Assembly: GCA_026014905.1 (NCBI GenBank)
Contig: JAOZHK010000045.1
Coordinates: 1-7,036 of the forward strand
DNA: 7,036 bases
Direction of reading: 5' to 3'
DNA from: Candidatus Bathyarchaeota archaeon
GTDB lineage: Archaea; Thermoproteota; Bathyarchaeia; RBG-16-48-13; GCA-020355125
The notes below the pieces were generated by a model. It was not told the DNA's origin. It was given only the letters and a program-made list of their open reading frames with translations, and made no database searches. The position numbers were made by a program, and so were the translations under genes. Shown here piece after piece: positions 1 through 7,036 of this stretch; the first letter of the stretch is position 1, and each line of letters starts with the position of its first letter.

Positions 1-1
1 G

Positions 2-8
2 TTATAAG
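2..8 (+). promoter_or_regulatory. TATA-like box upstream of the UPF0280 gene
   Basis: The heptamer TTATAAG lies at the very start of the window, with its centre about 27 nt before the ATG at 32. That is the usual archaeal TATA-to-start-site distance, so transcription would begin at or next to the start codon (leaderless or nearly so). The window edge hides any BRE upstream, so this is suggestive only. A GGAG at 23-26 could instead serve as a Shine-Dalgarno if the transcript began further upstream. Confidence 0.4.
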
Positions 9-31
9 CTCTTCTTTATTGTGGAGATCTA

Positions 32-748
32 ATGGGAAAATCGTTTTTGAAAGTCCGTAAAGACATTAAAGAATCTATCGTTCGCTGCTATAGTGATAGA
101 CGTCAAGCGATAGATGCGGCATTCGCTGCGATCCAGTTTCATCGTCAGCAACTTGAAAGTTATATTTCCACACATCCGCAGGTTCTCCACGCCTTACACC
201 CTGTGAAACTAAATGGAGATGTACCTCGGGTTGTCGATAGCATGCACTATGTCACTGAACCCCTAGGTATCGGACCTATGGCTGCTGTCGCTGGAGTCCT
301 AGCGGATTTTGCTGTAGAATCGATGCTTGAAAACGATGTCACGGTTGCTGCGGTTGAAAATGGCGGTGAAATCTTCGTACACACAACACAGAAACCTTTC
401 AATATCGGGTTATATGCAGGAACTGCCCCAATTTCTTCACAGATGGGGTTCCAGATTTTACCTTCCGATTGTCCCATTGGAGTGGGAACAAGCTCCGGGA
501 CTGTAGGTCACGCGTTCAGTTTTGGGAAAGCGGATGCTGCAACAGTTTTTGCAGAGAACGCTGCGATAGCTGACGCTGCTGCAACTGCCGTCTGCAACAC
601 CGTGCGTGGACGAGATATTCAACAATCCGTGGAAACAGGCATCAACTTCGCGAAATCCCTTCCCATTATACGTGGAGCGGTCATTGTGCGAGGGGATTAT
701 ATCGGATCAACAGGGTTCATACCCAAACTTTTAAAAATCAGGGACTGA
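32..748 (+). CDS. UPF0280 family protein (ApbE-like superfamily)
   Basis: This 238-residue protein has the signature blocks of the UPF0280 family, which resembles the ApbE flavin-transferase superfamily. Visible blocks are ENGGEIF at residues 109-115, GLYAG at 126-130, and a long conserved stretch at 152-189 containing GTSSGTVGH, FGKADA and a final ADAAATAVCN. Length fits the family. There is no signal peptide or membrane segment, so it is probably cytosolic. The biochemical role of UPF0280 proteins is not established; flavin transfer should not be assumed from the distant ApbE likeness. The ATG at 32 is preceded by GGAG at 23-26 and by a TATA-like box about 27 nt upstream. Its stop codon overlaps the start of the HD-domain gene by one base (TGATG at 746-750), which implies one operon with translational coupling. 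Family assignment is firm; function is unknown. Confidence 0.88.
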   Translation: MGKSFLKVRKDIKESIVRCYSDRRQAIDAAFAAIQFHRQQLESYISTHPQVLHALHPVKLNGDVPRVVDSMHYVTEPLGIGPMAAVAGVLADFAVESMLENDVTVAAVENGGEIFVHTTQKPFNIGLYAGTAPISSQMGFQILPSDCPIGVGTSSGTVGHAFSFGKADAATVFAENAAIADAAATAVCNTVRGRDIQQSVETGINFAKSLPIIRGAVIVRGDYIGSTGFIPKLLKIRD

Positions 749-1782
749 TGATACCCCACCTAGAAGTAGATGCTTCTATGAAAGCCAAGCCTGATCATCG
801 AACTATACTTCAGGACCTAGCTCAACTGGTTCAAGCTACGTTTTTGTTGTGGCATGAACGTTGGGTCGGGTTCTCCTGGCGCAATTACTACTTCAATCAC
901 ACTCAACGCGTCCAAGCTTTAAGTCACACACTTGGAGTGAAGGAAGATGCAAATCTGACAGCTTTAGACTTCGCCGCGATCCTTCATGATATCACTAAAC
1001 GTTATGATGGAGAGATCATACTCGACCCGAAAGGTCAACGTGCATTAGACGCCAACGGCTTTTGGCATAACGAACTTTTACTGCCTCAGAAAGAGAATAT
1101 TGTTACCTCGCTGTATCGTCAATATGATCTCTTTCAGACCCTCCATAACCACTCGGGCGCCATTGTCGCCAAACACCTCCTAGAAACTTATGGCTTTAAT
1201 CAGGCGTTCTGTCACTTCATCAGCACCATTATCGAAAGTCATCTGAAACCCGATCATGACAGCGATCACGATGAACAGTATCTTGAAAAACAGATTTTAT
1301 ATGAAGCCGACACTTTAGATTCGAATATCGGACTCACGGCTTTTTACCGTAATATCCAAATCCGAACCCATTATGCAATAAAAAAGAGCGGACATGCAGA
1401 CTTATCAGAGTACATTCCAACTATTGCCTCTTGGATCAGCCGTAAGCGAAGTTTCATGGAGAAAATTGTTACAGCAACTGGAGTTACGATTGCCGAAACT
1501 CGGTTACAACGGATGAATTTCTTTTACTCACAGATCCTCGATGATTATCATAATCATTTTAAACCGAGTCGACGGTTTGGACTATTAGGTATCATGCAAT
1601 ACTTCATGGATCATAACTCTGACCCCAATCTGACCGCTGAATTATCATATCTCCAAACTCACTGGCTTCCCAGCCGCTATAAACAGATACAGCAACTACA
1701 GGACAAGTCTAGTGAACACCTATTCTACAACGCATCACGCTTCTGTCATCTGCTCCAACAGGAAATCACTGGACAATTATAA
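748..1782 (+). CDS. HD-domain protein, probable metal-dependent phosphohydrolase
   Basis: The 344-residue product has an N-terminal HD domain (about residues 45-195) with a full set of likely metal ligands: H51 in NHTQRV, the H80-D81 doublet in ILHDITK, H135 in HNHSGA, H165 in IESHLKP and D188 in EADTLD. This H...HD...H...H...D pattern is typical of HD-superfamily enzymes that bind two metals and hydrolyse phosphomonoesters, phosphodiesters or nucleotides; the substrate cannot be told from sequence. The C-terminal part (about 200-344) is helical-looking and rich in aromatic and His residues; I do not recognise it. No membrane segment or signal peptide is seen. The ATG at 748 shares a base with the UPF0280 stop, so translation is probably coupled. 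An in-frame ATG at 778 (residue 11) is an alternative start. The gene ends 43 bases from the convergent rtcB. Confidence 0.8.
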   Translation: MIPHLEVDASMKAKPDHRTILQDLAQLVQATFLLWHERWVGFSWRNYYFNHTQRVQALSHTLGVKEDANLTALDFAAILHDITKRYDGEIILDPKGQRALDANGFWHNELLLPQKENIVTSLYRQYDLFQTLHNHSGAIVAKHLLETYGFNQAFCHFISTIIESHLKPDHDSDHDEQYLEKQILYEADTLDSNIGLTAFYRNIQIRTHYAIKKSGHADLSEYIPTIASWISRKRSFMEKIVTATGVTIAETRLQRMNFFYSQILDDYHNHFKPSRRFGLLGIMQYFMDHNSDPNLTAELSYLQTHWLPSRYKQIQQLQDKSSEHLFYNASRFCHLLQQEITGQL

Positions 1783-1798
1783 ATCAAATATACTCATC

Positions 1799-1816
1799 AA
1801 AAAGGGGAACTTCTTT
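1799..1816. terminator. Weak bidirectional terminator between convergent genes
   Basis: The 43-base gap between the stops of the HD gene and rtcB holds a short imperfect inverted repeat, AAAG at 1801-1804 against CTTT at 1813-1816, extended by two G-T wobbles around a GAAC loop. On the minus strand it reads CCCC followed by five T's (1807-1799), and on the plus strand a CTTT is followed by ATTG. Archaeal RNA polymerase stops at T tracts without needing a strong hairpin, so this could end both transcripts. The stem is weak and the call rests mainly on position and the T run. Confidence 0.35.
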
Positions 1817-1825
1817 ATTGATACA

Positions 1826-3298
1826 TTATCCTTTTGTTACACCACGAGGCGCTAGCCGTGTCACGAGAGTCGCGATTCCGAGATCATGACTTGTTTTCGC
1901 CACAACATCAATATTTTTATACGCCCCATCAGCTTCTTCAGCCAATACTCGCATACTTGCTGCGCGAACGAGGATCCCTCGTTGTTTCAGATTCCGAGCT
2001 ACATCTTTCCCCCAAAATTGACGTTTAGCCGCTGACCGACTCATAGTACGTCCTGCACCATGAGCCGTGGAGCCAAACGTTAAGTCCATAGCATTATGCC
2101 CGCCTGCTAACAGATAGGACGCCGTACCCATGCTGCCAGGAATGATTACTGGCTGTCCCAACTTTTTATAATTCGATGGAATTTCCGCATGATCAGGCGG
2201 GAAGGCTCGAGTTGCACCTTTACGATGCACATACACAGCTTTTCGACTTCCATTAATCGTATGTTCTTCTCGTTTCGCAATGTTGTGAGCAACATCATAA
2301 ATCACCGCCAAATCGAGATTTTCCGCCGAAGTCTTAAAGACCTGAGCAAACGCTTGCCGAGTCCAATGAGTGATCAATTGGCGATTGGTCCATGCATAAT
2401 TCGCGGCACAAGCCATTGCCGCATGATAATCAGAAGCCTCACGAGAATTCGCCGGAGCACATGCGAGTTCCCGATCAGGCAATACGATATTATATTTACG
2501 TGCTGCATGCTCCATAATACGAAGATAGTCTGAACAGATTTGATGCCCAAAACCACGGCTTCCAGTATGAATCATCACTGTCACTTGATCTTTCTCGGTT
2601 AATCCAACTATCTTTGCTGCACGTGCATCGTAGATTTCATCAACGACTTGGACTTCAAGGAAATGGTTTCCTGATCCAAGGGAACCGACTTGAGGCTGTC
2701 CCCGTCGGATTGCCCGTTGAGAGATCTTTGATGGGTCCGCGACGGTTAGACACCCATTAGCTTCACAGTGTTCAGCGTCTTCAGCCCATCCATAATCATT
2801 GGTAAGCGCCCAAGCAACACCTTCCTGAGCAATATGTGTTACTTCAGTTTCTGAGAGTCGTAGACGTCCGCGGCTTCCTAATCCTGAAGGAATAAGTCGG
2901 AACAATTGTTCTAAAATTTGGGGTAGTTTAGATTCAACATCGCGCCACAATAAATTTGTCCTCAACAGTCTGACACCGCAATTGATGTCATAACCAACTC
3001 CCCCTGGCGATATTACTCCCGTTTCGCTATCAAAAGCTGCGACACCGCCAATCGGAAAACCATAGCCTTCATGGCCATCGGGCAATGTGAGAGCATATTT
3101 TTGAATACCTGGAAGCGCAGCAACATTCGTACACTGAACAAGAGTACGGTCTTGAGACATTTTTGTAATTAATGACTGAGGGGCATACACCCGGCCTGGA
3201 ACACGCATTGAGGGCTTAAAGTCTTTAGGGATTTCCCAGATTAATGGTTCAACCTGGTGTAATGGAACTGACACACTTCTTGGTCTTCTTCGACTCAT
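1826..3298 (-). CDS. rtcB: RtcB, RNA-splicing ligase (tRNA ligase)
   Basis: RtcB joins 2',3'-cyclic phosphate and 5'-OH RNA ends using GTP and Mn2+; in archaea it ligates tRNA exons after splicing-endonuclease cleavage. The 490-residue product is full length and shows the family blocks in order: MPDGH-like LPDGHEGYGFPIGG (72-85), SPGGVGYDINCGVR (97-110), GSGNHFLE (208-215), IHTGSRGFGH (243-252), YDVAHNIAKRE (334-344), HRKGATRAFPP (358-368), PGSMGTASY (387-395) and STAHGAGR (410-417). Metal ligands are D104, C107, H212, H244 and H338; H413 is the expected guanylylated histidine. No intein interrupts it. The ATG at 3298 has GAGG seven bases upstream (minus strand 3309-3306), supporting this start. 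It lies 98 bases downstream of alaX on the same strand and may share its transcript, although a hairpin and a TATA-like element lie between them. Archease, a common RtcB partner, is not in the window. Confidence 0.97.
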   Translation of the reverse strand: MSRRRPRSVSVPLHQVEPLIWEIPKDFKPSMRVPGRVYAPQSLITKMSQDRTLVQCTNVAALPGIQKYALTLPDGHEGYGFPIGGVAAFDSETGVISPGGVGYDINCGVRLLRTNLLWRDVESKLPQILEQLFRLIPSGLGSRGRLRLSETEVTHIAQEGVAWALTNDYGWAEDAEHCEANGCLTVADPSKISQRAIRRGQPQVGSLGSGNHFLEVQVVDEIYDARAAKIVGLTEKDQVTVMIHTGSRGFGHQICSDYLRIMEHAARKYNIVLPDRELACAPANSREASDYHAAMACAANYAWTNRQLITHWTRQAFAQVFKTSAENLDLAVIYDVAHNIAKREEHTINGSRKAVYVHRKGATRAFPPDHAEIPSNYKKLGQPVIIPGSMGTASYLLAGGHNAMDLTFGSTAHGAGRTMSRSAAKRQFWGKDVARNLKQRGILVRAASMRVLAEEADGAYKNIDVVAKTSHDLGIATLVTRLAPRGVTKG

Positions 3299-3332
3299 GG
3301 CTAATCCTCTATAACTCGATATTGATTAAGAA

Positions 3333-3360
3333 TGATTGTGGGGCAGGCTCGCCCCATCAT
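3333..3360 (-). repeat. GC-rich hairpin in the alaX-rtcB spacer
   Basis: Read on the minus strand, GGGGC (3355-3351) pairs with GCCCC (3344-3340) around the six-base loop GAGCCT. An outer ATGAT (3360-3356) pairs with ATCAT (3337-3333), leaving three unpaired bases (ACA) on one side only. It lies between the alaX stop and the rtcB start and is followed by ordinary mixed sequence rather than a T run, so a classic intrinsic terminator is unlikely. It could be an mRNA stability or attenuation element, a leader structure of rtcB, or a protein-binding palindrome. A TATA-like ACATATACAATT (minus 3380-3369) would place an rtcB start site near 3349, inside the loop, which would break the stem in that shorter transcript. 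Confidence 0.5.
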
Positions 3361-3368
3361 AATAGGAC

Positions 3369-3380
3369 AATTGTATATGT
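3369..3380 (-). promoter_or_regulatory. Possible internal TATA-like element for rtcB
   Basis: The minus strand reads ACATATACAATT here, the best A/T-rich TATA candidate between alaX and rtcB. A start about 26 nt downstream would give a leader of roughly 50 nt that carries the GAGG ribosome-binding site of rtcB. This would allow rtcB to be transcribed apart from alaX. A weaker alternative, CTTAATCAATATC (minus 3330-3318), lies about 26 nt before the ATG but would leave almost no leader and so would not use the GAGG. Neither can be preferred without start-site mapping. Confidence 0.3.
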
Positions 3381-3396
3381 AGAGTAATTAAAAGTT

Positions 3397-4179
3397 TTAT
3401 TTTATCTTCTGGTCGCCCCTGTGCACATCATAATAAACACGATAAGCGAGATCCCGTTGCTCAATCTTAGAAACTGCAACGCGTTCGATCTCATGGATGT
3501 CCCGAAGATGCGTTCCAGCACACGGGATTGTAGTGCAACCTTGAATTGTTACAATACGATACGTCTCAAGATCCGGAAGGCGATAAATATTGGGCGCATC
3601 AGGTGCTCGACGAAATAATTCTTGTGCACTGACGGTTTCAATAATTACAGGTCGACCTTGGCGAATCCACTCATTCGCCATCTGAACGGCTTGTTCGAGC
3701 TGTCCACCCGAGGGGGCATTTCCTTTATAACCTACATAGCATTCGTCGCCCAGCCAAGAATCTGTAGTAATAACTGCGGTCCCTGTGATATATGTTAGGC
3801 AGTGATCCAAGAGGTGGCCAGCGGTATGTCGCTTCATAAATTGATACCGTCTCGACCAATCAATTTCTCCAATTATGGAACCATTATCCATTGTTCCCTG
3901 TAGAATTTTACCATAGTGAATGATAATGCCTTTCCCAAACATCGCTTTTCGAATATCAATTGTGCAGGCAGGTGACCGTAAGATTCCTTGATCCGAGGGT
4001 TGCCCACCTCCTTTTGGATGAAAAATAGTTTGGTCAAGGATGAGATAGATTCGCCGTTTTTTTTCTTGGGCTACTTTAAGTACCTGTGATTCACATTTTC
4101 GCTGATATGAATTGAAGAGATACAACAATTCAGTAGGATTCATTCCTGCAGTTAGATCACTTAATCTCACAGTTGTCAC
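3397..4179 (-). CDS. alaX: AlaX, free-standing alanyl-tRNA editing protein
   Basis: AlaX proteins hydrolyse Ser- or Gly-mischarged tRNA-Ala in trans, backing up the editing domain of alanyl-tRNA synthetase. The 260-residue product has the N-terminal beta-barrel-type domain with FHPKGGGQPSDQG (53-65), whose GGGQ (57-60) is typical of the AlaX-M/AlaRS-like group. The zinc-binding editing core follows: H118 and H122 in HTAGHLLDH, and C220 and H224 in CAGTHLRD. All four expected zinc ligands are present. The GTG start at 4179 lies about 26 nt from a shared TATA-like element, fitting a leaderless message. An in-frame ATG at 4143 (residue 13, MNPTELLYL) matches the usual AlaX N-terminus better and has CAGGA directly before it, so the true product may be 248 residues. 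It is divergent from the deoxyhypusine synthase gene and upstream of rtcB on the same strand. The T-rich CTTTTAATT just past its stop could end some transcripts. Confidence 0.93.
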   Translation of the reverse strand: MTTVRLSDLTAGMNPTELLYLFNSYQRKCESQVLKVAQEKKRRIYLILDQTIFHPKGGGQPSDQGILRSPACTIDIRKAMFGKGIIIHYGKILQGTMDNGSIIGEIDWSRRYQFMKRHTAGHLLDHCLTYITGTAVITTDSWLGDECYVGYKGNAPSGGQLEQAVQMANEWIRQGRPVIIETVSAQELFRRAPDAPNIYRLPDLETYRIVTIQGCTTIPCAGTHLRDIHEIERVAVSKIEQRDLAYRVYYDVHRGDQKIK

Positions 4180-4198
4180 GCTGTATCGTAACGAATTT

Positions 4199-4210
4199 CC
4201 TTTAATAAGG
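4199..4210. promoter_or_regulatory. Shared symmetric TATA-like element for alaX and the deoxyhypusine synthase gene
   Basis: CCTTTAATAAGG is palindromic in its outer four bases on each side (CCTT/AAGG) around an A/T core. Read either way it gives a TATA-like box: TTTAATAAG on the plus strand and CTTATTAAA on the minus strand. Its centre (4204.5) is 26.5 nt from the TTG at 4231 and 25.5 nt from the GTG at 4179, the normal archaeal TATA-to-start distance in both directions. The whole divergent gap is only 51 bases and holds no better candidate. I infer one TBP site serving both genes. Confidence 0.5.
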
Positions 4211-4230
4211 ACAGATGAGTATTAAACTTC

Positions 4231-5199
4231 TTGTTCACATCCATGGAGTCGAGATTGGTGCATAACGTTCACCAGATGAATATTCGTTCCTCAATGACTG
4301 TGGGTCAACTCGTTCAAGAGATGAAACAAGCAGGAGTTCTAGGTGCCGGTCGGATCGCCCGAGCCGTCGCAGTCATGCTTGAAATGGCGCAGGATCCTTC
4401 GTACACGGTATTCTTTACCATGGCAGGACCCATGGTTCCCGGTGGCTTACGCGATATCATTCGACTCCTCATAGAACAACAGATTATTGATGTTATTATT
4501 TCGAGTGGAGCGAATGTCGTTCACGACATCATAGAAGCCCTAGGTTATCCTGGACGACATGCTGTACAATCCTGTGATGACTATTCCTTACGGGTTCAAG
4601 GGATTGGTCGAGCCGGCGACATTTTGTTTGAGCAAGAAGGTTTCGAGGCATTAGAGCGCATGATGCGTCGAGTCCTCGCGTCTATATCTGACTCTGGCAT
4701 TACGCGTATCAGTCCGAGTCACTTATTCTCCAAACTTGGGGAATCCTTGACAGATGACACCTCTTTCCTCCATGCTGCAACGCGAAATAATGTTCCCGTC
4801 TTTGTACCGGGAATCCTTGATTCCATGATTGGGCTCCATCTTTGGATGCATGATCAAACGACTCCTCTCGAACTTGATCCGATTTCAGATCTACATCGGC
4901 TATCTGATATTGTGTATGACGCAGAGAAAGTTGGAGCCATAATTCTAGGAGGCGGGGTACCGAAACATCATGTGTTAGGCGTAAATATTCTCCGGGATGG
5001 TGTTGATGCAGCGATACAAGTGACGATGGATCGTCCAGAGACTGGGAGTTTCAGCGGTGCGCCACTTTCAGAAGCTATCTCTTGGAAAAAAATCCAGACA
5101 ACCAATAATGTTGCTGATGTAATCGGTGACGCGACTATCCTGTTTCCCATTATCGTCGCAGCAGTCATCGAGCAGTTACACACCAAGATAGACGAATGA
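4231..5199 (+). CDS. dys: Deoxyhypusine synthase (aIF5A-modifying enzyme)
   Basis: The enzyme uses NAD and spermidine to turn a lysine of aIF5A into deoxyhypusine, needed for efficient elongation. The 322-residue product matches archaeal family members in length and order: TVGQLVQEM (23-31), MAGPMVPGGLRDII (64-77), SSGANVVHD (91-99), FVPGILDSMIG (191-201), GGGVPKHH (240-247) and SGAPLSEAISWKKI (275-288). The lysine aligned with the catalytic Lys329 of the human enzyme is K287, and H247, W285 and E281 of the active site are kept. The residue before the catalytic lysine is Lys (SWKK) where SWGK is usual, and the positions of human Asp243 and Asp316 are Leu202 and Phe274. The second difference may be normal in archaea. 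The first possible start is TTG at 4231, about 26 nt after a TATA-like element; ATG at 4243 (residue 5) is an equally good choice, and neither has a Shine-Dalgarno. Confidence 0.92.
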   Translation: MFTSMESRLVHNVHQMNIRSSMTVGQLVQEMKQAGVLGAGRIARAVAVMLEMAQDPSYTVFFTMAGPMVPGGLRDIIRLLIEQQIIDVIISSGANVVHDIIEALGYPGRHAVQSCDDYSLRVQGIGRAGDILFEQEGFEALERMMRRVLASISDSGITRISPSHLFSKLGESLTDDTSFLHAATRNNVPVFVPGILDSMIGLHLWMHDQTTPLELDPISDLHRLSDIVYDAEKVGAIILGGGVPKHHVLGVNILRDGVDAAIQVTMDRPETGSFSGAPLSEAISWKKIQTTNNVADVIGDATILFPIIVAAVIEQLHTKIDE

Positions 5200-5201
5200 T
5201 T

Positions 5202-5208
5202 GATAAAT
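5202..5208 (+). promoter_or_regulatory. TATA-like box for the C/D sRNA
   Basis: GATAAAT begins three bases after the deoxyhypusine synthase stop. Its centre is about 26 nt before 5231, which coincides with the terminal stem of the predicted C/D box RNA. The spacing supports an independent transcript rather than only a 3' UTR fragment of the gene upstream, but one A/T-rich heptamer is modest evidence. Confidence 0.45.
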
Positions 5209-5228
5209 CCCAGGCTTCATACATCAAG

Positions 5229-5289
5229 GTGGCTGATGAAGAATGGAAGAGTTCGGATCAATGAAGATCTCTATGAGTTCTGAAGCCAA
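5229..5289 (+). ncRNA. Box C/D guide sRNA
   Basis: Archaeal C/D sRNAs bind L7Ae, Nop5 and fibrillarin and direct 2'-O-methylation of rRNA or tRNA. All parts occur here in the right order and spacing: box C UGAUGA (5234-5239, preceded by C rather than A/G), a 14-nt guide (5240-5253), box D' CGGA (5254-5257, one change from CUGA), a 3-nt spacer, box C' AUGAAGA (5261-5267, one change from RUGAUGA), a 12-nt guide (5268-5279) and perfect box D CUGA (5280-5283). A terminal stem UGGC (5230-5233) with GCCA (5285-5288) closes it. By the N+5 rule the D guide would methylate the C in a target reading AACUCAUAGAGA, and the D' guide the C in AACUCUUCCAUU. I cannot assign these targets from memory. It fills the 115-base gap between the convergent synthase and nob1 genes and has a TATA-like box 26 nt upstream. 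No reading frame competes for this space. Confidence 0.78.
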
Positions 5290-5314
5290 CATACACGCTT
5301 TGACCAAGGTAAGA

Positions 5315-5860
5315 TCACAGCGCTTTTCTCGATGCGCCTTCTTTCTTCAAAGGTTTTTTCTTTAACCGTGTCCCGCAATAATCACAAAGTGGCGTTGTCG
5401 TACTAGCGGGGTATTTACGGTAGCATCCAGGACAATAGTTGATCCACTGAAACTGATAGCGAATTCCCAAAGTTGATAATGATGTATAAGTTATTTTCAG
5501 CTGGTTCGCCACGTTTTGTATCGAATAGTCGTCACTAACGATGACGACTGAATGTCCCTGTTCTTGTAATTCCAGTGCGACAGCTAAGAGCTCGACGTCG
5601 ACATCAGACAATCGTCCTGCATCTCCCGTTTGTTGAATAGTTTCAATAATCTGTTCCATGACTTGCGGAGATGCAGTCCGAAACTCGAGTTTGTTTGTTT
5701 CTCGAGCTAGTTGTAACCGGAGTCGAATCACGGCGTTCGATATTAACTCCGCTTCAACGGCAGGAGTCGTTACTTGGTGAGCATGAATGACCGAAGGATC
5801 ATATCCCATAATGAAGGCTGAGGTATCTAAGACGAAGTATTTCTGTTCCGCCTGATTCAC
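5315..5860 (-). CDS. nob1: NOB1-type endonuclease (PIN domain plus zinc ribbon)
   Basis: NOB1 cuts pre-16S rRNA at the 3' end of the mature RNA during small-subunit assembly. The 181-residue product has a PIN domain (about 8-130) with acidic metal ligands D12 in VLDTSAF, E36 in PAVEAEL, D88 in GRLSDVDVELLA, and D110/D111 in VSDDYSIQN. A zinc ribbon follows with C143 and C146 (CPGC) and C159 and C162 (CDYCG), then a Lys-rich tail (166-181) suited to RNA contact. Order, spacing and length match archaeal NOB1. The start is GTG at 5860 (MNQAEQKYFVLDTSAF); no Shine-Dalgarno precedes it, and a TATA-like TTATGAAAG lies about 30 nt upstream. It is 53 bases downstream of the oxidoreductase gene on the same strand, so read-through is possible, and convergent with the C/D sRNA. 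Confidence 0.93.
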   Translation of the reverse strand: MNQAEQKYFVLDTSAFIMGYDPSVIHAHQVTTPAVEAELISNAVIRLRLQLARETNKLEFRTASPQVMEQIIETIQQTGDAGRLSDVDVELLAVALELQEQGHSVVIVSDDYSIQNVANQLKITYTSLSTLGIRYQFQWINYCPGCYRKYPASTTTPLCDYCGTRLKKKPLKKEGASRKAL

Positions 5861-5885
5861 AATAATGCGCCCTGAGCCCTAACCC

Positions 5886-5894
5886 CTTTCATAA
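5886..5894 (-). promoter_or_regulatory. Weak TATA-like element before nob1
   Basis: The minus strand reads TTATGAAAG here, with its centre about 30 nt upstream of the GTG start of nob1. A transcript from it would have a leader of only a few bases, in line with the lack of a Shine-Dalgarno. The match to a TATA box is poor and nob1 could instead be read through from the oxidoreductase gene. Confidence 0.25.
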
Positions 5895-5913
5895 CACGTA
5901 GCTTGGAGTCAGT

Positions 5914-6807
5914 TTAAATAAACACCGTCATAACATCATTCGCAAATTGACGAGCCAGATTAAGATACTGATCAGGCATAAAACTGAAGGGATATCCACG
6001 ACCAGGCGTTTGGTCACCAATGAAGGCGATATAATAATTGCATCCCGCATTAACATAGGCTTCAACAAGATCAACCGAATCTGTGACACCACCCTGCATC
6101 CCAAAAGTGAAGGTGTTTGAATCACGTCCATACTTCTTCAAGTATCCTTTCAACTTTTTCATCTGCTGTTTATAATTTGCCGCAGTCACATCACCTGCAT
6201 TCGTCCATCGCCAGTTGGATGGCATCCATCCGTCGAAGTATTTGGCTGTCATCCGCAACATGTATTCACCCGATCCTCCCGACCAGACCGGAGGATACGG
6301 TTGTTGAAGCGGTTTTGGCTCCAGAATCGCGTTTTTCACCGAGTAGTATTCACCATTAAAGGTTACATTCTTCTCAGTCCAGAGTTTAATGATTAACCGC
6401 GTACCCTCAATCGTGCGACGCACCCGTTCTCGAGGAGAATACCAGACCTGCTCAGGATTATATGTATAAAATTCATTTGGGTTCCAGCCCGCACCGAAAC
6501 CCGGAATGACGCGTCCATTTGACAGATGATCAAGATGAGCAATCACTTTCGCGAGTTGCGGTGGAAAGTATCGTGGTACAGGATTGACGATCGTGCCAAG
6601 CTTCAACGTCTTTGTTTTCGCAGCAATGTACGCGAGCGTCGTGAAGGGTTCAGCGCAATCATCGGATCGAGGGAGATTATAATGATCCGGAATAAAATAG
6701 CCATCATAACCAAGATCTTCAGAAAGAACACCAATATCAATGAATAAACTCAGTGGAAAATTCTTGGCGTGTGGAAACACTCCCGAAATGTTCATGCCAA
6801 ATTTCAT
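5914..6807 (-). CDS. LLM-class flavin/F420-dependent oxidoreductase
   Basis: This is a luciferase-like monooxygenase-fold (TIM barrel) protein; in archaea such proteins often use coenzyme F420, but the substrate cannot be named. From the ATG at 6807 the product has 297 residues and opens with the usual first strand MKFGMNISG. Family blocks follow: EDLGYDGYFIPDHY, KLGTIVNPVPRYFPPQLAKV, LDHLSNGRVIPGFGAGWNP, PRERVRRTIEGTRLIIKLWT, FNGEYYSVKNAILEPKPLQQ and YPPVWSGGSGEYMLRMTAKY. The frame stays open upstream to a TTG at 6885, with other ATGs at 6834 and 6816, but a TATA-like AAATATAC (minus 6859-6852) lies inside that extension and predicts a start site near 6830. That makes 6807 (or 6816) the likelier start. 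No signal peptide or membrane segment is seen. It lies upstream of nob1 on the same strand and divergent from the tRNA; I see no functional link to either. Confidence 0.88.
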   Translation of the reverse strand: MKFGMNISGVFPHAKNFPLSLFIDIGVLSEDLGYDGYFIPDHYNLPRSDDCAEPFTTLAYIAAKTKTLKLGTIVNPVPRYFPPQLAKVIAHLDHLSNGRVIPGFGAGWNPNEFYTYNPEQVWYSPRERVRRTIEGTRLIIKLWTEKNVTFNGEYYSVKNAILEPKPLQQPYPPVWSGGSGEYMLRMTAKYFDGWMPSNWRWTNAGDVTAANYKQQMKKLKGYLKKYGRDSNTFTFGMQGGVTDSVDLVEAYVNAGCNYYIAFIGDQTPGRGYPFSFMPDQYLNLARQFANDVMTVFI

Positions 6808-6851
6808 GCCATCCATCACTTCACTGCACAGCATATCCCGCCCGCGTATTA

Positions 6852-6859
6852 GTATATTT
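6852..6859 (-). promoter_or_regulatory. TATA-like box for the LLM oxidoreductase gene
   Basis: The minus strand reads AAATATAC, preceded by CCG. A start about 26 nt on falls near 6830, giving a leader of roughly 14 to 23 nt to the ATG codons at 6816 and 6807. This is the main reason for rejecting the longer TTG-initiated frame from 6885. Confidence 0.45.
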
Positions 6860-6895
6860 CGGTATCCAGAGACGATGGAAATCAATTCTTAACTC

Positions 6896-6903
6896 TTAAA
6901 TAC
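6896..6903 (+). promoter_or_regulatory. TATA-like box for tRNA-Pro
   Basis: TTAAATAC has its centre about 29 nt before the first base of the mature tRNA (6929). Archaeal tRNA precursors usually start a few bases upstream of the mature 5' end, so the spacing fits. It is the only strong A/T-rich candidate in the short gap shared with the divergent oxidoreductase gene. Confidence 0.5.
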
Positions 6904-6928
6904 TTGCATCAATATCATCCATCCAATC

Positions 6929-7036
6929 GGGTCGGTAGTCTAGAGCTTTACACAATAGGTTAACGCGGATACATTGGTCTATGATTCCTGGCTTGGGCCC
7001 AGGAGGCCGGGGGTTCAAATCCCTCCCGACCCACCA
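6929..7036 (+). tRNA. tRNA-Pro(UGG), intron-containing, CCA encoded
   Basis: A complete cloverleaf can be drawn. The acceptor stem GGGTCGG (6929-6935) pairs perfectly with CCGACCC (7026-7032), followed by discriminator A7033 and an encoded CCA that ends the window. The anticodon arm is CCTGG (6987-6991), loop CTTGGGC with anticodon TGG at 6994-6996, and CCAGG (6999-7003). The variable loop has five bases. The T arm is GGGGG (7009-7013), loop TTCAAAT, and CCCTC (7021-7025). The D stem GTCT (6938-6941) meets TGAT (6982-6985) with G-U, U-A, C-G and a U-U, as common in proline tRNAs. The D-loop is 40 bases instead of 8 to 11, so about 30 bases must be removed. Excising 6944-6972 leaves a 76-base tRNA plus CCA with an 11-base D-loop containing A14, G15, G18, G19 and A21. 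The alternative, a tRNA spoiled by an insertion, is unlikely because every other part is intact. Confidence 0.9.
6944..6972 (+). other. Predicted 29-nt tRNA intron in the D-loop with a relaxed bulge-helix-bulge
   Basis: The inserted segment can form the 3-4-3 geometry recognised by archaeal tRNA splicing endonuclease. GTCT (6938-6941) pairs with GGAT (6967-6970) in a four-base helix with two G-U pairs. It is flanked by bulges AGA (6942-6944) and ACA (6971-6973). The inner helix GCTTTA (6945-6950) pairs with TAACGC (6961-6966) with one mismatch, around a ten-base loop. Cutting after the second base of each bulge removes 6944-6972 and leaves the D-loop AGATTGGTCTA. There is no good outer helix, so this is a relaxed motif rather than a canonical one, and the boundaries could be off by a few bases. 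Confidence 0.6.

Follow-up and report, generated by a model that had tools for sequence, protein, structure and literature searches.

A tRNA-Pro(UGG) gene of a Bathyarchaeia-like archaeon with a probable 29-nucleotide non-canonical intron in the D-loop

The locus and its tRNA-Pro(UGG) gene

The window, that is, the whole stretch of 7,036 nucleotides that was analysed, ends with a tRNA-Pro(UGG) gene (6929-7036, forward strand) that can be read directly from the sequence, with its stems intact and CCA encoded. The other genes of the window encode an ApbE-like protein (below the Pfam cut-off), an HD-domain protein, RtcB, an AlaX-like protein, deoxyhypusine synthase, a Nob1-like PIN protein and a luciferase-like oxidoreductase, AlaX and Nob1 being names given here to Pfam matches. 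For the deoxyhypusine synthase, one database protein has 98% identity and five others have 77-85%. When the synthase was compared with GTDB genomes, the closest proteins (57-59% identity) came from Candidatus Bathyarchaeota or Thermoproteota MAGs (L001-L003), as opposed to 48-50% for Hermodarchaeota or Hermodarchaeum genomes. One of these MAGs (L002) keeps the order apbE-rtcB-alaX-dhs but lacks the HD gene there. On these grounds, the window probably belongs in or near Bathyarchaeia. In the interval that separates the deoxyhypusine synthase from the Nob1-like gene, positions 5231-5287 (forward strand) gave sub-threshold Rfam matches to the C/D box RNAs sR41 (41.7 bits, cut-off 54) and sR-tMet (29.6 bits, cut-off 50), and the sequence ahead of the D box shows complementarity, by eye, to CUCAUAG. 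This candidate C/D RNA may guide methylation in tRNA-Met.

The acceptor stem of the tRNA has 7 bp (6929-6935/7026-7032), and its 5' strand is followed by U8 and A9. The D-stem strand GTCT (6938-6941) lies opposite TGAT (6982-6985), which gives three pairs (10-25, 11-24 and 12-23, one of them G-U) and a T-T at 13/22, and the D-loop between them (6942-6981) is 40 nt long. The anticodon stem of 5 bp (6987-6991/6999-7003) closes the 7-nt loop CTTGGGC with the anticodon TGG at 6994-6996; the variable loop AGGCC, a 5-bp T-stem (7009-7013/7021-7025) with the T-loop TTCAAAT, A73 (7033) and CCA (7034-7036) complete the gene. A preliminary description of this DNA had reported intact stems and a D-loop of 40 bases, and direct reading gives both. 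Moreover, the Rfam tRNA model matches 6929-7033 (50.4 bits, E 8.5e-9), leaving the long D-loop as an unaligned stretch. The sequence TTAAATA at 6896-6902 (forward strand), which lies 27-33 nt ahead of the 5' end of the tRNA, is a likely archaeal TATA element, a role that we assume from the spacing of archaeal promoters. The window stops at the CCA of the tRNA. The 3' ends of tRNA genes are common integration sites, and it is possible that the assembly broke here at an integrated element.

Predicted splice point and precursor motif

A strict tRNA-Pro pattern search of 256 genomes of the class provided an uninterrupted tRNA-Pro(UGG) from a Bathyarchaeota MAG (G219). Once 6944-6972 is removed from the window gene, the two sequences are identical at 71 of 75 positions, and there are zero differences over the 40 nt that comprise the D-stem, the anticodon arm and the first three variable-loop bases. 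Where the exons differ inside stems, pairing is kept. Deletions with every start within the first 60 nt and with lengths of 1-59 were tried, and only 6944-6972 and 6945-6973, which yield the same product, reproduce this 40-nt stretch of G219; thus, the splice point is fixed by the comparison. The first register was chosen because intron borders have been described to separate the second residue of each bulge from the third, according to the section consulted of PMC4307357. The gene is therefore divided, on the forward strand, into exon 1 (6929-6943), which holds tRNA nt 1-15 (acceptor 5' strand, U8 A9, D-stem 5' strand, A14 and G15) and equals the G219 gene except at nt 5, an intron of 29 nt (6944-6972) in the D-loop between nt 15 and 16, and exon 2 (6973-7036), which holds nt 16-76 with the anticodon and CCA. 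The Rfam match agrees with the assignment of both exons. The junction of 6943 with 6973 that had been proposed beforehand, leaving an 11-nt D-loop with A14, G15, G18-G19 and A21, agrees to the base with this homologue.

ARAGORN was also considered as a test of the splice site and was rejected. The window gene spliced in silico is called as tRNA-Pro(tgg), but when 24-35 nt were deleted arbitrarily from the D-loop, 86 of 138 such deletions also gave a call (75 of them as Pro), so this program cannot fix the splice point.

The borders of the intron coincide with a 3-nt bulge, a 4-bp helix and a 3-nt bulge, as anticipated in the preliminary description. According to the minimum free energy (MFE) fold and the motif test, the central helix pairs GUCU (6938-6941), which is also the 5' strand of the mature D-stem, with GGAU inside the intron (6967-6970), and two of its four pairs are G-U. 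The motif test places the 5' bulge AG^A at 6942-6944 and the 3' bulge AC^A at 6971-6973, where the caret marks the putative splice site after the second bulge base, by the rule of PMC4307357. On the intron side the helix would have 2 bp if flush, and the MFE fold favours another helix of 5 bp (6944-6948 with 6957-6961). On the outer side only the pair A9-U6974 can form, as had been expected for a relaxed motif. The canonical hBHBh' motif is defined in a footnote of PMC7714728 by two flanking helices with at least two Watson-Crick pairs each, and the window precursor offers a single possible pair on its outer side. Since the outer helix is absent, the motif would belong to the relaxed HBh' kind named in PMC4090602. 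The whole window precursor is no more stable than its shuffles (z -0.43).

According to these data, the RNA very probably loses the 29-base segment by splicing. A decayed tRNA gene that received a random insertion, with tRNA-Pro(UGG) supplied by another gene, would be the main alternative, and our view is confined to the window, so that a second copy elsewhere in the genome is possible. However, the stems, the invariant bases and CCA are intact, the G219 homologue is nearly identical with differences that leave stem pairing in place, and insertions at the same site occur in ten other genomes, which makes a pseudogene very unlikely.

Insertions at the same site in the class

Insertions between nt 15 and 16 were found in the tRNA-Pro genes of these 10 other genomes of the class, with anticodon CGG in G004, G012, G020, G021, G031 and G239 and with anticodon GGG in G058, G218, G219 and G220. 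G219 therefore has an interrupted GGG gene besides its intron-less UGG gene. The reading covers only the best-scoring matches of a tRNA 3'-half search and of pattern searches, and is not a survey. Intron-less tRNA-Pro genes were seen for all three anticodons: CGG in G214 and G251, UGG in G209, G219, G223 and G239, and GGG in a number of genes. The introns of the 11 genes measure 19 (three genes), 21, 28, 29 (the window), 38, 45 and 47 nt (three genes). Those of the CGG genes of G004, G012, G020 and G021 are alike, as are those of the GGG genes of G218-G220, and by eye the remaining ones show no resemblance to either group.

These comparisons bear on two further explanations. If the mature tRNA retained the extra segment as a longer D-loop, the stems could still form despite the insertion; yet the loop has 11 nt in G219 and many relatives, the insertions vary in length from 19 to 47 nt, and we know of no tRNA with a 40-nt D-loop, so this reading is hardly plausible. 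The chance of an assembly or chimera artefact, which the stop of the window at the last base of the gene could suggest, is close to negligible, given that insertions of the same design occupy the same site in other assemblies and that a matching motif is not expected from a chimera. We are confident that 6929-7036 is a functional gene for tRNA-Pro(UGG), from a Bathyarchaeia-like archaeon, with a 29-nt non-canonical intron between nt 15 and 16 that would be spliced via a relaxed bulge-helix-bulge.

The central helix recurs in the relatives. By one fixed exon-border rule, the 4-mer expected to pair with nt 10-13 ends two bases ahead of the 3' border, and all four of its bases do pair in 9 of 11 introns, as opposed to 13 of 315 other 4-mers of these introns. 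The nine are not independent cases, because the introns of G004/G012/G020/G021 and those of G218-G220 are related; moreover, G021 and G031 were found only with a pattern that demands GGRY, and without both the count is 7 of 9. A core of GUCY (D-stem 5' strand) with GGRY (near the intron 3' end) is present in eight of the ten relatives' genes, and in G058 and G239 the predicted 4-mer pairs with nt 10-13 at three of four positions. The flush inner helix has 4-6 bp in 8 of the 11 genes; it is shorter in G239 (3 bp) and shortest in the window and G058 (2 bp each). MFE folding was rejected as proof of the central helix in the relatives, since the predicted helix appeared in only 2 of 10 precursors (window and G020), in a set that comprised all the genes except that of G031.

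Counts from the pattern searches are weak. With the strict tRNA-Pro pattern, matches came from 3 of 256 class genomes, and a D-loop intron is present in one of them (G239). The GGRY pattern matched 11 of the 256, of which G020, G021 and G031 were taken as tRNA-Pro, while its reversed control matched 6 genomes; it missed G004, G012, G058, G218-G220 and G239. A phylum-wide run gave 7 matches in 6 of 398 genomes, a set that overlaps with the class members above, and by eye only G031 was tRNA-Pro; the reversed control matched 7 genomes, and therefore absence outside the class does not follow. A 24-base exon pattern had no match among viral contigs. The parser returned no structure for L245, L246, L277, L289, L290, L293 and L294-L301 and an odd one for L247 and L274; L246 and L294 (G031) were read by eye instead.

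Some of these genes have other peculiarities. The tRNA-Pro(CGG) genes of G012, G004 and G021 (L251, L252 and L292) seem to have a second intron just after the D-arm, besides that at 15/16. In the tRNA-Pro(CGG) of G031 (L294), three introns can be recognized by eye: that at 15/16 measures 38 nt, and the other two interrupt the anticodon loop and the T-loop. The tRNA-Pro(GGG) of G218 (L244) has the anticodon loop CCGGGGC, with C for U at position 33, and the same is true of L285 (G050).

Position 15/16 of tRNA-Pro might be a recurrent intron site particular to Bathyarchaeia, at which the conserved GUCY strand is used twice, first in the splicing helix and then in the mature D-stem; in that case the site would have acquired introns with GGRY on several occasions, by gain or by movement, among all three proline isoacceptors. 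We offer this only as a tentative proposal, somewhat less probable than not. What gives the case a mild interest is that the site is shared and that the D-stem strand serves in two roles, the kind of intron itself being ordinary and well supported.

Long D-loops are also present in other tRNAs of the relatives, and the initial statement that D-loop introns are confined to a few lineages probably understates their spread. From 98 long tRNA loci of 10 relatives, 89 were parsed and 9 gave no parse. Among the 89, the best parse had a D-loop above 12 nt in 14 and an anticodon loop above 7 nt in 75, with 7 of these showing both and 7 neither; we think that L145, L154 and L176, counted in the 14, are misparses. 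These counts are not rates, as the loci fetched were tRNAs of at least 79 nt only and G224, G239 and G251 were covered only in part. D-loop insertions were noticed in L146, L210, L177, L182, L201, L174, L178, L194, L211, L230 and L236, and 7 of these 11 tRNAs also parse with a long anticodon loop.

Splicing enzymes, known introns and tRNA scanners

The window itself encodes RtcB (1826-3298, reverse strand), the tRNA-splicing ligase expected to join the exons. The protein is full length, with a Pfam RtcB match of 581.7 bits and residues 8-490 of 490 matching solved RtcB structures (E 4.5e-193). No tRNA endonuclease gene was found in the 7,036-nt window. In 10 relatives, all MAGs and several of them incomplete by size, the Pfam family tRNA_int_endo had two matches in six genomes, three in one (G218), one in two (G220 and G251) and none in one (G224). 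The 17 endonuclease sequences that were aligned form two groups, of 10 and 7; the motif GKPxGxxKP[KR] together with an active-site-like DH is present in 10 of 10 members of the first and in 0 of 7 of the second. The roles of the residues in this alignment were assigned from papers and from general background on these enzymes.

In the section consulted of PMC12397907, the Crenarchaea-specific loop consists of Lys, typically then Pro or Val, and then Lys or Arg. It has been reported that efficient removal of relaxed-motif introns is restricted to (alpha-beta)2 and epsilon2 enzymes and that it depends on the Lys of the loop, according to passages of PMC6379350. The GKPxGxxKP[KR] stretch of the catalytic-type subunit presumably corresponds to this loop, judging from the aligned residues. 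Thus, the expectation of an endonuclease that accepts a relaxed motif holds for the relatives, seven of 10 of which have two subunit types, one with the loop motif, but such an enzyme was not seen for the organism of the window. Relaxed introns and the kind of endonuclease presumed to allow them both occur in members of the class.

In the working gene that we propose, the D-stem 5' strand GUCU of the precursor would pair with GGAU near the intron 3' end and give rise to the relaxed bulge-helix-bulge (HBh', with no outer helix). Cleavage after the second base of each bulge would then fall to a two-subunit endonuclease whose loop resembles the Crenarchaea-specific one, RtcB would join 6943 to 6973, and the D-stem 5' strand, set free by excision, would pair with nt 22-25. 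Transcription, cutting, ligation and the presence of a two-subunit endonuclease in this organism are what we infer from the gene and its relatives.

Non-canonical archaeal tRNA introns are well known as a kind, since the authors of tRNAscan-SE 2.0 counted 673 of them in 217 archaeal genomes, according to passages of PMC8450103. The intron described here is of this known kind, and we do not claim that site 15/16 is new. In the sections of the literature that were compared, the positions named for the D-arm region are 20/21, 22/23, 24/25 and 25/26, in open-ended lists that close with 'etc.'; 15/16 is absent from these lists, the primary surveys lying outside the comparison. A literature search on D-loop, D-arm and non-canonical archaeal tRNA introns gave no title on tRNA introns in Bathyarchaeia among the matches listed. 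A search on Bathyarchaeota or Bathyarchaeia with tRNA introns gave PMC7714728, which in the part consulted names Bathyarchaeota only in a footnote, and PMC9793634.

Introns in the D-arm have been confirmed experimentally in Aeropyrum and Sulfolobus, by cDNA and in vitro cleavage (PMC4307357, in the part consulted). The introns of A. pernix tRNA-Thr(UGU) and S. tokodaii tRNA-Glu resemble that of the window in their location in the D-arm, the bulge-helix-bulge at the borders, the border after the second bulge base and the crenarchaeal endonuclease. However, they occupy other tRNAs, at least the tRNA-Thr site, 22 bases from the 5' end, is another one, and splicing was confirmed there whereas for the window it is deduced (PMC4307357). 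The tRNA-Pro(UGG) of P. islandicum (Thermoproteales) is the same isoacceptor and also has non-canonical sites, but its introns are at 25/26 and 56/57 in addition to the canonical one, whereas the window gene has a single intron and none at 37/38 (PMC4090602, in the part consulted). In the tRNA-Thr(GGU) of Caldiarchaeum subterraneum (Aigarchaeota), with introns at 24/25 and 45/46, a D-arm intron is likewise present or absent between close genomes; intron gain was tied there to an integrated element, of which only the CCA end gives a hint in the window (PMC3293823, in the part consulted). The same-site introns of other Bathyarchaeia differ from that of the window in belonging to CGG or GGG genes, and eight of them have a flush inner helix of 4-6 bp. 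Between them, the window gene and its G219 homologue clearly show tRNA-Pro(UGG) in two forms, one interrupted by a non-canonical intron and one uninterrupted, in an uncultured archaeal class.

Genes of this kind get missed or misnamed by scanners, and because of this tRNA-based completeness checks may come out too low. The warning that standard scanners may miss the window gene was borne out for ARAGORN but not for the Rfam tRNA model, which finds it: without introns, ARAGORN reports no tRNA at 6929-7036, and once introns are permitted it reports tRNA-Asn(att), to which it assigns a false intron of 11 nt. At the gathering score, the Rfam model left three GGG genes (L244, L253 and L271) unmatched among five same-site loci, and in the CGG gene at L243:1493-1560 its match, of 30.4 bits, starts inside the intron.
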